Origin: Armatimonadota bacterium
GTDB taxonomy: Bacteria > Sysuimicrobiota > Sysuimicrobiia > Sysuimicrobiales > Kaftiobacteriaceae
Length of the DNA: 50,857 bases
Assembly (NCBI GenBank): GCA_031459765.1
Contig: JAVKHY010000015.1
Span: 1-50,857 of the forward strand
Reading direction: 5' to 3'
Within the stretch, counting starts at the first letter, position 1; the number at the start of each line of letters is the position of its first letter. Shown in pieces: positions 1 to 50,857 of this stretch. The notes under the pieces are model-generated. The model was not told where the DNA came from and ran no database searches. It saw nothing but the letters and a program-made list of their open reading frames with translations. The position numbers were made by a program, and so were the translations under genes.

Positions 1-1
1 A

Positions 2-634
2 GGCAGCTACCTGGCCGGCCTGTACGGGGGCCTGATGCTCAAGAAGAAAAACATCCCGGGGATGACCGGGACGAAGATCGGCGTGGTGGGCGGGCTGGAC
101 ATCCCGGTGATCAACGACTTCATCGTGGGCTACAAGCAGGGGGCGAAGGCCGCCGGGCTGGATCCGAACCGCGACGTCCTCGTCCAGTACGCGGGCGCCT
201 TCAACGATCCGGCCAAGGGGAAGGAGATCACCAAGGCGATGTACCGCCAGGGCGCGGCCATCGTCTTCAACGTCGCGGGCGGCACCGGCGTGGGCATCCT
301 GGAGGCCGCGGCGGAGGACGGGCGCTGGGCGATCGGCGTGGACAGCGACCAGTACGAGATCTTCAAGGCGCAGAAACCGGCCATCGCCAACCGCATCCTC
401 ACCTCGATGCTGAAGAACGTGGACAACTCGCTGCACCGCGCCCTGCGCCTGGCCCGCGAAGGGAAGGTGCCCTGGGGCAAGGCGGAGGCGCTGGGCATCG
501 CCGAGGGCGGGGTCGGGCTGGCCCGCAACGAGAACTTCAAGAAGTGGACGCCGGCCGACGTCGTGGCCGCCATCGACCAGGCGCAGCGGGACATCCTCAG
601 CGGGAAGATCAAGGTCGAGACGGTGTTCAAGTAG
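2..634 (+). CDS. BMP-family (PnrA/BmpA-like) ABC transporter substrate-binding protein, 5' end outside window
   Basis: This is the C-terminal part of a periplasmic or lipid-anchored binding protein that captures purine nucleosides (or related ligands) for the ABC importer encoded downstream. The reading frame is open from the first bases, and the first residues (GSYLAGLYGG) match the conserved lead-in of the second half of BMP proteins, so the true start lies upstream. Visible family motifs are GVVGG followed by DIPVINDFIVGYKQGAKAA, and later NVAGGTGVG and IGVDSDQYE, the ligand-facing segments of the two lobes. About 210 residues are visible of a usual 330-360. It is followed by a GC-rich hairpin and a toxin-antitoxin pair before the ATPase gene. 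The nucleoside ligand is inferred from the family and from the nucleoside hydrolase and deaminase-like genes downstream. Confidence 0.9.
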   Translation, partial: GSYLAGLYGGLMLKKKNIPGMTGTKIGVVGGLDIPVINDFIVGYKQGAKAAGLDPNRDVLVQYAGAFNDPAKGKEITKAMYRQGAAIVFNVAGGTGVGILEAAAEDGRWAIGVDSDQYEIFKAQKPAIANRILTSMLKNVDNSLHRALRLAREGKVPWGKAEALGIAEGGVGLARNENFKKWTPADVVAAIDQAQRDILSGKIKVETVFK

Positions 635-645
635 TCCGCCCGTGC

Positions 646-677
646 GGACCGGGGAGGCCCGACGGCCTCTCCGGTCC
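646..677 (+). terminator. GC-rich hairpin after the BMP gene
   Basis: Near-perfect inverted repeat with 14-nt arms at 646-659 and 664-677 (one mismatch or G-U pair) and a 4-nt loop, 12 nt after the binding-protein stop codon. No T-run follows, so it may be a partial terminator or an mRNA 3'-stabilising hairpin that keeps binding-protein transcripts in excess over the permease transcripts. Confidence 0.45.
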
Positions 678-702
678 GGGCCCGGGAGGCACCGCGGCCG
701 CG

Positions 703-737
703 TTGACATCTGTATCGATTCTGCATCAAAATGCAGA
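703..737 (+). promoter_or_regulatory. Promoter and palindromic operator of the vapBC pair
   Basis: A perfect -35 hexamer TTGACA (703-708) is followed after 18 bp by CAAAAT (727-732), a 4/6 match to the -10 consensus. A perfect inverted repeat TCTGCAT-caaa-ATGCAGA (720-737) covers the -10. Expected initiation is about 7 nt beyond the -10, at or next to the ATG at 739, so the transcript would be leaderless. A palindrome over the promoter fits autorepression by the VapBC complex, known for this family. The binding itself is inferred. Confidence 0.6.
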
Positions 738-738
738 C

Positions 739-939
739 ATGAGAACAACGCTGAATGTTGATGAGGAACTGTTGCGCCGCGCGGCCAGGCTGACGGGGGT
801 CACCCAGAAGACGGCCCTGATCCACATGGGTCTGCGGGCATTGATCGCGCGGGAGAGCGCCCGCCGGCTGGCGGGCCTGGGCGGCACGGCCCCCCGCCTG
901 CGGCCGATCCCGCGGCGACGACCGGTTAAAATCTCGTGA
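739..939 (+). CDS. vapB: VapB-type ribbon-helix-helix antitoxin
   Basis: A 66-residue antitoxin predicted to bind its own promoter and neutralise the PIN toxin encoded next. The N-terminus MRTTLNVDEELLRRA followed by GVTQKTALIHMGLRAL is the typical ribbon-helix-helix pattern of the VapB family related to Mycobacterium VapB antitoxins: one DNA-contacting strand and two helices. The basic, proline-rich tail would be the toxin-wrapping part. The ATG at 739 is chosen because the conserved fold begins there; there is no Shine-Dalgarno sequence, in keeping with the promoter placement that suggests a leaderless message. The stop overlaps the toxin start by 4 nt (GTGA), indicating translational coupling. 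The pair lies between the genes of one ABC transporter, so it was probably inserted there. Confidence 0.85.
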   Translation: MRTTLNVDEELLRRAARLTGVTQKTALIHMGLRALIARESARRLAGLGGTAPRLRPIPRRRPVKIS

Positions 940-1292
940 TCCTGGTGGATACCTCCGTGTGGGTTGACCACCTGCGTCGTGGGTCAGCCGAGCTGGGGCG
1001 CCTGCTCGAGGAGGGGGAGGTGGTCACCCACCCTTTCGTCATTGGGGAGTTGGCCTGTGGCGCCGTCCCTCACCGCAGGGAATTCCTGACGCTGCTGAGC
1101 GCGTTGCCGTCGGCCACAGTTGCCGAACACGATGAGGTGTTGCAGTTCGTCGAACGCCACCGCCTGTACGGACGGGGTTTAGGATGGATCGACGTGCACC
1201 TGCTGGCCTCGGCCCGCCTCTCCGCCGCCGCGCTCTGGACGCTCGACCGACCCCTGCAGCAGGCGGCGGCGGCTCTGCGGCTGGCGCCCTGA
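936..1292 (+). CDS. vapC: VapC-type PIN-domain ribonuclease toxin
   Basis: A 118-residue PIN-domain endoribonuclease, the toxin of a type II toxin-antitoxin pair. The acidic residues expected for Mg2+ binding are present: Asp5 (ILVDTS), Glu38 (VIGELACG), Asp86 (GWIDVHLLASA) and Asp104 (LWTLDRPL), so the active site looks intact. VapC toxins usually cleave initiator tRNA, other tRNAs or the sarcin-ricin loop; the target here cannot be read from sequence. The GTG start at 936 overlaps the antitoxin stop. The ABC ATPase gene follows after 40 nt, so readthrough from the vapBC promoter could contribute to transporter expression. Confidence 0.9.
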   Translation: MILVDTSVWVDHLRRGSAELGRLLEEGEVVTHPFVIGELACGAVPHRREFLTLLSALPSATVAEHDEVLQFVERHRLYGRGLGWIDVHLLASARLSAAALWTLDRPLQQAAAALRLAP

Positions 1293-1332
1293 GCGACCGC
1301 ACCAGGAGAACTCCGCTTCCCGTCCGAACCCG

Positions 1333-2898
1333 GTGAATGTCGTGGACGCGCTGGTGGAGATGCGCGGCATCACCAAGGTCTACCCCAACGGGGTGGTGGC
1401 CAACGACCGGGTGGACTTCGCCGTCCGGGCCGGCGAGATCCACGGCCTGGTGGGCGAGAACGGGGCCGGCAAGACCACCCTGATGAAGCTGCTCTACGGC
1501 CTGGAGCAGCCCACCGACGGTGAGATCCGCCTGCGGGGCCGGCCGGTCGCGATCCGCAACCCGCACGCGGCCATCGCCCTCGGGATCGGCATGGTGCACC
1601 AGAACTTCATGCTGGTCCCGAACTTCACCGTCGCCGAGAACATCGTGCTCGGGCTGGAACCGCAGCGCCGGGGGCTGGTCGACCGCCGGCGGGCCCTGGC
1701 CGTGGCGGAGGACCTGGCCCGGCGCTACGGCCTGCAGGTCACCGCCGGGGCGCGCATCGATGAGATCCCTGTGGGAATGCGCCAGCGCGTGGAGATCCTC
1801 AAAGCACTGTACCGCGGCGCGGAGATCCTGATCCTGGACGAACCCACCGCCGTCCTCACGCCGCAGGAGACGGCGGATCTGTTCAGGGCGGTGCGCAGCC
1901 TGGTGGCGCAGGGCAAGACCGTCATCTTCATCTCCCACAAGCTGCGCGAGATGAAGGCCGTGGCCGACCGGGTCACCGTGATGCGCGACGGCAGGGTGAT
2001 GGGCACGCTGCCCGTGGCCGAGGCCACAGAAGAGACGCTGGCCCAGATGATGGTCGGCCGCCGGGTGCTGCTGCAGGTGGCCAGACCGCCGGGGAAGCCG
2101 GGCCCGGTCGTCCTGGCGGTGCGCGACCTGGAGTACGTCACAGAGACGGGCCACCGGGCCCTGCGGGGCGTGTCCTTCGCCGTGCGCGCCGGCGAGATCT
2201 TCGGCATCGCCGGCGTGGAGGGCAACGGGCAGACCGAACTGGTAGAAATCCTCACCGGACTGCGGACCGCCAGCGGCGGGACCGTCTTCCTCGACGGGCA
2301 GGTCGTCGTCAACCGGTCGCCGCGCCGCGTGCGCCAGGCCGGGATGAGCCACGTTCCGGAGGACCGCCTGCGCAACGGCGTCGCCCCTCCGGCCAGCATT
2401 GCCGAGAACCTCATCGTGGACCGGTACTTCGCCCCGCCCTTCACCCGATACCGCTGGTACATGGACTCCGCCGCGGTGAAGCGGACGGCGGAGCAGCTGA
2501 TGGCGGAGTTCGACATCCGGGCGCCGGACGGCGCGGTCCCGGTGCGGGCGCTGTCCGGCGGCAACATGCAGAAGGTCGTCCTGGCCCGGGAGCTGTCGCG
2601 CCGGCCGAAGGTGCTGGTCGCGGCGCAGCCGACGCGCGGGATCGACATCGGGGCGACGGAGTTCGCCCACCGGCAGCTGGTGCGCATCCGCGACGGGGGG
2701 GCCGCGGTGCTGCTGGTCTCCGCGGACCTGAGCGAGGTGATGGCCCTCTCCGACCGGCTGGCCGTGATGCACAACGGGGAGATCGCGGCGGTCTTCGACG
2801 AGCCGGGCGGGCTGACCGAAGAAGAGGTGGGGCTCTACATGCTGGGCCTGAAAAAGCAGGACCAAAGCACAGCACCCGGCCCCCAGGCCGCGCGATGA
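1333..2898 (+). CDS. Nucleoside/sugar ABC transporter ATP-binding protein (two ABC domains)
   Basis: Cytoplasmic ATPase that energises the BMP-type nucleoside importer. It is a tandem ABC protein of 521 residues, the usual size for the NupO/YufO/RbsA group. The first domain has Walker A (GENGAGKTT, about residues 41-49), a modified signature (VGMRQRVEI) and Walker B (LILDEPTAVLTP). The second has a degenerate Walker A (GVEGNGQTE), a proper signature (LSGGNMQKVVLAREL) and a modified Walker B region (VLVAAQPTRGIDIG), so as in the family one of the two ATP sites is probably weak. The GTG at 1333 is used; its ribosome binding site is poor and GTG 1345 or 1354 cannot be excluded. The stop overlaps the first permease by 4 nt. 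Confidence 0.93.
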   Translation: MNVVDALVEMRGITKVYPNGVVANDRVDFAVRAGEIHGLVGENGAGKTTLMKLLYGLEQPTDGEIRLRGRPVAIRNPHAAIALGIGMVHQNFMLVPNFTVAENIVLGLEPQRRGLVDRRRALAVAEDLARRYGLQVTAGARIDEIPVGMRQRVEILKALYRGAEILILDEPTAVLTPQETADLFRAVRSLVAQGKTVIFISHKLREMKAVADRVTVMRDGRVMGTLPVAEATEETLAQMMVGRRVLLQVARPPGKPGPVVLAVRDLEYVTETGHRALRGVSFAVRAGEIFGIAGVEGNGQTELVEILTGLRTASGGTVFLDGQVVVNRSPRRVRQAGMSHVPEDRLRNGVAPPASIAENLIVDRYFAPPFTRYRWYMDSAAVKRTAEQLMAEFDIRAPDGAVPVRALSGGNMQKVVLARELSRRPKVLVAAQPTRGIDIGATEFAHRQLVRIRDGGAAVLLVSADLSEVMALSDRLAVMHNGEIAAVFDEPGGLTEEEVGLYMLGLKKQDQSTAPGPQAAR

Positions 2899-4013
2899 AC
2901 GGGCTGGAAGCGGCGGCCCCCGCCGCGGGGAGAGCGGCCGAACAGGCGCGGTTCCGGCGGGAGCGCCGGCGGGCGGCGCTGGCCCAGCTCGTCCGCACCG
3001 TCGGCACCGTCGTCATCGCCCTGGTGTTTGGCTTCGTCATCACGCTCTTTGTCAGCGACCGACCGGTCCAGGCCTATCTCGCGCTGCTCACCGGACCGGT
3101 GAGCAGCGCGGCGCGGGTCGGCACCTGGATCGAGGACGCCACGACGCTGACGATGCTGGGGCTCTCCATCGCCGTCGTCTTCCGCGCCCAGCAGTTCAGC
3201 CTGCTGGCCGAAGGACAGCTCTACCTGGGGGCACTGGCGGCCGGGATCATCGCCCTCAAGGTGCCGGCGCCGGCGCCCCTCCACCTGGCGATCGCCGTGC
3301 TCGGTGCGGCCGCGGCGGCCTTCGCCTTCGGCCTGATCCCCGGAGCGCTCAAAGCCTATTACGGGGCGAACGAGATTGTCTCCACCCTGATGTTGAACGT
3401 GGTCGCGGTGCGGACCTACGATCTGCTGCTGACCTACTGGCTGAAGCCGCCGGGCGCGGGGTACACCTGGTCCGATCCCTTCCCGCCGTCGGCCGTCTTC
3501 ACCCGCTTCCTCGAGGGCTCACGGATCAACACGGCGCTCTTCGTCGCCGCGGCGCTGGTCGTCCTGACCTGGTTCCTGGTCTACAAGACGCCGCTGGGGT
3601 ACGAGCTCCGCATGGTGGGCGCCAACCTGGAATTCGCGCGCTACGGCGGGATCGACGTGCGGCGCACGATCATGCTCTCCATGGCCCTGGCCGGCATTCC
3701 GGCGGGACTGGCCGGGGCGCATCTGGCCATGGGCGTCCACCAGCGTCTCCTGCTGAACATCTCGCTGGGGCTGGCCTTCGAGGGGATCGTCGTGGCCCTG
3801 ATGGCGGGCAACCACCCCCTCCTCGTGCCCCTGGCCGCGCTGCTGTACTCCTACCTGCGCATCGGGGGCGACATCATGGAACGCACCGCGGCCGTGGGGT
3901 CGGACATCGTCCGGGTGATCCAGGCCACGATTATCCTCTTCATCACGGCGGAGCTGCTGGTCGGGGTCAGCCGCCGGCGCCAGGCGCGGAGGACGGCCGA
4001 TGCCGCCGGGTGA
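2895..4013 (+). CDS. Nucleoside ABC transporter permease (NupP/YufP-like)
   Basis: Inner-membrane permease of the BMP-type importer, 372 residues. It shows about eight or nine hydrophobic segments after a charged, cytoplasmic N-terminus rich in Arg/Glu. Family landmarks are GANEIVSTLMLNVVA in the middle and GANLEFARYGGID followed by AGIPAGLAGAHLAMG near the C-terminal half, the segment expected to contact the ATPase. ATGA overlap with the ATPase gene and a 14-nt overlap with the second permease indicate tight co-translation. Specificity for nucleosides is inferred from family and context. Confidence 0.92.
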   Translation: MNGLEAAAPAAGRAAEQARFRRERRRAALAQLVRTVGTVVIALVFGFVITLFVSDRPVQAYLALLTGPVSSAARVGTWIEDATTLTMLGLSIAVVFRAQQFSLLAEGQLYLGALAAGIIALKVPAPAPLHLAIAVLGAAAAAFAFGLIPGALKAYYGANEIVSTLMLNVVAVRTYDLLLTYWLKPPGAGYTWSDPFPPSAVFTRFLEGSRINTALFVAAALVVLTWFLVYKTPLGYELRMVGANLEFARYGGIDVRRTIMLSMALAGIPAGLAGAHLAMGVHQRLLLNISLGLAFEGIVVALMAGNHPLLVPLAALLYSYLRIGGDIMERTAAVGSDIVRVIQATIILFITAELLVGVSRRRQARRTADAAG

Positions 4014-4959
4014 GGTCCTCGCCGGCATCTTCTCCGTGACCTTCGCCGCCGGCGTGCTGCGCGTGACCACGCCGATCCTGCTGCCGGCCCTGGGCGGGCT
4101 GCTCTCGGACCTGGCCGGCGTCATCAACATCGCCCTGGAGGGCACCATGCTGCTGGCGGCGTTCACGGGCGTGGCGGTGAGCGCCTACACCCACAGCGCG
4201 TGGCTCGGGCTGCTGGCCGCCCTGGCCGCGGCCGCCCTGTTCTCCCTGATCCTGGCCTTCGTCCACCTGGACCTGCGCGCCGACCTGATTCTGGCCGGCA
4301 TCGCCATGAACTTCCTGGCCGGCGGCGGGACGGTCTTCGTCATGTACAGCCTGACCGGGGACAAGGGCACCTCCTCGGAGCTGGCCAGCCTGACGATGCC
4401 CTACGTGCACATCCCGATCCTGAAGAGCATCCCGGTGCTCGGGCCCATCCTCAGCGGCCAGAACCTCCTCGTCTACGTCGCCTTCGTCATGGTCCTGCTG
4501 GTCTGGTGGTTCCTGTTCCGGACGGTGCGGGGAACCCATCTGCGCGCGGTGGGAGCCAACCCCGACGCCGCGGCCACGGCGGGCATCGACGTGCGGAAGA
4601 CCCGCTACACGGCCCTCGTCCTGAGCGGGCTGCTGGCGGGGCTGGGCGGGGTGCACATGAGCATGGGCTATTTGCAGTTGTTTCAGCGGGACATGACGGC
4701 CGGCCGCGGCTTCATCGCCCTGGCCGCGGTCTTTCTCGGGGCCCGACACCCGGTGGGGACGATGCTGGCCGCGCTGCTCTTCGGCACCGCCGATGCGCTG
4801 GCCAACCAGCTGGGCACGCTGCGCATCCCGCCGCAGTATGTGCAGGTCATCCCCTATGTCGTCACCGTCGCCGCGCTCGCCGTGCACGCCGCGGCCCAGC
4901 GACGGGCGGCGGCGCGACGGCAGCACCGCCTCCGGGTCCGGCCCGCCGCCGCGGAGTGA
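4000..4959 (+). CDS. Nucleoside ABC transporter permease (NupQ/YufQ-like)
   Basis: Second, shorter permease subunit of the importer, 319 residues, the normal length for this partner. Conserved stretches are DLAGVINIALEGTMLLAAF near the N-terminus, LILAGIAMNFLAGGG in the centre and AVGANPDAAATAGIDVRKTRY followed by SGLLAGLGGVHMSMGY, the coupling region. Eight to ten transmembrane segments can be picked out. The start at 4000 lies inside the preceding gene, and the stop overlaps the GTG of the amidohydrolase by 4 nt, so transporter and deaminase-like enzyme are translated from one message. Confidence 0.92.
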   Translation: MPPGEVLAGIFSVTFAAGVLRVTTPILLPALGGLLSDLAGVINIALEGTMLLAAFTGVAVSAYTHSAWLGLLAALAAAALFSLILAFVHLDLRADLILAGIAMNFLAGGGTVFVMYSLTGDKGTSSELASLTMPYVHIPILKSIPVLGPILSGQNLLVYVAFVMVLLVWWFLFRTVRGTHLRAVGANPDAAATAGIDVRKTRYTALVLSGLLAGLGGVHMSMGYLQLFQRDMTAGRGFIALAAVFLGARHPVGTMLAALLFGTADALANQLGTLRIPPQYVQVIPYVVTVAALAVHAAAQRRAAARRQHRLRVRPAAAE

Positions 4960-6356
4960 CGGCGGTGGGCGGCGCCTCCCTGCTGATTCGCAACGTCACC
5001 GTCGTCGATCCCCGGGGCACCGGGACGACGATCCTGCCCGGTCAGGACATCCTGATCGAAGGTCCGCGCATCATCCGTATCGCCGCCGCGGAGGGACCGC
5101 CATCGGCCGACCGGCCGGGAGTTCCACCGAGGCCCGAGCCGCGGCCCGAAGCCGGCCTCCGGGTGATCGACGGCACCGGCATGGTCGCCCTGCCCGGGCT
5201 GATCAACACCCACGCCCATGCGGCGATGGTGCTCTTCCGGGGCGCGGCCGAGGACGTTACGGTAGAGCGGTGGTTCAACGAGATCATCTGGCCGATGGAG
5301 AGCAACCTGACGCCCGACGACGTTTACTGGGGAACGCTGCTGGCCGCGGCCGAGATGATCGAAAGCGGCGTCACCACCGTCGCCGACCACTACTTTCTGA
5401 TGGACCAGGTGGCCGCAGCCCTCCTGCACAGCGGCCTGCGGGCGCACCTGGCGCCCACGCTGTTCGGCCGCGATCTTCATGCCGAGCTGGACGACAGCGC
5501 CAGGATCATCGCCCGCTACCAGGGGGCGGGGGACGGCCGGATCCGGATGTGGCTCGGCCCGCACTCGCCCTACCTGTGCCCGCCCGACTACCTTCGCGCG
5601 GTCGCCGCGGAGGCGAAGCGCGCCGGACTGGGCGTGCACCTCCACGTCTCGGAGACGGCGGAGCAGGTGCGGGCCAGCCTCGCCGCCCACGGCCGCACGC
5701 CGCCGGCGCACCTGGCCGCGCTCGGCCTGATGGACGTCCCCGTGCTGGCCGCCCACGCCGCGCACGCCACGGAGGCCGACATCGCGCTCTTCGCCGCCCA
5801 CGGAGTCGGTGTGGCCCACTGTCCCAAGACCTTCCTGAAGCTGGCCGCGGGGATTGCGCCGGTGGCGGCGATGCGCCGGGCCGGCGTGGCGGTCGGCCTG
5901 GGCTCGGACGGGGCGGCCAGCAACAACACCCTGGACCTCTTCGAGCAGATGCGCCTGGCCGCGATGCTGCAGAAGCACGAGCGAAGGGATCCGACGATTT
6001 TGACCCTCGACGACGCCCTGGCCATGGCCACGGTGGAGGGAGCCCGGGTGCTGCGCCAGGAGCACGAGCTGGGGCGTCTCGCCCCCGGGTATCTCGCGGA
6101 CATCATCCTGATCCGGTTGGAGGGCGTCCACCTGCAGCCGGTGCACGACATCCGGGCGGCGCTGGTCTACGCCGCCCGCCCCGGCGACGTGGACACCGTG
6201 GTCGTGCACGGCCGGGTGCTGATGGAAGGACGCCGGCTGCAGACGATTGACAAGGCGCAGGTCATCAAGGACATCGCCGCCCGGACCGGCCGGTTGCTTG
6301 AGACGAGCCACGGGCGGCGCCGCGCCGTCTATCCGGGAGGGGAGCGTCCATCGTAG
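4956..6356 (+). CDS. Amidohydrolase of the SAH/MTA deaminase and guanine deaminase (SsnA/MtaD) group
   Basis: A 466-residue cytosolic metal-dependent hydrolase, likely deaminating a purine base or nucleoside brought in by the adjacent transporter. It has the expected beta-sandwich start ([13 protein letters not shown]), the metal motif HAHAAM preceded by PGLINT, the [13 protein letters not shown] segment typical of 5'-methylthioadenosine/S-adenosylhomocysteine deaminases, a [11 protein letters not shown] loop, the metal histidine in [20 protein letters not shown], and the catalytic Asp in [16 protein letters not shown] proline-rich insert near residues 48-66 is unusual. The GTG at 4956 overlaps the permease stop; GTG 4965 is an alternative. 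Guanine or other purine deaminase activity is also possible; motifs do not settle the substrate. Confidence 0.88.
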
Positions 6357-6436
6357 GGACCGCCCCCACCGCCGGTGAAGCTGACACTGTAGCACGCACC
6401 TACACCGAGCCGGGAGAGGGCGTTCAGGATCCGGCG

Positions 6437-7363
6437 ATGCGCCGCTTCCTCATCGACACCGACACCGCCTCCGACGACGCCGTGGCCATCCTCATGGCCC
6501 ACCGCTGGCCCGACGTGCGCGTGGACGCCATCACCGTCGTCGCCGGCAACGTGCCCGTGGAGATGGGCGCCCGCAACGCCGGGTACACCGTCGAGCTGTG
6601 CGGCGCCCAGACGCCGGTCTACCTCGGCTGCCCCCGACCGCTGCTGCGGGAGCCCCACTGGGCCTTCTTCTTCCACGGGCCGGACGGGATGGGCGGGATG
6701 GGCTACCCGGCCCCGCGACGTCTTCCCGAGACAGAGCACGCCGTCGACGCCCTGATCCGCCTCATCCGGGCCCGCCCCGGGGAGTACACGCTGGTCACCC
6801 TGGGCCCCCTGACCAATATCGCCGTGGCGCTGCGCCGGGCCCCGGAGATCGCGCGGATGGTCCGCCAGTGCTACGTGATGGGCGGCGCGGCGGCCACCGT
6901 CGGGAACATCACCCCGGCGGCGGAGTACAACATCTGGGTCGATCCCGAAGCGGCCCGGATCGTCTTCCACTCGGGGATGCCGATCCTCATGGTCGGCTGG
7001 GAACACTGCCGGGACGCCGCGGCCTTCGACGACGGGGAGATGGCGCAGATCCGGGCCCTGGGCACGCCCTTCGCGCACTTTACCCTGGACTGCAACCGCA
7101 CGGCCATCCGCACGGCGCGGGAGTGGCTGGGCGACATCGGCCTCACCCTGCCCGATCCGGTGACGATGGCCGTAGCCCTGGACCCGGCGGTGTGCACGGT
7201 GCGGCGGAAGCACTACGTGGACGTGGAGACCACCAGCGAACTCACCCGGGGCATGACCGTGGTGGACCGCCACGGCGTGCTGAACCGCCCCCCCAACATC
7301 GAGGTCTGCTGGGCCATCGACGCGAAGCGCTGGAAGGAGATGCTCTCCACGGTGCTGCGATGA
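6437..7363 (+). CDS. Inosine/uridine-preferring nucleoside hydrolase
   Basis: A 308-residue N-ribohydrolase that splits nucleosides into free base and ribose. The calcium-binding DTDTASDDA motif is at residues 8-16, followed by [14 protein letters not shown], the central [23 protein letters not shown] and [11 protein letters not shown], all landmarks of the IunH/RihA-C family in the right order. Length is normal. It lies 80 nt after the deaminase gene on the same strand, and its stop overlaps the start of a 24-codon rbsD-like relic. Ribose released here would be used by the ribokinase downstream. The exact nucleoside specificity cannot be read. Confidence 0.93.
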
Positions 7364-7434
7364 AGAGAGCCGGCATCCTCAATCCCGAGGTCCCCAAGTT
7401 CACGCCGGTGCCGCTCAAGCTCATCACGAAGTAA
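7360..7434 (+). pseudogene. 24-codon ORF resembling the N-terminus of D-ribose pyranase RbsD (truncated relic)
   Basis: The ORF begins in an ATGA overlap with the nucleoside hydrolase stop and encodes [10 protein letters not shown] followed by 14 unrelated residues. The first ten residues match the very characteristic N-terminus of RbsD (MK-x-x-GILNPE), which continues with a conserved LGHTD segment that is absent here. Full RbsD is about 130-140 residues. It stands exactly where rbsD is expected, between a ribose-releasing enzyme and rbsK. I infer an internal deletion or replacement that left the coupled start. It could still be translated as a short peptide. Two hairpins follow immediately. 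Confidence 0.5.
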
Positions 7435-7435
7435 G

Positions 7436-7456
7436 GACCGCGCGCGGCGCGCGGTC
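7436..7456 (+). other. Perfect 9-bp hairpin directly after the rbsD relic
   Basis: Arms GACCGCGCG (7436-7444) and CGCGCGGTC (7448-7456) with a 3-nt loop begin right after the TAA stop and lie 8 nt ahead of the second hairpin. No T-run follows this one. It may assist termination at the next hairpin or block 3' exonucleases. Confidence 0.5.
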
Positions 7457-7464
7457 TGTCTCCG

Positions 7465-7507
7465 CCCCGCGCGGCCCCCACCCGGCCCGCGCGGGGTTTT
7501 CTCTTTT
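7465..7507 (+). terminator. Rho-independent terminator of the nucleoside salvage operon
   Basis: Inverted repeat CCCCGCGCGG (7465-7474) and CCGCGCGGGG (7487-7496), a perfect 10-bp GC stem, is followed at once by a pyrimidine/T tract (TTTTCTCTTTT). This is the clearest intrinsic terminator in the window. It separates the transporter-hydrolase operon from rbsK, which starts 24 nt later and would need readthrough or its own promoter. Confidence 0.8.
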
Positions 7508-7531
7508 CCGCGCCGAACCTTCGAGAACGAG

Positions 7532-8470
7532 ATGCCCGCGCGCGTCACCGTCGTCGGGAGCCTCAACATCGACCTGGTCATCAAAGCCCCCCGTCTCCCG
7601 CAGACCGGGGAAACGGTGACCGGCGGCGAGTTTGCCACCTTCGCCGGGGGCAAGGGCGCGAACCAGGCGGTGGCCGCGGCCCGGCTGGGAGCCGCCGTGA
7701 CCATGGTCGGCGCCGTGGGCTCGGACGCCTTCGGCCGGCAGCTGCGGGACGGGTTGCTCCGGGACGGCATCGACGTCACCCACGTCAGCGTTCTCGACGG
7801 GGCGGCATCCGGAGTGGCCCTGATCACCGTGGACCCACGCGGTCAGAACACCATCGTCGTCGCCCCGGGGGCCAACGGGAAGCTGACGCCGGCGCAGGTG
7901 GAGGCCGCCCGGCAGGCCATCGCCTCCAGCCAGGTCCTCCTCCTGCAACTCGAGGTCCCGCTGGACTGCGTCGTGCGCGCCGCCGAGCTGGCCCGGGGCA
8001 CAGGATGCCGCGTCGTGCTCGACCCGGCGCCGGCGCCGACGGAGCCGCTGCCGGAGCGGCTGTTGCGGCTGGTGGACGTGATCAACCCCAACGAGGTGGA
8101 AGCCAGGGCCCTCACCGGGATCGCCATCGGCGACGAGCAAGGCGCGCGCCTTGCGGCGGAGCGGCTCACCGCCCTGGGCTGCCGCCACGCCGTCCTCAAG
8201 CTGGGCGGCCGCGGCGCGTTCGTCGCGGCGGGCGGGTGGCGCGGCCTGCTGCCGGCGGTGCCGGTGGAGGCGGTGGACACCACGGCGGCCGGGGATGCCT
8301 TCGCCGGGGCCCTGGCCGTGGCCCTGGCCGAGGGGGCCGATGTGGCGGCCGCCGCCCGGCTGGCCAACCTGGCGGGGGCGATCTCCGTCACCCGCATGGG
8401 AGCGCAACCCTCCATGCCGACCCGCGCGGATGTCGAAGCCTTCGCCCGCGCCCGGGGCCTCGCCCTCTGA
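7532..8470 (+). CDS. rbsK: Ribokinase
   Basis: A 312-residue PfkB-family sugar kinase that phosphorylates D-ribose to ribose-5-phosphate. Signature 1 is GGKGANQAVAAARLG (about residues 41-55) and signature 2, with the catalytic Asp, is DTTAAGDAFAGAL (about residues 249-261). The N-terminal VVGSLNIDLV and the NPNEVEARAL segment also fit RbsK. It closes the ribose route begun by the nucleoside hydrolase, though separated from it by a terminator. The ribosome binding site is weak (GAGAACGAG ahead of ATG 7532). Specificity for ribose over other sugars rests on signatures and context. Confidence 0.92.
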   Translation: MPARVTVVGSLNIDLVIKAPRLPQTGETVTGGEFATFAGGKGANQAVAAARLGAAVTMVGAVGSDAFGRQLRDGLLRDGIDVTHVSVLDGAASGVALITVDPRGQNTIVVAPGANGKLTPAQVEAARQAIASSQVLLLQLEVPLDCVVRAAELARGTGCRVVLDPAPAPTEPLPERLLRLVDVINPNEVEARALTGIAIGDEQGARLAAERLTALGCRHAVLKLGGRGAFVAAGGWRGLLPAVPVEAVDTTAAGDAFAGALAVALAEGADVAAAARLANLAGAISVTRMGAQPSMPTRADVEAFARARGLAL

Positions 8471-8528
8471 GCCGTGGCAATCGCCGCGGAGACGTGCGCC
8501 GCGGAATCCGCCGCCCGTGGATACCGGC

Positions 8529-9422
8529 TCAGCCGCCAGCCTGGCGTCTCAGACGGGGATCGAGGAAGTCGCGCAGGCCGTCCCCCAGCAGGTTGAAGCC
8601 GATCACCGTCCCCATGATGGCCAGCCCGGGGAACGTGGGATACCACCAGTAATCGCGCAGGAAGGTGCGCCCCTCGCTGGTCATAGCGCCCCACTCCGGC
8701 GCGGGGGGCTGCGCCCCGAAACCGAGGAAACTCAGGGACGACGCGATGAGGATGGCGTTTCCGATGTCCAGCGTGGCCTGGACGATGATCGGCGGAATGG
8801 CATTGGGCAAGAGGTGCAAAAACATCAGGCGGCGAGGGCCCGCGCCCAGCGACCGCGCGGCCATGACGTACTCCGCCTCGCGCAGGGCCAGGATCTGCCC
8901 TCGCATGATCCGGGCATACCACGGCCACCAGATCACCACCAGGGCCAGCATGGTGTTGCGCAGGCTCGGCCCCAGCGACGCCGCCAGGGCCATGGCCAGG
9001 ATCAACGCGGGGAAGGCCAGGAACATATCGCAGATCCGCATGATGGCCTCGTCCACCTTTCCGCCCAGATACCCGGCGAGCAGACCCAGCACCGTACCCA
9101 CCAGGGCTCCGATGACGGCGATGGTCACGCCCACTCCCAGGGAGATGCGCGCCCCGTAGAGGATCCGGCTGAGGAGGTCGCGGCCGAGGTGGTCCGTCCC
9201 CAGCGGGTGGGCGCGGCTGAGCGGCTGCAGCCGGTGGGCGATGTCGAGGGCCAGCGGATCATAGGGCGCGAGCAGCGGCGCGGCAAGACCGGCCACCGCC
9301 GCGGCCAGTACGATGCCCGCACCCAGCAGTGTGAGGGGCCGGCGCAGCAGCCAGCGCAACTCCGGCCGGGCGCGCGCCGGGACCCCGGGCAGCGCACGGA
9401 TCTCGGGAACGGCGTCAGTCAT
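8529..9422 (-). CDS. Oligopeptide-type ABC transporter permease (DppC/OppC-like)
   Basis: A 297-residue inner-membrane permease of the peptide/nickel/opine uptake family. It has the OppC N-terminal segment with a first membrane helix, then PLALDIAHRLQPLSRAHPLG, GTDHLGRDLLSRILYGARIS, and an EAA-loop-like segment (AEYVMAARSLGAGPRRLMFLH), which contacts the ATPase. It overlaps the DppB-type gene by 8 nt and ends the leftward cluster; rbsK converges on it with 58 nt between stops. No ATPase gene of this transporter is present to the left, so the ATPases must be encoded elsewhere. Confidence 0.92.
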   Translation of the reverse strand: MTDAVPEIRALPGVPARARPELRWLLRRPLTLLGAGIVLAAAVAGLAAPLLAPYDPLALDIAHRLQPLSRAHPLGTDHLGRDLLSRILYGARISLGVGVTIAVIGALVGTVLGLLAGYLGGKVDEAIMRICDMFLAFPALILAMALAASLGPSLRNTMLALVVIWWPWYARIMRGQILALREAEYVMAARSLGAGPRRLMFLHLLPNAIPPIIVQATLDIGNAILIASSLSFLGFGAQPPAPEWGAMTSEGRTFLRDYWWYPTFPGLAIMGTVIGFNLLGDGLRDFLDPRLRRQAGG

Positions 9423-10419
9423 ATCGGATCCTCGGGTCCACCACCCCGTAGAGCAGATCCACGAGGAGGTTGACGGTGCTGTAGATCAGCGCGCTGACCA
9501 GCGTGATGCCCATCACCGCGGGATAGTCGAGGTAGGTCATGGAGCCTACGGCGTAATAGGCCATGCCGGGCCAGGCGAAGATCGTCTCGGTGACCACCGC
9601 CCCCTGCAGCAGCGTCCCGTAAGCGAGGCCGACAATGGTGAGGGTGGGGATCAGGGCGTTCCGCAAGGCGTGCCGGTAGATGACGACGCGCTCGGCGAGG
9701 CCCTTGGCGCGGGCCGTGCGGATGTAGTCCTGGCCCAGGATCTCGAGCATGCTGGAGCGCACCATGCGGACCACGGGGGCCAGCGAGACGTACGAGAGCA
9801 GGAGCACCGGCAGGAAGAGGTGGCGCAGTGCGCTGCCCAGCAACGCCCAGTCCCGGATCAGCAGCGCGTCGAGCACATAGAGGCCCGTCAGCGACGGCGG
9901 CTCCACCCCCATGTCCAGCCTTCCGGTGCCCGGCAGCCAGCCCAGCCGCACGAAGAAGATGTAGATGAGCATGAGGCCCAGCCAGAACACCGGCAGCGAC
10001 ACCCCCGAGATGGCGATGATCCGGCTGAGGTGATCCGGGAAGCGGTCCTTCTGCACCGCGGAGAGCACCCCCAGCGGAATTCCCACCAGAACAACGACCA
10101 GCAGCGCCGCCGTGGTCAGTTCGAAGGTCGCCGGAAAGTGTTCGGCGATGTCCTGGAGGACCGGACGCTGGGTCCGCACGGACAAACCCAGATCGCCCCG
10201 CACCAGCTCCCGGAGGTAGAGCCACAGCTGGACCGGCAACGGACGGTCCAGCCCCATATCGTGCCGGAGCTGGGCGATGATCTCCGGACTGGCCCGCGGC
10301 CCCGCGCGCAGGAGGGCGGGATCCCCCGGGACGCTGTGCGAGATCAGGAACGTGAGAACCAGCACGCCCGCGAAGACCAGGACCTGGAGAAGGAGGCGGC
10401 GGGCCAGGAAGCGGGTCAT
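9415..10419 (-). CDS. Oligopeptide-type ABC transporter permease (DppB/OppB-like)
   Basis: A 334-residue permease with six predicted membrane segments. The start MTRFLARRLLLQVLVFAGVLVLTFLI is typical of DppB, as are SVPGDPA, LGLDRPLPVQLWLYLRELVRGDLG and the coupling loop GQDYIRTARAKGLAERVVIYRHALRN (only partly conserved in length). It is preceded by the binding-protein gene with a strong intercistronic hairpin and followed by the DppC-type gene with overlap. Substrate may be peptides, but members of this family also carry sugars and opines. Confidence 0.92.
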   Translation of the reverse strand: MTRFLARRLLLQVLVFAGVLVLTFLISHSVPGDPALLRAGPRASPEIIAQLRHDMGLDRPLPVQLWLYLRELVRGDLGLSVRTQRPVLQDIAEHFPATFELTTAALLVVVLVGIPLGVLSAVQKDRFPDHLSRIIAISGVSLPVFWLGLMLIYIFFVRLGWLPGTGRLDMGVEPPSLTGLYVLDALLIRDWALLGSALRHLFLPVLLLSYVSLAPVVRMVRSSMLEILGQDYIRTARAKGLAERVVIYRHALRNALIPTLTIVGLAYGTLLQGAVVTETIFAWPGMAYYAVGSMTYLDYPAVMGITLVSALIYSTVNLLVDLLYGVVDPRIRYD

Positions 10420-10431
10420 CTCCGGCGGCGG

Positions 10432-10467
10432 CCGGGGGGAGGAGACCGGCCGGCCTCCTCCCCCCGG
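10432..10467 (-). promoter_or_regulatory. Strong intercistronic hairpin between binding-protein and permease genes
   Basis: Perfect 13-bp inverted repeat with arms 10432-10444 and 10455-10467 and a 10-nt loop, filling most of the 59-nt gap between the binding-protein stop and the dppB start. There is no T-run in either direction. In many ABC importer operons such a structure protects the upstream message and lowers permease expression relative to the binding protein; that role is inferred here. Confidence 0.6.
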
Positions 10468-10478
10468 GGACGGCGAGA

Positions 10479-12050
10479 CTACGGAGCCTTGGAGATGCCG
10501 CTGAAGTTGGGCATGAACAGCAGCATCGGGTTGTAGACGTACCCCTGGACGCGGCTGCGCATGGCGATCCGGTAGACCGGCTGGTAGAGGTAGACGTAGA
10601 CGGCGTCATCCACGGCGATCTTCTGGATCTGCCGGAAGAGCTGCATCCGCTTGGCCGGATCGGGCTCCTGGCGTTGGGCAACAACGAGTTCGTCCATGCG
10701 CGGGTTGGAGTAGAAGGAACGGTTCCCGGCGAGCCCGCCGTTCTTCGAGTAGAACCAGAACCAGGTGAACATGTCGGCGTCGGGATAGTCCGGTGTCCAG
10801 AAGCCCGTCGCCATGTCGAAGTCGGCCTTGTCCAGCTTGGCCCGCATCGTGGGCCGTGCGTACCCCTCGATCTTGACGCGGATTCCGATCTCGGCCAGGT
10901 TCGCCTGCACGATGGTGGCGATGTCGGCCCATTCCCGGACGCCGGGGTCGATGAGGAGGCCGAGTTCGAATCCCTGCGGGTGCCCGGCCTCAGCGAGCAG
11001 GCGGCGGGCCCGGGCCACGTCGCGGGTGTACTGGAAGACCGTCTTGTCGTGCCCGGCCATGCCCTGGGGGATGGGACCCCGCATCTGCACGGCGCGGCCC
11101 TTGCGCACCCCCCTGATGATGCCCTGATAGTCGATGGCATAGGAGATGGCCTGACGGACCTTGACGTTCTCCAGGTAGCGGTTCCGGTTGTTCAGGTAGA
11201 TGTAGGTGGCCAGGAAGGAGGGCGCTTCGAACACCCGGATTCCGGGCTTGTCCTTGATGGCGTCGATCTGGTCGTCCGTGAGCACCTCGCCCATGTCCAC
11301 CTCGCCCCGCTCCAGCAGGTCGCGGAGGACCGCCGCGTCGGGGATGTTGCGGATGATCACCTGCCGCAGCGCCGGCTTCGGCCCCCAGTAGTTCGGATTG
11401 CGTTCCAGGACGATGCGCTCGCCGCGGCGCCACTCCTTCAGGTAGAAAGGCCCGGTCCCCGCGGTGTGGCCCGCCAGCCAGGCCTGCCCCAGATCGCCGG
11501 CGGTCTCGTGCTTCATCACCCCGGGGCTGACGATGCTGGCCTGGTCGGTGGCCAGGGAGCCGAGGAACGGGGCGAAGGGCGTCTTCAGCGTGAACCGGAT
11601 GGTGGAGGGGTTCACCACGGTGATGCCGCCCGGATCCAGGATGCCGTCCCACAGGCCTGCGGCGCCCTTCCCCATCTTGAACAGCCGCCCAAAACTCGCC
11701 GCCACCGCCTGGGCATCGAAGGGCGTTCCGTCGATGAACTTCACGCCGGAGCGCAGACGGAAGGTGAAGGTCTTGCCGTCCGGCGAGACCGTCCAGGACT
11801 CCGCCAGCTGCGGCGCGACCTCGGTCGTGCCGCCCTTCAGCTGGACCAGCCGGTCGTAGCAGTAGTAGATGGCCCGCCAGGCGATGTTGTCCACGCTGAC
11901 CTGAGGATCCATGGTCTCCACATCGCTGGTGGCGCCGAAGATGAGGACGTCCTGCGGCGGGGCCTGCGCGGAGCCGGCCGGCCTCGGCACACCCAGCAGC
12001 CCCAGGACCGCCAGGACCGCCAGCACCCGGAACCACCTGGAAGCGCTCAC
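10479..12050 (-). CDS. Family 5 extracellular solute-binding protein (DppA/OppA-like)
   Basis: A secreted or lipid-free binding protein of about 523 residues for the oligopeptide-type importer. It starts with a signal peptide (basic SASRWFR, hydrophobic VLAVLAVLGLLGVP, small-residue cleavage region PAGSAQA). Mature-part landmarks are YYCYDRLVQLKGGTTEVAPQL, the SBP_bac_5 hallmark AESWTVSPDGKTFTFRLRSGVKF, and repeated substrate-pocket segments. GTG 12050 is preferred: a GGAGG box lies 11 nt upstream, whereas GTG 12062 would begin inside that box. The gene follows the aminotransferase by 25 nt. The ligand is unknown. Confidence 0.9.
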   Translation of the reverse strand: MSASRWFRVLAVLAVLGLLGVPRPAGSAQAPPQDVLIFGATSDVETMDPQVSVDNIAWRAIYYCYDRLVQLKGGTTEVAPQLAESWTVSPDGKTFTFRLRSGVKFIDGTPFDAQAVAASFGRLFKMGKGAAGLWDGILDPGGITVVNPSTIRFTLKTPFAPFLGSLATDQASIVSPGVMKHETAGDLGQAWLAGHTAGTGPFYLKEWRRGERIVLERNPNYWGPKPALRQVIIRNIPDAAVLRDLLERGEVDMGEVLTDDQIDAIKDKPGIRVFEAPSFLATYIYLNNRNRYLENVKVRQAISYAIDYQGIIRGVRKGRAVQMRGPIPQGMAGHDKTVFQYTRDVARARRLLAEAGHPQGFELGLLIDPGVREWADIATIVQANLAEIGIRVKIEGYARPTMRAKLDKADFDMATGFWTPDYPDADMFTWFWFYSKNGGLAGNRSFYSNPRMDELVVAQRQEPDPAKRMQLFRQIQKIAVDDAVYVYLYQPVYRIAMRSRVQGYVYNPMLLFMPNFSGISKAP

Positions 12051-12075
12051 GACGATCACCACCTCCGCTCTGAGG

Positions 12076-13176
12076 TCACAGCAGCCGCTTCAGCTCCTCC
12101 AGCAGACGGTCGATCTGCTCGGGCGTGTGGCTCGAGAACACGACGACCCGCAAGGCGCCTGCGGCGCCCGCCCCGGGATAGTACGCCCGCTGGATGCAGA
12201 TGCCGCGCTCCATCAGGGCCCGCTGGATCCGGTCCATCTCTTCGGGAGAGTCCAGGGTCCAGGCGGCGATCGGCAGCGGGGAGTCGCCTACGGGGAGGCC
12301 CAGCGCCCGCAGGCCGGCCTTCAGCCGAAAGGCGTTCTCCCGGAGCCGCCTGCGCCACTCGGGATGCTGCCTGAGCAGCTCGATGCTGGTCAGGGCCCAG
12401 GCGGCCGCGGAAGAGGTCGGCGATGTTGCCCCGTTCATGACGTGACCGGATCGGATCGTTCGGATGAGCGGGCCGGGGCCGGGAATGATCCCGCCGAAGG
12501 ATCCGAAGGCTTTGCTCAGCGTGCCGCCGAACACCAGCCGCTCCGAGGCCAGGCCGTAGTGTTCGTACGTTCCGCGCCCGTTGGGGCCCAGGATGCCCAC
12601 CCCGTGGGAGTCGTCCAGCCAGACCCAGGCGTCATAGGCGGCGGCCGCCTCCAGGTAGGCGGGCACGGGGGCGATCTCCCCCATCAAGGGAAACACCCCG
12701 TCGCTGACGATGAGCACGCGTCGGCCGGGCACCGCGTGTGCCCGGAGCTGGCGCACCAGATCATCGGGGTCGGCGTGGGCGAAGGCCACCGCCGGCCCCT
12801 GCAGGAGGAACAGGAAATCGGTGAGGCTGTAGTGCGAGCCGACATCGTAGAAGACGGTGTCGAACGCCACCATCTCGGCCAATGCCTGAAATCCGGCGAT
12901 ATTGCTGAGATAGCCCGAGGCGATGTAGGCGGCGTCCTCGGTGCCGAAGAACTCCGCCGCTTTCCGCTCCACGGCGACGTAGAGGGGGGTCGTGCCGAAT
13001 CCGCCCCGGAAGGTGGCGGAGTGCATCCCGTAGGTGGCCAGCGCCTCGGCCGCCGCCTTCACCAGGGCGGGATGGTTTTGCAGCGAGTAGTAGCCGGTTC
13101 CCCCGAAGTACAGATAGCGCCTGCCGTCGATGATCGTCTCGGCGGCGGGGGCGCTTTCCATCAATGTTCCGGACAT
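12076..13176 (-). CDS. Aminotransferase class I/II, KBL/BioF-like alpha-oxoamine synthase family
   Basis: A 366-residue PLP-dependent enzyme related to 2-amino-3-ketobutyrate CoA ligase and 8-amino-7-oxononanoate synthase, which join an amino acid to an acyl-CoA. Landmarks are YYSLQNHPALVKAAAEAL, the active-site DDSHGVGILGPNGRGTYEH and the PLP-lysine motif GGTLSKAFGSFGG. The C-terminal half lacks the usual strong RISLTATHT end of BioF; it has LRVVVFSSHTPEQIDRLLE in that position. Without other biotin or threonine genes, the product is uncertain. It sits between a DapA-family gene and the importer genes on the same strand, so a role in degrading an imported amino compound is possible. Confidence 0.85.
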   Translation of the reverse strand: MSGTLMESAPAAETIIDGRRYLYFGGTGYYSLQNHPALVKAAAEALATYGMHSATFRGGFGTTPLYVAVERKAAEFFGTEDAAYIASGYLSNIAGFQALAEMVAFDTVFYDVGSHYSLTDFLFLLQGPAVAFAHADPDDLVRQLRAHAVPGRRVLIVSDGVFPLMGEIAPVPAYLEAAAAYDAWVWLDDSHGVGILGPNGRGTYEHYGLASERLVFGGTLSKAFGSFGGIIPGPGPLIRTIRSGHVMNGATSPTSSAAAWALTSIELLRQHPEWRRRLRENAFRLKAGLRALGLPVGDSPLPIAAWTLDSPEEMDRIQRALMERGICIQRAYYPGAGAAGALRVVVFSSHTPEQIDRLLEELKRLL

Positions 13177-13237
13177 CGCGTGTCCCTGTGACTGACTAAT
13201 TCGGCCGCCCGGAGGGGGGACCTCTTCTTGGAGCAGC

Positions 13238-14161
13238 TTATGGGAGCAGTCCGCCCTCCCGCAGGACGGCCTCGACCCGCCGGACCTCCTCGGCGCTGGC
13301 GGGGAGTGCGGGCGGCGCCGGCGGCCCGGCGGGGATCCCCATCAGGGTCAGCGCGCACTTCAGGCCGACGATGATCCCCGTCTGGTGGACCTCGCGCCCG
13401 AGATCGTAGACGCGCGTCAGGGCCGCCACCCGCTCTTGACGCCGCGCGCTCTCCGTCCAGTCTCCGGCCGCCGCCGCCTGCCAGGCGGCGACCAGGTCCC
13501 TGCCAGCGATATTGCCCAGCGACGGCACCGTGCCCTGCGCACCGACCAGCGCGGCCACATCCGTCAGGTGGTCCGTGCCCAAGAACATCCGAAAGTCCCG
13601 GCCGCCGGCGCGCAGGGCCCGCACGGCCTTGCGGAACTCGGTGACGTCCCCGGCCGAATCCTTCAGCCCCACGATTTGCTCCTCATCGGCCAGCGCCAGG
13701 TAGACCTCCAGGGTCAGGTGGACCTTGGTGGTCTGCGGGATGTTGTACAGCAGCACGGGCAGCGGGGTGGCCCGGACAATCTCCCGGAAGTGGGCGACGA
13801 GTTCGCACCGGTCGGGGAGGTAGTAGTATGGCGCGGCGGCCACGACCACGTCCGCGCCCAGGTCGGCCGCCCACCGGGCCCGCGCCGCGGCCAGCGCGGT
13901 GGTGGGGGCGATGACGCCGGCCAGCAGGGGAACCCGGCCCCGCCCGGCGCCGGAGGCCGCCTGCACCAGGCGCCGCCACTGCGCGTCGTCGAGCGCCGCC
14001 GCCTCGCCGGTGGTGCCGGCGACGAAGATCCCGTGGACGCCCGTCTCGATGAGGAAGTCCACCAGCCGCCGGACGCCCTGCTCGCGCACCGTGATTCCGT
14101 CATCTTCGAAGGGCGTGACCATCGGCACCACGATGCCGCCCAGCCTCCGGCGGTCAAACAT
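13238..14161 (-). CDS. Dihydrodipicolinate synthase / N-acetylneuraminate lyase family protein
   Basis: A 307-residue class I aldolase or lyase of the DapA family. Features include GGIVVPMVTPF at the start, GTTGEAAALD (the family GTTGE motif), YYYLPDRCELVAHF, the tyrosine in LLYNIPQTTKVHLT and the Schiff-base lysine in IVGLKDSAGD. The start at 14161 has a good GGGAGGGGGAAG box. It lies 14 nt after tctA, and with the isomerase and kinase upstream it more likely acts in sugar-acid catabolism (for example 2-keto-3-deoxy acid cleavage or dehydration) than in lysine synthesis; this is inference from context. Confidence 0.88.
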   Translation of the reverse strand: MFDRRRLGGIVVPMVTPFEDDGITVREQGVRRLVDFLIETGVHGIFVAGTTGEAAALDDAQWRRLVQAASGAGRGRVPLLAGVIAPTTALAAARARWAADLGADVVVAAAPYYYLPDRCELVAHFREIVRATPLPVLLYNIPQTTKVHLTLEVYLALADEEQIVGLKDSAGDVTEFRKAVRALRAGGRDFRMFLGTDHLTDVAALVGAQGTVPSLGNIAGRDLVAAWQAAAAGDWTESARRQERVAALTRVYDLGREVHQTGIIVGLKCALTLMGIPAGPPAPPALPASAEEVRRVEAVLREGGLLP

Positions 14162-14175
14162 CTTCCCCCTCCCCG

Positions 14176-15696
14176 CTACTCCTGACGGACAGGCTCCGCG
14201 GCCGCCCTCCGCCCCCGCGCCAGCCGCCGGACCAGCGACGCCAGCGGCAGGAACCAGACCAGCAGCGTGAGCACACCCAGGACGGCGCTCACCGGCCGGC
14301 TGAAAAAGAGGGCGAGGTGTCCCTCGCTCTTGATGAGGCTGATCATGAAGTTCTGCTCCAGCAGCGGGCCGAGCACCAGCCCCAGGACGATGGGCGCCAC
14401 CGGAAACGCCATCGCCTCCAGGAGAAAGCCCAGGACGCCCATCCCCAGCATCAGGCCCACATCGAAGAGGCTGTTGTTGATGGCGTAGCTCCCCACGATG
14501 CACATCATGAGGATGGCCGGCATCAGCACGTTGCGGGGCAGGCGGACCATCTGGCTGCTGGCGCGGACGGCGAGGAAACCCAGGGGCACCATCAACAGAT
14601 TGGCCAGGATGAAGGTGATGTAGACGGCCACCAGCACATCGGTGTAGTTGTGCAGGATGGCCGGACCCGGGCGCATGCCCTTCATCATCAGGATGCCGAG
14701 GACCACGGCGGTGAAGGCGTCGCCGGGAATGCCGAAGACGAGGGTGGGGATCCACTCGGCGGCCAGATCCGAGTTGTTGGCCACCCCCGCCTCGACGATG
14801 GCTTCCATGGACCCCTGACCGAACTTCTGGGGCTGTTTGGAAAAGCGCCTGGCGGTGCCGTAGGCCAGCCAGGCGCCGATGTCCGCTCCCGCCCCGGGCA
14901 GGACCCCGGAGATCAGGCCGACCAGGCCGCCCCGCAGGGCGTTGACCCGGTGGCGCCAGAGGGTGCGCAGCGCGGGGAGGAACGAAGGCCCCCGCTCCAG
15001 GCGGGCGTAGGCCAGGTGCATCTCGCCCCGCAGCACGGTGCGCAGGACCTCGCTGACCCCGAACAGGCCGATCATGGCCGGGATGAAGCTGATCCCGCCC
15101 AGCAGGAAGGGCACGCCGTAGGTGAACCGGGGGAAACCCAGGGTGATGTCGATCCCCACCGTGGACAGCAGCAGGCCGAGCACGACGGAGACCAGACCCT
15201 TCAGCGGCGACGCGGTGGCGATGAAGGCCGTCGAGCTCAACCCCAGCAGGGCCAGCCAGAAGATCTCGTAGCTGCTGAAGGTGAGGGCGAACTCGGCCAG
15301 CACCGACGCGCCGGCGATCAGGGCGACGGAACCGATCAGTCCGCCCAACGCGGAGGCCAGAACGTCGACGCCCAGGACCAGACGGGCCTGTCCCTGCTGG
15401 CTCAGCGCGTAGGAGTCGCTGACGTAGGCGGCGGAGGCGGGGGTGCCGGGCATGCGCACCAGCGCCGCCGGGATGTCGCCGGCAAAGATGCCCAGCGCCT
15501 GCAGGGTGATGATGGCCGCCAGGGCCGGGATCGGATCGAGGAAGACGGCGAAGGGCACAAACAGCGCCACGGCCATGGTCACGGTCAACCCCGGCATCGC
15601 GCCGATGAACAGCCCGTAAAGCGCCGCCACCAGGATGACGAGGATGACCCCGGGATCGGCCAGCGCGCCCAGGCTTTTGAGGATGAGGTCGGTCAT
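14176..15696 (-). CDS. tctA: Tripartite tricarboxylate transporter permease, large subunit TctA
   Basis: A 506-residue membrane protein with about 12 transmembrane segments, the main channel of a TTT carboxylate importer. Diagnostic segments are GAMPGLTVTMAVALFVPF, LVRMPGTPASAAY, GVLPGAGADIGAWLAYG and FGIPGDAFTAVVLGILMMKGMRPGP (the last spans a longer conserved loop). The ATG at 15696 is chosen because TctA proteins start directly with the first membrane helix; an upstream extension of 20 residues is not conserved-looking. It follows tctB by 13 nt. Confidence 0.93.
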   Translation of the reverse strand: MTDLILKSLGALADPGVILVILVAALYGLFIGAMPGLTVTMAVALFVPFAVFLDPIPALAAIITLQALGIFAGDIPAALVRMPGTPASAAYVSDSYALSQQGQARLVLGVDVLASALGGLIGSVALIAGASVLAEFALTFSSYEIFWLALLGLSSTAFIATASPLKGLVSVVLGLLLSTVGIDITLGFPRFTYGVPFLLGGISFIPAMIGLFGVSEVLRTVLRGEMHLAYARLERGPSFLPALRTLWRHRVNALRGGLVGLISGVLPGAGADIGAWLAYGTARRFSKQPQKFGQGSMEAIVEAGVANNSDLAAEWIPTLVFGIPGDAFTAVVLGILMMKGMRPGPAILHNYTDVLVAVYITFILANLLMVPLGFLAVRASSQMVRLPRNVLMPAILMMCIVGSYAINNSLFDVGLMLGMGVLGFLLEAMAFPVAPIVLGLVLGPLLEQNFMISLIKSEGHLALFFSRPVSAVLGVLTLLVWFLPLASLVRRLARGRRAAAEPVRQE

Positions 15697-15709
15697 CGCC
15701 GCGGTGACC

Positions 15710-16165
15710 TTAGGGCAGCGGTCCGACGGGCAGCGGGACGCGCAGCAGCCGCGCAAACAGCAGGTACAGCAACAGCGTCAGCGCCGCCCCCAGGGGAAGA
15801 CCCCAGCGCGCCGGCACGCCCAACAGGAGCATGAGCCCGGCCAGGATGAGGAAGGTGAGCGGGATGAAGCCCACGCGCTCCACCAGGGCGATGAACACGA
15901 CGACCGCCAGGAGGACGATCAGGGCCGCGACCGCGTCCCGCCGCGGCGCACTGACCAGCGCCGGGCGCCTGAACAGCGTCCCCGTCAGCAGGCTGTTGAG
16001 CACGAGCCCGCCTCCGGCCAAGGCCAGCAGCACTCCCAGCAGTTGGGGGAACAGCCCCGGTCCGGGATAGCCGCCGGAGAGATTCGGAAAGGTCCGGGCG
16101 ACGAGAAGAACATAGGAGCCCAGGAGCGCCAACAACACCCCGGCCAGCGCGTCCCAGGCTCCCAT
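15710..16165 (-). CDS. tctB: Tripartite tricarboxylate transporter small membrane subunit TctB
   Basis: A 151-residue protein with four hydrophobic segments, placed between tctC and tctA as usual. The family is poorly conserved, but length, topology and context agree: an N-terminal helix (WDALAGVLLALLGSYVLLVA), a central LFPQLLGVLLALAGGGLVL, then paired helices at the end. It starts 7 nt after the tctC stop. Confidence 0.85.
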   Translation of the reverse strand: MGAWDALAGVLLALLGSYVLLVARTFPNLSGGYPGPGLFPQLLGVLLALAGGGLVLNSLLTGTLFRRPALVSAPRRDAVAALIVLLAVVVFIALVERVGFIPLTFLILAGLMLLLGVPARWGLPLGAALTLLLYLLFARLLRVPLPVGPLP

Positions 16166-16172
16166 GCTGCGC

Positions 16173-17168
16173 CTACTTGATGAAGCCCCCGGCCTTCAGG
16201 AGCTTGCCGTTCTTCACGTGCTCCTGCATCAGGAATTTGGTGAAGTCCCGGGCATTCCTGTAGTCCAGCCAGAAGCCGCTGGTCTTAATGAAGGTCGTGA
16301 ACTCCGGGGAGCGCACGGCCTTGCTCACGGCGGCGTCCAGGAACTCGACGATGTGGTCCGGGGTCTTGGCCGGCGCGGCCAGCCCGGCCCAGCCGCCGAT
16401 GTCGAAGTCCACTCCCAGCTCCTTCAACGTCGGCACCTTCGGCAGGGGATCCCAGCGCTTGTCGGCCATCACCGCCAGGACCCGCGCCTTACCCGCCTCG
16501 ACGAGGGGCAGGGCCTCCGCCGGGCTGCAGGTGCAGATGTCCACGCCCCCGGCCGCCAGCTCGGCCAGCGCGGCGGCGGCGCCCGTGCTCGGCACCCACT
16601 TGACGTGGTCGATGGTCAACCCCGCACCCAGCAGCCAGCCGACCCGCGCCAGGTCCCAGATCCCGCCGGCGGCGGTGCCGGAGGCCTTCAGCTTCCCCGG
16701 ATTGGCCTTGATGTAGGCCATCAACTCGTTGTAGTCCTTCCAGGGCGCGTCGGCGCGCACCGTGATGCCGGACCGGTTGTTGATGAACAGGGCGATGGGC
16801 CGGTAGTCCGAGTAGGTCAGGTGGGTCAGCCCCAGCCAGCTCATCATCGTGATCTCGATGGTGATCATGCCGAGGGTGTAGCCGTCGGGGTCCGCCGTGG
16901 CCGTGGCCATGTGCCCGATGACGCCTCCGCCCCCCGTGCGGTTGACGACCCCCACCGGCACCCGGAGATCCTTTTCCAGCACCGCGGCGATGGCCCGCGC
17001 GGTGCGATCCGTACCCCCTCCCGGCGACCAGGGCACGATGATCGTGATGCCCTTGGTCGGATAGGGCGACGGCGCCGCGCCCAGCGGCACCGCCATCAAC
17101 ACCACAAGGACGGCGCCCAGAAGGGCGCGCACTCCCTTGGGCCTCCATGGCCTCTGCATCCGTCTCAC
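16173..17168 (-). CDS. tctC: Tripartite tricarboxylate transporter substrate-binding protein TctC (Bug family)
   Basis: A 331-residue periplasmic-type binding protein. A signal peptide is clear (basic MRRMQRPWRPKGVR, hydrophobic ALLGAVLVVLMAVPLGAA). The mature part begins with YPTKGITIIVPWSPGGGTDRTAR, the hallmark Bug motif, followed by VVNRTGGGGVIGH and VPTLKELGVDFDIGGWAGLAAPAKTP in the second lobe (conserved hinge). Bug proteins bind carboxylates such as citrate, tartrate or sugar acids; the ligand here is not evident. ATG 17159 is an alternative start. It follows the ribulokinase by 16 nt. Confidence 0.92.
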   Translation of the reverse strand: MRRMQRPWRPKGVRALLGAVLVVLMAVPLGAAPSPYPTKGITIIVPWSPGGGTDRTARAIAAVLEKDLRVPVGVVNRTGGGGVIGHMATATADPDGYTLGMITIEITMMSWLGLTHLTYSDYRPIALFINNRSGITVRADAPWKDYNELMAYIKANPGKLKASGTAAGGIWDLARVGWLLGAGLTIDHVKWVPSTGAAAALAELAAGGVDICTCSPAEALPLVEAGKARVLAVMADKRWDPLPKVPTLKELGVDFDIGGWAGLAAPAKTPDHIVEFLDAAVSKAVRSPEFTTFIKTSGFWLDYRNARDFTKFLMQEHVKNGKLLKAGGFIK

Positions 17169-17184
17169 CTCCGCTTGAGATGGC

Positions 17185-18810
17185 CTAACGGTGTCCTCTC
17201 GTCCTGCTACGAAATCGGCGCAGCGCCTTCATCACCTCCGTCCCGCCCTCCCCGAAGTGATGCGCCAGCTCCAGGTAATGCCGGTACAAGGCGTCGTAGA
17301 TCTCGCGCGCCTCGGGGCGCGGCGCGTAGCGGATCCGGCTCCGGTTGCCCATCTGCTCTGTGGCCTCCACGACGCCGGTGTATCCCCCGGCCTCCTCGCC
17401 CGCCGCCGCGGCCGCGTAGATCGCCGCCCCGACCGCCGAGGCGTGGGGCAGCGGCGCGGCCAGCACCTCGCGGTCGAGGACGTCCGCCGTGATCTGCAGC
17501 AGCAGCGGACTGCGCTCGGCCAATCCTCCGCAGGCGTGGACCTCCCGCACGGCCACGCCGCCCGCTTCGAAGGTCTCGATCACGCGCCGGGTGCCGAAGG
17601 CCGTGGACTCCAGCAGCGCCCGGTAGATGTGCGCGGGCTCGGTGGCCAGGGTCAGTCCCACCAGCAGTCCCGAGAGGTCGGCGTCCACCAGCGGCGTGCG
17701 ACAGCCGTTCCACCAGTCCAGGGCCAGCACGCCGGATTCCCCCGGCGCCAGCCGCCCGGCCTCCGCCTCCAGCTCCTGAAACGTCAGCCGGCTGGTCCGG
17801 ACGAACCACTGGAAGATGTCGCCCACCGACACCTGCCCGGCCTCGTAGCCGAAGAACCCGGGCAGGATGCCGTCCTCCACGACACCCGAGATGCCCTGCA
17901 CTGCAAAGCGATTGGGATCGACCAGCAGGTGGCAGGTGGAGGTCCCCATGATCGCCATGAGGCGGCCCGGGGCGCTGATCCCGAGCGCGGGCATCCCGGC
18001 ATGCGCGTCGATCACGGCCACCGCGACCGCGGCCTCCGGCCGCAGCCCGGTGCGCCGGGCCCATTCCGGGGTGAGCGTCCCCGCACAGACGCCCACCGGG
18101 TGCGGCTCGCCGAGCCTGGTCAGCAGCGCGGGCAGCACCGGGTCCAGCGACTGCCAGAAGGCGGCCGGGGGATACCCGGCGTCCTTCTGCCAGTGGGCCT
18201 TGTAGCCGGCCTGACAAGCGCTGCGTATCTCGCGGCCGGCCAGCCGCCAGACGATCCAGTCGCCGCCTTCGATCCACCGCTCGGCGACCTCGGCCAGGGC
18301 CGGGGCTTCGGCCAGGAACTGCCAGCCCTTGGCCCACAGCCACTCCGACGACGTCTTGCCGCCGTAGAAGCGCAGGAACTCGCCGCCGGGCCGCCCGGCG
18401 GCGGCGTTGATCCGGTCGGCGTAAGGCTGGGCGGCGTGGTGTTTCCACAGCTTGGGCCAGGCGTGGGGCTGGCCGCGGTAGTCGGAGAGCATGCACAGCG
18501 GGGTGCCGTCGGCGGTCGTCGGCAGCACCGTGCAGGAGGTGAAGTCGACGCCGATCCCGATGATCTCTTCGGCCGGCGCGGCGGCGGCCATCTGTCGCAA
18601 CAGCGCCTCGAGCGCCTCCAGCCAGTCCTGCGGATCCTGGAGGGCGTAGTCCGGGGGCAGCGGCGCGGCCCCGCCGGGCAGCACCCGGTCGATCACCCCG
18701 TGGGGATAGGCGAAGGTGGCGGTGGTGACGAGGCGCCCGTCCGCCACATCGACGAGGACGGCCCGCGCCGACTCCGTGCCGAAATCGATGCCGATCGTGC
18801 ACCCGGGCAT
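17185..18810 (-). CDS. araB: Ribulokinase (FGGY carbohydrate kinase)
   Basis: A 541-residue kinase that phosphorylates L-ribulose (AraB-type members also take D-ribulose and related ketopentoses). The N-terminal phosphate loop is IGIDFGTESARAVLVD. The AraB-specific stretch GIGVDFTSCTVLPTTADGTPL and YGGKTSSEWLWAK follow, and the C-terminal FGGY segment has AVAVIDAHAGMPALG, GTSTCHLLV and ACGGLAERSPLLLQITAD. Length matches AraB rather than xylulokinase. It is 20 nt downstream of the isomerase gene, as expected of a kinase using the isomerase product. Confidence 0.92.
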   Translation of the reverse strand: MPGCTIGIDFGTESARAVLVDVADGRLVTTATFAYPHGVIDRVLPGGAAPLPPDYALQDPQDWLEALEALLRQMAAAAPAEEIIGIGVDFTSCTVLPTTADGTPLCMLSDYRGQPHAWPKLWKHHAAQPYADRINAAAGRPGGEFLRFYGGKTSSEWLWAKGWQFLAEAPALAEVAERWIEGGDWIVWRLAGREIRSACQAGYKAHWQKDAGYPPAAFWQSLDPVLPALLTRLGEPHPVGVCAGTLTPEWARRTGLRPEAAVAVAVIDAHAGMPALGISAPGRLMAIMGTSTCHLLVDPNRFAVQGISGVVEDGILPGFFGYEAGQVSVGDIFQWFVRTSRLTFQELEAEAGRLAPGESGVLALDWWNGCRTPLVDADLSGLLVGLTLATEPAHIYRALLESTAFGTRRVIETFEAGGVAVREVHACGGLAERSPLLLQITADVLDREVLAAPLPHASAVGAAIYAAAAAGEEAGGYTGVVEATEQMGNRSRIRYAPRPEAREIYDALYRHYLELAHHFGEGGTEVMKALRRFRSRTRGHR

Positions 18811-18830
18811 GCCCCACCCGCCCCCGCGGG

Positions 18831-20246
18831 TTATGCGAAGACCCGGTAGTCGAACCCCAGGATCTTACTGATCCAGATCAGTTCCTGAACGTAGTCGCCG
18901 TAAACCCCGTGGATGTGGTTGCTGTCGTAGTGGCCGAGGAACTCCTCCGGCGGCACGCGGAAACGGGCGAAGGCGTGGGGCCACTCCGGCGTGGTGGCCG
19001 CAGCCTTCTGTCGGGCGACGGGCTCCGGAAACTCGACGAACTCCGCCGGCACGATGGCCATCCAGTACCGGCCCTGCCGCCGCGCCAGGCGGGCCAGGGT
19101 CACCGCTCCGGGCGCCGCGATGTGCGCCACCGAGGCGCCGCCGGCGGGGAAGTAAATGATCTCGGGATAGAAGTGCACCTTCGGCAGGTTGACGGCCGGG
19201 TCGAAGGACCGGCCGGCAAAGTAGGTGGCGTGCTGGCCGGAGTTGCACAGGTCCCAGATGTCGTCGGCGGCGTCGTAGTGGCGGACGTCGGCGAACAGCA
19301 CCGGCGTGGCGGCGAGATGCTTGAACAGTTCCATGGTGAGGGCGCCGTCCATGTCGGCCTCGGTGGCGCAGACGATGGGATCGTGGGGACCCTCCCAGTC
19401 GTACGGATCGTTGCAGAACGCTTCGGCCACGTCCATCGTGCAGAAGTGATCGGTGAGCTCGGGCTGGCCCTTGATGCCGCAGAAGTCCAGATCGAACTCG
19501 GCGATCAGCTCGCGCAGGGCGTGATAGCTGCGGATCTGGCGCTTCAGTAGCTGCGGGGTGAGCTTCGTGCCGTCGTAGTGGATGCCGCCGGCGTGCTCCT
19601 CCAGCCAGCGCAGCCCGGCCTCGACGCGGTCCTCCGCGACGAGGTCGGCCCGGCGGACGATCTCGAACTGGTCGATGTGCTCGACGTCGATGCCGAACTG
19701 CCGCTGCCACTGGTCGAGCGGACTCTGCGCGGTGTACATGCCCATGGACCGCCCGCCGATCAGGCCGTAGGTCTCCCCGCGCAGCCGGTTGACCGCGACC
19801 GCCGCCCGCAGGAACTCGAGGGCCCGCCGGAAGGTCGTATCGTCGCCGACGTCGCCGGAGACCCGGGCGCAGAAGACGCCGACTTGGTCCAGCGCGCCGG
19901 CGCTGGCCAGCATCCCCACCAGTCCCGGGTACTGCGGGTTGACGTTGCTGAACAGCAAGAACGGCCCGGGGGCGAAACGGCTGGCCACCACGGGCAGATG
20001 GGGAAAGTTCCAGATGGCGAAGTTGAACACCGTCGCCTCGACGCGCTCGGCTGCCAGGAACTGCCCCTCGCTCCGGGCCAGCTCGGGCGTCCAGACGATC
20101 TCACGGCCGGTGACGGCTTCCCAGCCGTGCTCCCGCAGCCGCGCGGCCAGCCGCTCCTGGAACTGCCGGGTCAACGGCAGCAGTTCACGATGGACGTGCG
20201 GGCGTCCATCGGAGAAGGTCAGGATCCCCACCTTCGGCGGTTTCAT
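18831..20246 (-). CDS. L-fucose/L-arabinose isomerase family protein
   Basis: A 471-residue ketol isomerase-like enzyme predicted to supply a ketopentose (or ketohexose) to the adjacent ribulokinase. Conserved pieces are VGILTFSDGRPHVH at the start, YGLIGGRSMGMYTA, FCGIKGQPELTDHFCTMD and ATEADMDGALTMELFKHL, the FucI/AraA-type segment that carries acidic Mn2+ ligands, plus GHYDSNHIHGVYGDY near the end. The ATG at 20246 has a GGAGG box 6 nt upstream, so it is preferred over the upstream ATG at 20261. It is the first gene of the leftward cluster and faces a LacI-type regulator. Whether the substrate is arabinose, fucose or another aldose cannot be told. Confidence 0.85.
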   Translation of the reverse strand: MKPPKVGILTFSDGRPHVHRELLPLTRQFQERLAARLREHGWEAVTGREIVWTPELARSEGQFLAAERVEATVFNFAIWNFPHLPVVASRFAPGPFLLFSNVNPQYPGLVGMLASAGALDQVGVFCARVSGDVGDDTTFRRALEFLRAAVAVNRLRGETYGLIGGRSMGMYTAQSPLDQWQRQFGIDVEHIDQFEIVRRADLVAEDRVEAGLRWLEEHAGGIHYDGTKLTPQLLKRQIRSYHALRELIAEFDLDFCGIKGQPELTDHFCTMDVAEAFCNDPYDWEGPHDPIVCATEADMDGALTMELFKHLAATPVLFADVRHYDAADDIWDLCNSGQHATYFAGRSFDPAVNLPKVHFYPEIIYFPAGGASVAHIAAPGAVTLARLARRQGRYWMAIVPAEFVEFPEPVARQKAAATTPEWPHAFARFRVPPEEFLGHYDSNHIHGVYGDYVQELIWISKILGFDYRVFA

Positions 20247-20295
20247 CCGACGCCTCCGCAAGCGTACTCGCCGGGCCCTTGGCCCGCCGCTGGTA

Positions 20296-20309
20296 TGAAA
20301 ACGCTCTCA
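20296..20309 (-). promoter_or_regulatory. LacI-family operator-like palindrome upstream of the isomerase gene
   Basis: TGAAAACGCTCTCA is an imperfect dyad around a central CG, the format recognised by LacI/GalR-family repressors. It lies 49 nt upstream of the isomerase start in the divergent promoter region. Binding by the adjacent LacI-type protein is inferred. Confidence 0.5.
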
Positions 20310-20430
20310 CATCCTCTCCCTCAGGGTTCGCCTCCTGCTCAAGAGACTCCTGCCGTCAAAAGCCGACTTTCCTAGAGCGCGCCAGAACCGGAAGGGGCTC
20401 TGGGGTCGGCGCCGAAGATGGGTCCGATGG

Positions 20431-20444
20431 TGAGAACGTTCCCC
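20431..20444 (+). promoter_or_regulatory. LacI-family operator-like palindrome upstream of the regulator gene
   Basis: TGAGAACGTTCCCC contains the perfect core GAACGTTC around a central CG and resembles the first palindrome at its left half (TGA-A-C). It ends 17 nt before the regulator start, suggesting autoregulation. With the site at 20296 it brackets the roughly 215-nt divergent region. Confidence 0.5.
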
Positions 20445-20461
20445 GGTCATCGGCCCTGAAC

Positions 20462-21478
20462 ATGGCCACCCTCAAGGACGTTGCGCGGAAGGCCGGGGTG
20501 TCGGTGGCGACCGCATCCCGGGTGCTGGGGGGATACGGGTACGCCAGCCCGCGGGCCCGCAGCCAGGTGCTGCGCGCGGCGCGGCTGCTGGACTACACGC
20601 CCAACGCCGTGGCCCGGGGGATGGTCAAGCGGCGGACGCACACCGTCGGCGTCATCGTCTCAGACAACGCCAACCCCTTCTTCGCCACCGTCGTGCGCGG
20701 GATCGAGGACGTCGTCCGGGCCCACGGCTACGCCGTCATCCTGTGCAACGCGGACGAAAACCCCACCAAGGAGGATGTCTACCTGCGGGTCCTCCGCGAA
20801 AAGCAGGTGGACGGTCTGCTCCTGGCGCCCAGCGGCTCGCCCACGCCGCACCTGCGCCGCTGGCTGCGCGCCAGGCTCCCGCTGGTCCTGATCGACCGGA
20901 GGCTCCGGGGCGTCGCCGCCGACGTCGCGATCGTGGACAACCGGGACGGCGCCCGGGCCGCCGTGCACCACCTGATCGCCCTCGGCCACCGGCGGATCGG
21001 CATCATCAGCGGTCCCACCCAGGTCTTCACCGGCCAGGAGCGTCTGGCCGGGTACTACGAGGCGCTGCGCGAGCACGGCATCGAGCCCGAAGCCGACCTG
21101 GTGCGGGTCGGGGATTTCAAGCCGCACAGCGGCCACCAGCTGGCCCGGGAGTTCGTCCGCATGCCGCGGCGCCCCACCGCCCTGTTTGTGGCCAACAACC
21201 TCATGACCATCGGCGCCCTGACCGCGCTGAAAGAGCTGGGCGTGGCCATCCCCGAGGAGATGGCCGTCGTGGGCTTCGACGACATGGAGTGGGCCTCGAT
21301 CCTCACCCCGCCGCTGACGGCCGTGGCCCAACCGGCCTACATGCTGGGCACCAGCGCGGCGCAGCTGTTCATCCAGCGGCTGGAACATCCCCACCGGCCG
21401 CCTCAGGAGGTCGTCCTCAAGACCCGTCTGGTCGTGCGCCAGTCCTGCGGGGCGTCGCTGCGCGGGCGTCCGTCCTGA
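20462..21478 (+). CDS. LacI/GalR-family transcriptional regulator
   Basis: A 338-residue repressor-type protein. The N-terminal helix-turn-helix (TLKDVARKAGVSVATASRVL, residues 3-22) and hinge-helix region (YTPNAVARGMVKRRT) are canonical, followed by a periplasmic-binding-protein-like sensor with GVIVSDNANPFFA, VDGLLLAPSG, VIDRRL-like LIDRRLRG, GHRRIGIISGP and the C-terminal VVGFDDMEWASILTPPLTAVAQPAY. ATG 20462 is chosen because the DNA-binding domain starts there. It is divergent from the isomerase/kinase/TTT cluster, so it most likely represses it until a sugar or sugar-acid effector is present. Confidence 0.93.
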   Translation: MATLKDVARKAGVSVATASRVLGGYGYASPRARSQVLRAARLLDYTPNAVARGMVKRRTHTVGVIVSDNANPFFATVVRGIEDVVRAHGYAVILCNADENPTKEDVYLRVLREKQVDGLLLAPSGSPTPHLRRWLRARLPLVLIDRRLRGVAADVAIVDNRDGARAAVHHLIALGHRRIGIISGPTQVFTGQERLAGYYEALREHGIEPEADLVRVGDFKPHSGHQLAREFVRMPRRPTALFVANNLMTIGALTALKELGVAIPEEMAVVGFDDMEWASILTPPLTAVAQPAYMLGTSAAQLFIQRLEHPHRPPQEVVLKTRLVVRQSCGASLRGRPS

Positions 21479-21501
21479 CCCGGATCTGAGCGAGGGGCGA
21501 T

Positions 21502-22227
21502 CTATGCCGTGCGCCGGGCGCCGTTGGCGCGGCGCTTGCGGGCCGACGTGTGCCACCGGGTCAGGAAGGCCGGACCGGCCTCCGCCCGGAGGGTCAGCGA
21601 GCTCCACAGCAGCCAGGCGATCATCGCCACCGTGCTCAGCATGAACAGGAAGACGTGCGAAACGAAGGCGGCGAAGATCATGATCGCGCCGGCGCCGACG
21701 CTGAGATAGCCGACGGCCTGGAAGCGCCGGTCGGCCACCATCAGCCGGCCGAGGAGCAGGATGCCGACGCCGCTGGCCAGCGCGCTCAGGGACTCCAGGG
21801 AGGCCACGACGCTGCGCAGGGCGTAGAAGGCGGTGGCGCCGCCCACGGCGTTGGTGGCGTAGAGGCCGGCCAGGGCGTCAAAACCGGCCTGGCGCACCAG
21901 CACGGCCGCGGCCAGCGTCCCCGCACCGAACAATCCCGCGGCCGCGCCCAGCCGGGCCGTACCCGGCGCGTCGGAGCCGAAGCGGTCCTGCAGTGCGGCG
22001 AACAGCACGGCCGTGCCGAAGGCGGCCAGCAATCCCCCCAGGATGTGCACGGCCCAGACCATCGCCGGGTGGCGGATCACGAAGGGCAGGTAGCGGTGGG
22101 GGTTGACCTGATCGACGTAGTCCAGCCCGGCGGTCGGAAAGATGAAGACGAAACCCAGAAAGATCCAGGCCGTGGCGACACCCGCCACCAGCCCCGCCTC
22201 GCCGCCGAGACGGCGCAGGCTGTCCAT
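21502..22227 (-). CDS. Conserved multi-pass membrane protein, paralogue of the next gene
   Basis: A 241-residue protein of unknown function with six to seven hydrophobic segments. It begins MDSLRRLGGEAGLVAGVATAW and contains VNPHRYLPFV, VHILGGLLAAFGTAVLF and LRAEAGPAFLTRW near the C-terminus. The gene at 22463-23176 encodes a clearly homologous protein with the same segments in the same order, transcribed in the opposite direction. The start at 22227 is preferred because the paralogue starts at the matching residue; a GAGGAGG box lies 11 nt upstream. I do not recognise a named family. Confidence 0.75.
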   Translation of the reverse strand: MDSLRRLGGEAGLVAGVATAWIFLGFVFIFPTAGLDYVDQVNPHRYLPFVIRHPAMVWAVHILGGLLAAFGTAVLFAALQDRFGSDAPGTARLGAAAGLFGAGTLAAAVLVRQAGFDALAGLYATNAVGGATAFYALRSVVASLESLSALASGVGILLLGRLMVADRRFQAVGYLSVGAGAIMIFAAFVSHVFLFMLSTVAMIAWLLWSSLTLRAEAGPAFLTRWHTSARKRRANGARRTA

Positions 22228-22374
22228 GGAGTGCCCGCCTCCTCTGAACTCCGCCAGACTCGGCTCCCCGCCAAATGCGATTTTGGGCCGGTAACCAGTA
22301 CCTTGCCCGCGGCGGCGAACCCGTAGTCTCCGGCGCGGGGATCGACCGGATGCCCGGGGAATCCGGCCTACCGC

Positions 22375-22397
22375 GGTCCCCTTTCGGGCAGGGGACC
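22375..22397 (+). other. 7-bp perfect hairpin in the divergent intergenic region
   Basis: Arms GGTCCCC (22375-22381) and GGGGACC (22391-22397) with a 9-nt loop, about 65 nt ahead of the rightward membrane-protein gene. The 235-nt region between the divergent paralogues (22228-22462) shows no other feature that I can support. Confidence 0.35.
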
Positions 22398-22462
22398 TGG
22401 ATACCGGACAGGGCGTGGGAGCAACCCTATCTTCCTGCCCGGCTCCAAAAGGAGGGAGCTCG

Positions 22463-23176
22463 ATGGAGAACTTGCGACGGTTGGGCGCCGAGGCCGGTGT
22501 CCTGGCCGGGATCGCCACGGCTCTGCTGTTCCTCGGATTTGTCTGGTTCTTCCCGCAGGCCGGCCTGACGATGGCGGCTCAGGCCAACCCCCACCGCTAT
22601 CTGACCTTTGTCGCCAGACACGAGATGCTGTTCTGGACGGTGAACGTGCTGGGTGGGCTGCTGGCGGCGCTGATGAGCATGGTGCTGTTCCTGGCCCTGG
22701 GCGACCGGTTCCGCGACGATGCGCCGGCCAGCGCCCGGATCGGCCCGGCCTTCGGCATCACCGGGGCCCTCGGATTCGCCGCGAGCGCCCTGATCCGGCA
22801 GGTGGGCTACAGCGGGGCGGCGGAGCTGTACGCGGTCAACAGGACCGGCGCGGTGGTTGCCTTCCGCGGCGTCCAGTGGGTCGAGGCCTCGATGTTCGCC
22901 CTGGGACAGGTGGCGGTGGGGCTCGGCGCCATCGTCCTGGGCATCGTGATGCTCCGGGCCAGGCGCTATGCCGGGGTCGGGTATCTGAGCGCGGTGGCGG
23001 GGACTACGATGTTCCTGGGCGGATTCATCGACCACGTGGTGCTCTTCATGGGCAGCTTCGCCCTCATGGCCGGGTGGTTCGTCTGGACCTCCCTCGTCAT
23101 GCGCGCCGAAGCCGGTCCGGGCCTGGTCCGGTTCAAGACGGCCAGGGGGAGATCTGCCTCGCGGCAGGCGGCCTGA
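22463..23176 (+). CDS. Conserved multi-pass membrane protein, paralogue of the preceding gene
   Basis: A 237-residue integral membrane protein of unknown function with six to seven hydrophobic stretches. It shares with its neighbour the start (ENLRRLGAEAGVLAGIATA), NPHRYLTFVARHE, VNVLGGLLAALMSMVLFLALGDRF, the ALIRQVGYSG motif and the C-terminal RAEAGPGLVRF. A strong GGAGGGAG box precedes ATG 22463. Divergent arrangement of the two copies suggests an inverted duplication or shared control from the intergenic region. Confidence 0.78.
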   Translation: MENLRRLGAEAGVLAGIATALLFLGFVWFFPQAGLTMAAQANPHRYLTFVARHEMLFWTVNVLGGLLAALMSMVLFLALGDRFRDDAPASARIGPAFGITGALGFAASALIRQVGYSGAAELYAVNRTGAVVAFRGVQWVEASMFALGQVAVGLGAIVLGIVMLRARRYAGVGYLSAVAGTTMFLGGFIDHVVLFMGSFALMAGWFVWTSLVMRAEAGPGLVRFKTARGRSASRQAA

Positions 23177-23192
23177 GATTCCAGGGAAGCGT

Positions 23193-24215
23193 CTAGTCGG
23201 GGAGTTCTGTCGGCTGCGTGCGGAGGCGAAAAAGCTCCGCCCCGCGCAGCACCTCGACGGTCAGCGGCTCCCCGACGGGGTGGCGCCCCAGCACCCGCTG
23301 GAGGTCGTCCGGTGAGGCGACCGGGCTCTCCCCCACCCGCACGATGACGTCGCCGGGCGCGATGCCGGCCCTGGTCGCCGCCGTGCCCGGCTGCACCTCC
23401 ACCACCCGCACGCCGGTGGCGGCGGCCAAACCCAGCTCGACGCGGAGCCGACGGTCCACCGGCACGAGCTGCCCGGAAATCCCCAGGTACGCCCGCCGGA
23501 CCCGTCCGTCGCGGATGAGCTGAGCGGTGACCCACTTCGCGGTGTTCACGGGGATGGCGAAGCAGATCCCCTGCGAGCCGACGATCACCGCGGTGTTGAT
23601 CCCCACGACGCGGCCGCGGAAGTCCACCAGCGGCCCGCCGGAGTTGCCGGGGTTGAGCGGGGCGTCGGTCTGGATGACGTTCTCGATGAGCCGGCCGGAC
23701 TGCGCCCGCAGCGACCGGCCGAGCGCGCTGACCACGCCGGTGGTCACCGTGGCCTGAAAGCCCAGCGGATTCCCGATGGCCACCACCAGTTGCCCCACGC
23801 GCAGCCGGGCCGAGTCGCCCAGCTCGGCGCAGGGCAGCCCCGACTCCCGGAGGCGGACCACGGCCAGGTCGGTGTGCGGGTCGTCGCCGACCGTCTCGGC
23901 CTCCAGCACCCGCCCGTCCTGCAGCCGGAGTTCGATCCGCTCCGACCCGGCGACCACGTGACTGTTCGTGAGCACATATCCGTCGGGCGTGATGATCACG
24001 CCGCTGCCCGCACCGCGCAGTTCGTCCAGCCCGCGCCGGCGGAAGCGCTCCGGCGCCGGACGGGCCACCGCCACGCTGACCACCGCCGGGCCGACGCGCT
24101 CCACGGCCTGGACCACGGCGCGGGAGTAGGCGTCCAGCGCCTCCGCCTCTTCACCGGCGCCGGCCTCGGCCCTCTGGTCGGCGTCGACGGCGGCCAGAAC
24201 CCGTTCCAATAGCAA
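23193..24215 (-). CDS. DegP/HtrA-like trypsin-type serine protease with one PDZ domain
   Basis: A 340-residue S1C protease. The catalytic triad is visible: His in VLTNSHVVAGS (about residue 88), Asp in DPHTDLAVVRL (about residue 117) and Ser in NPGNSGGPLVD (about residue 194). Residues 250-335 form a PDZ domain (LGISGQLV, then GIAPGDVIVRVGESPV). Unlike most HtrA proteins there is no signal peptide or membrane anchor; the first 40 residues are charged and Ala/Glu-rich, so it may act in the cytoplasm. The start is TTG 24215, supported by a GGAGGTGA box 6 nt upstream. It converges with the upstream membrane-protein gene. Confidence 0.9.
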   Translation of the reverse strand: MLLERVLAAVDADQRAEAGAGEEAEALDAYSRAVVQAVERVGPAVVSVAVARPAPERFRRRGLDELRGAGSGVIITPDGYVLTNSHVVAGSERIELRLQDGRVLEAETVGDDPHTDLAVVRLRESGLPCAELGDSARLRVGQLVVAIGNPLGFQATVTTGVVSALGRSLRAQSGRLIENVIQTDAPLNPGNSGGPLVDFRGRVVGINTAVIVGSQGICFAIPVNTAKWVTAQLIRDGRVRRAYLGISGQLVPVDRRLRVELGLAAATGVRVVEVQPGTAATRAGIAPGDVIVRVGESPVASPDDLQRVLGRHPVGEPLTVEVLRGAELFRLRTQPTELPD

Positions 24216-24363
24216 CGTCGCTCACCTCCACCTGCTTGCACGGCCAAACGCGTGCCCTCGCTCCCCTATTCCGGCTCCTCCCTTGCGCCTGTGACCGCGC
24301 CGCCCGCCGCGCCTGTGACGTCGGTCACTTCTCAAACCCCGTCCGTGAAGGCACAATGCGGGC

Positions 24364-24857
24364 ATGCGGGAGTGGGTCGCCTTCGTCCTCCTCGGCTCGA
24401 TCTGGGGGTTCGTTCCTGTGGATCAAGATCGCGGTCGCCGACATCGGACCGGCCACGCTGGCGGCCATCCGTCTGCTGTTCGGCCTGATCGGGTTGCTGG
24501 TCGTGGGGTGGATTTCGCGCCAGCGGTTCGGCCTGCTGCGCACCCACTGGCCGGCCTATCTCTTCATGGGGGCCTTCAACACCGCCCTGCCCTTCGTCCT
24601 CATCCCCTGGGCGGAAACCCGCATCGACTCCGCGCTGGCCGCGATCCTCAACGCGACCACCCCGCTCTTTGCGATCGTCATCGCCCACTACTGGCTGGCC
24701 GACTCTTCCTGATCAACGCCTGGGGAGCGACGCGGACGTCGCTGGTCACCTACGTCTTTCCGGTTGTCGGGCTGGTGCTGGGCATCGTCTTCCTCAACGA
24801 GGACGCGGACTGGCGGCCCGGCTCCGCTGGCCGCGCCGCGCGAGCAACCCCAGGAGA
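24364..24857 (+). pseudogene. Decayed EamA/RhaT-family (DMT) transporter
   Basis: The reading frame opens at ATG 24364 with MREWVAFVLLGSIWG, the normal start of an EamA permease, then shifts at a G-run (24404-24408). The expected continuation (SFLWIKIAVADIGPATLAAIR and ALPFVLIPWAE) is in another frame up to a stop at 24712. Directly after it the first frame resumes with INAWGATRTSLVTYVFPVVG and VLGIVFLNE, which belongs to the end of the second EamA repeat. About 100 residues in the middle are thus missing. One frameshift alone could be a sequencing artefact, but the internal deletion makes a true pseudogene likely. The original substrate is unknown. Confidence 0.75.
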
Positions 24858-24944
24858 GGTGAAGGCCGACATGGCAACGTTGTGGTTACTGCGCCGACCG
24901 CCGCCGACCAGGACCCCCTTCCCGGGCCGAGAAATACCGAGGGC

Positions 24945-25802
24945 GTGACTACCCAATTGACGGAGACCCGTGTCCACGACAACGTCGTCGTCTACTCTCT
25001 CGGCGGCGACTCGATGCCCACCAGTTACGGGACCAACGCCGTCGCGGTCGTCGGTGAACGTGCCGTCCTCCTGGTCGACCCGCTGATCGCGCCCGCGCAC
25101 GGCCGGCTGATCGAGGCCGCCCTGCGCCGACGGACCGACGCCCCTGTGCGCTTCGTGGTCTTCACCCACCACCACACCGACCACACGCTGGGGGCGGCCG
25201 TCTTCGAAGACCGCGGCGCGGCGCTGATCGGGCACCGGGCCTGCCGGGAGGCGATGGCCGGCGAGCACCCCCGGCTCATCGCCGCGCGGCGGACCCAACC
25301 CGCGGTCGCCGACCTGTTCCTGGACGCGCGGCCGGTACTGCCCTCGATCACCTTTGACGAAAGCCTGGTCCTGCACGTGGGCGGCGTGGAGGTCGAGGTC
25401 TGGCATCCCGGATGGGGGCACACGCCGGGAGACGCCTTTCTCTTCGTGCCCGAAGCGCGCGTGGCGATCTGCGGGGACCTGTTGTTCGCCGGCTACCACT
25501 ACAACTACGAGCACGCGTCGCTGACCGGGGTACGGGAGGGGCTGCGCGCGCTGCGCGCGCTGGACGCCGACGTCTTCATCCCCGGCCACGGCAGCCCCGG
25601 GGGGATCGAGTTGCTGGACCAGCAGGCCGCCTACCACGACGCCGTCGAGGCCATCGTCAACGACGCCCTGGAATCGGGGCAGACGGAGGACGCCGCCGCG
25701 GCGGCGATCCGCGAGCGCTTCCCGCAGTACCGCCTGGGCATCGTCACGCCGGCCGCCATCGCCTGCATCCGGGAGAGCCGGGCGAAGAGGGCGGCGCGAT
25801 GA
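24945..25802 (+). CDS. Metallo-beta-lactamase-fold hydrolase
   Basis: A 285-residue MBL-fold protein. The zinc motif THHHTDHTLGAA is at about residues 70-81 and further ligands are expected in GWGHTPGDAFLFVP (His), CGDLLFAG (Asp) and FIPGHGSPGG (His), so the dinuclear metal site looks complete. The N-terminal strand region (VVVYSLGGDSMPTSYGTNAVAVVG) is glyoxalase II-like. The GTG at 24945 follows the transporter relic and is supported by start-of-domain position. The stop overlaps the OsmC start by 4 nt, pointing to a shared detoxification or thiol-related role, which is inference. Confidence 0.88.
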   Translation: MTTQLTETRVHDNVVVYSLGGDSMPTSYGTNAVAVVGERAVLLVDPLIAPAHGRLIEAALRRRTDAPVRFVVFTHHHTDHTLGAAVFEDRGAALIGHRACREAMAGEHPRLIAARRTQPAVADLFLDARPVLPSITFDESLVLHVGGVEVEVWHPGWGHTPGDAFLFVPEARVAICGDLLFAGYHYNYEHASLTGVREGLRALRALDADVFIPGHGSPGGIELLDQQAAYHDAVEAIVNDALESGQTEDAAAAAIRERFPQYRLGIVTPAAIACIRESRAKRAAR

Positions 25803-26215
25803 AAGTATCGGTGGAGTGGGCGCCGCCGCTGCGCTTCATCGGCACCTCCGCCCACAGCGGGGCGCAGCTCATGATCGAGGACCGACGCGAAGGGGTCACG
25901 CCCGCCGGGCCGTCCCCGATGGAAACGACGCTGATGGCCCTGGCGAGCTGCTCCGCCGTGGATGTGGTGGAGATCCTGCAGAAGATGCGGGGCGAGATCA
26001 CCGGTCTCCGCGTCGAGGCCGACGCGGAGCGCGCCCCCGATCCCCCCAGAGTCTTCACGAAAGTCCGCCTGCGGTACCGGGTCTCAGGCCGGGGGCTGTC
26101 GCGCCAGCAGGTGGAGCGCGCGGTGGCGCTGTCGGTGGACAAGTACTGCTCGGTCGCCGGGATGGTGAAGCGGACCGCGGAGCTCTCCTACGACGTCGTG
26201 CTGGACGAGACCTGA
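25799..26215 (+). CDS. OsmC-family protein
   Basis: A 138-residue OsmC/Ohr-like protein. It has the conserved GPSPMETTLMALASCSAVDVVEIL helix region (around residues 39-62; Cys in ASCSAVD) and AVALSVDKYCSVAGM with the second cysteine, the redox pair of hydroperoxide-reducing OsmC proteins. The GLRVEADAER strand and RVFTKVRLRYRVSG also fit. Translation is coupled to the MBL gene. Its end overlaps the convergent VanZ-like gene by 28 nt. Peroxidase activity is expected from the two cysteines, but many YhfA-type members are uncharacterised. Confidence 0.88.
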   Translation: MKVSVEWAPPLRFIGTSAHSGAQLMIEDRREGVTPAGPSPMETTLMALASCSAVDVVEILQKMRGEITGLRVEADAERAPDPPRVFTKVRLRYRVSGRGLSRQQVERAVALSVDKYCSVAGMVKRTAELSYDVVLDET

Positions 26216-26520
26216 CGGCGCGGCCAGAGCCGATCGACCAGGAGTCCCCCGGCCACGCCCACACCGTTGACGACAAGGTCGATGCTTTCCGCGGACCGGT
26301 AGGGCAGCGCCCACTGCACGGCCTCGATCAGGGCCCCGTACCCCCAGGCCAGGAGCACCGCCGGTCCGACCCGCTGCCATCGCCTCAGCAGCAGGACGAA
26401 GATCCCATAGCCGAGCAGGTGCCCGAGCACGCCGCCCTGCCCGCCCAGCGTCGGAGGGAGCACCGAGACGACCAGAAGCAGGACCATCCAAATCCCGCTC
26501 GCCCAACGCCACACCCTCAT
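26188..26520 (-). CDS. VanZ-like membrane protein
   Basis: A 110-residue protein with four hydrophobic segments resembling the VanZ-like family (MRVWRWASGIWMVLLLVVSV, then GHLLGYGIFVLLL, GYGALIEAVQ and SIDLVVNGVGVAGGLL). The LIEAVQ...R...D.xxN pattern is the family core. Function of such short VanZ-like proteins is unknown outside glycopeptide resistance. The start at 26520 overlaps the aminotransferase stop by 4 nt, so it is the third gene of the selenoprotein-aminotransferase operon. Confidence 0.75.
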   Translation of the reverse strand: MRVWRWASGIWMVLLLVVSVLPPTLGGQGGVLGHLLGYGIFVLLLRRWQRVGPAVLLAWGYGALIEAVQWALPYRSAESIDLVVNGVGVAGGLLVDRLWPRRQVSSSTTS

Positions 26521-27677
26521 TCCAGGAAGAACCGCTGGCAGGCCGCGACGCCGGCCCCCGTGGGTACCTCGATCCCGGCGACCTCCATCGCCATCTCCAC
26601 GCCGGCAATCGTCGCCAGCGCTTCGAGCTCGTTGAGCGCGCCGAGATGGCCGATGCGGATGACGCGGCCGCGCAGACGGCCCAACCCCGTGCCCAGCGAC
26701 AGGTGATAGCGGGACTCGGCGATGCGCAACACCCTGTCGGCATCGGCGCCCTCCGGCAGCACCACGGCGGTCAGCGTGTTGCTGTACTCGGCGGGATTCC
26801 GGCAGAAGATCGGCAGGTTCCAGGCGCGCACCGCCCGGCGGACTCCCTCCGCGAGCCGCCGGTGGCGGGCAAAGACCTGCGGCAGCCCTTCCTCGTTGAG
26901 CATGCGCACCGCCTCGCGGAGCCCGTAGAGCATCAGCGTGGCCGGCGTGTAGGGAAAGTAGCCGCGCCGCATCTCGGCGAGAACCGGCCGCCAGTCGAAG
27001 AAGTGACGCGGAGTGCGCACCTCCTCGGCGCGGGCCAGGGCCCGCGGGCTCACGCACAGCACCGCCATCCCCGGCGGGAGCATCAGCCCTTTCTGCGTCC
27101 CGGCCAGGGCCACGTCCACCCCCCATTCGTCGAAGCGGAACTCGATGCTGGCCAGCGCGCTGACCACGTCCACCAGGAGCAGCGCCGGGTGCTTCGCCGC
27201 GTCGATCGCCCGCCGAAGCGAGCGCAGGTCGGACGTCACGCCGGTGGAGGTCTCGTTGTACACGACCAGGACGGCGGCATAGCTGTGTCCGCGGTCGGCC
27301 TTCAGGCGCTCTTCGACCACCGCCGCGGGAACGCCCTCCTCCCAGGGCAGCTCCAGCTCGTCCACCTGCATGCCGTGGTGCCGGGCGCATTCCGCGAAGG
27401 CGTGACTGAAGTATCCGGTGTTGAAGGCCAGGACCCGGTCGCCGGGATTCACGGTGTTGACGATGGCCGCTTCCGTCGCCCCCGTGCCTGACGCCGGAAA
27501 CAGCACGACCTGCCCGTCGTCGCTCTGGAAGAGCCCCTTGAGCCCGGCGGTGACCTCCCGGACGAGCGGGGGCAGCTCGGAACCGCGGTGATCGGGCACG
27601 GCGCGGTCCATCGCGCGCAAAATGCGTTCGGGCACGTTCGTGGGACCGGGGATCTGCAAAAAGTGGCGCCCGGGCAT
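26517..27677 (-). CDS. Serine/alanine-glyoxylate aminotransferase family protein (class V)
   Basis: A 386-residue PLP enzyme of the SPT/AGT group. It shows the N-terminal IPGPTNVPERILRAM, SGTGATEAAIVNTVNPGD, the Asp of VDVVSALASIEFRFDEW that holds the pyridine nitrogen, and the PLP lysine in AGTQKGLMLPPG. The RYHLSLGTGLGRLRGRVIRIGHLG segment near the end holds the substrate carboxylate-binding Arg. It likely transfers the amino group of serine or alanine to glyoxylate, or desulfurates/aminates purine-derived intermediates such as ureidoglycine in related enzymes. It starts 2 nt after the stop of the SelW-like gene and overlaps the VanZ-like gene. Confidence 0.9.
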   Translation of the reverse strand: MPGRHFLQIPGPTNVPERILRAMDRAVPDHRGSELPPLVREVTAGLKGLFQSDDGQVVLFPASGTGATEAAIVNTVNPGDRVLAFNTGYFSHAFAECARHHGMQVDELELPWEEGVPAAVVEERLKADRGHSYAAVLVVYNETSTGVTSDLRSLRRAIDAAKHPALLLVDVVSALASIEFRFDEWGVDVALAGTQKGLMLPPGMAVLCVSPRALARAEEVRTPRHFFDWRPVLAEMRRGYFPYTPATLMLYGLREAVRMLNEEGLPQVFARHRRLAEGVRRAVRAWNLPIFCRNPAEYSNTLTAVVLPEGADADRVLRIAESRYHLSLGTGLGRLRGRVIRIGHLGALNELEALATIAGVEMAMEVAGIEVPTGAGVAACQRFFLE

Positions 27678-27679
27678 GG

Positions 27680-27925
27680 CTAGATTACCTGGGCCACCAG
27701 ACGCGTCGCTTCTCCCGGCTGGGGGAACCGGCCGAGCGTCTTCTTGTCGAAGATCGGTATGTCCCCCACCAGGACGACGAACCGCCCTCCGGAGCTCGGC
27801 ACGATCGTCAGGGCGGCGATCCGCTCACCGTGGTCGGCCAGGATCTCCGCCGCCACACGGGCGGCGTGGTCTTCATATCCTCATTCCGCGCAGTACTCGA
27901 TCTGGACGCGCACCTTCGACGCCAT
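27680..27925 (-). CDS. SelW/Rdx-family selenoprotein with in-frame UGA (CxxU)
   Basis: An 81-residue Rdx (SelW/SelT/SelH) family redox protein whose fifteenth codon is TGA (27883-27881), in the exact place of the second residue of the redox motif: IEYCAEU-GYEDHAARVA. Read through as selenocysteine, the frame continues without interruption to TAG, with family landmarks VPSSGGRFVVLVGD, IFDKK and GRFPQPGEATRLV at normal spacing and length. A hairpin starting 14 nt after the UGA fits a bacterial SECIS. The ATG at 27925 lacks a clear ribosome binding site; TTG 27934, with GGTGA 6 nt upstream, is an alternative. Two nucleotides separate it from the aminotransferase gene. Readthrough needs SelB and tRNA-Sec, not in this window. 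Confidence 0.85.
27848..27866 (-). promoter_or_regulatory. Putative bacterial SECIS element
   Basis: On the message strand, arms CGCCGCC and GGCGGCG form a perfect 7-bp stem closed by the 5-nt loop CGUGU. The loop begins 21 nt after the in-frame UGA, and a G is among its first two nucleotides. Both features agree with the known bacterial SECIS pattern recognised by SelB. Identification is by pattern only; GC-rich coding sequence forms many hairpins. Confidence 0.6.
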
Positions 27926-27999
27926 GGTGAACAAATGGATTCACCGCAAAGGCGCCGAATTCATCTTTCCACTTCCTCGCGACCGCCGGAGGCATCGCC

Positions 28000-28368
28000 A
28001 TGACCCTGTCCACCATCGGCCAGATCGCCGTCCACGTCAACGATCTCGAGCGGGCCGTCCAGTTCTACCGTGACCGCCTGGGAATGCGATTCCTGTTCCA
28101 GGCGCCGCCCGGGCTGGCGTTCTTCGACGCGGGAGGCGTGCGGCTGATGCTCAGCCGGCCGGAAGGCCGCTCGGGCGGCACGTCGATCCTCTACTTCAAG
28201 GTGGACGACATCCAGGCCACGGCGGCGACGCTGCGTTCGCGCGACGTGCGGTTCACGGACGAGCCGCACGTCATCGCCAGGATGGACACCTACGACCTGT
28301 GGATGGCGTTCTTCCAGGACTCGGAGGGCAACACCCACGCCCTGATGGCCGAGGTGCCCCGGGCGTAG
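28000..28368 (+). CDS. VOC-family (glyoxalase/bleomycin resistance/dioxygenase fold) protein
   Basis: A 122-residue single VOC module with the two beta-alpha-beta-beta-beta repeats. The first repeat is IGQIAVHVNDLERAVQFYRDRLGM and the second begins LYFKVDDIQATAATLRSR and ends MAFFQDSEGNTHALM. Metal-ligand positions of glyoxalase I appear as His11-region (IAVHV) and Glu in DSEGN. A GGAGG box lies upstream of ATG 28000. The substrate is unknown; glyoxalase, fosfomycin-type or epimerase functions cannot be separated on sequence. Confidence 0.85.
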   Translation: MTLSTIGQIAVHVNDLERAVQFYRDRLGMRFLFQAPPGLAFFDAGGVRLMLSRPEGRSGGTSILYFKVDDIQATAATLRSRDVRFTDEPHVIARMDTYDLWMAFFQDSEGNTHALMAEVPRA

Positions 28369-28604
28369 CGGTCGGAGCCGCCGCAGCGCACGCGGAGGGC
28401 GGAAGTCATCACATGGGAGCGGGCGACTGGCTGTAGGCTCGCGGCCGGAGATTGCTTCAGAGCGAGGCGGTTGCCCAAAGCGCACGGAACACACCAAGCG
28501 GTCGGATCCGCGACTCCCTTCTAAAATCCATGGCCCGCCCGATTCTCATCGATGGGCCGCCTGATTACCACGACCTTCGCGCCGGTGCAGAATGGGAGTG
28601 GACG

Positions 28605-29087
28605 ATGGGTGCCGCGGCCAGCCCTGAGGCGATCGTTGCTCGCTGGCCCAACAGGGCCGAATACCTCATCGCTATTCTCCAGGAGATTCAACGCGAGTGT
28701 CATTACCTGCCGGAAACGGCACTCCGTGCGGTGGCGCGCCGGCTGCGGGTGCCGCTGACCGAGGTCTTCCACGTCGCCACGTTCTACAACTGCTTCAGTC
28801 TCGAGCCCGTCGGCAGACACCTGGTGCAGGTCTGTCTCGGCACCGCGTGCCACGTGCGAGGGGCACCGCGTGTGCTCGACCGCCTGCTGCGCGAGCTGAA
28901 GCTGGAAGTCCCGGGGACCACGCAGGATTTGGAATTCACCGTCCGCACGGTCCGCTGCATCGGGTGCTGCGGGCTGGCTCCGGTGGTGCGGGTGGATACG
29001 GACACCCACCCGCACCTGACCCAGATCAAGGTGCCCGGCCTGCTCAGGAAGTACCGCCGCCAGGCCGTGGCGCGGGCAGCGGGGTAA
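28605..29087 (+). CDS. NuoE/HydC-like [2Fe-2S] subunit of an NAD-linked oxidoreductase
   Basis: A thioredoxin-like [2Fe-2S] protein of 160 residues. The N-terminal helical part (EYLIAILQEIQRECHYLPE, VPLTEVFHVATFYNCF) and the four cluster cysteines (VCLGTACHVRG and VRCIGCCGLAP, a C-x4-C plus C-x3-C pattern) are typical of NuoE, HydC and HoxE. ATG 28605 is chosen because GGGAGTGG lies about 6 nt upstream and NuoE proteins start here; ATG 28530 and TTG 28452 would add long, unconserved extensions. It is the first of four closely spaced genes (gaps of 13, 10 and 12 nt) ending with a glutamate-synthase-like protein. The upstream 236 nt (28369-28604) hold no gene that I can support. Confidence 0.9.
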   Translation: MGAAASPEAIVARWPNRAEYLIAILQEIQRECHYLPETALRAVARRLRVPLTEVFHVATFYNCFSLEPVGRHLVQVCLGTACHVRGAPRVLDRLLRELKLEVPGTTQDLEFTVRTVRCIGCCGLAPVVRVDTDTHPHLTQIKVPGLLRKYRRQAVARAAG

Positions 29088-29100
29088 GGCGAGCGCGACG

Positions 29101-30954
29101 GTGCCCAGACTGCGGACGATCGAAGACCTGGAAGCCTACAGGGCCGCCTGCCTGGCCGCCCGCGATCCCGCCCGGCCCTGTCTCACCGTCTGCGCCGGCA
29201 GCGGCTGCACCGCCGCCGGCGCCCCCGCGGTGCTGGCCGCGTTGGAGAAAGCGCTCGCCCGCGCCGGCCTGCAGGCTTCGGTGGACCTGAAGAGCACCGG
29301 ATGCCACGGCTTTTGCGAGCGCGGGCCGATCATGCTGGTCTGGCCCGAGGGCATCTTCTACAACCGCGTCGCCCCTCGCGACGCCCCCGAGGTGGTGGCC
29401 AGTGTGACGAACGGCGGCCGGCCCGTCGAGCGCCTCCTCTATCAGGATCCGACGACGGGCCGGCGGGCGCTGCGCGAGGACGATGTGCCCTTCTACGCCC
29501 GCCAGCAGCGCATCCTGTTGGGCAACAACGGAAAGATCAATCCCAAGGTCATCGAGGATTACCTCTGTGTGGGCGGCTACGCGGCGCTGGCGCGCGCCCT
29601 CTCCACGTTGACGCCGGCGGAGGTGGTGGATTGGGTGACGCGGTCGGGGCTCCGCGGCCGGGGCGGGGCCGGCTTCCCCACCGGAATGAAGTGGGCGCTG
29701 ATGCGCCGGCAGCAGGGCACCCCGAAATACATCATCTGCAACGCCGACGAAGGCGATCCCGGCGCCTTCATGGACCGCAGCCTGCTCGAAGGCAATCCGC
29801 ACAGCGTCATCGAGGGCATGATCATCGGTGCGTACGCCCTGGGAGCAAGTGACGGCTTCATCTACGTGCGTGCCGAATACCCGCTGGCGGTCGAGCACCT
29901 CCAGGTGGCATTGCGGCAGGCCGAGGAGTACGGGCTCCTGGGAGACGGCATTCTCGGCACGACCCTGCGGTTCCGCATCCGTCTCGTGCAGGGGGCCGGT
30001 GCCTTTGTCTGCGGCGAGGAGACCGCCCTGATCCGCTCCCTCGAAGGCCGCGTAGGGGAGCCCACGCCGCGGCCCCCCTATCCCGCCGAGCAGGGCCTGT
30101 GGGGGAAGCCGACCGTCATCAACAATGTGAAGACCTGGGCCAGCGTCCCGGTGATCATCACCCGGACGCCCGAGTGGTACGCCGCCATCGGCACCGAGCG
30201 CAGCAAAGGGACGATGATCTTCTCCCTCGTGGGCAAGATCAACAACACCGGCCTGGTGGAGATCCCCATGGGGATCACCCTGCGGGAGATGATCTACGAG
30301 ATCGGTGGAGGCATCCCGGGCGGCAGACGGCTTAAGGCCGTCCAGATCGGGGGCCCATCGGGCGGCTGCCTTCCGGCCAGTCTCATCGACCTCCCCATCG
30401 ACTACGAGACGCTGACCGAGGCCGGCTCCATGATGGGATCGGGCGGCATGGTGGTCATGGACGACGCCACCTGCATGGTGGATGTGGCTCGCTACTTCAT
30501 GGAGTTCCTGGAGGAAGAATCCTGCGGCAAATGCTTCCCCTGCCGGAAAGGAACCCAGCGCCTTCGTGAGATTCTCACCCGCATCGCGCAGGGGAAAGGC
30601 CGCGAGGAGGACCTGCCCCTGCTGGAAGACCTGGGCTGGCTGGTGCGCGAAACCTCGCTCTGCGGCCTCGGCCAGACCGCGCCCAATCCTGTGCTCACCA
30701 CCCTGCGCTACTTTCGCGACGAATACCTGGCCCACATCCGCGAGAAACGCTGTCCGGCCAAGGTCTGCCGCGCCCTCATCACGTACGCCATCGAGCCGGC
30801 GCTCTGCGACGGCTGCCACGCCTGCACGCGGGTGTGCAGCACCGACGCCATCCGGGGGGAGAAGGACGAGGTCCACACCATTGACCAGACCCGGTGCATC
30901 AAATGCGGCGCGTGCCTGGAAGTCTGCCAGCCGCATGCGGTGGTGGTGACGTGA
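29101..30954 (+). CDS. NuoF/HydB-like NADH- and FMN-binding flavoprotein with extra Fe-S domains
   Basis: A 617-residue diaphorase subunit. Order of domains: N-terminal thioredoxin-like [2Fe-2S] module (CAGSGC and CHGFC, residues 31-70), NuoF core with NADH site (GLRGRGGAGFPTGMKW) and FMN site (NADEGDPGAFMDR), SLBB region, [4Fe-4S] motif (SCGKCFPCRKGT plus a later Cys in SLCGLGQTAPNP), and a C-terminal two-[4Fe-4S] ferredoxin (CDGCHACTRVC and CIKCGACLEVC). This layout is that of HydB of HydABC-type hydrogenases and related formate-dehydrogenase beta subunits, some of which bifurcate electrons between NAD and ferredoxin. Start is GTG 29101. There is no hydrogenase or formate dehydrogenase catalytic gene in the operon. 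Confidence 0.93.
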   Translation: MPRLRTIEDLEAYRAACLAARDPARPCLTVCAGSGCTAAGAPAVLAALEKALARAGLQASVDLKSTGCHGFCERGPIMLVWPEGIFYNRVAPRDAPEVVASVTNGGRPVERLLYQDPTTGRRALREDDVPFYARQQRILLGNNGKINPKVIEDYLCVGGYAALARALSTLTPAEVVDWVTRSGLRGRGGAGFPTGMKWALMRRQQGTPKYIICNADEGDPGAFMDRSLLEGNPHSVIEGMIIGAYALGASDGFIYVRAEYPLAVEHLQVALRQAEEYGLLGDGILGTTLRFRIRLVQGAGAFVCGEETALIRSLEGRVGEPTPRPPYPAEQGLWGKPTVINNVKTWASVPVIITRTPEWYAAIGTERSKGTMIFSLVGKINNTGLVEIPMGITLREMIYEIGGGIPGGRRLKAVQIGGPSGGCLPASLIDLPIDYETLTEAGSMMGSGGMVVMDDATCMVDVARYFMEFLEEESCGKCFPCRKGTQRLREILTRIAQGKGREEDLPLLEDLGWLVRETSLCGLGQTAPNPVLTTLRYFRDEYLAHIREKRCPAKVCRALITYAIEPALCDGCHACTRVCSTDAIRGEKDEVHTIDQTRCIKCGACLEVCQPHAVVVT

Positions 30955-30964
30955 GGAGCAGGGT

Positions 30965-31687
30965 ATGCCCAGGGTGACCATCAACGGCATCGAACTCGAG
31001 GTGGAGCACGGGACAACCGTCCTGGAAGCGGCCCGCTTCCTGGGCATCCCGATTCCTGCGCTCTGCCACGATGACAGCCTGACCCCCTACGGGGCCTGTC
31101 GCCTCTGTCTGGTCGAAGTCGGCGGTCCTCCCCGCAGTCGGCTGCAGAGCGCCTGCACGCTGCCCGTCAGCGACGACCTCGTCGTCCGGACGCACTCCGC
31201 CCGCGTGGACCGCGCCCGCCGGCTGTTGCTGGAACTCTACGTGGCCACCTGCCCGCAGTCGAAAACCCTCCAGGACCTCGCCAGCCGCTACGGGGTCCGG
31301 CGGGTGCGTCTGGAGCCGGAATTTGAAGACTGCATCCAGTGCGGGAAGTGCGTGCGTATCTGCCGCGAGCAGATGATGGCGGGCGCCATCGGCTTCGCCT
31401 ACCGCGGACCTCGCCGCAGGGTGATGAGCCCCTTCCGCTGGCAATCGGATCTCTGCCGGCAGTGCGGCGCCTGCCTTCGCGTCTGCCCGGTCGTCGAGCT
31501 GCGCTGCCACGGTCCGCAGCCCGAGGCCACCCTCTGCGCCGGCTGCCTGAACTTTGCCCCCGCCTGCCTTGCCTACCATGACCAGGCGATGTGTTTTCTG
31601 GATCCCTGCGCGGCCTGCGAACTGGCCGGACCCCTGCGCCCGGATCTGGTCCGGCCGGAATCCCCGCAGGAGACGACGCGCACGTAG
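30965..31687 (+). CDS. NuoG N-terminus/HoxU-like iron-sulfur protein
   Basis: A 240-residue electron-transfer subunit. Cys34, Cys45, Cys48 and Cys63 form the plant-type [2Fe-2S] site; two [4Fe-4S] sites follow (CIQCGKCVRIC and CRQCGACLRVC). The His-Cys3 cluster usually between them in NuoG/HydA/HoxU is missing: only one Cys (ATCPQSK, residue 95) is found. The C-terminal 45 residues add six more cysteines (CAGC, PAC, AMC, CAAC), an unusual tail that may hold another cluster or partner interface. It lacks any H-cluster or molybdopterin domain. ATG 30965 follows a GAGGAGCAGGG box and the fourth gene is 12 nt downstream, so it probably links the NuoF-like flavin to the glutamate-synthase-like protein. 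Confidence 0.88.
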   Translation: MPRVTINGIELEVEHGTTVLEAARFLGIPIPALCHDDSLTPYGACRLCLVEVGGPPRSRLQSACTLPVSDDLVVRTHSARVDRARRLLLELYVATCPQSKTLQDLASRYGVRRVRLEPEFEDCIQCGKCVRICREQMMAGAIGFAYRGPRRRVMSPFRWQSDLCRQCGACLRVCPVVELRCHGPQPEATLCAGCLNFAPACLAYHDQAMCFLDPCAACELAGPLRPDLVRPESPQETTRT

Positions 31688-31699
31688 AGGAGGCGCGCC

Positions 31700-33283
31700 A
31701 TGACCTACTCCCGTCTGAACGCCTCGGCGGCCACGTTGACCAAGAACCGCACCGAGGACTCCATCAGCCCCTTCAGCGGGATGTGCACGACCTGCATCGA
31801 CGGCTGCATCGGAATGTGCGAGATCGGCAAGTCGGCCTACCGCGGGGCGGAGATGATCTACCCCCAGCCCTTTGGGATCATCACCACCGCGTCGGGCAAG
31901 AACTACCCCGTGGATCTCTCCCACTTCACGATCCTAGGGCGGGCCACCGGCGCCTGGGGCATCGAACCCGACAGCGACAAAGCGCTCTTCCCCAACGTCA
32001 ATCTCGAGGTCACCTGGGGTCGGGAGCCCGGTCTGCGCTCCAGGCTTCCCTTCCTGCTCGCCGCGCTTGGCTCGACGAACATCGCCAAGACCAACTGGGA
32101 GAGCCTGGCCATCGGCGCGGCCATATCCGGCACCTGCCTGACCGTGGGCGAAAACGTCTGCGGCATGGACCCGGGGGCGCAGATCTCCGCCGGGCGCGTG
32201 GTGTCCAGCAGCGAGCTGGAGTGGCGCATCCGCGTCTTCCGCGACTGGCAGGAAGACGGGTGGGGCGAGATCATCGTCCAGGCGAATGTGGAAGACACCA
32301 GGCTCGGTGTCCACGAATACGCCATCCGCGCCCTGGGCGTCACCGCCGTGGAGCTCAAGTGGGGCCAGGGCGCCAAGGACATCGGAGGCGAGGTCAAGAT
32401 CCGCGACCTGGAGCGGGCGCGCCTGCTCAAGCACCGCGGGTACATCGTGCTGCCCGACCCCGACCACCCGGTCGTCGTCGAGGCCTTCCGCCGCGGCAGT
32501 TTCCGCGAGTTCGAGCGTCACTCGCGCGTCGGCATGGCCAGCCGGGACGCCTTCCTGCGCCGTGTCGAGGAGCTGCGCAGGCTGGGCGCCAGGTGGGTCT
32601 TCCTGAAGACCGGGGCCTATCGCCCCGCCGACCTGGCCCGTGCCCTCAAGTGGTCCTCCGAAGCCGGGATCGACCTGCTCACCGTGGACGCCGCCGGCGG
32701 CGGGACCGGCATGAGTCCCTGGCGCATGATGAACGAGTGGGGCATCCCGGCCGTCGAGCTGCACTCGCTGCTGTACCAGTACTGCCAGCGACTGGCCCGC
32801 CAGGGGAGCTACATTCCGCCCATCGCCCTGGCCGGCGGGTTCACCTTTGAAGATCAAATCTTCAAAGGCCTGGCCCTGGTGGCACCCTACGCCAAACTGA
32901 TCGCCTGGGCGCGGGGACCGCTGGCCGCGGCTATGGTGGGCAAGACCATCGGACGGCGCATCGCGGAGGGCAGCCTGCCCGTCTACATTGAACGCTTCGG
33001 CACGACGGTCAACGAAATCTTCGTCGCCGCGCCCGAGCTGCAGGAACGCTACAAGGATCGCTTCCGCCTGATCCCCACGGGGGCCATCGGCCTCTACACC
33101 TACTACCAGCGCGTGGCCCAGGGGCTGCGGCAGCTGATGTGCGGGGCGCGCAAATTCACCCTCGCCCACATCGCCCGCGATGACATCGCCGCCCTCACCG
33201 CCGAGGCCGCGGCGGCCAGCGGCATCCCGCTGGTCTCCGAGGTCGATCGCGAGGAGGCCGAAGAGATCCTCGCGGCCGCCTGA
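31700..33283 (+). CDS. FMN-binding glutamate-synthase-like protein (GltB central/FMN domain)
   Basis: A 527-residue protein homologous to the FMN-binding synthase domain of glutamate synthase (IIVQANVEDTRLGVHEYAI, AVELKWGQGAKDIGGEVK, LTVDAAGGGTGMSPWRMM, PIALAGGFTFEDQIFKGL are barrel landmarks). It lacks the glutaminase domain, the C-terminal GXGXG domain and the usual post-barrel [3Fe-4S] cysteines. Instead an N-terminal motif Cys29, Cys32, Cys36, Cys40 could bind an Fe-S cluster. No GltD reductase is nearby; the NuoE/F/G-like genes immediately upstream would supply electrons. Archaeal-type glutamate synthases also use stand-alone domains, so glutamate synthesis is possible, but the real substrate is unproven. 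Start ATG 31700 has an AGGAGG box. Confidence 0.85.
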   Translation: MTYSRLNASAATLTKNRTEDSISPFSGMCTTCIDGCIGMCEIGKSAYRGAEMIYPQPFGIITTASGKNYPVDLSHFTILGRATGAWGIEPDSDKALFPNVNLEVTWGREPGLRSRLPFLLAALGSTNIAKTNWESLAIGAAISGTCLTVGENVCGMDPGAQISAGRVVSSSELEWRIRVFRDWQEDGWGEIIVQANVEDTRLGVHEYAIRALGVTAVELKWGQGAKDIGGEVKIRDLERARLLKHRGYIVLPDPDHPVVVEAFRRGSFREFERHSRVGMASRDAFLRRVEELRRLGARWVFLKTGAYRPADLARALKWSSEAGIDLLTVDAAGGGTGMSPWRMMNEWGIPAVELHSLLYQYCQRLARQGSYIPPIALAGGFTFEDQIFKGLALVAPYAKLIAWARGPLAAAMVGKTIGRRIAEGSLPVYIERFGTTVNEIFVAAPELQERYKDRFRLIPTGAIGLYTYYQRVAQGLRQLMCGARKFTLAHIARDDIAALTAEAAAASGIPLVSEVDREEAEEILAAA

Positions 33284-33303
33284 GCGTTCGCCGACACGCC
33301 TGT

Positions 33304-33789
33304 CTAGGGGAGGCCGGATCGGAACCGGTCCTGCGCCTCGCGCACCGTCTCCTCGGCGGCCGCGGCGCCGGACCAGCCGAATACTTCGGTCTCTTTGTGC
33401 TCCAGGGTCTTGTAGACCTCGAAGAAGTGGCGGATCTCGGCCAGGAAGTGCGGGGGAAGGTCGGCCAGATCGGTGACTTCGTGGAACCGCGGGTCGCCGT
33501 CGGGGACGGCCAGGATCTTCTGATCCCGCCCTTTCTCGTCCCGCATGTCCAGCACCCCGACCGGCCGCACGGGGACCAGGCATCCCGGGAAGGTCGCCTC
33601 GTAGGTCAGGATGAGGACATCCAGCGGGTCTCCGTCCTCGGCCCGGGTATCGAGGATGACGCCGTAGTCCGCGGGGTAGTGCAGCGGGGAGTAGAGCACG
33701 CGGTTCAACCGCAGGCGCCCGGCCTGGGCATCGTACTCGTACTTGTTGCGGCTGCCTTTGGGGATTTCAACCAGGGCCTCGACGATCAT
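33304..33789 (-). CDS. ppa: Inorganic pyrophosphatase (family I)
   Basis: A 161-residue soluble pyrophosphatase. Conserved active-site runs are EIPKGSRNKYEYD, the substrate-facing YSPLHYPADYGVI and the metal cluster signature DGDPLDVLIL (Asp residues), then ILAVPDGDPRF. Length is normal for bacterial type I enzymes. The gene converges with the glutamate-synthase-like gene (20 nt between stops), and its ATG 33789 overlaps the end of the DinB-like gene upstream by 4 nt. Confidence 0.94.
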   Translation of the reverse strand: MIVEALVEIPKGSRNKYEYDAQAGRLRLNRVLYSPLHYPADYGVILDTRAEDGDPLDVLILTYEATFPGCLVPVRPVGVLDMRDEKGRDQKILAVPDGDPRFHEVTDLADLPPHFLAEIRHFFEVYKTLEHKETEVFGWSGAAAAEETVREAQDRFRSGLP

Positions 33790-34325
33790 GCCATCTGCGG
33801 GGCCCGGGGCTCCCGCTGCACGGTCTGGGCGAACCCGATGTAGTCCAGGTCCTGTGCCTCGATGCCGAACTGCCGCAGCATGGCCATGGCCTGGGCGCGG
33901 TGGTGCACCTCGTGCATCAGCAACTGCATGGCGAGGTCCCCCTGGGCCGCCCGGTAGATCGCGATACGCCGGCGGCCGACCATGCGGTTCTCGACGATGC
34001 GGCCGGGTTCGGTGATCGCGGCGAGGGTGGCCCGGGTCTGCGGCATCTGGAGGCGCCAGGCCGCTTCCAGGGCGGCGAAGGTCGGACAGGCTCGCTCCGA
34101 GATGGGCCACTCCTCCCAATCGAAGGGCACGGGGAAGGGCTCTTCCCGGATGCGCATGGCCAGCCACCCCTCCGCGGCGGCGATCTCCACCATCGTCCTC
34201 CGCAGGGTGTGCAGCCCGAAGGGAAAGGCCTGGGTGTACCGGGCCTGATCGAGCGGCCGGATCCAGTCGAACAGCGTCTCCCTGGCCCGGGAGAGCACGT
34301 CGTAGGCGTGGGCGAAGTCGATCAT
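33786..34325 (-). CDS. DinB-like putative metal-dependent protein
   Basis: A 179-residue four-helix-bundle protein of the DinB/YfiT type. The start MIDFAHAYDVLSRARETLFDWI, the TMVEIAAAEGWLAMRI helix and LLMHEVHHRAQAMAMLRQFG, with its closely spaced histidines, match the metal-site pattern. ATG 34325 is chosen over ATG 34358 because the helical domain starts there and an AGGGG box is close. Many DinB proteins are thiol-dependent transferases or of unknown role; no specific function can be given. It is translationally coupled to ppa. Confidence 0.82.
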   Translation of the reverse strand: MIDFAHAYDVLSRARETLFDWIRPLDQARYTQAFPFGLHTLRRTMVEIAAAEGWLAMRIREEPFPVPFDWEEWPISERACPTFAALEAAWRLQMPQTRATLAAITEPGRIVENRMVGRRRIAIYRAAQGDLAMQLLMHEVHHRAQAMAMLRQFGIEAQDLDYIGFAQTVQREPRAPQMA

Positions 34326-34449
34326 GCCCCTATCATGCTCCAGCGGGTGCCGGGGCACAAGCCGGATCCCCTACGATTATCGGTCCCCGGCCGGGTTTCG
34401 GGCCGGAAGGATACATTCTTCCGGGACTCCGAAGGCGACACCCACGACC

Positions 34450-35544
34450 TCATGAGCGGGGCGCACCGGGAGTCGCGACGAAGGCCTGCAGCCGGCGGAG
34501 GGCCCGCAGGCGTTCCGGCTCCCCGATCCGGGCCCGGCGGACGGCCTCCTCCAGGATCCCGGTCGTCCGGTCGTAGGTGAGCCGGTCGACCGGGAAGGGG
34601 ATCCCGTCCTTTCCGCCGTGGGCGAAGGCGTAGCGAGCCGGATCCCGCCAGGACAGCGGCGCGCCGGCCAGCAGCTCGGAGAGCAGGGCCAGGGCACGCA
34701 GCGTCTTTGCCCCCACCTTCGGCAACCCCAGCAGCGCCTCAAAGGTCTGCGGCTGCGCCTCGTAGGTGTGCAGGAACACCCCCGACAGCCGTGCCGGATT
34801 GAGGTCCCGGGCCAGGATGGCGTGTCGGGACGGCAGCGCGAGATGGCTCAACCGTTCCAGGTGGTTGGCCAGTTCCCCGGCCGGCCGGCGCGCCAGCGCC
34901 GCCATCGCCCCGCGCGCCTCCTCGCCTTCGGCGGCGACCAGGTTGAGCGTCTCCGCGCGCAGATCGCAGCACACCGCGGCGTGCGGCTCGCGGACGAAAC
35001 TCTCCACCCGCTCGCCCAGCCAGTGATACCGGCGCGCCGTGCGATCCTCCGGCCGCATCCCCTGCTGGATCACCGCCCACTGTCCGGATGTGGTCAAGAA
35101 GAAGGTGTGATGATAGAGCTGATAGCCGTCCTGGACCGCGTTGTTGTCCACCTTTGCGGAGAGCCGGCTGGCGTAGACCAACGCGGGCGCGTCAAGGCCG
35201 AATCGGTCGCCGTAGGCGCGCAGTTCTTCGGGGGTGCGGCGCGACGCCCTCCCCTTGCCGCCGGCGACGAGCAGCCCGAGATCACGCTCGGTCCCGCGCA
35301 GCCCTTCCTTGAGGGCTCCGCACACCGTGGTGGTCACCCCGCTGCTGTGCCAGTCGAAGCCGAGCAGGCAGCCCAGGGCCTGGAACCAGAAGGGGTCGCT
35401 GAGACGGCGGAGGACGACCTCCGGGCCGCCGTCCTCAACCAGGGCGGCCACAACGGCGCGGGCCAGCCGGGTCATGCGCTCGAACAGCCAGCGCGGCGCC
35501 CGGCCGCCGTGCAGGGGCAGGACCGCCGTCCCGGTCCGTCTCAC
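34450..35544 (-). CDS. DUF763-family protein
   Basis: A 364-residue member of the DUF763 family, which occurs in archaea and scattered thermophilic bacteria. Recognised by the start RRTGTAVLPLHGGRAPRWLFERM, FWFQALGCLLGFDWHSSGVTTTVCGALKEGL, SRLSAKVDNNAVQDGYQLYHHTFF and the C-terminal block with DLNPARLSGVFLHTYEAQPQTFEALLGLPKVGAKTLRALALLSEL (several segments). The GLPKVGAKTLRALAL stretch looks like a helix-hairpin-helix, hinting at nucleic acid binding. No biochemical function is established. It is flanked by two DinB-like genes; its start is 1 nt from the stop of the upstream one. Confidence 0.9.
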   Translation of the reverse strand: MRRTGTAVLPLHGGRAPRWLFERMTRLARAVVAALVEDGGPEVVLRRLSDPFWFQALGCLLGFDWHSSGVTTTVCGALKEGLRGTERDLGLLVAGGKGRASRRTPEELRAYGDRFGLDAPALVYASRLSAKVDNNAVQDGYQLYHHTFFLTTSGQWAVIQQGMRPEDRTARRYHWLGERVESFVREPHAAVCCDLRAETLNLVAAEGEEARGAMAALARRPAGELANHLERLSHLALPSRHAILARDLNPARLSGVFLHTYEAQPQTFEALLGLPKVGAKTLRALALLSELLAGAPLSWRDPARYAFAHGGKDGIPFPVDRLTYDRTTGILEEAVRRARIGEPERLRALRRLQAFVATPGAPRS

Positions 35545-35545
35545 G

Positions 35546-36157
35546 TCAGCGACCTCGCCGCTGCAGGATCATCTCTTTGACCCAGACGGCCTGGCCGAGG
35601 TGCATGTAGCTGTGGCCGACGACAACCCAGCAGAGGAACCAACCTTTCATCTTGCCCGTCCACAACTCGGCCACCCACATCGACTGCGGCGTGAACGCCC
35701 CCTGTTCCACCGCACGCTGGATGAGTGCCGCCTCCACGACCCGGCCCCACTCCGCCTCGGGAAGCGCCTGGACGACCTCCCGGGTACGGCGGCCGACGGC
35801 GCTGCGGTAGGCCAGCAGCGCGGGAATATCGACGGCGCGGCTGAGGTCCTCCACTTCCTCGTCGGACATCCCGGTACCGATGTCCCGGCGCGGCACCTGC
35901 AGGCGCTCCGACCATTGCCCCTCATCGAAGAGCTGCGCCCGGCCTGCAACGATCACGTTCGTCGCAACGTCTTCGCTTCTGGCCATGTGCCACCAGAGGT
36001 AGGCGATGGAATTCCACCCCTGCGGCCGGAGCCGGAGCTGCTCTTCACTGAGCCCCCGCAATCGGCCGTGCGCGAGCGAAAATCCTCCTTCGGGCGCTCC
36101 AACTCCCAGGTCGTGGACGATTGCGTGGCTGCGCAGGAACTGCTCGATTAGAGTCAT
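35546..36157 (-). CDS. DinB-superfamily protein
   Basis: A 203-residue four-helix protein. The N-terminal LIEQFLRSHAIVHDL and the metal-type motif positions in NSIAYLWWHMARSEDVATNVIV and VVVGHSYMHLGQAVWVKEMI (His pair at the end) match the DinB superfamily. It is only weakly similar to the DinB-like protein two genes downstream. Together with DUF763 it forms a short leftward operon. ATG 36157 is upstream of a divergent vWA gene. Confidence 0.82.
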   Translation of the reverse strand: MTLIEQFLRSHAIVHDLGVGAPEGGFSLAHGRLRGLSEEQLRLRPQGWNSIAYLWWHMARSEDVATNVIVAGRAQLFDEGQWSERLQVPRRDIGTGMSDEEVEDLSRAVDIPALLAYRSAVGRRTREVVQALPEAEWGRVVEAALIQRAVEQGAFTPQSMWVAELWTGKMKGWFLCWVVVGHSYMHLGQAVWVKEMILQRRGR

Positions 36158-36254
36158 CGGCGATCATCACGCGGGAACTGAATTCCACGACCGGCGCCCG
36201 CTTCCCCGGTCGAAGCCGGGGGTGGAGTCCGCACGGCTGACCCCCTCGATCTCC

Positions 36255-36285
36255 GTCACATTCTCCGGGCCCCACCGAGTATAAT
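36255..36285 (+). promoter_or_regulatory. Sigma70-type promoter of the vWA gene
   Basis: A perfect -10 hexamer TATAAT (36280-36285) with a moderate -35 (GTCACA, 36255-36260; 19-bp spacing). Transcription would begin near 36292, giving a leader of about 30 nt to the CTG start at 36324. Confidence 0.55.
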
Positions 36286-36323
36286 CCCTTCTAACAACCC
36301 GTCGCACACGAGGGGGCTCACCC

Positions 36324-37271
36324 CTGAGCTGGCGGTATCCGGCACTCCTGTGGCTTGCGGCGCTGGTCCCGCTCCTCGGCGCCCTCTATGCCGCGCTCCT
36401 CCGGCGCGCGCAGCGCCGGCTTGCGGTCCGCTTCCACGCCCACCCGCTGGCGGAGGCGATGCGGTCGACGACATCCCGCCGCCGGCACCTGACGGCGGCG
36501 CTCTTCGGCGGCGCCCTCCTGGCCGCGCTGCTGGCCGCCTCCGGCCCCGTGGTTCGGCTGCGCACTCCCACCGGCACTCCCGTCGTGCTGATCATCGACA
36601 TCAGCCGCAGCATGGAGGAAACCGACATCCGCCCCAGCCGGATCGAGGCGGCCCGGTCGGCGGCCCGCGAGTTCGTGCGCCGCCTGCCCCGGGAAAGCCG
36701 GGTGGCGCTGGTCAGCTTCGGCAACTTCGCCACCGTGGTCGTGCCGCTGACCGACCGGCGGGAGGCGATGATCGACGGCATCAACGGCCTGCGCACGCAG
36801 CTGCGGACCCAGCTGGGCCCGGGCCTGCTGGAAGGCGTGCGGGCGGTGACCGGTGAGGGCCCCGCCATGCCGCTTCCGGCCGGGACAGCCTACCGCGCCG
36901 CGGCGATCCTCCTCTCCGACGGCCGGGCCAGCGACGGTATCCTGCCGGAGGAGGCCGCACAGGAAGCGCGGCGCCGGGGCGTCCGTGTGTACACCGTAGG
37001 GCTGGGGACGACGGCGGATCCCTCCGCGTTCCGCAGCGGCTACTTCGGCGTCCTCGACGAACCCACGCTGAGGACGATCGCGGATGTGACCGGCGGCCGG
37101 TACTATCGCGCCGAGGAGGTCGGGCAGCTCCACGAGATCTACCGGGATCTGGCCCGCACCATCGGCTGGACCCGGAATCCCACGGAGATCGCCCACGCCG
37201 GTGCGGCAATCGCGGCGCTGCTGCTCGCCGCCGCCGTGGCCCTCCGGGTACGCCTCACCCCGATCGGTTAA
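36324..37271 (+). CDS. BatA/BatB-like von Willebrand factor A membrane protein, apparent CTG start
   Basis: A 315-residue vWA protein with two N-terminal membrane helices and one at the C-terminus, the BatA/BatB architecture. The MIDAS motif is DISRSMEETD (DxSxS) followed by LVSFGNFATVVVPLT (Thr ligand) and the later Asp of LLSDGRASDG, so a metal site is intact. No ATG, GTG or TTG exists in frame between the stop at 36282 and ATG 36459, which would remove the first helix and part of the second. CTG 36324 lies 7 nt after a GAGGGGG box and gives the expected SWRYPALLWLAALVPLL start. No MoxR ATPase gene is adjacent. Role in stress tolerance or protein assembly is inferred. Confidence 0.82.
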   Translation: MSWRYPALLWLAALVPLLGALYAALLRRAQRRLAVRFHAHPLAEAMRSTTSRRRHLTAALFGGALLAALLAASGPVVRLRTPTGTPVVLIIDISRSMEETDIRPSRIEAARSAAREFVRRLPRESRVALVSFGNFATVVVPLTDRREAMIDGINGLRTQLRTQLGPGLLEGVRAVTGEGPAMPLPAGTAYRAAAILLSDGRASDGILPEEAAQEARRRGVRVYTVGLGTTADPSAFRSGYFGVLDEPTLRTIADVTGGRYYRAEEVGQLHEIYRDLARTIGWTRNPTEIAHAGAAIAALLLAAAVALRVRLTPIG

Positions 37272-37314
37272 CAGCCCATCGCGGAGCTCTCGCCCCTGAT
37301 CGTCGGGGTTGAAC

Positions 37315-38055
37315 TCAGTAGGCCAGCCAGCCGGCGTCGGCGGTGATCACGGCGCCGTTGAGGAAGCTGGCCTCATCCGAGGCCAGGAAGGCGGCCAGGG
37401 CGGCGATCTCCTCCGGTTCTCCCTGTCGGGGCATGGCCCCCAGCGTCTTCTTGAGCGTCTCGTACCCACGGGGGCTGGGGTCGCCGCCGATGCTGATGCC
37501 GGTCTTCACCCCGCCGGGAGCGATGGCCACACACCGGATGCCGTCGCCGCCGTAGGAGGCGGCGACGTTCCTGGTCAGGCCGATCAGGCCGTGTTTAGAG
37601 GCCGTGTAGGCCACACCCGCCCGGCCGCCGGCGAGGCCGCCGACGGAGGCAATGTTGATGATCACCCCTCCGCCCGAACGCACCATGACGGGGATCGCGG
37701 CGCGGCACAGCATCATCGGCCCGGTCAGGTTCACGGCCAGTACGCGGCTCCAGACCTCGTCGGTCACCTCCCCCACGGGCAGGAAGCGGTCCATGATCCC
37801 GGCGTTGTTGACCAGAATGTGCGGCCCGCCGAGATCCTGCGCGGTCTGGACCAGCCGGTCCACATCGGCCTGCACGGTGACGTCCATCCGCACCGTCGTG
37901 ACGGCCGGGACGCCCCGGAACTGCTCCAGTCCCGCGGCCACGACGTCGGCGGCGACAACCTGAGCCCCTTCGGCCACGAAGCGCTGCACCATCGCCCGCC
38001 CCATACCCGCTCCGGCGCCCGTGATGATCGCGACCCGATTCTCCAGCCGTCCCAT
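37315..38055 (-). CDS. Short-chain dehydrogenase/reductase (SDR) family oxidoreductase
   Basis: A 246-residue classical SDR. The NAD(P) motif is GAGAGMGRAM (TGxxxGxG form, residues 13-22), NNAG appears as LVNNAGIMD, the catalytic Ser is in NIASVGGLAGG, and YTASKHG holds the catalytic Tyr and Lys. Asp at the end of beta-2 (AADVVAA) favours NAD(H). The sequence is close to 3-oxoacyl-ACP reductase and glucose dehydrogenase-like members; substrate cannot be named. It converges with the vWA gene; a weak hairpin lies between them. Confidence 0.9.
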   Translation of the reverse strand: MGRLENRVAIITGAGAGMGRAMVQRFVAEGAQVVAADVVAAGLEQFRGVPAVTTVRMDVTVQADVDRLVQTAQDLGGPHILVNNAGIMDRFLPVGEVTDEVWSRVLAVNLTGPMMLCRAAIPVMVRSGGGVIINIASVGGLAGGRAGVAYTASKHGLIGLTRNVAASYGGDGIRCVAIAPGGVKTGISIGGDPSPRGYETLKKTLGAMPRQGEPEEIAALAAFLASDEASFLNGAVITADAGWLAY

Positions 38056-38136
38056 CTCTCCCCCTCCTCGCCGATCCCTATTCGCGATCCCGCCGGCTGT
38101 CCGCCTGTTCCTCGCTCCCTATGATCAGCGCCTGGC

Positions 38137-39120
38137 TCAGCGACTGCGTCCGGCGAGGAAGGCGCGGAATGCCTGGCCCGGCGGGCGCAGGGTGCCGTCG
38201 GGATTCATCAACGCCCGGGCCTGAGGCGCGTCGATGCTGAACCACACGACGTACGGCAACCCGAGCTCCGCCGCGGCGTGGAGCAGCGCCGTCGTCGTCC
38301 GGGGGTCGTCGTCGTGCTGGCCGATCTCATTGGTCACCAGCGGCAACCCCGTCTGCCGGCGCAGGTAGGCGGCCGCCTCGCGGAGCGCCTGCGGATCGGC
38401 GATGTACCAGTGGAAGTTGAGGTAATCCGCGCCGGCGGCGCGGTACTCTCCCAGCAAGGCCCTGCCCCGCGCCACCTGCTCGCGCACCTGCGGTGAGTTC
38501 AGCCGCGCCCGCTGGGAGGGGGTGAAGGCGCGACGGGCGAACTCCTCGGCGCGCGCAGGATCCCCGTCCTCTCGATAACCCTCGTAGACCAGCAGCGCCA
38601 CCAGGCCGCTGACCAACCCGCCGTTGGTGCACGGGATGCGCCGGGCGCGGGCCACCGCACAGGCGGCCCGCAGTTCCGCTCCGTATTCCTGCGGCGTGCC
38701 GCGGTAGAACAGGGCGGAGTTCTCCTCATTCTCCACGACCAGGAGCGCCGGGCGATGGGTGTCCAGAATTTCCCCCACGGCCCGCTGAAAGGCGGCCAAG
38801 TCTGCGGGAGGCGCCGCCGGCCTGAGGGGACCGGCGGCGGCATTGCGCACGGTCAACACGATCCCGAAACCGGCCTGCGCGAAAGCCGCCGCCTCCGGAT
38901 CCGCTCCCCGCCAGGCGGGTATCCGGATGTCGTTGGGCCGGACGTAGCGCACCCCGAGGGTCCGCGCCACGGCAATGCGCTGCTCCACTCCCATACCCGA
39001 CGCCCCCAGCATCACGCCGAAGGCCGGGACCTGCGCCGGATGAGCGGAAGGCGCTGCAGGCGCCTGGGGAGCCGCCGCGAGCACCGCCAGGAAAACAACA
39101 GCGAAGGTTCGGATGGTCAT
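38137..39120 (-). CDS. Secreted TIM-barrel protein, glycoside hydrolase-like
   Basis: A 327-residue exported protein. The signal peptide is MTIRTFAVVFLAVLAAAPQ with cleavage in APAAPSA. The mature part resembles clan GH-A barrels: VRYVRPNDIRIP near strand 2, LVVENEENSALF (an Asn-Glu pair at the acid/base position), YLNFHWYIAD and LVTNEIGQHDD (Glu at the nucleophile position), ending YVVWFSIDAPQARALMNPDGTLRP. Both catalytic carboxylates are therefore plausible, but I cannot assign a GH family. ATG 39120 starts the signal sequence. Confidence 0.7.
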   Translation of the reverse strand: MTIRTFAVVFLAVLAAAPQAPAAPSAHPAQVPAFGVMLGASGMGVEQRIAVARTLGVRYVRPNDIRIPAWRGADPEAAAFAQAGFGIVLTVRNAAAGPLRPAAPPADLAAFQRAVGEILDTHRPALLVVENEENSALFYRGTPQEYGAELRAACAVARARRIPCTNGGLVSGLVALLVYEGYREDGDPARAEEFARRAFTPSQRARLNSPQVREQVARGRALLGEYRAAGADYLNFHWYIADPQALREAAAYLRRQTGLPLVTNEIGQHDDDPRTTTALLHAAAELGLPYVVWFSIDAPQARALMNPDGTLRPPGQAFRAFLAGRSR

Positions 39121-39221
39121 CGGGGGAGCCACCGGGGGCGGGGTAGCATCTGGGCCTCTGGCCCACCCTGCCACCCTAGTTGCTATCCCCGCACGAGTCA
39201 AGCCGCCGCAGGCCCCGCACC

Positions 39222-39269
39222 TTGGCAGCAAAGGTACGAGTGTGCTCTAATAGTATTTAGATATAACTA
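39222..39269 (+). promoter_or_regulatory. Promoter and AT-rich dyad upstream of the PadR gene
   Basis: TTGGCA (39222-39227) and TCTAAT (39246-39251), each a 5/6 match, are 18 bp apart. An AT-rich imperfect dyad TAGTATTTAGATATAACTA (39251-39269) overlaps the start region and stands out in this GC-rich DNA. PadR regulators commonly repress their own promoters at such dyads; that role is inferred here. The rest of the 179-nt gap holds nothing else. Confidence 0.55.
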
Positions 39270-39299
39270 GTAGTCGCGCCATCCGCGGAGGTGACGCCG

Positions 39300-39779
39300 G
39301 TGTTCAAACCGTGGGCCGGTCCGTTTCGCGGACGGTTCTTCGGCCGAGGAGATCTGAAGTACCTCATCCTGGACCTTCTCAAGGACAGGCCGATGCACGG
39401 CTATGACATCATCCGGGCTCTCCAGGACCAGTTCGGCGGCTTCTACGCGCCCAGCCCGGGAGCGGTCTATCCCACATTGCAGATGCTCGAGGACATGGGC
39501 TACGTCACGTCCAGCCTCCAGGATGGGAAGAAGGTGTACACCATCACCGAGGAGGGGCGGCAGTTCCTCACCGAGCGCCGGGAGGCCGTGGAGGAGATCC
39601 GGACCCGGTTCGGTCACTGGTGGGACTGGTGGGGGCCCGCGTACCGGGAACTCTGGGATCTCGGGCACGCGCTCCGCAGCCGGGCCCCGTGGCACCGCGT
39701 GAACCCCGACAAACTTCGGCGCATCCGCGAGGTCGTCGCCCGCGCCCGTCAGGAGATCGAGGGCATCCTCCGGGAGTGA
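39300..39779 (+). CDS. PadR-family transcriptional regulator
   Basis: A 159-residue winged-helix regulator. The PadR domain runs from GDLKYLILDLLKDRPMHGYDI through ALQDQFGGFYAPSPGAVYPTLQMLEDMGYV to DGKKVYTITEEGRQFL, followed by a C-terminal helical dimerisation part. GTG 39300 is chosen because GGAGGTGA lies 5 nt upstream; GTG 39291 overlaps that box. No membrane transporter gene is next to it, so its target is unknown beyond likely autoregulation. Confidence 0.92.
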   Translation: MFKPWAGPFRGRFFGRGDLKYLILDLLKDRPMHGYDIIRALQDQFGGFYAPSPGAVYPTLQMLEDMGYVTSSLQDGKKVYTITEEGRQFLTERREAVEEIRTRFGHWWDWWGPAYRELWDLGHALRSRAPWHRVNPDKLRRIREVVARARQEIEGILRE

Positions 39780-39937
39780 GGCACTGGTTGGACACCCGGA
39801 GCCGCGGGTAGTGCTCCAGTGGCGTTCGAGGTCCTGCTGGATCTACTGGTGATCCTGTCGAGACATGCTGCCGGCGGTGGATCACGACGATGCGCTGCCG
39901 CTGACGGATGCGGCGCAGATAGTGCTGAGACGCGACT

Positions 39938-40528
39938 TCACCTGGCCAGTCTATGCATCTGGGAGACGCGCCGTGCCAGTTCCCCCACTAAATCCGCGGG
40001 GGCGGTCGTCTGCCGGAACGTGTCCACCAGCCTCCGATAGTACCACAGAGTCCCCGCCTTGCCGCCGCCGAACCTGGACCACACCCTGTCGCCGACCCGG
40101 TGCAAATCCTTAACGATCGTGGATGCGTTGTGCACCTTGTCGGCCAGTGACACCAGGAGTGCCCCCTCAGAGGCTGTTCGCAGGTGCGTCAGGTAAGTCT
40201 CCTTACGCACCCGCCATGGCGACTTGCGAACCGTCAACCGGTCGCTGCACTCCCCCACGATCGAGGCGACCCTGCCTCCAAAACGCCGCCGGATTTGCGC
40301 CAGCGTCTTTCTTCCGCCCTGGTCCTCCACCGCGTCGTGCAGGAGGGCAGCGATGGCCAGGTCTTCATCCCCGCCGTATTCCAGGACGAGCCCGGCCACC
40401 ACCAGCAGGTGGCCGATGTACGGGATGCGCGTCCGTTTGCGGTATTGACCTCGGTGCAACCGATGGACATATCTCAAGGCTTGCTGGAACTTGCGCCCAA
40501 GTCTCGGCCAGGCTACGCTTCGCGCCAT
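39938..40528 (-). CDS. Small HD-domain hydrolase, SpoT/Mesh1-like
   Basis: A 196-residue HD protein close in size to stand-alone alarmone hydrolases. Motifs are PYIGHLLVVAGLVLEYGG (first His), AALLHDAVEDQGG (HD pair), FGGRVASIVGECSD and LLVSLADKVHNASTIVKD (the SLADKxHN element of the SpoT/Mesh1 group). No synthetase or TGS domain is present. It may hydrolyse (p)ppGpp or another nucleotide. ATG 40528 follows a GAGGGAGA box; an upstream extension to 40645 lacks conservation. It converges with the PadR gene, with 158 nt between them in which I see no gene. Confidence 0.8.
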   Translation of the reverse strand: MARSVAWPRLGRKFQQALRYVHRLHRGQYRKRTRIPYIGHLLVVAGLVLEYGGDEDLAIAALLHDAVEDQGGRKTLAQIRRRFGGRVASIVGECSDRLTVRKSPWRVRKETYLTHLRTASEGALLVSLADKVHNASTIVKDLHRVGDRVWSRFGGGKAGTLWYYRRLVDTFRQTTAPADLVGELARRVSQMHRLAR

Positions 40529-40645
40529 CAGCGTCTCCCTCGCGTCCGCCCAGTGCCTACTCTCGGCTCGGCTTTCACGACCAGAGATTTGGACAGAAGG
40601 ATGTCGGATCCTCACAGGCCCGAGGCGGCTCCTCGGTAGCGACAA

Positions 40646-40804
40646 CTACCGCAGAAGAGGAGGCGCGCTGAGCGATACAACGACGACTTGACGCGCCTCC
40701 TCTCCGTCGTCGCCTGCCGCGTCAGTTAAGCGTACGTACTCGAGCGCTTTGTCCGGGACGTCGCGCATCGTATGGACACGGGCGATCTGCCGATCTCCCA
40801 TCAT
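40646..40804 (-). CDS. Possible small ORF of 52 residues in a gene-poor stretch
   Basis: Within the 401-nt stretch from 40529 to 40929 without a recognised gene, the minus strand encodes MMGDRQIARVHTMRDVPDKA followed by a charged middle and the hydrophobic VVVVSL near the end. Composition looks protein-like rather than random, but I recognise no family and there is no clear ribosome binding site. It may be a genuine small protein or the remains of one. The long inverted repeat at 40656-40703 overlaps its 3' half. Confidence 0.3.
   Translation of the reverse strand: MMGDRQIARVHTMRDVPDKALEYVRLTDAAGDDGEEARQVVVVSLSAPPLLR
40656..40712. repeat. Perfect 12-bp inverted repeat with an interlocking second stem
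   Basis: AGAGGAGGCGCG (40656-40667) and CGCGCCTCCTCT (40692-40703) are perfect inverted copies 24 nt apart. A second pair, CGACGAC (40681-40687) in the loop and GTCGTCG (40706-40712) downstream, would form an H-type pseudoknot with the first. No T-run follows. It may be a terminator-like or structured RNA element between the HD gene and the next gene, or a chance property of GC-rich DNA. Confidence 0.4.
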
Positions 40805-40929
40805 CGTTCGGACGCCTGTGTGCTACAAGAACCGCTCCCCCATCCCGACGGTGCCAACACCCATGCACGCCGCTGTCGCGAAGGATCGCCCGCCCCCAGC
40901 GCGAAGGTCGGCGGGAGGAGAGGACCGCC

Positions 40930-41508
40930 GTGGGCCGACGGGTGGTGCTCATCTGGATGGCGCTGGTGGGGCTCGCTGCAGCCGCTCCCGACCTCCCGGC
41001 GCCCGCCGGTCACGAATCCAGTTCGGGGGTGGCGATCACGGGCGGCGGGTTCATCACCGCCACGGCGGTGTGGGTCACGCCCGGCCTGACCGAGCAACCC
41101 TACTACGCCATGTGGGTATCCGACGCCCAGACGCGCGCGATCCATCGGCGCGCCGCCGCTTCGTACACGGTGATGCTGCTGGAGCTGGCGAACAACAGCC
41201 GTCTCCGCATCGAAGGATTCCTCTCCCTGAACGTCCGCCTGCGGATCCTCGACGAGTATTACCGCCCGATTTCGGATGAAGCGCTGGCGCGGACGTTTCC
41301 AGACCTGATGCCGGCGCAGGGACGTGAGCAGATCATGCCCCACCAGCGGCTGGTAAGACCGTACGCCTTCCCGAAGGTGCCGGTGCGCGACCAGCCCATT
41401 GCCTTCGTCACCCGTCCGCTGTGGCTGTTCGACCGGCACACCCAGATCGGTCAACTCCCCGACTTTGAGCTGCGTTTTAACCCAATCCGGCTCGCGTTTC
41501 CACCCTAG
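40930..41508 (+). CDS. Hypothetical exported protein
   Basis: A 192-residue protein starting at GTG 40930 after a GGAGAGGA box, with a short signal peptide (MGRRVVLIWMALVGLAAAAP). The mature part contains VAITGGGFITATAVWVTPGL, LELANNSRLRIEGFLSLNVRLRIL and RPYAFPKVPVRDQPIAFVTRPLWLFD (in parts), suggesting a beta-rich fold. I do not recognise the family and no neighbour explains it. Two hairpins follow its stop codon. Confidence 0.7.
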   Translation: MGRRVVLIWMALVGLAAAAPDLPAPAGHESSSGVAITGGGFITATAVWVTPGLTEQPYYAMWVSDAQTRAIHRRAAASYTVMLLELANNSRLRIEGFLSLNVRLRILDEYYRPISDEALARTFPDLMPAQGREQIMPHQRLVRPYAFPKVPVRDQPIAFVTRPLWLFDRHTQIGQLPDFELRFNPIRLAFPP

Positions 41509-41542
41509 GCAGTCCTGCGGCATCCAGGACACCGCTGCCATG

Positions 41543-41566
41543 ACAGCGGGACGTCCGCTGTTTACA
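41543..41566 (+). terminator. Weak hairpin terminator after the exported protein gene
   Basis: ACAGCGG (41543-41549) pairs with CCGCTGT (41555-41561) around a 5-nt loop, followed by TTTACA. Another hairpin (GTCCTG 41512-41517 with CAGGAC 41525-41530) lies just upstream. The T-run is short, so termination may be partial. Confidence 0.45.
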
Positions 41567-41624
41567 GTCAAAGCGATGAAAAAACTGCTCCTTATGCTTC
41601 TTCTGCTCCTTGCTCCTGAGACGT

Positions 41625-41792
41625 CTGCCCAAGAGCCCAGATCAGGGAGAACTGGTGCGGACTATCCAGGCCGTGGCCGCCGGCGAGGCTCTCTTCGGAC
41701 CGGCCATTGCCCGACGGCTGACTACCTTCTCCTCCGCGCCCCGGCCGCAGGCGGCGATCCCATTCCCTGAACTCACCGAACGCGAGCACGAG
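41625..41792 (+). pseudogene. Fragment of a NarL/FixJ-type (LuxR) response regulator
   Basis: One frame encodes GELVRTIQAVAAGEALFGPA followed by IARRL, then FPELTEREHE, which is the linker between receiver and LuxR helix-turn-helix domains of NarL-type response regulators (normally ...DELVRAI..VAAGEALFGP...LTEREREVL...). Neither the receiver domain nor the helix-turn-helix remains, and the fragment runs into unrelated sequence just before the tRNA gene. A leucine-rich start-like run at about 41577 in another frame is probably accidental. Insertion or recombination near the tRNA may have left this piece. Confidence 0.6.
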
Positions 41793-41824
41793 GACGACCA
41801 GCGGAACCCGCCCTGGTTGCGGAT

Positions 41825-41899
41825 TGGAGCGGGCGATGGGATTTGAACCCACGGCCCTCGGCTTGGGAAGCCGATGCTCTACCCCTGAGCTACGCCCGC
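41825..41899 (-). tRNA. tRNA-Gly (anticodon CCC)
   Basis: A complete cloverleaf on the minus strand. The acceptor stem GCGGGCG pairs with CGCCCGC; the D-arm (GCTCAGGGGTAGAGC), the anticodon stem TCGGC/GCCGA with loop TTCCCAA (anticodon CCC), and the T-arm with GGTTCAAATCC are all present. Discriminator T and an encoded CCA end the gene. A TATAAT element lies just upstream. It follows the CoaB-like gene by 61 nt. Confidence 0.95.
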
Positions 41900-41912
41900 T
41901 CGGCTAACCCAG

Positions 41913-41938
41913 ATTATACACCACTTCCGCCCTGTCCA
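41913..41938 (-). promoter_or_regulatory. Promoter of tRNA-Gly
   Basis: A perfect TATAAT (41918-41913 on the minus strand) lies 13 nt before the tRNA 5' end, which gives a very short leader. The best -35-like match is TGGACA (41938-41933) at a tight 14-bp spacing, so the -35 is uncertain. Confidence 0.6.
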
Positions 41939-41960
41939 TACCCCGCCCGCCGTGACCGGG

Positions 41961-42623
41961 CTATCCGAGGTGCGCCTCGAGGTGCTCGACGACGGCCCGG
42001 GCGATGGCGTCCTTGCCCACCACGGTCTGCGCCAGGCGGCCGTCGGGGGTGATGAAGTAGCCGGTGTGGTGGCCTTCCTCAATCTCCCGGAGGTCGTTGG
42101 CCACGACCAGGTCGCAGCGGTTCTTCTTCAGGAACTGGTAGGCAATCTCGCGGAGCTCTTCGGGGGTCTTGCCCACCTCCAGCTTGAAGCCGACCAGGTA
42201 GGTGTCGGGGTCCAGCTCCTTCACCAGGCCGATCACCTTCGGTGTCGGCACCAGCCGCACGATCCATTCCTCGACGCCGCTCCCCGTCTTCTCCGACCGG
42301 ACCACATCCGGCTGGAAGTCGAGGACCGCCATGGGGTGCACGACGGCGTCGTAGCCTTTGGGGATCTCGTCGCGGAACACGCTGACCAGATCGTCAATCG
42401 TCTCCACGGCGATCATCGTCAGGTGATCGGCGTGACCGCGCACCACGGGGAGCTGGCTGGGACGGCCGTAGACGAAGGTGACGTGCGCGCCGCGCGGGAT
42501 GGCTTCCTCGGCGATCAGCGCCCCCAGGCGGCCCGTGGCCTTGTTGGTGATGTAGCGGACGGCGTCCAGGGGGGCGCGCGTCGGACCGGAGGTGATGAGC
42601 AGTTTCTTGCTGCGCAGCGCCAT
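41961..42623 (-). CDS. coaB: Stand-alone phosphopantothenate-cysteine ligase-like protein (CoaB domain)
   Basis: A 220-residue protein matching the CoaB half of bifunctional CoaBC, which joins 4'-phosphopantothenate and cysteine in coenzyme A synthesis. Landmarks are LLITSGPTRAPLDAVRYITN and KATGRLGALIAEEA at the N-terminus, VHPMAVLDFQPD in the middle, and LVGFKLEVGKTPEEL and DLVVANDLREI later. The CoaC decarboxylase half is absent and not found in the window. Single-domain CoaB proteins are known from some bacteria (for example streptococci), so it may still function with a separate CoaC. It lies 22 nt after glyA. Confidence 0.82.
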   Translation of the reverse strand: MALRSKKLLITSGPTRAPLDAVRYITNKATGRLGALIAEEAIPRGAHVTFVYGRPSQLPVVRGHADHLTMIAVETIDDLVSVFRDEIPKGYDAVVHPMAVLDFQPDVVRSEKTGSGVEEWIVRLVPTPKVIGLVKELDPDTYLVGFKLEVGKTPEELREIAYQFLKKNRCDLVVANDLREIEEGHHTGYFITPDGRLAQTVVGKDAIARAVVEHLEAHLG

Positions 42624-42645
42624 CGCCCCTCGCGGCCTCCCTCCG

Positions 42646-43974
42646 TCAGGCCGTCCCGGGAACGGGGAACCGCAGGCAGAACGCCCGCACCTGGTCCCGC
42701 ATCTGGGACAACCGCGCGCTGTCCTGGATCGCCTTCCGGAAGCGCCGCAACTCCGCGGCGCGCTCCTCGCGGCCCTCGGGGAGGCGGAACTCCCTGATCT
42801 CGGCGGCCACCTCCGCGATCCACGCTGCGATCTGGTCCATCTCCGCTTCGCGCATCCCCCGCGTCGTAGCGGCGGGTGTCCCCAGGCGGATGCCCGAGGG
42901 ATAGAAGGCGGAGGAGGGCTCGCCGGGGATGGTGTTCTTGTTGACGGTGATTCCGACCCGGTCCAGGGCTTCCTGCAGGAAGACCCCGCGGCCCGGCCCG
43001 TCCGGGGTCAGGTCCAGCAACACCATGTGGTTGTCGGTCCCGCCGGTGACCAGCCGCAGGCCGCGGCGCATCAACCCGGCGGCCAGCGCCTTCGCGTTCG
43101 CCACCACCTGGCGGCCGTAGGCGGCAAAAGACGGCTGCGCCGCCTCGCCCAGGGCCACGGCGATCGCCGCCGTGGTGTGGTCGTGGGGACCGCCCTGGAG
43201 CCCCGGGAAGACGGCGCGGTCGATCCGCTCGGCGAGTTCGGGATCCTTGTCCAGCCCCTTCCGGGTGACCATGATCATCGCCCCGCGCGGCCCGCGCAGC
43301 GTCTTGTGCGTGGTGGTGGTGATGATGTGCGCGTAGGGGGCCGGGCTCTTGTGCACGCCAGCCACGACCAGTCCCGCCACGTGGGCGATGTCGGCGGCGA
43401 AGAAGGCGCCCACCTCGTCCGCCACCTCGGCGAACCGCTCGAAGGGAAACTCCCGGACGTAGGCCGTGGCCCCGCACCAGATCAGCCGCGGTCGGTGCTC
43501 CCGCGCCAGACGCCAGACCTCGTCGAAGTCGATGTAACCTTCGGCCGTGACGTGGTAGGGGACGCTGCGGTAGTAGGTGCCGGTGACGCTCACCTTCCAG
43601 CCGTGGGTGAGGTGACCGCCGTCGGGCAGGTTCTGCCCCATGATGGTGTCGCCGGGCCGGCAGGTGGCCACATACACGGCCAGGTTGGCCGGGCTGCCTG
43701 AGTAGGGCTGGACGTTGGCGTGGGGCACGCCGAAGAGGGCTCTGGCCCGCTCCTGGGCCAGGCGCTCGATATCGTCCACGTTCTCGTTGCCGCCGTAGTA
43801 GCGCCGGCCCGGATAGCCTTCGGAGTACTTGTTGGTGAAGACGGACCCCATCGCTTCCAGCACGGCCTCGGAGACGTAGTTCTCGGAGGGGATGAGTTCG
43901 ACGCCTTCCCGCTGGCGGCGACGCTCCGCCTCCAGGATGCGGAAGACAACCGGATCGCGCTCGGACAGGGCCAT
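42646..43974 (-). CDS. glyA: Serine hydroxymethyltransferase
   Basis: A 442-residue PLP enzyme interconverting serine and glycine with tetrahydrofolate. It shows ELIPSENYVSEAVLEAMGS, NKYSEGYPGRRYYGGNENVDDIE, the active-site HVAGLVVAGVHKSPAPYA and the PLP-lysine TTTTHKTLRGPRGAMI motif, all at standard spacing. The start MALSERDPVVF at 43974 is the normal beginning; its ribosome binding site is weak. It is the fifth gene of the leftward cluster that starts with the nitroreductase gene. Confidence 0.95.
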   Translation of the reverse strand: MALSERDPVVFRILEAERRRQREGVELIPSENYVSEAVLEAMGSVFTNKYSEGYPGRRYYGGNENVDDIERLAQERARALFGVPHANVQPYSGSPANLAVYVATCRPGDTIMGQNLPDGGHLTHGWKVSVTGTYYRSVPYHVTAEGYIDFDEVWRLAREHRPRLIWCGATAYVREFPFERFAEVADEVGAFFAADIAHVAGLVVAGVHKSPAPYAHIITTTTHKTLRGPRGAMIMVTRKGLDKDPELAERIDRAVFPGLQGGPHDHTTAAIAVALGEAAQPSFAAYGRQVVANAKALAAGLMRRGLRLVTGGTDNHMVLLDLTPDGPGRGVFLQEALDRVGITVNKNTIPGEPSSAFYPSGIRLGTPAATTRGMREAEMDQIAAWIAEVAAEIREFRLPEGREERAAELRRFRKAIQDSARLSQMRDQVRAFCLRFPVPGTA

Positions 43975-44041
43975 GAGGATCACCGGGAAGACCCCTTCTG
44001 CGCCACGGAAGAGGCAACCTGCGGGCGGGCCGGCGGAAGGG

Positions 44042-44509
44042 TCAGCGCGGCACGGGATCCCGCACGACCACCGGATCGCCGACCCGGATGGCGCCGGCGC
44101 CCTCCACCGCGACCACGCGGGCCAGCTGGCCGCGCCGGCCGCGGAGCGTCTCCTGGAAGGCGACGGGGTCGGAGACGCCGTTGAGCGCGCCGATGTGTGT
44201 GCAGGGTTCGCACGGGCCGCTGAGCTCGAGCGTCGCCTCGCCCACCTGCAGCCGGGTGCCCGCCGGGAGGCGTTCCAGGACGGCCAGATCGACCGTGATC
44301 TGATCGCGGAGGTCGCCGGGACGCAGTCCAAGCCCCTCCAGCGTCCCGCGGTCGGCGAGCAACACCTGGCGGCGGGACCCCGGCTTCGTCTTCCCGTGGA
44401 TGTCGCCCTCCAGCCCGTGGTCCACCAGGGCGCGGACCTCCACCACGGCGCGGGGGCGTTCCCCGTGGCGGGCGACGAGCTGCAGGTTAACGACGGTCCC
44501 GCGCATCAT
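44042..44509 (-). CDS. MOSC-domain protein
   Basis: A 155-residue single MOSC module. Characteristic segments are GLEGDIHGKTKPGSRRQVLLAD, GDLRDQITVDLAVLERLPAGTRLQVGEATLELSGPCEPC (in parts) and the conserved Cys of that last stretch, expected to bind molybdenum cofactor or sulfur. The N-terminal beta-barrel domain of larger MOSC proteins is absent. ATG 44509 lies inside the holin gene, overlapping it by 23 nt. No molybdenum cofactor genes are near; sulfur-carrier or Moco-binding activity is inferred. Confidence 0.88.
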   Translation of the reverse strand: MMRGTVVNLQLVARHGERPRAVVEVRALVDHGLEGDIHGKTKPGSRRQVLLADRGTLEGLGLRPGDLRDQITVDLAVLERLPAGTRLQVGEATLELSGPCEPCTHIGALNGVSDPVAFQETLRGRRGQLARVVAVEGAGAIRVGDPVVVRDPVPR

Positions 44510-45047
44510 GAGAGAACTCAGGTTCAGGACGTTCGAGGTCGGGCCCGTCCACCTCCTCCAGATGCTCCAGCGGCTCCCAGGGCGCGAGCGCCCCGTCGCC
44601 CTCGGCCGGACGGGGCTCCGGCGTCCTCCGCTCGGCGGACCCGCTGCCCACGGGGATCAGCCCCCCGTAGTGCATCGCCACCACCTTGGTCACATCGCGG
44701 CCGAAGAACCACCACAGCACGGGGGCGATCACCATCCACCCGGCGGGGCCGGCTTCGCCGAAGGTCTTGACCAGATCGAGCATGCGTGCGGGCGCGAAGA
44801 TCATCGCGCCGACGATGAGGAGGGAGATCGCCGGCCTGATCAGCGCGATCACGCTGTTCGCCCACATGTACACCCGCGCGGGATCGGGACTGGTGGCGCG
44901 GACGAAATCCACCCAGACCTGCGCCTTCGTCTTCTCCAGATCGGCCACCGCCCTGCGGAACTCCACCTCCTCCGCCGGCTCGCGCAGCAGGCCGATCCCC
45001 TTCAACAGATCCACCAGCGCCTGGATCAGTGCTCCGGAAAGCTGCAT
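44487..45047 (-). CDS. Holin-like protein (GTA 3TM holin type)
   Basis: A 186-residue protein with two or three membrane helices in the middle and a charged C-terminal tail rich in Glu, Pro and Arg. An amphipathic N-terminus (MQLSGALIQALVDLLKGIGL) is followed by IRPAISLLIVGAMIF and WMVIAPVLWWFFGRDVTKVV; the RPxx and WxFGxR elements recall the three-helix holins of gene-transfer agents. The ATG overlaps the glucosaminidase stop by one base (TGATG), so murein hydrolase and holin are translated together. Lysis or controlled release is inferred. Confidence 0.7.
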   Translation of the reverse strand: MQLSGALIQALVDLLKGIGLLREPAEEVEFRRAVADLEKTKAQVWVDFVRATSPDPARVYMWANSVIALIRPAISLLIVGAMIFAPARMLDLVKTFGEAGPAGWMVIAPVLWWFFGRDVTKVVAMHYGGLIPVGSGSAERRTPEPRPAEGDGALAPWEPLEHLEEVDGPDLERPEPEFSHDARDRR

Positions 45048-45814
45048 CACCCACCCTCCTCCCCACCGACCCCGATGTAGACGGCTTTGCGCTGCGGGTC
45101 GTAGGCCACCCGCCAGCCCAGCGCCGCGGCCAGCGCGCGCACCCGGAGATAGACGCGGCCCCCGCGCACCAGCAGCGCGTCGGAGGGCAGGTATCGGCCG
45201 AGCAGCCACAGGCTGAGGCTCCGGGCCGGCAACAGGTCCGCGGCGACCTGCTCCATCACGGCGATCAGGCGCCGCGCGTAATCGGGCGCGGTGGCGTACC
45301 CGGCCCGGGCGATGTCCAGGGCAAAGCGCCGGGCGTCGCGGGACTGCCTGTAGGCGCGCAGCGCGGGATGATAGCGCGGGTTGACGCGGAAGAAGCGCAG
45401 GTAGTCGCCGACATTCTGGGCCACGGAGGGGTAGGCGCGGAAGAGCGAGCCCGGGGCGCACCCGGCGGCCAGGGCGGCCGCGCGCGACGGGTAGACGCGG
45501 TGGCGGCCCAGAACAAGCGCATCCCCCCGTCCGGCCATCCACTCCCTGGTCGTGCCGCTGTACACGGCGCCGGGCCACGACGCCGTGGCCTTGATGCCGT
45601 ACCAGGCCCGGCCGAGCCTGGCCAGGCCCGACCGTCCCCAGCGGCTCTCCAGCACCGCCTGGGCCACCATCACCGCGCCCGGCACTCCCATCGCTTCCGC
45701 CCGGGGGACGAAGGCGCGCACCTGCCTCAGAAAGGATCGGCCATGGCGCAGGGATAGCGCGTCGGCGCGGCGCCGGGGAAGTCCCCCATCCTGAGGACCC
45801 GGGACGCGCGTCAC
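45047..45814 (-). CDS. Mannosyl-glycoprotein endo-beta-N-acetylglucosaminidase-type murein hydrolase
   Basis: A 255-residue peptidoglycan hydrolase. Residues about 30-160 are a glucosaminidase (FlgJ/LytG-like) domain: VPGAVMVAQAVLESRWGRSGLA with the catalytic Glu, then AWYGIKATASWPG, VYPSRAAALAAG and AYPSVAQNVGDYLRFF. The C-terminal part (GGRVYLRVRALAAALGWRVAYDPQRKAVYIG) resembles a copper amine oxidase N-terminal-like stalk repeat that binds cell walls. There is no signal peptide, which agrees with holin-dependent export. GTG 45814 is the only early start in frame; its ribosome binding site is weak. It follows the nitroreductase by 26 nt. Confidence 0.85.
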   Translation of the reverse strand: MTRVPGPQDGGLPRRRADALSLRHGRSFLRQVRAFVPRAEAMGVPGAVMVAQAVLESRWGRSGLARLGRAWYGIKATASWPGAVYSGTTREWMAGRGDALVLGRHRVYPSRAAALAAGCAPGSLFRAYPSVAQNVGDYLRFFRVNPRYHPALRAYRQSRDARRFALDIARAGYATAPDYARRLIAVMEQVAADLLPARSLSLWLLGRYLPSDALLVRGGRVYLRVRALAAALGWRVAYDPQRKAVYIGVGGEEGG

Positions 45815-45840
45815 AGAGATGTGCGACCCGGAGCGCGACG

Positions 45841-46422
45841 CTAGGGCAGCCAGATCGTCTTTTCCGCGGCGGGAGTCCTCCGCTTCTGCGGGACGGCCGC
45901 AGGGTAGCCCAGGTACAGGACGCCGATGATCCGCCGGTCGTCCGGGAGTCCGAGCAGCGTGCGCAGCGGCGCGCCGTCCACGATCCCCCGGCCCGTCCGG
46001 AAGTACGTGCCGATCCCGTGCGCCCACGCCGCCAGCATCACGGCATAGGCGGCGGCGAAGGTCGCCCAGTAGTTCTCCTCCTGCAACTCGGGGTCGGGAT
46101 GCCCGGCCGAGGTGAAGACGACGATCGCCGGCGTGCGCACGGTGTCCTCGTAGATCTTGTGCAATGCGGCCTGGGCTTCCGGCGCGTCGGGATTGGGCAA
46201 CAGGCTGCGGCGGGCCTCCCGGCGGATCTCGGCGAAGCGGCGTTTGCTCTCCTCCCCCAGGACGAAGAACTGCCACGGCTCGGTGAGGCGGTGGTTCGGC
46301 GCCCAGACCGCGGCGTCCAGCAGCTCTTCGATGAGCCGGCGCGGAATGGGATCGGGTTTGAACTGCGCGATGCTGCGGCGGGTCTTGATGAGCTCCAGGA
46401 TGTCCATGGAAGGAGTATTCAT
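45841..46422 (-). CDS. Nitroreductase-family FMN oxidoreductase
   Basis: A 193-residue NfsB/FMN-reductase-like protein. FMN contacts are visible in KTRRSIAQFKPDPIPRRLIEELLDAAVWAPNH, the conserved EPWQFFVL, and GIGTYFRTG with the C-terminal IIGVLYLGYPA. Such enzymes reduce nitroaromatics, quinones or flavins with NAD(P)H. It is the first gene of the leftward cluster, with a GGCGGAGGACGG box before ATG 46422 and a 53-nt divergent spacer to the exporter operon. Confidence 0.9.
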   Translation of the reverse strand: MNTPSMDILELIKTRRSIAQFKPDPIPRRLIEELLDAAVWAPNHRLTEPWQFFVLGEESKRRFAEIRREARRSLLPNPDAPEAQAALHKIYEDTVRTPAIVVFTSAGHPDPELQEENYWATFAAAYAVMLAAWAHGIGTYFRTGRGIVDGAPLRTLLGLPDDRRIIGVLYLGYPAAVPQKRRTPAAEKTIWLP

Positions 46423-46475
46423 CCGTCCTCCGCCCTATACTCCTTCTTCTGCCCGGTGATACAACAGGTATCGTG

Positions 46476-47687
46476 ATGACCTTGTGGCGCCTGGCCTGGC
46501 GCAATGTATGGCGCCACCGCCGGCGGACCGTGCTGTTGATCCTGGTGGTCGCCTACGCGGCGTTTGCCACCATCCTCTACTGGGGGATCAATGACGGATA
46601 TGCGGCGTCCGTGCTCAACGCCCAGGCCCGTTTTGTCGGCGCGCCGGTCCTGATCATGACGCCGGACTACCGCGACGACCCCGATCCGGAGCACGCCCTG
46701 CCCGACCTCGCCCTGACCGCCGCCCTCCGGGAGGTCCCCCGGGTCCGCGGCATCGCGCCGCGGCTCGAATTCCCCGCGCTCATCCGCTCGGCGTACACGG
46801 CCGAGTCCGCGGTAGCCCGGGGGATTGAGCCACAGCGGGAACGCGAGGTCAGCGCCGTCCCTGCGCACATCGTCGCGGGACGCATGCTGCAAAGACCCGG
46901 AGAGCTGGTGCTGGGCAGAGCCCTCGCCGAACGCCTCGACGTCCGTCTGGGAGAGCGGGCGGTCGTGGACACGGCCGGGCCGGCGGGGCCGCGGGCCGCG
47001 GGCCTCGTCCTCGTCGGCCTGGTGGAGACCGGCGTGTCCCAGGTGGACGAGAGACTCGTCCTGGTCGACCTCGCCGACGCCCGACGTCTCACCGGCGTAG
47101 ACACGGCCACGGCGCTCGCCCTGGACGTCCCGCGCGGCGAGGAGGAGGCGGCGGCGGCGGAGTTGCGGCGATTCCTTCCGCCCGTGGTGGCGGCCTACGG
47201 GCCTGCCGAGATGCTCGGAGCGATCCGGCAGGACCTGGAATCGAACCGCGTGGCGGCGATCCCCATCGCCTTTCTCTTCGCCCTGGTGGCGGCCGCGGCC
47301 GTCACGAGCACGACGACGGTGAGCGTCATCGAGCGAACCCGCGAGTTCGGGATGATCGCGGCGGTGGGCCTGGCCCCGGTCCGTCTGGCGCGGGTCGTCG
47401 TGCTGGAGTCGGTCATCACCACCGTGCTGGGGTGGATCGTCGGTCTCGCCGCCGGGTACGGCGCGGTCGGCCTGCTGGCCCGAATCAACCTGCTCGGCGC
47501 CGCCTTTGGCGGATTCGTCGGGGCCTGGTCCAGCGTTCCCCTGACCAGAGAGATCTACACGGCGGTGCGCCCGGCGTACGCGCTCTACGCCTCGATGACC
47601 GTGTTCGTCGGCGCAGTGCTGGCGGCCCTGATCCCCGCCCGCCGCGTCCGCCGGTTGCGGCCGGCGCAGGCGATGCGTATCGAGTGA
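46476..47687 (+). CDS. FtsX-like ABC transporter permease (LolC/E or MacB type), first copy
   Basis: A 403-residue membrane protein with a FtsX/MacB organisation: one N-terminal helix (RRTVLLILVVAYAAFATILYW), a long extracytoplasmic domain, and three C-terminal helices (IAFLFALVAAAAVTSTTTVSVIERTREFGM; VVLESVITTVLGWIVGLAAG; ALYASMTVFVGAVLAALIPARRVRRL, abbreviated). ERTREFGMIAAVG is the conserved cytoplasmic loop contacting the ATPase. ATG 46476 is preferred over GTG 46473 because AGGT lies 6 nt upstream. It heads a five-gene operon with a LolA-like protein, a second permease and an ATPase, suggesting lipoprotein or other envelope export. Confidence 0.9.
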   Translation: MTLWRLAWRNVWRHRRRTVLLILVVAYAAFATILYWGINDGYAASVLNAQARFVGAPVLIMTPDYRDDPDPEHALPDLALTAALREVPRVRGIAPRLEFPALIRSAYTAESAVARGIEPQREREVSAVPAHIVAGRMLQRPGELVLGRALAERLDVRLGERAVVDTAGPAGPRAAGLVLVGLVETGVSQVDERLVLVDLADARRLTGVDTATALALDVPRGEEEAAAAELRRFLPPVVAAYGPAEMLGAIRQDLESNRVAAIPIAFLFALVAAAAVTSTTTVSVIERTREFGMIAAVGLAPVRLARVVVLESVITTVLGWIVGLAAGYGAVGLLARINLLGAAFGGFVGAWSSVPLTREIYTAVRPAYALYASMTVFVGAVLAALIPARRVRRLRPAQAMRIE

Positions 47688-47699
47688 GAGGGAAAGAGC

Positions 47700-48446
47700 A
47701 TGGTCCGGACCGTGTGGACTCTCGGCATCCTGGCGGCCCTGCTCGCCTCATCGGCGGGCGCCGGCGCACCGGCGCCCGATCCGCAGGCCGTGCTGCGGGC
47801 GATCGAGGACAACCACCGCGGGGGCAGCGGCCGGTTCACCATCGCGCTAACCGTGGTCCGGCCGGGGCGGCAGACCGAGTACGTGCTGGACATCTGGAGC
47901 GACGGCGAAGACCGCGCGCTGGCCGTGGTCCGCGCGCCCGCCCGCGACGCCGGGCAGGCCTTCCTGCGGGTCGGTGACAACCTATGGCTCTACAACCCCC
48001 GCCTCAAGCGGGCGCTGCGCCTGCCGCCCAGCGGCCGCAGCGAGAGCTTCCTCGGTTCGGACATCTCCTACAGCGACCTGGCCGGGCGCGACGCGGAGCA
48101 GGACTACACGCCGCGTATCGCCGGCACCGCGGAAGGGGTGATCACCCTCGAGCTGCGGCCGAAACCCGGGGCGCCGACGCCGTACGGGAAGCTCCTGGTG
48201 CGGGCGCAGGCCGCCACCTATGCCCCGCTGGAGTGGACCTTCTACGACCAGCGCGACCGCGCGGTCAAACGCGTCACCTTCTCCGACCATACCCGGGTCG
48301 GAGCCCGGCTGTTCCCGACCCGCACCGTGGTCGAGGATCTGCTGCGCGAAGGGTACCGCACGACGGCGTCCCTCCGGGACCTCCGGTTCGGAGCCGTCCC
48401 CGAGACCTGCTTCACGTTACAGGCCCTGGAACAGGGGTGCGAGTAG
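47700..48446 (+). CDS. LolA-like outer membrane lipoprotein-sorting family protein
   Basis: A 248-residue exported protein with a signal peptide (MVRTVWTLGILAALLASSAGAGA). The fold matches the LolA-like family of carrier proteins: AVLRAIEDNHRGGSGRFTIALTVV, then LFQRVGDNLWLYNPRLKRALRLPPSGRSESFLGSDISYSDLAG (in parts; the FLGSDISYSDL motif is typical of this group) and TYAPLEWTFYDQ. It lies between the two permease genes with tight spacing (12 and 0 nt). LolA-like proteins usually carry lipoproteins or lipids away from a LolCDE-type exporter; that role is inferred. Confidence 0.88.
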   Translation: MVRTVWTLGILAALLASSAGAGAPAPDPQAVLRAIEDNHRGGSGRFTIALTVVRPGRQTEYVLDIWSDGEDRALAVVRAPARDAGQAFLRVGDNLWLYNPRLKRALRLPPSGRSESFLGSDISYSDLAGRDAEQDYTPRIAGTAEGVITLELRPKPGAPTPYGKLLVRAQAATYAPLEWTFYDQRDRAVKRVTFSDHTRVGARLFPTRTVVEDLLREGYRTTASLRDLRFGAVPETCFTLQALEQGCE

Positions 48447-49676
48447 TTGTTCGCCTTCGCCTGGCGCAGCATCTGGCGCAACCGCAGCCGCAGCCTCGGG
48501 GCAGCGTTCGCCGTCGCCTTTACGGTGTGGATGAGCATGACCTACTTCGGCCTGTCCAACGCCGCCCGCGATGGGATGTACGTCAACCTCACCGACACCG
48601 TGGGTCACATCCAGATCCACATCCGCGGCTACCGTGCCGTCCGCGACTTCCGCGAGGCGGTCCTCCCCCGAGCCGCCGCCCTTCGCGACCGCCTCACCCG
48701 CGCCCTTGGGGACGGCCTGATCGTCGAGGCGCTGGAAGTGCCGGCCCTGCTCTCCGGCGAAGACCGCGCCCGCGGTGTCCTGCTGGTGGGGCTGAGGCAA
48801 CCGCCGGCGCTGCGGCGGCGGTTTGCGGACAAGTTCGTCCGGGAAGGACGGCTTCCCGACCCGGAGGACCTCGAGGGCATCGCGCTGGGCCGGGCTCTGG
48901 CCCGCACCCTCCAGGTGCAGATCGGCGACGCGGTCTACGCCTATGCGCCGGGCACGGAGGGCACCGGGGCGTCGGCCTACGTCGTCGTCGGAATCCTCCG
49001 CTTTCCCGACCCGGCGCAGGATGCCCGCGGGGCGGTGCTCTCCCTGCCCGCCGCCCAGGAGCTGGCCGCGTCGGACGCCGTCTCCCGGTTCGAGGTCCAC
49101 GTTCCGGAGTTCCGCCGCACCACGGACGACGCGGCACTGGTTCCGCTGGCCGCCAGGCTGCAGGCGGCGCTGGGCAACGAGGTCGTGGTGGAGACCTGGC
49201 GGGAGACCTATCCCGCCATCAGCAGCCTGGAACGGGCCCTGCGGCCCATCCTCACGGTCTTCCTCGGCCTGTTCTTCATCCTGGCCGGGCTGCTGGTCCT
49301 CAATACCGTCTACCTCAGCGTGGTGGAGCGCACGCGCGAGTTCGGCGTCATCATCGCCCTCGGGGCGAACCGCCGGCGGGTCCTGGGGATGGTCCTCCTG
49401 GAAAGCCTCCTCCTCTGCGGCAGCGGCGCGGCCGTGGGCCTGGCGGTGGGCTCGGCCACGGTGGCGCGCCTGGCCCGCGGGTACTCCTATCCCGGCGCGT
49501 GGCGGGAGGTGGTGGAGGCCTACGGTCTCCCCGAGGTGATGTACGGCAGCATTGCCCCCGTAGAGGTGGCAATCATCGTCGCCTTTGTGATCGGCATCGG
49601 CGTCCTGGCCGCGCTCCTGCCGGCCCGGACCGCCGGGCGGCTCGCGCCGGTGGAGGCGATGCGGTTCGTGGCCTAG
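48447..49676 (+). CDS. FtsX-like ABC transporter permease, second copy
   Basis: A 409-residue MacB/LolC-like permease with the same architecture as the first permease: a single helix near the N-terminus (RSLGAAFAVAFTVWMSMTYFG), a large external domain with ALGRALARTLQVQIGDAVY, and three C-terminal helices including VVERTREFGVIIALGANRRRVLGMVLLES (the ATPase-contact loop, in parts). The start is TTG 48447, directly after the stop of the LolA-like gene. Two different permeases with one ATPase suggest a heterodimer as in LolCDE. Confidence 0.9.
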   Translation: MFAFAWRSIWRNRSRSLGAAFAVAFTVWMSMTYFGLSNAARDGMYVNLTDTVGHIQIHIRGYRAVRDFREAVLPRAAALRDRLTRALGDGLIVEALEVPALLSGEDRARGVLLVGLRQPPALRRRFADKFVREGRLPDPEDLEGIALGRALARTLQVQIGDAVYAYAPGTEGTGASAYVVVGILRFPDPAQDARGAVLSLPAAQELAASDAVSRFEVHVPEFRRTTDDAALVPLAARLQAALGNEVVVETWRETYPAISSLERALRPILTVFLGLFFILAGLLVLNTVYLSVVERTREFGVIIALGANRRRVLGMVLLESLLLCGSGAAVGLAVGSATVARLARGYSYPGAWREVVEAYGLPEVMYGSIAPVEVAIIVAFVIGIGVLAALLPARTAGRLAPVEAMRFVA

Positions 49677-49721
49677 CCGCGCGCTGCGGTCGGCGCGTGA
49701 ATGCATCGGAGGATGAACACG

Positions 49722-50417
49722 ATGGAACCGCTGATCAAAGTCCGCGGGTTGACGAAGGTCTACCGGACCGACGGACAGCAGACCCCTGCTCTGCGTGGGG
49801 TGGACCTGGAGATCGCGCCGGGGGAGTTCACGGCGGTCGCCGGACCCTCGGGCAGCGGCAAGAGCACCTTGCTGCACCTCATCGGCGGCCTCGATCACCC
49901 CACCGCGGGGGAGGTGTGGCTGGAAGGACAGCGCATCGACCGGCTGGACCACAACCGGTTGGCCGAACTGCGCCTGCGCCACTTCGGCTTCGTCTTCCAG
50001 GCCTACAACCTGATCCCGGTGTTGACTGCACTGGAGAACGCCGCCTTCGTCCTCGAACTGCAGGGGCGTCCCCGCAGGGAGCGGGAGGAGCGCGCCCGCC
50101 GCGCCCTGGGCGACCTGGGGATCGGCGAACTGTGGAACCGGCGGCCCAACCAGCTCTCCGGAGGCCAGCAGCAGCGGGTCGCCGTGGCCCGGGCCCTGGC
50201 GGCCCGTCCCCGGCTGATCCTCGCCGACGAGCCCACGGCCAACCTCGACGGCGCCACCGGCGGCGCCCTCATCGACGAGATGCGGCGCCTGAACCGCGAG
50301 CACGGGGTGACCTTCCTCGTCGCCACCCACGACCCGCGCCTGCTGGAGCGGGTGCGGCGGATCGTCCACCTCGAGGACGGGCGTGTCGTGCGGGACGAGA
50401 CGCGGGAGGCGGGATGA
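49722..50417 (+). CDS. LolD/MacB-type ABC transporter ATP-binding protein
   Basis: A 231-residue ATPase. Walker A is GPSGSGKSTLLH (residues about 39-50), the Q-loop is VFQAYNLIP, the signature is LSGGQQQRVAVARALA, and Walker B is LILADEPTANLDG with the H-loop LVATHDPRLL. These match LolD/MacB proteins that drive FtsX-type permeases by mechanotransmission. ATG 49722 is preferred because CGGAGG ends 9 nt upstream; ATG 49713 and 49701 are alternatives. The stop overlaps the following start by 4 nt. Confidence 0.93.
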   Translation: MEPLIKVRGLTKVYRTDGQQTPALRGVDLEIAPGEFTAVAGPSGSGKSTLLHLIGGLDHPTAGEVWLEGQRIDRLDHNRLAELRLRHFGFVFQAYNLIPVLTALENAAFVLELQGRPRREREERARRALGDLGIGELWNRRPNQLSGGQQQRVAVARALAARPRLILADEPTANLDGATGGALIDEMRRLNREHGVTFLVATHDPRLLERVRRIVHLEDGRVVRDETREAG

Positions 50418-50857
50418 CCTTCCGGGAGAGGCGCGGGCCCGCGGTCCCCCTCGCCGCCTGCGTCGCCGTCGCCGTCTTCACCGCCGTGTGGCTCTCCGCG
50501 CCGGCCTCTGAGGCCTCCGCCGCCTCGTCCGTCGAGTTCACCACCGTCACCTTCCTGCAGTCCGGTGCGCCGGCGACCTGGTTCCTCCGCGGCCTGATCC
50601 ACCTGGAGCGCCGGGCCGCGCTGGGATCCGACGCCGTCACCCTCACCCTGGATCCCGGCGTCCTCCTCGATCTCAGCGGGCTCGGATCGACCCGGTGGTC
50701 CTGGGGCCTGACGGAGGCCTACCTCCGGCACCGCCGCGGGCCGTACGAACTGCGGGCGGGCGTGGAGCGCCTGCCGCTGGAGAGCGCGCGTCTGATGATT
50801 CCCTTCTCCGTCGAACCCGTGGATGCGCTCGGAACCAGACTCGGTCGCGCCGGACTC
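50414..50857 (+). CDS. Exported protein of unknown function, truncated by the window end
   Basis: An open frame of 148 codons runs from ATG 50414 (ATGA overlap with the ATPase stop) to the window edge. After a basic start (MTFRERRGP) there is a signal peptide (VPLAACVAVAVFTAVWLSAPASEASA). The mature part alternates polar and hydrophobic residues (ALGSDAVTLTLDPGVLLDLS, RRGPYELRAGVERLPLESAR), compatible with beta strands of an outer-membrane-type or carrier protein. Coupling to the exporter suggests a substrate or an envelope partner. No family is recognised from the visible part. Confidence 0.7.
   Translation, partial: MTFRERRGPAVPLAACVAVAVFTAVWLSAPASEASAASSVEFTTVTFLQSGAPATWFLRGLIHLERRAALGSDAVTLTLDPGVLLDLSGLGSTRWSWGLTEAYLRHRRGPYELRAGVERLPLESARLMIPFSVEPVDALGTRLGRAGL

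Follow-up and report, generated by a model that had tools for sequence, protein, structure and literature searches.

A SelW-like selenoprotein gene with an in-frame UGA codon in a bacterium of the phylum Sysuimicrobiota

Is the UGA codon that interrupts a short minus-strand frame in this DNA read as selenocysteine (Sec), or does it end a damaged gene? The window, meaning the whole stretch of DNA that was analysed (50,857 nucleotides), is contig 15 of a 2.8 Mb genome that is 99% complete. The host belongs to Sysuimicrobiota, the phylum formerly called CSP1-3 (PMC11604079). A sequence-only reading had described the frame as a SelW/Rdx gene, and translation of the minus strand confirms it: the frame reads IEYC-AE-U-GYEDH, with the UGA at the redox motif, and continues to a TAG stop. 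The gene and its two redox codons are as follows:

27680..27925, minus strand: SelW/Rdx-family selenoprotein gene, ATG to TAG, 81 aa, Sec at residue 15 (frame, profiles, relatives and predicted fold)
27890-27892, minus strand: Cys12 codon of the SelW gene
27881..27883, minus strand: in-frame UGA read as Sec, codon 15, in the motif C12-A-E-U15 (frame and alignment of relatives)

The SelW translation, with a single TGA in frame, is MASKVRVQIEYCAEUGYEDHAARVAAEILADHGERIAALTIVPSSGGRFVVLVGDIPIFDKKTLGRFPQPGEATRLVAQVI. The UGA lies past the first strand, at the second redox position in EYC-AE-U-GY. This is the fourth position of CxxC, so the earlier wording, the second residue of the motif, holds in the sense of the second redox residue. 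A comparison with SelW-type families had been proposed, and with the UGA entered as Cys the product scores 68.4 bits against Pfam Rdx (PF10262; E 6e-19, residues 6-78, cut-off 22.6) and 51.5 bits against TIGR02174 CXXU_selWTH (cut-off 34.2). Six distinct sequences of solved structures match the product, among them 3dex, 2fa8, and 2p0g, and some are named selenoprotein W-related. The AlphaFold model, obtained with 10 aligned sequences, has a mean pLDDT of 92.6 and a pTM of 0.81. This predicted structure aligns with 2fa8, 3dex, 2obk, 2oka, 2ojl, and 2p0g at TM 0.86-0.93, and the modelled product matches the thioredoxin-like SelW fold.

The region upstream of the gene has features of its own. A perfect 6-bp inverted repeat, GGTGAA-8 nt-TTCACC (27926-27945, minus strand), lies immediately 5′ of the SelW ATG, where relatives have a Shine-Dalgarno sequence; the gene here is without a clear one. 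A seven-codon upstream ORF (ATG...TGA; 27941-27964, minus strand) is in frame with SelW, just 5′ of its start. Around the SelW gene Rfam gave no relevant match, and promoter and terminator scans found nothing.

The SelW gene is flanked by two genes:

26517..27677, minus strand: class-V aminotransferase, nearest NCBIfam model BhcA, below its cut-off
28000..28368, plus strand: divergent neighbour, VOC/glyoxalase-like (by eye)

The sequence-only reading also placed SelW and the aminotransferase in an operon. The 2-nt gap is real, with the aminotransferase ATG (27677) 2 nt past the SelW stop on the same strand, while this tight pairing is found only in this genome. Judged by its sequence, the downstream gene is a class-V aminotransferase related to BhcA. 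It scores 482 bits against the BhcA aspartate-glyoxylate aminotransferase model, whose equivalog cut-off is 650, and so it is given no substrate here. The shared strand and the narrow gap would fit a functional selenium-linked operon, for example in glyoxylate metabolism, as would the fact that three genera of the family have the two genes no more than about 3 kb apart. Such an operon is nevertheless unlikely. The pair is split in G017 (same genus), in G015, and in the genus with two Sec codons described below, where an enoyl-CoA hydratase gene and a CaiB-family gene, identified by eye from translations, stand between SelW and the aminotransferase on the opposite strand. In family f4, no such aminotransferase is found near SelW within the stretches read, and other neighbours occur there. 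The window lacks the enoyl-CoA hydratase and CaiB genes of the relatives, and the closest CaiB homologue in the rest of the host genome has 48% identity. Because the intervening pair is missing and only distant CaiB homologues are left, the tight pairing of SelW and aminotransferase is probably the result of loss, or rearrangement, in this lineage. Synteny across the relatives thus rejects a conserved SelW-aminotransferase operon, and an adjacency limited to this genome says little about SelW function.

Other features of the window and genome were noted alongside. By eye, the plus strand at 28593-33283 carries a NuoE/NuoF-like gene run, a 240-aa iron-sulfur frame, and a 527-aa FMN/glutamate-synthase-like frame. 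An ordinary tRNA gene (72 bits) lies at 41828-41899 on the minus strand. Two CaiB homologues with a reported internal TGA were considered as further selenoproteins; in L088, the one frame recovered, the TGA is an ordinary stop.

The host genome contains the machinery for Sec insertion. Contig 4 carries a tRNA-Sec with the anticodon TCA (UCA; 81 bits), which immediately adjoins selB (349 bits, above cut-off), and with selA (578 bits) they form one cluster, selA-selB-tRNA-Sec(UCA). The selD gene is on contig 1 (G000:C1:351993-352913, L026; 403 bits) and has its own in-frame UGA in CAGUASK, a motif already known from Sec-containing SelD (UxxK; PMC13188914). All four components occur in the same genome and support the Sec insertion that had been implied for this organism. 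A lack of selB or tRNA-Sec had been named as the finding that would speak against it; both are present, together with selA and selD.

An Rdx gene is present in 19 of the 43 genomes of the order, and 24 show none; the class comprises the same 43 genomes. The active sites of these genes are CxxU in 16, UxxU in two, and CxxC in one. The UGA is at the second redox position in 18 of the 19, from several genera and independent assemblies. Relatives with neither Cys nor UGA at this position would also have counted against the gene, and all 19 in the order have one or the other. A search of GTDB contigs with the post-UGA part of the protein gave 13 loci, one of them in a Bacillota-labelled MAG (L077), and each has UGA at the second redox position. 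The recurrence of the UGA at the same position in 18 of 19 genes, with the protein kept on both sides, excludes a chance in-frame UGA. The single all-Cys gene is that of G035 (L033, G035:C3:19827-20042). Its genome retains selB and tRNA-Sec, so a genome that uses Sec here encodes a Cys variant of the Rdx protein, and the hairpin scan found no qualifying bacterial SECIS (bSECIS) hairpin in this gene.

The Sec-encoding gene of the window has a hairpin past its UGA:

27848..27866, minus strand: putative bacterial SECIS hairpin CGCCGCC-CGUGU-GGCGGCG (folding and conservation among relatives)

It consists of a 7-bp stem and a 5-nt loop, CGUGU, with -13.3 kcal/mol; it begins 14 nt past the UGA, and the apical loop is at 21 nt. 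The published rules ask for a loop of 3-9 nt, a stem of 4-16 bp, a G in the first two loop positions, a spacing of 16-37 nt, and an MFE of at most -7.5 kcal/mol (PMC13188914), and the SelW hairpin satisfies them. A hairpin that passes these rules follows 188 of the 1064 TGA triplets in the window (18%); by itself the hairpin is therefore weak evidence, and the weight is put on its conservation. The consensus GCCG[C/U]CCG[U/G]GUG[G/A]CGG occurs past the UGA in all CxxU and UxxU genes except L048 (G042), a distant CxxU relative in which the hairpin is shifted by 4 nt and has the loop CGUGA. Across 17 genes, synonymous identity is 0.88-1.0 at codons +6 to +10 past the UGA, compared with 0.2-0.7 for most other codons. 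For the Arg at +8, 16 of the 17 genes use CGT, a rare codon that encodes 7.8% of the Arg residues in neighbouring genes of the window. The 5-bp hairpin core is kept in all 18 distinct sequences. One of its pairs varies as C-G, U-G, and U-A and is never broken, accompanied by the amino-acid changes AARVA, AVRVA, and AVRVT; covariation support is thin, as only this one of five core pairs varies. In family f4, the uninterrupted part of the upper stem measures 5 bp and does not reach the -7.5 kcal/mol limit in the strict scan.

A pseudogene or sequencing error, in which a Cys codon was mutated or miscalled to TGA and the product truncated, would take a single point change from TGC or TGT, and a Cys form does exist in G035. 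This is very improbable, given the same TGA in 18 genes from independent assemblies and several genera with the protein intact on both sides, the full Sec machinery of the genome, and the synonymous constraint where the SECIS should lie. Genome-wide reassignment of UGA to Cys, Trp, or another residue would likewise leave the frame open and is the least probable reading, as TGA terminates other genes (for example, a CaiB homologue of the host genome), some relatives' Rdx genes seem to end in TGA, and a dedicated tRNA-Sec with a UCA anticodon, SelA, SelB, and SelD are present.

Decoding of the UGA as Sec is well supported by the family, the Sec machinery, the conserved UGA, and the constrained SECIS. 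With a probability of roughly 96%, positions 27680-27925 (minus strand) are a functional gene for a SelW-like selenoprotein of the Rdx family in a Sysuimicrobiota (CSP1-3) bacterium, and its UGA codon 15 is decoded as Sec; Sec incorporation and redox activity are what we infer from this evidence. SelB carrying Sec-tRNA(UCA) would decode codon 15, and it would be recruited by the hairpin whose start lies 14 nt past the UGA. The product would be a thioredoxin-fold redox protein acting as a cytosolic oxidoreductase, and its Cys12-x-x-Sec15 pair probably cycles between the thiol/selenol and selenenylsulfide states.

The most interesting lead, and the novel part of the findings, is a double-Sec relative of this gene, found outside the window. 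The motif EYUAEUEY, with two in-frame UGAs, occurs in three MAG records (L072; L073 of G019; L074 of G020) from sister genus g5 or close to it:

L072:623-859, plus strand: UxxU SelW gene, EYUAEUEY
L073, about 3030-3266, plus strand: UxxU SelW gene, EYUAEUEY
L074:1875-2111, plus strand: UxxU SelW gene, EYUAEUEY

A search for the UxxU pattern in the 43 genomes found only G019 and G020, and the reversed control gave no match. The UxxU genes have a shared hairpin 21 and 30 nt from their two UGAs, both within 16-37 nt, and a further TGA appears to serve as their stop. In G019, tRNA-Sec(UCA) and a selB fragment share a contig, and G020 has a full selB. It is likely that one phylum comprises SelW active sites of the forms CxxC (G035), CxxU (the window gene and most relatives), and UxxU (L072-L074). 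The last would be a bacterial diselenide-type SelW with two UGAs six bases apart, one hairpin serving both, and an mRNA apparently ending in a UGA stop. This series is natural material for asking what a second selenium buys, and the UxxU genes offer a test of how a single bacterial SECIS serves two nearby UGAs when another, third UGA of that mRNA acts as terminator.

Of the selenoproteins known from bacteria, SelW-like CxxU proteins are among the most frequent. The window gene is a well-supported SelW-like selenoprotein gene that is ordinary in kind and apparently not yet described for its phylum; no paper on CSP1-3 together with a selenoprotein was found among the open-access papers searched. 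It identifies an uncultured phylum as one that uses Sec, with the whole machinery and no fewer than two selenoproteins (SelW and SelD), and standard annotation is likely to miss the gene. The gene agrees with the prokaryotic SELENOW-like selenoprotein (PF10262, CxxU, one Sec; PMC13188914 Table 1, PMC9312934, PMC1088965) in family, length, motif, and a bSECIS just downstream of the UGA. The two also share the dominance of the Sec form, which outnumbers the Cys form of SelW-like proteins in Sec-using organisms (PMC1794560). The window gene differs in its host phylum, Sysuimicrobiota, and is otherwise ordinary. The solved bacterial Rdx proteins compared above have the same fold as the SelW model at 26-40% identity. 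Reviews give only CxxU, with a single Sec, as the motif of prokaryotic SELENOW-like proteins (PMC13188914, PMC9312934), and no report of a bacterial UxxU SelW was found among the open-access papers searched. The same double-Sec motif as in L072-L074 has been reported for the UxxU-type SELENOW of amphioxus and Ostreococcus lucimarinus (PMC7539508), from which the window gene, being CxxU, differs. In the bacterial UxxU genes a single in-frame hairpin of bacterial type serves both UGAs, in contrast to the 3′-UTR element of eukaryotic UxxU SELENOW.
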